8,671 nt of DNA from assembly GCA_021788495.1 (NCBI GenBank), contig JAJYKQ010000044.1:1-8671 (forward strand). Direction: 5' to 3'. This DNA is from a bacterium. GTDB lineage: Bacteria; SZUA-79; Acidulodesulfobacterales; Acidulodesulfobacteraceae. Of this stretch, positions 1 to 8,671 are shown one piece after another. Both the position numbers and the translations under genes were made by a program. A model generated the notes under the pieces. That model was given only the letters and a program-made list of their open reading frames with translations, ran no database searches and was not told the origin of the DNA. Position 1 is the stretch's first letter; each line of letters opens with the position of its first letter.

Positions 1-85
1 ATGCGGCCGAAATTAAAAAAATAGATAAAGCTGCTCCAAAAAACAAAAAAAATTTTATCGATATTTCCATCCGGCGCTCATACAT
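1..85 (-). CDS. N-terminal fragment of a membrane-anchored or secreted protein (runs off left edge)
   Basis: Reading leftward from an ATG at 85-83 gives 28 open codons before the window ends. The peptide starts MYERRMEISIKFFLFFG and continues AALSIFLISAA. A short positive N-region (two Arg, then Lys) is followed by about 17 hydrophobic residues, which is the pattern of a signal peptide or a single N-terminal membrane anchor. The start is supported by AGGAG at 95-91, five bases before the ATG, and by a good divergent promoter at 152-125. An internal ATG at 70-68 is possible but lacks such a ribosome site. No family can be named from 28 residues. The gene is divergent from usp and shares its 212-bp upstream spacer. 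Fairly sure it is a real gene start; product unknown. Confidence 0.7.
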   Translation of the reverse strand, partial: MYERRMEISIKFFLFFGAALSIFLISAA

Positions 86-124
86 AATAACTCCTGATTT
101 ATATTTTATTTTTATCATATCTTT

Positions 125-152
125 ATTATACATTATTGGCGTTAAAAATCAA
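125..152 (-). promoter_or_regulatory. Sigma70-type promoter for the left-edge gene
   Basis: On the minus strand TTGATT (152-147) is followed after 16 bases by a perfect TATAAT (130-125). Transcription would start near 118, leaving a leader of about 33 bases with AGGAG five bases before the ATG at 85. Both hexamers and the downstream ribosome site are seen directly; promoter activity is inferred. Confidence 0.6.
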
Positions 153-213
153 TTTTTATATTTTTTTTGTATTTTTTTTATTTTTTTACATTTATACTTT
201 TTTATACTTTTTT
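153..213 (+). promoter_or_regulatory. Phased T-tracts upstream of the usp promoter (possible curved DNA or UP element)
   Basis: T-runs occur at 153-157, 161-168, 172-179, 181-187, 198-203 and 208-213, spaced by roughly one helical turn. The last part is a tandem 10-base repeat, TTTATACTTT at 191-200 and 201-210, ending directly at the -35 box. T/A-tracts phased at about 10 bp are known to bend DNA and to act as UP elements for the RNA polymerase alpha subunit. Function here is inferred, and the background is very AT-rich. Confidence 0.4.
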
Positions 214-214
214 C

Positions 215-242
215 TTGACTTTAGATTCAAATTAGATATATA
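215..242 (+). promoter_or_regulatory. Sigma70-type promoter for usp
   Basis: TTGACT (215-220) is followed after 16 bases by TATATA (237-242), or after 18 bases by TATAAA (239-244). The start would be near 249, giving a leader of about 49 bases. AAGGAG (285-290) lies seven bases before the ATG at 298, so this gene has a conventional leader and ribosome site. Confidence 0.6.
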
Positions 243-297
243 AATATTAAGATACAAAGCAAATCAAATCAAATTTCAAATAAAAAGGAGAGGTTAA

Positions 298-744
298 ATG
301 TTTAAAAAAATTTTATGCCCGGTCGATTTCAGCGACACTTCAATGGATGCCGCAAATAACGCAATAGATTTTGCTTCGGAAGTTAAAGCAGAAATAACTT
401 TTATTCACGTCATAGATATTCAAACCCTGCAAAATATTGCGGATCTTTCCGGCGGCGGAATAAACGACTTGGATCTTTTAGTCGAAGAAGAAAAACCGAT
501 ATTAAACAAACTGAAAGAAGAAGCTGAAAAAAGAGGAATAAAAGTAAATACTATTTTAACGCACGGCGAACCTGTCAATATAATTTTAAACGAAATAAAA
601 GAAGGCGGATTCGACGTCATAGTTATGGGAACGCACGGCAAAAAAGGACTTACAAGATTAGTGCTTGGTTCGATAGCGGAAAGCGTAGTCAGGCAATCGA
701 AAATTCCAGTGCTTTTATACCACTGCACCGAATCTAAATGCTGA
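298..744 (+). CDS. Universal stress protein, UspA family, single domain
   Basis: A 148-residue cytoplasmic protein, the normal length for one Usp domain. It opens with the typical beta-strand FKKILCPVDFS, where Asp10 would contact adenine in ATP-binding members. The C-terminal half has the ATP-binding signature G-2x-G-9x-G-S intact (Gly111, Gly114, Gly124, Ser125), followed by a closing strand IPVLLY. It should therefore be an ATP-binding rather than ATP-free Usp. These proteins aid survival under starvation, oxidative or energy stress, but the partner is not predictable. The start is set by AAGGAG seven bases upstream. The tail HCTESKC adds two cysteines four residues apart, which is not a general family feature. 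It is transcribed alone and converges on a redox selenoprotein gene, a loose stress-related pairing. Family assignment is secure; physiological role is not. Confidence 0.93.
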   Translation: MFKKILCPVDFSDTSMDAANNAIDFASEVKAEITFIHVIDIQTLQNIADLSGGGINDLDLLVEEEKPILNKLKEEAEKRGIKVNTILTHGEPVNIILNEIKEGGFDVIVMGTHGKKGLTRLVLGSIAESVVRQSKIPVLLYHCTESKC

Positions 745-780
745 AGATTAAATGCTTTTCTAAATTATTTTATAATATTG

Positions 781-827
781 AAATAAAAAATGGAGGGTGT
801 AAACAAAAAAGTTTTACTGCCCTCCAT
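781..827 (-). terminator. Rho-independent terminator of the selenoprotein gene, possibly bidirectional
   Basis: ATGGAGGG (790-797) pairs with CCCTCCAT (820-827), and GTAAA (799-803) pairs with TTTAC (813-817) across a small internal loop. Read on the minus strand, the hairpin is followed at once by TTTTTTATTT (790-781), a good U-tract. On the plus strand it is followed only by ATATATTTATAT, so it may also slow transcription coming from usp. It lies between the two converging genes. Confidence 0.75.
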
Positions 828-912
828 ATATTTATATGCGCATTTAAAACTTCGCGCAGTTGAGATTTATTATATCTCTCCGCAGCAATCCGAAATGCTG
901 GCTCATTGCGCC

Positions 913-1569
913 TTATTGTTGATTATTCGCATATCCTTCCATAACTTTGCCCAAAAAAACCGATTCAGGAACTGCGCCTACTACTTCTGCAGATTCGTTC
1001 ATAACCGTTTTAGGAACGCTGAAAACTTCATATTTATCGGAAAGATTAGGAAATTCCTGAATTTCTATTATATCGGACGTAATGTTTTCGTTTGCTATAG
1101 CAAAACTGTGTGCAAGAACCGCCGCCGGCGGACAATGAGGTCAGGTAGGAGTTACGAATACCTGTATATTGTAAGGTTTTACTATTTCTTTTAATTTTTC
1201 AATCGTTTTTTCGGATAATCCCGTTTCCTTAGTAGAAACGTTAATTATTCCGTTAACTAAGGTCATAAATTCATGGCCTGCCGGCATTCCGTAAAATCTT
1301 ACTCCGTAATCTTTGTCGCCTTCTATTACGGTCGCAGGAGTTCTTTTTATGCCGTAAAGTTTAACTTTGTCGGCATCTTTGTCAAAGTCGTATTCTTCAA
1401 AACTTATTTTATCGCTTAAACCGGCAACCTCTGTAAGTATGTCCTTTACTTCATTGCAATAAAGGCAAGCATCTTCGGCTTTAAAAAAAATTAACTTAAC
1501 GTTATTTTTTAATTTTTCGTTAAAATCTTTTTTCAGAAATCCCGAATCCTGTTCGCTTAATAGAGGCAT
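913..1569 (-). CDS. Selenocysteine-containing protein disulfide oxidoreductase (glutaredoxin-like, two thioredoxin folds), TGA recoded
   Basis: The 218-residue product is read through a TGA at 1143-1141 (residue 143) to the TAA at 915-913. It matches the PDO family (archaeal-type glutaredoxin-like protein) from end to end, at about that family's usual length. The N-terminal thioredoxin fold has CLYC (Cys35, Cys38), the RTPAT cis-Pro78 loop and the family signature GMPAGHEF at 94-101. The C-terminal fold begins QVFVTPT, then TGA, then PHCPPA, where relatives have VFVTPTCPYC. It continues through AHSFAIAN to the cis-Pro loop SVPKT (Pro186). The TGA thus replaces the first, nucleophilic Cys of the catalytic CPxC, and downstream homology is unbroken. 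A GC-rich stem-loop follows the TGA. AAGGAG precedes the ATG with good spacing. PDOs reduce, oxidise or isomerise disulfides in the cytoplasm, and Sec should raise reactivity. The alternative is a pseudogene with one nonsense mutation; the exact Cys-to-TGA position argues strongly against it. Sec machinery genes (selA-D) are not in this window. Confidence 0.92.
1119..1143 (-). promoter_or_regulatory. Candidate bacterial SECIS element just after the recoded UGA
   Basis: Counting on the minus strand, UGA is at 1143-1141. CCGCC (1131-1127) pairs with GGCGG (1123-1119) around a GGC loop (1126-1124). Bacterial SECIS elements are coding-region hairpins a short way after the UGA, with a small apical loop that has G near its 5' end and is bound by SelB. 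This one fits that description, though its loop lies at the near end of the usual distance. The 13 loop and stem bases are all G/C in an AT-rich gene, using CCG and GCG codons for Pro-Pro-Ala-Ala, which suggests selection on RNA structure. Exact pairing is inferred. Confidence 0.6.
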
Positions 1570-1616
1570 TTTTTCTCCTTATTATATTTTGTTTAATTTT
1601 AATTTATCATTTTATT

Positions 1617-1646
1617 ATTATACTATCTTTGATATTTATTTTGCAA
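1617..1646 (-). promoter_or_regulatory. Promoter of the selenoprotein gene
   Basis: On the minus strand TTGCAA (1646-1641) is followed after 18 bases by a perfect TATAAT (1622-1617). The start would be near 1610, giving a leader of about 40 bases with AAGGAG before the ATG at 1569. The -35 box is imperfect. Confidence 0.5.
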
Positions 1647-1668
1647 ATATATGTTTTACAAATATATA

Positions 1669-1696
1669 TTGATTTTTTTTTGGAATATGATATAAA
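1669..1696 (+). promoter_or_regulatory. Promoter of the phospholipase C-like gene, placing the transcript start at the ATG
   Basis: TTGATT (1669-1674), a 16-base spacer and TATAAA (1691-1696), with an upstream TG at 1688-1689 that makes an extended -10. The ATG begins at 1703, seven bases after the -10, so the mRNA would be leaderless or nearly so. No Shine-Dalgarno sequence is present, and an in-frame TGA at 1688-1690 excludes an upstream start. Confidence 0.5.
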
Positions 1697-1702
1697 TATA
1701 CA

Positions 1703-2410
1703 ATGCAGCCAAAATTACATAATTATTGCATAGACAAGACATTCGAACTTCTTTATAACGATTCTAAATTCGACGTTATAGAAGCGCTGCTCGACAATAG
1801 CATATCAGAAATCAAACAGGATGAAAGAATTAAGCTGATGCATCACGGCTCATACATTATAGACAGGCTTGCTATAAAAAAATTAAGGGTTCACTGGTTC
1901 GGAGGGCATTACCTTTATCCGCACTCGCATGCTGGATATATCAGGGGTTTTTCCGATGCAGGGACAAAATGCGTTCAGCTTTTTAATATAGCGCTTAAGG
2001 ACTGGGAAAAAGGAAGATTCAAGAAATCTTTTATAAATCTCGGCGGAGCTATTCATCTCGTACAGGATTTATGCATACCTTTTCATACTACAAATCTTGC
2101 GCTAAAAAAACATGTTCTCTTTGAAAGATGGATGTCTTTGCACTATTTGGAAACAGATTTAAAAACGGAACATGGTATATATAAATTTAAATCGCTAAAG
2201 GGGCATTACAGGGACGGACATCCTTTCGGATGGGTGGACTATAACGCCCACAATTCCTCTCTTTATTTGCCTGAATTGCTTTATGCAAAAACAAAGATGG
2301 AATATTTTAACGCAATGAACAGAATATTGCCGGAGGCTGTAAAAACTTCGGCAGGTTTTCTCGAACTTTTTGCAAATAAAGCGGTTAAACTGCAAAACTC
2401 TAAACGATAA
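1703..2410 (+). CDS. Zinc-dependent phospholipase C / P1 nuclease-fold protein, no signal peptide
   Basis: A 235-residue protein matching the zinc-dependent phospholipase C fold in order. It has an N-terminal His6 helix (HNYCIDKTFELL), GSYIID with Asp54, HYLYP with His69 (HFYDP in Bacillus PC-PLC), and the core LGGAIHLVQDLCIPFHT (His118, Asp122, His128). HVLFE (His137, Glu141) and a final helix SAGFLELFANKA follow. Nearly all ligands of the trinuclear zinc site are therefore present. Secreted PLCs also use Trp1 of the mature protein, exposed after propeptide removal. Here there is no signal peptide and no matching Trp, and an in-frame stop 12 bases upstream blocks a longer N-terminus. The protein is probably cytoplasmic with a rebuilt third metal site. 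Substrate is unknown; phosphodiester or phospholipid hydrolysis is the family activity. It is first in a pair with the CobD-like gene, 56 bases downstream. Family call is firm, function is open. Confidence 0.8.
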   Translation: MQPKLHNYCIDKTFELLYNDSKFDVIEALLDNSISEIKQDERIKLMHHGSYIIDRLAIKKLRVHWFGGHYLYPHSHAGYIRGFSDAGTKCVQLFNIALKDWEKGRFKKSFINLGGAIHLVQDLCIPFHTTNLALKKHVLFERWMSLHYLETDLKTEHGIYKFKSLKGHYRDGHPFGWVDYNAHNSSLYLPELLYAKTKMEYFNAMNRILPEAVKTSAGFLELFANKAVKLQNSKR

Positions 2411-2431
2411 CCGCTCGATAAAAAGCTAATA

Positions 2432-2460
2432 TTGCAAACAGATAAAGATAATAAAATAAT
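2432..2460 (+). promoter_or_regulatory. Possible internal promoter for the cobD-like gene
   Basis: TTGCAA (2432-2437), a 17-base spacer and AATAAT (2455-2460, five of six matches to TATAAT) end six bases before the GTG start at 2467. That would give a leaderless transcript. The spacer is very AT-rich, so chance matches are likely, and co-transcription with the upstream gene is equally possible. Confidence 0.25.
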
Positions 2461-2466
2461 TAATCC

Positions 2467-3678
2467 GTGTTTAAAAAAACCGAGACAGATTTTTGTTCTA
2501 TAGCCGATAGTTATCAGGTTTATGCAGAAAACGATGAAATCCACGGCGGAAATATACTGCAATACGGATATAAAAGCGGAATTATAGATTTTTCGGCAAA
2601 CATAAATCCCATCGGATTAAGCCCTAAAGCATCCGAAATTTTAAAAGATTTTAAAAAATTAAAATTTTTTACGGAAAATTATCCGCAGAACTATCCTGAA
2701 CTTTTTATTAACGCTTTATCATTTTATCACGGTATAGAAAAACGTTTTATATTTGCTGGAGCAGGAGCTTCGGAACTTATATTCGGCATTACCGCTAAAT
2801 TGAATCCCAAAAACGCCGTTATAATAGAACCTTCATTTTGCGAATACGAAAGAGCTGCACTTTCAAAAATTCCGCAATCTAAAATATTTCATATAAATAC
2901 TTATTTATCGGAAAATTTTGAATTAAAAGAAAAAAGCATGGCTAGGCTGTTTGAACGGTTAAACGAAAACATAGGCGAAAACGATGCCGTATTTATAGCA
3001 AGCCCTTCAAATCCTGCAGGAAAGATAACCCCGATTCAAACCATAATAAAAATACTTAAAAAACTGAAGGAAAAAAAAGCTTTTTTAATATTAGACGAAT
3101 CCTTTATGGATTTTTGCGAGGATTTTTCTGCAAAACATCTGATTGCAGGAACAAGTTTGGACGATAAAGAATCAAGCGGGACGGGAAAATTCGATAACTT
3201 AATAATAGTAAGGTCTATGACGAAATTTTTTTCTATGCCTGGACAAAGGCTCGGATACGCACTTGCAAATCCGTCGCTGATTTATAAACTTTGGGAATCG
3301 TCTGTTCCTTGGAAAATAACGTCTTTATCAGAACAGATAGCTTTTTTATCTATTAGCGATGAAAATTATATTTTAAAGTCGCTGAAATTATTAAAAGAAT
3401 TAAAAACAGATTTAGAAAATAAATTAAAAAAAATTAACTTTTTAAAAATAATATCTGGTGCGGCAAACTTTTTCTTGATAAAAATAACGGACGACGGCTT
3501 AAATGCGGAAGACGTAAAATATCATCTGCTTAAATGCGGTATATTAATAAGGCATTGCGGCAATTATAGAGGACTGAACGACAAATATTTCAGGATAGCC
3601 GTAAGAAAAAAAACGGAAAACGATTATTTAATAAGGCAGTTAAGAAAGATGGAATCGTCATTACGCAAACTGCGATAA
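2467..3678 (+). CDS. cobD: L-threonine-O-3-phosphate decarboxylase-like PLP enzyme (CobD family, HisC relative)
   Basis: A 403-residue fold-type I aminotransferase-like protein. It carries the N-terminal signature HGGNI (26-30) and DFSANINPIGLS (41-52) typical of CobD. It also has AGAGASELIF (97-106), SPSNPAGK (179-186, Asn182), the PLP-pyridine aspartate in LILDESF (Asp210), and the Schiff-base lysine in RSMTKFFSMPGQRLGY (Lys253, with Arg261 for phosphate). The substrate-carboxylate arginine is Arg380 in FRIAVR. IRHCGNYRGL (361-370) also reads more like CobD than HisC. CobD decarboxylates threonine phosphate to (R)-1-amino-2-propanol phosphate for the cobalamin lower-ligand arm. The GTG is the only start: an in-frame TAA lies directly upstream and no ATG, GTG or TTG follows before HGGN. 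There is no clear ribosome site. No other cobalamin gene is in the window, so histidinol-phosphate aminotransferase remains the alternative. Confidence 0.8.
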   Translation: MFKKTETDFCSIADSYQVYAENDEIHGGNILQYGYKSGIIDFSANINPIGLSPKASEILKDFKKLKFFTENYPQNYPELFINALSFYHGIEKRFIFAGAGASELIFGITAKLNPKNAVIIEPSFCEYERAALSKIPQSKIFHINTYLSENFELKEKSMARLFERLNENIGENDAVFIASPSNPAGKITPIQTIIKILKKLKEKKAFLILDESFMDFCEDFSAKHLIAGTSLDDKESSGTGKFDNLIIVRSMTKFFSMPGQRLGYALANPSLIYKLWESSVPWKITSLSEQIAFLSISDENYILKSLKLLKELKTDLENKLKKINFLKIISGAANFFLIKITDDGLNAEDVKYHLLKCGILIRHCGNYRGLNDKYFRIAVRKKTENDYLIRQLRKMESSLRKLR

Positions 3679-3682
3679 TATC

Positions 3683-3713
3683 TTACGAATTGAAGTAATC
3701 GTAAATTTTTTTT
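3683..3713 (+). terminator. Terminator of the plus-strand pair, embedded in the end of uvrC
   Basis: TTACGA (3683-3688) pairs with TCGTAA (3699-3704), followed by A and eight T (3706-3713). This has the form of a rho-independent terminator for the cobD-like gene, whose stop is only four bases before the hairpin. The same bases encode the last codons of uvrC on the other strand. The stem is short and AT-rich, so strength is uncertain. A second weak hairpin overlaps the cobD stop (ATTACGCA against TGCGATAAT, 3659-3679). Confidence 0.5.
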
Positions 3714-5827
3714 GCCGTTGCCTTATTTACGCCGTCAACCTCAGCTAATTCGGCTATTGAAGATTTTTTTATATTTTCCACGCTTACTAGTTTTTTTATT
3801 AAATTGCCATAAATTTTTTTCCCTACTCCGCCTATATTGAATAAGTCGGAAGAAACAAGCGATTTAGACTTAATATTGGAAAAATAAGAAACCGCAAACC
3901 TGTGCGCTTCGTCTCTTAAGCGCATAAGCATGAAAATCTGCTCTTTGTTTTTCCCGAAATTCAATTCATTTTTTCTGTTAGGCAGATAAATTTTATCGAT
4001 AGCTGTTTTCTTGAACGGATCTATTTTTTTAATTATATTTCTTTTTATATAAATGTCTTCTCTTGCGCTCATTATATTATCGTTATTATTTTCCTGTTTT
4101 TTATCATCGGAGCCGTCTAACGTATCACGTTTATTATCAATTTTATACGAATCTTTAGATTTTGCGATAGCTATAAGAGCAGGCATATTTTTTATATCTA
4201 CCTTTTCTTCTTCCATAAACTCTTTAGCCGTTTTAACCAAAACGTTAAGCTGCCCTTTGCCGCCGTCAACCATGATAACGTCCGGCAAAGGGTCTTTACC
4301 AGACGCGGCTCCTTTAAAACGCCTGTATAACGCCTCATGCATCATAGCATAGTCGTCGGGCGTATTTTTATTATGTATCCTGTAACGCCTGTATAACGAA
4401 GTATCTTTTTCTCCATTCCTTAAAACTGCCTTGGAAGCAACGGCATAAGTGCCGGAAATATTAGATATATCGAAACATTCTATAATTTCGGGAATTTTAT
4501 TTAAGCGCAAAATATCTTTTAGCAATAACAGTTTTTTAGAATTATCTTTATTTTTATCGTTATCGTTATTGCCGCTACAATGCCCTTTATTTATATATTC
4601 ATAATTAACTTCTCCGATGGATTGAGCTTTTTCTTTCTTTTCATAAGCAAACTCGGAGGCGGCATCACAGGTTTCCGAATCTGCTCCGTTTTTTTCAAAA
4701 AAATTCTTTTTTGCGTTTTCGGAAGCCATAGTAATAACCGTATCATATCTGCTTTTATTTCTTTTTTGATTTTTAGAGTCTATAATTTTAACTTTCCTGC
4801 CTGAATATTTATTTATATAAACTGAAAGGCTTTTTTTATTTTCTTCCTCTATTTTCACCGGAACAAATATCTCATCGGGAATATCGGCGTTAATTTCTAT
4901 ATTTTTTACGTAATATCTATCCAAAAAAGCAGAAAGCATTTCTGCGTCGTTAAGATAAGCATTTTTAAAAAAGAAATTTTTAGTGCCGGTAACTCTGCCG
5001 TTTCTTATAATAAGAAGCGTTATGCTTATTTTGTCGTTTTGCGAATAAAAACCGGCGGCGTCTATATCATTATCCTCATTAAATACCACAGCCTGTTTTT
5101 CGTTTATTTTAATTATAGCGTTTATTTTATCCCTTAATTTTATTGCAGCTTCGAAATTTAATTCTTTAACATACTTATCCATAGACAGTTTCATATCTTT
5201 TATTAACTGCCTGTTTTTGCCCTTTAACAGCAGCGTTATACCCTCTATGGATTTTTTATATGCGTTTATATCCGCAAACCCGCAGCACGGCCCTGAGCAC
5301 CTTTTAATTTGATAATAAAGGCATGGTTTTTTGTCGGCGGCGCAGGAATTAAACTTATTGTCGGTGCAAGTCCGCATTCTGAAAATCCTATTGACTATTT
5401 TTATGGTTTCGTTTACCGCAAAAGCGCTTGAATATGGACCGAAATAAAGCCCGTCGCCTTTTTTAAAACTTCTCGTTTTAATTATATACGGGAAGCCCGT
5501 TTTTGAATCCGCTATTTTTATGTAAGGATAGGATTTATCGTCTTTAAGGCTTATGTTGTATTTGGGCTTATATTGCTTTATGAGCGTATTTTCGAGTAAA
5601 AACGCTTCCAATTCGTTGCCGGAAATTATAGTTTCTATATCGTTTATTTTTGAAACTAAATGCTCCGTTTTTACGCCTGCATTTTTGCCGGAAAAATACT
5701 GGGAAACCCTTTTTTTTAAATTTTTTGCTTTTCCGACGTAAATTACCTCTCCGTTTATATTTTTCATAATATAAACGCCGGACGAACTTGAAATGTTTTT
5801 TATTTTGGCAAGCAAATCTTCGTTCAT
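3683..5827 (-). CDS. uvrC: UvrABC system protein C, excision nuclease subunit with two low-complexity inserts
   Basis: A 714-residue UvrC, about 100 residues longer than the roughly 560-610 usual for the family. The N-terminal GIY-YIG nuclease, which makes the 3' incision, has GVYI (17-20), IYVGKA (29-34), Arg40 and the metal ligand Glu79 in LLEN. A cysteine cluster (Cys154, Cys162, Cys169, Cys177, Cys181, Cys182) includes PCLYYQIKRCSGPC, the region tied to an iron-sulfur cluster in UvrC. The UVR helix pair that binds UvrB is at about 212-240 (VKELNFEAAIKLRD). The C-terminal RNase H-like nuclease, for the 5' incision, shows Asp453 (CFDISNISG), Asp521 (VDGGKGQL) and His642 (EAHRFA). The helix-hairpin-helix pair is at about 661-711. 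Extra Asn/Asp/Lys-rich segments sit at about 376-431 and 560-590, outside the catalytic motifs. The ATG has no good Shine-Dalgarno. It lies downstream of uvrB, 238 bases away. Confidence 0.97.
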   Translation of the reverse strand: MNEDLLAKIKNISSSSGVYIMKNINGEVIYVGKAKNLKKRVSQYFSGKNAGVKTEHLVSKINDIETIISGNELEAFLLENTLIKQYKPKYNISLKDDKSYPYIKIADSKTGFPYIIKTRSFKKGDGLYFGPYSSAFAVNETIKIVNRIFRMRTCTDNKFNSCAADKKPCLYYQIKRCSGPCCGFADINAYKKSIEGITLLLKGKNRQLIKDMKLSMDKYVKELNFEAAIKLRDKINAIIKINEKQAVVFNEDNDIDAAGFYSQNDKISITLLIIRNGRVTGTKNFFFKNAYLNDAEMLSAFLDRYYVKNIEINADIPDEIFVPVKIEEENKKSLSVYINKYSGRKVKIIDSKNQKRNKSRYDTVITMASENAKKNFFEKNGADSETCDAASEFAYEKKEKAQSIGEVNYEYINKGHCSGNNDNDKNKDNSKKLLLLKDILRLNKIPEIIECFDISNISGTYAVASKAVLRNGEKDTSLYRRYRIHNKNTPDDYAMMHEALYRRFKGAASGKDPLPDVIMVDGGKGQLNVLVKTAKEFMEEEKVDIKNMPALIAIAKSKDSYKIDNKRDTLDGSDDKKQENNNDNIMSAREDIYIKRNIIKKIDPFKKTAIDKIYLPNRKNELNFGKNKEQIFMLMRLRDEAHRFAVSYFSNIKSKSLVSSDLFNIGGVGKKIYGNLIKKLVSVENIKKSSIAELAEVDGVNKATAKKIYDYFNS

Positions 5828-5832
5828 AAATA

Positions 5833-5859
5833 TATATACCTAATCCTGAGAAAAGGCAA
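5833..5859 (-). promoter_or_regulatory. Possible uvrC promoter adjacent to the start codon
   Basis: On the minus strand TTGCCT (5859-5854) is followed by an alternating TA run. TATATA can be placed at 5838-5833 (15-base spacer) or at 5836-5831 (17-base spacer). Either puts the transcript start at or next to the ATG at 5827. The nearest AGG lies 11 bases upstream, too far for a good ribosome site. AT-rich chance matches are a real risk. Confidence 0.3.
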
Positions 5860-5896
5860 CAGATTAATTTTTAGCGAACCACCCAGGAACCACACC

Positions 5897-5943
5897 GTCG
5901 GCCTTTGGCCGACTCCCCTCCTTTAAAAAGGAGGGGAGCATGG
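5897..5943. repeat. Double palindrome of GGAGGGG type, intact copy
   Basis: Two abutting perfect hairpins. GTCGGCC-TTT-GGCCGAC lies at 5897-5913. CTCCCCTCC (5913-5921) pairs with GGAGGGGAG (5930-5938), and the stem can extend through TTT/AAA. It is GC-rich in an AT-rich spacer and followed by CATGG. It resembles interspersed intergenic palindromic repeats seen in many bacterial genomes. It could also act as an RNA hairpin between uvrB and uvrC, but no U-tract follows on the minus strand. Confidence 0.7.
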
Positions 5944-5974
5944 TCACGGTAATATTTATAATCATTCAAGAACC

Positions 5975-6012
5975 GGCCGACACCACTCCTTTAAAAAATG
6001 AGGGGGCTAAGG
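5975..6012. repeat. Second, decayed copy of the GGAGGGG-type repeat
   Basis: GGCCGAC (5975-5981), then CACTCCTTTAAAAAATGAG and GGGGCTAAGG, aligns base for base with GGCCGAC through CATGG of the copy at 5907-5943. A few substitutions and one extra base break the stem: CACTCC now faces TGAGGG. Same orientation, 68 bases apart. It suggests two insertions or a local duplication followed by decay of one copy. Confidence 0.6.
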
Positions 6013-6065
6013 CGGAAAATTAATCAGACGCCTTTTCCTCTAATTCCTGCTCCGTCGCAAATTAA

Positions 6066-8069
6066 TTAAACCTTATCCATTAATAGCATATTTTTTTTGA
6101 TGTTGTTGATTTCGTCCCTTATGCGCGCCGCTTCTTCGAAATTAAGCTCTTTTACCGCTTTTTTCATTTTTTTAGTCAAATTTTTAATAAGTTTTTCTGC
6201 TTCTTTAGGATCTATTATAAGGGGCGAATTTTCGTCAAAACCGCCGGATAAATCTATATAATCCTGCTCGAATATCGTAGTCAAAAGTCCCGCTATATTT
6301 TTTTGGATGGTCTTCGGAGTTATATTATTTTCTTTGTTATAAGCTTCCTGGATTTTCCTTCTTCGTTCCGTTTCCGAAATTGCGAATTTCATAGAATCCG
6401 TAATGTTGTTGCCGTAAAGTATTACTTTACCTTTGATATTTCTTGCCGCCCTGCCTATAGTCTGGACAAGCGAAGTCTTAGAACGGAGAAATCCTTCTTT
6501 GTCTGCATCTAAAATTCCGATTAATTCGACTTCGGGAATATCCAGTCCTTCCCTAAGCAGGTTTATGCCGACGAGCACGTCAAATTCTCCAAGCCTTAAC
6601 TCTCTTATTATTTTAAATCTCTCGAGCGAATCTATATCGGAATGAAGATATTTTGCCTTTATGCCGCTGTCGATAAGAAACTCGGAAAGGTCTTCGGACA
6701 TCCTTTTGGTAAGCGTGGTAACTAGCGCCCTGCCGCCTCCGGCAACAGTTTTTTTTATTTCCCCTATTATATCGTCAACCTGATTTGTTTCAGGCCTGAC
6801 TTCCACTTCAGGGTCTATTAATCCGGTAGGGCGTATTATCTGTTCGACGACTTGAGAACTTACGCTAAGTTCATAATCTGCAGGAGTAGCGGAAACGAAA
6901 AGAAGATTTTTTATATGCGACGAAAATTCTTCGAAATTAAGCGGACGGTTGTCCAAAGCGCAAGGCAGCCTGAAACCGTATTCGACCAAGGTAGATTTTC
7001 TCGAAATATCTCCGTTATACATCCCCCTTATTTGGGGAACGCTGACGTGGGATTCGTCTATCATAATTATAAAATCTTCAGGGAAATAGTCTAAAAGCGT
7101 CGGCGGCGGTTCCCCTTTTTTTCTTCCGGTCAAATGCCGCGAATAGTTTTCTATACCTGAACAGTATCCCATCTCCTGCATCATTTCAAGATCGTACATA
7201 GTCCGCTGTTCCAATCTTTGCGCTTCTACGAGCTTTCCGAAAGCTTTAAGCTCCATAAGCCTTTCTTTTAATTCTTCCTTTATGGTTTTAACCGCGCTTT
7301 TCATAGTAACTTCGTCCGCCACGTAATGAGAAGCCGGATATATGGCAGCTTTGGAAAGCCTGCGGGTTATAACCCCTCTTAACGGATCGATTTCCGCAAT
7401 CATAGCTACTTCGCTGCCAAAAAATTCAATTCTTAGAGCTATCTCTTCTTCGTATGCAGGAAAAACATCGACTATATCGCCTCTGACCCTGAACGTTCCG
7501 CGATGAAAATCTATATCGTTCCTTTCGTATCTAATATCGGTCAGCTTGTTGAGAACGTCGCTTAAGTTTATCTCATCCCCTTTTTTCACCTCGAGCAGCA
7601 TATTAGCGTAACTTTCCGGCGAACCTAATCCGTAGATGCAGGATACCGAAGCAATCACTATGACATCTCTTCGAGAAAGTATAGAGCGGGTGGCGGAATG
7701 CTTCATTTTATCTATCTGGTCGTTAATGGCAGAATCTTTCTCTATATAAAGGTCTTTGGACGGAACATAAGCTTCCGGCTGGTAATAATCGTAATAGCTT
7801 ATAAAAAATTCTACCGCATTTTCCGGAAATAAGGCTTTAAATTCTGAATAAAGCTGTCCAGCAAGAGTTTTATTGGGCGCTATTATGAGGGCAGGTCTTT
7901 GCAGCTCTTTTATGATATTGGCCATCGTAAAAGTTTTGCCTGAACCTGTCACTCCCAAAAGCGTCTGATAGCGAAAATTTTTATTTTTTATTCCGTCCGT
8001 CAACGCTTCGATAGCTTTCGGCTGATCGCCGGCAGGATTGTTTTCGGAAACAAGATTGAATGAATCCAT
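6066..8069 (-). CDS. uvrB: UvrABC system protein B, excinuclease helicase-like subunit
   Basis: A 667-residue UvrB of normal length. It has the opening [10 protein letters not shown], Walker A GVTGSGKT (39-46) and the beta-hairpin signature [12 protein letters not shown] (92-103) that clamps damaged DNA. It also has Walker B MIDESH (336-341), SATPAD (393-398), the helicase motif QTIGRAARN (536-544), and a C-terminal UVR domain at about 626-661 ([14 protein letters not shown]) that recruits UvrC. UvrB is loaded by UvrA, verifies the lesion with its ATPase, then binds UvrC for incision. The start fits the family ([16 protein letters not shown]), yet no Shine-Dalgarno precedes it. That space holds a perfect 19-bp palindrome containing TATAAT. 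It lies 95 bases downstream of ribH and 238 bases upstream of uvrC on the same strand. No LexA box of the E. coli or Bacillus type is seen; the palindrome may serve an equivalent role. Confidence 0.98.
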
Positions 8070-8088
8070 AATGTTATATTATAACATT
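8070..8088 (-). promoter_or_regulatory. Perfect 19-bp palindrome with a -10 box abutting uvrB: candidate operator/promoter
   Basis: AATGTTATA (8070-8078), a central T, and TATAACATT (8080-8088) form an exact 9-1-9 palindrome touching the uvrB ATG (8069). On the minus strand it contains TATAAT (8083-8078), placing a transcript start at about 8071-8069, so the mRNA would be leaderless. The matching -35 position (TATCTA) is poor, as is common for regulated promoters. A dimeric repressor bound here would cover the -10. Symmetry is seen; the repressor, perhaps LexA-like, is inferred. Confidence 0.5.
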
Positions 8089-8105
8089 CTTTGCTGTTTT
8101 TAGAT

Positions 8106-8134
8106 ACGGTGACAGAATTCAATTCTGGCACCGT
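8106..8134. repeat. Imperfect palindrome in the ribH-uvrB spacer
   Basis: ACGGTG (8106-8111) and CAGAAT (8113-8118) pair with ATTCTG (8122-8127) and CACCGT (8129-8134), leaving one A/G mismatch and a TCA loop. No U-tract follows on either strand, so it is not a classic terminator. The balanced mismatch and short loop resemble REP-type or transposon-end palindromes. No second copy occurs in this window, so repeat status is unproven. Confidence 0.45.
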
Positions 8135-8164
8135 CACAACTTGGAAAGGGCAGAATTGCGGAAG

Positions 8165-8635
8165 TTAAAGTTTTGCCATAAGGCTTGCCATTTCCACTGC
8201 AGACATTGCAGCTTCAAAGCCTTTATTGCCCATCTTGGAACCTGCCCTCGAGATTGCCTGCTCTATGTTTTCGGCGGTGATAATTCCGAAAGAAACAGGT
8301 ATGTTTGACTGTATGGAAATTTCGGATATTAGTTTTGTAACTTGATTTGAAAGAAGGTCGAAATGGTTTGTTTCTCCTCTTATTATGGTGCCGAGACATA
8401 TTACGCCGTTAAACTTTTTAGATTCGGCAAGTCTTTTAGCGGCTAAAGGTATTTCGAAAGCGCCGGGGACTCTTACTACGGTAATATCGGATTCTTCTAC
8501 GCCGGATCTTTTAAGATAATCTAACGAACCGCCTAAAAGTTTGGAATTCATAAACTCGTTAAATCTTGACATTACGATGCCGAACTTAAATCCTGCGGCT
8601 TTTAGTTCGCCTTCTATGTAATTTATTTTTTCCAT
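8165..8635 (-). CDS. ribH: 6,7-dimethyl-8-ribityllumazine synthase
   Basis: A 156-residue protein at the usual length of about 154. It condenses 5-amino-6-ribitylaminouracil with 3,4-dihydroxy-2-butanone 4-phosphate to the lumazine precursor of riboflavin, in the cytoplasm, usually as a large oligomeric shell. Visible family motifs are SRFNEF (23-28, Phe25 stacking on the pyrimidine), VPGAFEIP (56-63), and GTIIRGETNHFD (82-93) with catalytic His91 and phosphate-binding residues. IPVSFGIIT (112-120), EQA (125-127) and the closing NKGFEAA (137-143) follow. The start is set by GGAGG at 8644-8640, four bases from the ATG. A TATAAT touches the window edge upstream, so ribH may begin its own transcript. 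uvrB follows 95 bases downstream, and no other riboflavin gene is visible. Confidence 0.96.
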   Translation of the reverse strand: MEKINYIEGELKAAGFKFGIVMSRFNEFMNSKLLGGSLDYLKRSGVEESDITVVRVPGAFEIPLAAKRLAESKKFNGVICLGTIIRGETNHFDLLSNQVTKLISEISIQSNIPVSFGIITAENIEQAISRAGSKMGNKGFEAAMSAVEMASLMAKL

Positions 8636-8665
8636 GTAACCCTCCTTTTTTGAGTTAAAATTTTT

Positions 8666-8671
8666 ATTATA
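8666..8671 (-). promoter_or_regulatory. Likely -10 box of ribH at the window edge
   Basis: A perfect TATAAT (8671-8666 on the minus strand) would start transcription near 8659, leaving a leader of about 24 bases before the ribH ATG with GGAGG in it. Any -35 box is outside the window, so this rests on one hexamer. The leader is too short for a riboswitch starting here. Confidence 0.4.

Follow-up and report, generated by a model that had tools for sequence, protein, structure and literature searches.

A putative selenocysteine at the C-terminal active site of a two-domain protein disulfide oxidoreductase conserved in one bacterial phylum

Introduction

In protein disulfide oxidoreductases (PDOs), the C-terminal unit is the one that matters most for thiol transfer. 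The PDOs of Pyrococcus furiosus (1A8L), A. aeolicus (2AYT) and P. horikoshii (1J08) share two thioredoxin folds and two CxxC-type sites with the protein considered here (41–44% identity, 213–217 residues), and these archaeal and bacterial enzymes, together with that of S. solfataricus, have cysteine at the C-terminal site, whereas selenocysteine (Sec) is proposed for this place in the present protein. More remote is the N-terminal domain of AhpF (5H29, 4O5Q, and 1HYU; 24–27% identity), the flavoprotein part of which has no counterpart here. According to a passage in PMC7465337, PDOs are found only in thermophiles.

Sec-containing forms of this family have been in print since 2006. The selenoprotein tables of PMC9312934 and PMC13188914, both crediting an earlier reference, list TIGR02187 with UxxC and ABB15282.1 as an example; the relevant passages of other works mention two bacterial sequences, from Carboxydothermus and Symbiobacterium, apparently both Cys-to-Sec events (PMC1794560), four Asgard sequences that might be newly evolved from Cys forms (PMC11227280), and glutaredoxin-like CHY_0740 with TGA (PMC1914089). 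The NCBIfam model TIGR02187 is itself named PDO_seleno_TRX. We assume that CHY_0740 and ABB15282.1 are one gene. Since Sec forms are already published, the PDO described here belongs to a selenoprotein family that was known before, and its novelty is modest; the first-pass annotation of this DNA, which named no well-described Sec-containing two-domain PDO, missed these members, at which the model name hints. In the NCBIfam model, the single Sec, and UxxC, the points on which table entries and passages allow a comparison, the published Sec PDOs (Carboxydothermus hydrogenoformans, Symbiobacterium, and Asgard) resemble the present one; the present motif reads UPHC, and within one phylum all copies of the gene that were seen would have Sec.

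Added here are this occurrence of Sec in all gene copies seen in one phylum, a hairpin lying 14 nt from UGA (published range 16–37), and the observation that 89 of 205 listed proteins end at the Sec residue. The findings suggest that in an uncultured bacterial phylum a redox enzyme would depend on selenium, that databases would hold many PDO fragments cut at the Sec codon, the correction of which would alter both selenoprotein and PDO counts in environmental genomes, and that one thiol and one selenol center within a single chain would provide a natural test of the gain of Sec over Cys. The work was computational, encompassing reading frame, homology, predicted fold, conservation of TGA and hairpin, and Sec machinery of relatives, while Sec insertion and the reaction cycle are our interpretation.

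Results and Discussion

Reading Frame and Encoded Protein

Within the window (the whole stretch of 8,671 nucleotides analyzed), ATG at 1569 of the minus strand opens 142 codons ending with VFVTPT, followed by TGA (1143-1141), 75 sense codons starting from PHCPPAAVLAHSFAIAN, and TAA (915-913). In the list of open reading frames (ORFs), this stretch appears as a 142-residue ORF, 1141..1569(-), overlapped by plus-strand ORF 790..1194 (Table 1). The read-through protein matches TIGR02187 with 266.6 bits over residues 6–211 (profile search, cut-off 185); its residues 1–211 align with PDO of P. furiosus (E 3e-51), TGA falling on the first C of VFVTPTCPYCP, and its structure model has pLDDT of 95.0 and pTM of 0.91. 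Two thioredoxin-fold units, by which membership in TIGR02187 is judged, are present, accompanied by two redox motifs, the all-Cys C35LYC38 and, as the putative Sec variant of CxxC, U143PHC146. Judged from sequence, 1569-913(-) is a gene for a two-domain PDO of TIGR02187 with a single in-frame TGA. At local base composition, the chance that 75 codons stay open is about 0.6%, and far stronger evidence for the reality of the frame is given by homology and conservation in 23 genomes. The first-pass annotation had described this minus-strand frame with 75 open codons after VFVTPT-TGA, the coincidence of TGA with the first Cys of the family sequence VFVTPTCPYC, the all-Cys N-terminal CLYC, and an ordinary annotation reduced to 142 residues plus a spurious plus-strand ORF over the lost part, and all of this agrees with translation, the 1A8L alignment, and the ORF list.

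Table 1. Features of the PDO locus and their positions in the window
Feature	Position	Strand	Basis or remark
PDO gene with in-frame putative Sec codon	913..1569	-	218 residues, Sec143; translation, TIGR02187, 1A8L, structure model
AAGGAG, ribosome-binding-like, just 5′ of ATG 1569	1575..1580	-	Sequence of the window and 5′ stretches of relatives
N-terminal active site Cys35-Leu-Tyr-Cys38	1456..1467	-	Translation
TGA, putative Sec codon, residue 143, position 1 of C-terminal UPHC	1141..1143	-	Alignment column, 24/24 genes
Cys146 (TGT), presumed resolving Cys of C-terminal site	1132..1134	-	Translation and alignment
Codons TGT CCG CCG GCG GCG without synonymous change	1120..1134	-	24 genes compared
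Putative SECIS hairpin CCGCC-GGC-GGCGG	1119..1131	-	Loop 1126-1124 begins 14 nt after UGA
Spurious antisense ORF, 134 aa	790..1194	+	ORF list; overlaps conserved PDO frame

Conservation of the In-Frame TGA

Close relatives were found in 11 metagenome-assembled genomes (MAGs), all 11 having TGA at the Sec codon, and the survey covered 30 genomes of the phylum to which the first of them (G001) belongs. This phylum is presumably Acidulodesulfobacterota/Sva0485; a literature search combining its presumed names with selenocysteine found no mention of the latter among the papers listed. The PDO family was detected above cut-off in 23 of the 30 genomes, invariably with exactly one in-frame TGA and with no further stop or frameshift. 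In all 24 genes (the window plus 23 genomes), TGA occupies the same alignment column and is followed by an intact C-terminal domain, the post-TGA part comprising 72–76 residues. No Cys form of PDO was seen among the 30 genomes, and one of the seven lacking a match above cut-off (G020) has a piece stopping before the Sec codon. Homologs outside the window’s clade carry Cys at the Sec143 column. Relative to the window, post-TGA codons differ by 443 synonymous and 262 non-synonymous changes (1587 comparisons) and the 55 codons upstream of TGA by 455 and 196, respectively (1265 comparisons), so that across the 24 genes variation after TGA is much like that before it. A search with a 25-base pattern of the site gave a single hit in each of these 23 genomes and no hit in the other seven, and the reversed pattern, used as a control, was absent from all 30.

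Selenocysteine Machinery in the Phylum

Among the 30 genomes of relatives, matches above cut-off were obtained for selA in 28, selB in 27, tRNA-Sec in 25, and selD in all 30, each selD containing one in-frame TGA. Limited to the 23 genomes with Sec-PDO, the counts are 23 for selA and selD, 20 for selB and tRNA-Sec, and 18 for all four together; above cut-off selB is missing from G003 and G010, tRNA-Sec from G004 and G023, and both from G021, incompleteness of MAGs being the likely cause in these five cases. Since at most 98 candidates per genome were scored in the search for tRNA-Sec, its misses are to be taken as weak and non-final; for G004, a fuller search likewise gave no tRNA-Sec above cut-off. 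ARAGORN was given 10 loci and called every one of them tRNA-Sec with anticodon TCA, the below-cut-off match of G004 (L033) being left out. Only matches above cut-off were counted because at E 0.001 all 14 well-known control genomes matched selB and selD, while above cut-off the controls gave two for selB, one for selA, two for selD, and three for tRNA-Sec (five in a looser search). Two selB matches above cut-off were observed in G001 (C73 and C30) and G026 (C22 and C81), which may reflect duplication or mixed bins.

Putative SECIS Hairpin

Among the 24 genes, no change, even at third positions, occurs in codons +3 to +7 after TGA, while neighboring codons vary. The ten post-TGA codons have a mean codon homozygosity of 0.83, a value reached in none of 20,000 resamples, compared with 0.58 in the remaining 126 columns, and four-fold sites of codons +1 to +8 are 71% G/C against 43% elsewhere. 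A comparable arrangement is provided by selD, the TGA of which (L064-L093) is followed by an almost invariant hairpin, AGGUCC-GGA-GGACCU or a close variant, in the same 30 genomes. Both genes thus share an in-frame TGA succeeded by a stem with GG-initial triloop (30/30 for SelD), although the proteins are unrelated and the loop lies 17 nt after UGA in SelD compared to 14 nt in PDO. A stem of at least five pairs with a GG-initial triloop at comparable distance accompanies 24/24 PDO and 30/30 selD TGAs and follows 6 of 3999 other TGA trinucleotides (window and 11 loci, 12 PDO sites excluded), these counts being a description rather than a blind test, since the criterion was chosen after both hairpins had been seen.

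The bSECIS model, as given in a passage of PMC13188914, implies a stem of 4–16 bp, a loop of 3–9 nt with G in the first two loop positions, a distance from UGA to the loop of 16–37 nt for most, not all, elements, and an energy of at most −7.5 kcal/mol. In 24 of 24 genes, the PDO hairpin has a stem (5 bp), loop (GGC) and loop G within these limits, while its spacing of 14 nt lies outside the 16–37 nt range; its energy is borderline, −7.0 kcal/mol for the bare hairpin and −7.7 when three flanking bases are added at either end, the model value being −7.5. When 64 nt of the region are folded, the stability does not exceed that of shuffled sequences (z 0.24; 111 of 200 shuffles equally good), and in several relatives RNAfold favors other structures over the PDO hairpin. 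As this thermodynamic test gave nothing, the assignment of SECIS relies on codon conservation and the comparison with selD.

Interpretation and Alternatives

The features by which a bacterial selenoprotein is recognized are found together here: an in-frame UGA aligned with the functional Cys of homologs, its conservation with retained downstream sequence in 23 of 23 gene-bearing genomes (30 searched), and selA, selB, tRNA-Sec, and selD in the genomes of relatives. The Sec machinery of relatives and the five invariant codons forming a GG-triloop hairpin like that of selD make Sec the best reading. With a probability of roughly 95%, UGA143 would be read as selenocysteine in a PDO of two thioredoxin folds, with SelB and Sec-tRNA-Sec recruited by the hairpin CCGCC-GGC-GGCGG directly after UGA. 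The Sec/Cys exchange claimed by the first-pass annotation is thereby supported by conserved TGA, relatives’ Sec machinery, and homologs with Cys, and those of its proposed checks that could be run turned out in its favor: the column holds TGA in 23 genomes and Cys outside the clade, selA, selB, selD, and tRNA-Sec occur in most relatives’ genomes, and varied stops or frameshifts, the expected sign of a pseudogene, were absent from the 23 gene-bearing genomes.

That TGA143 is a true stop, ending a working 142-residue protein while the remainder decays, would agree with standard gene calling, which yields 142 aa, and with the close relatives among the matches listed, mostly 142-aa entries; against it, all 24 genes keep the frame open after TGA for 72–76 codons, this part is about as variable as the one preceding TGA, and five codons in it are frozen, which makes this explanation very improbable. 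Just as little credit is due to a reassigned or suppressor tRNA that would insert a different residue at TGA (Cys, or Trp under code 4). Seven full-length database proteins (P0002-P0008) do have W at the Sec position, as a code-4 gene caller would give, and are taken as products of such calling; however, TGA seems to terminate genes in the same organisms (usp of the window, with TGA at 742–744, and PDO itself in L006), all 10 loci given to ARAGORN carry tRNA-Sec with anticodon TCA, and Trp is unable to act as a nucleophile. As for a sequencing or assembly error at 1143-1141, nothing speaks for it beyond the general possibility inherent in an assembled contig, whereas the same TGA is shared by 23 genomes whose gene sequences all differ and the 25-base site pattern recurs exactly in these 23 of 30, leaving this explanation a negligible share. 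Given TGA at the column and an intact C-terminal domain in 23 of 23 gene-bearing genomes, the window PDO is, as far as gene comparison tells, neither a pseudogene nor a sequencing error.

If UGA143 is decoded as Sec, SelB with Sec-tRNA-Sec would be recruited to the hairpin immediately 3′ of UGA, and the product would combine an all-thiol N-terminal site, C35LYC38, with a selenol/thiol C-terminal site, U143PHC146. At the site that faces the client, we infer Sec143 to be the nucleophile and Cys146 to be the resolving residue: the U143 selenolate would attack a client protein (or peroxiredoxin) at its disulfide, C146 would resolve the mixed selenenyl-sulfide, and electrons would arrive from NADPH thioredoxin reductase, possibly via the N-terminal site. 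Passages of PMC7278568 and PMC7465337 agree on the electron path. Thioredoxin reductase was found above cut-off in 26 of 30 phylum genomes and in 12 of 14 control genomes as well.

Fragments and Phylogeny of the Wider Family

Two protein searches, from which the best 120 of 1324 and the best 120 of 4792 matches were taken, listed 205 different proteins. Those 89 that end exactly before the C-terminal motif give no estimate of fragment frequency, as one search was built to favor short proteins; 37 of them are 71–100% identical to the N-terminal part of the window protein and 52, mostly 141 residues long, are 47–57% identical. Among the matches listed, one protein, from a Zixiibacteriota bacterium, is named a fragment. 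The coincidence of these ends with the Sec residue, including 52 distant cases, suggests that many annotated fragments may be Sec-PDOs.

A tree of the N-terminal part was built for 120 proteins, thinned at 88% identity from 201 labeled of 206 (five without a readable end were dropped), and relies on few columns. It requires 12 changes between Sec-type and Cys-type labels, at least seven of them forced by well-supported (starred) branches; 39 of 53 Sec-type rows fall outside the window’s clade of 14, the Sec label outside the phylum being assigned solely by the position of the protein end. Scanning of viral contigs for Sec-PDOs of other lineages gave one locus, L094, with Cys PDO (CPYC), so that outside the phylum fragments are read as Sec forms from their protein ends, not from DNA. 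This locus (3001–3800), on a contig of a viral collection, encodes a full Cys-type PDO with a His-rich tail and could be host DNA. We lean slightly toward a broader picture in which Sec at the C-terminal PDO site would be widespread, swapped with Cys many times, and mostly hidden in annotated fragments of 141–142 residues, having become fixed in this phylum with an unusually close SECIS (14 nt) and forming an asymmetric relay of thiol N-terminal and selenol C-terminal units.

Genomic Neighborhood

By layout the PDO gene stands alone, usp (298–744, +) being convergent to it and the gene at 1703–2410 (+) divergent, so the neighbors are uninformative as to a partner of PDO. The product of the latter (235 aa) matches zinc-dependent phospholipase C (Zn_dep_PLPC) weakly, just below the Pfam cut-off (25.0 bits against 26.8). 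A 20-residue ORF 3′ of the PDO stop (906-844, −) was dropped, as inspection by eye did not show it 3′ of the gene in relatives. An inverted repeat at 790–827 (ATGGAGGG...CCCTCCAT) lies between usp and PDO, which converge here, and is perhaps a two-way terminator; it was not reported by the consensus scan of the window; similar inverted repeats are located 3′ of the PDO gene in some relatives (L039, L041, L044, and L045). Farther along the window, UvrC (3683–5827, −; 714 aa) matches TIGR00194 in three stretches, which suggests insertions in the middle of the protein. The region between uvrC and uvrB (5907–5997) contains two 23-nt copies of GGCCGAC...CTCCTTTAAAAA, 91% alike, as well as a 12-nt perfect inverted repeat (5913–5938), and these repeats look like a small repeat element.
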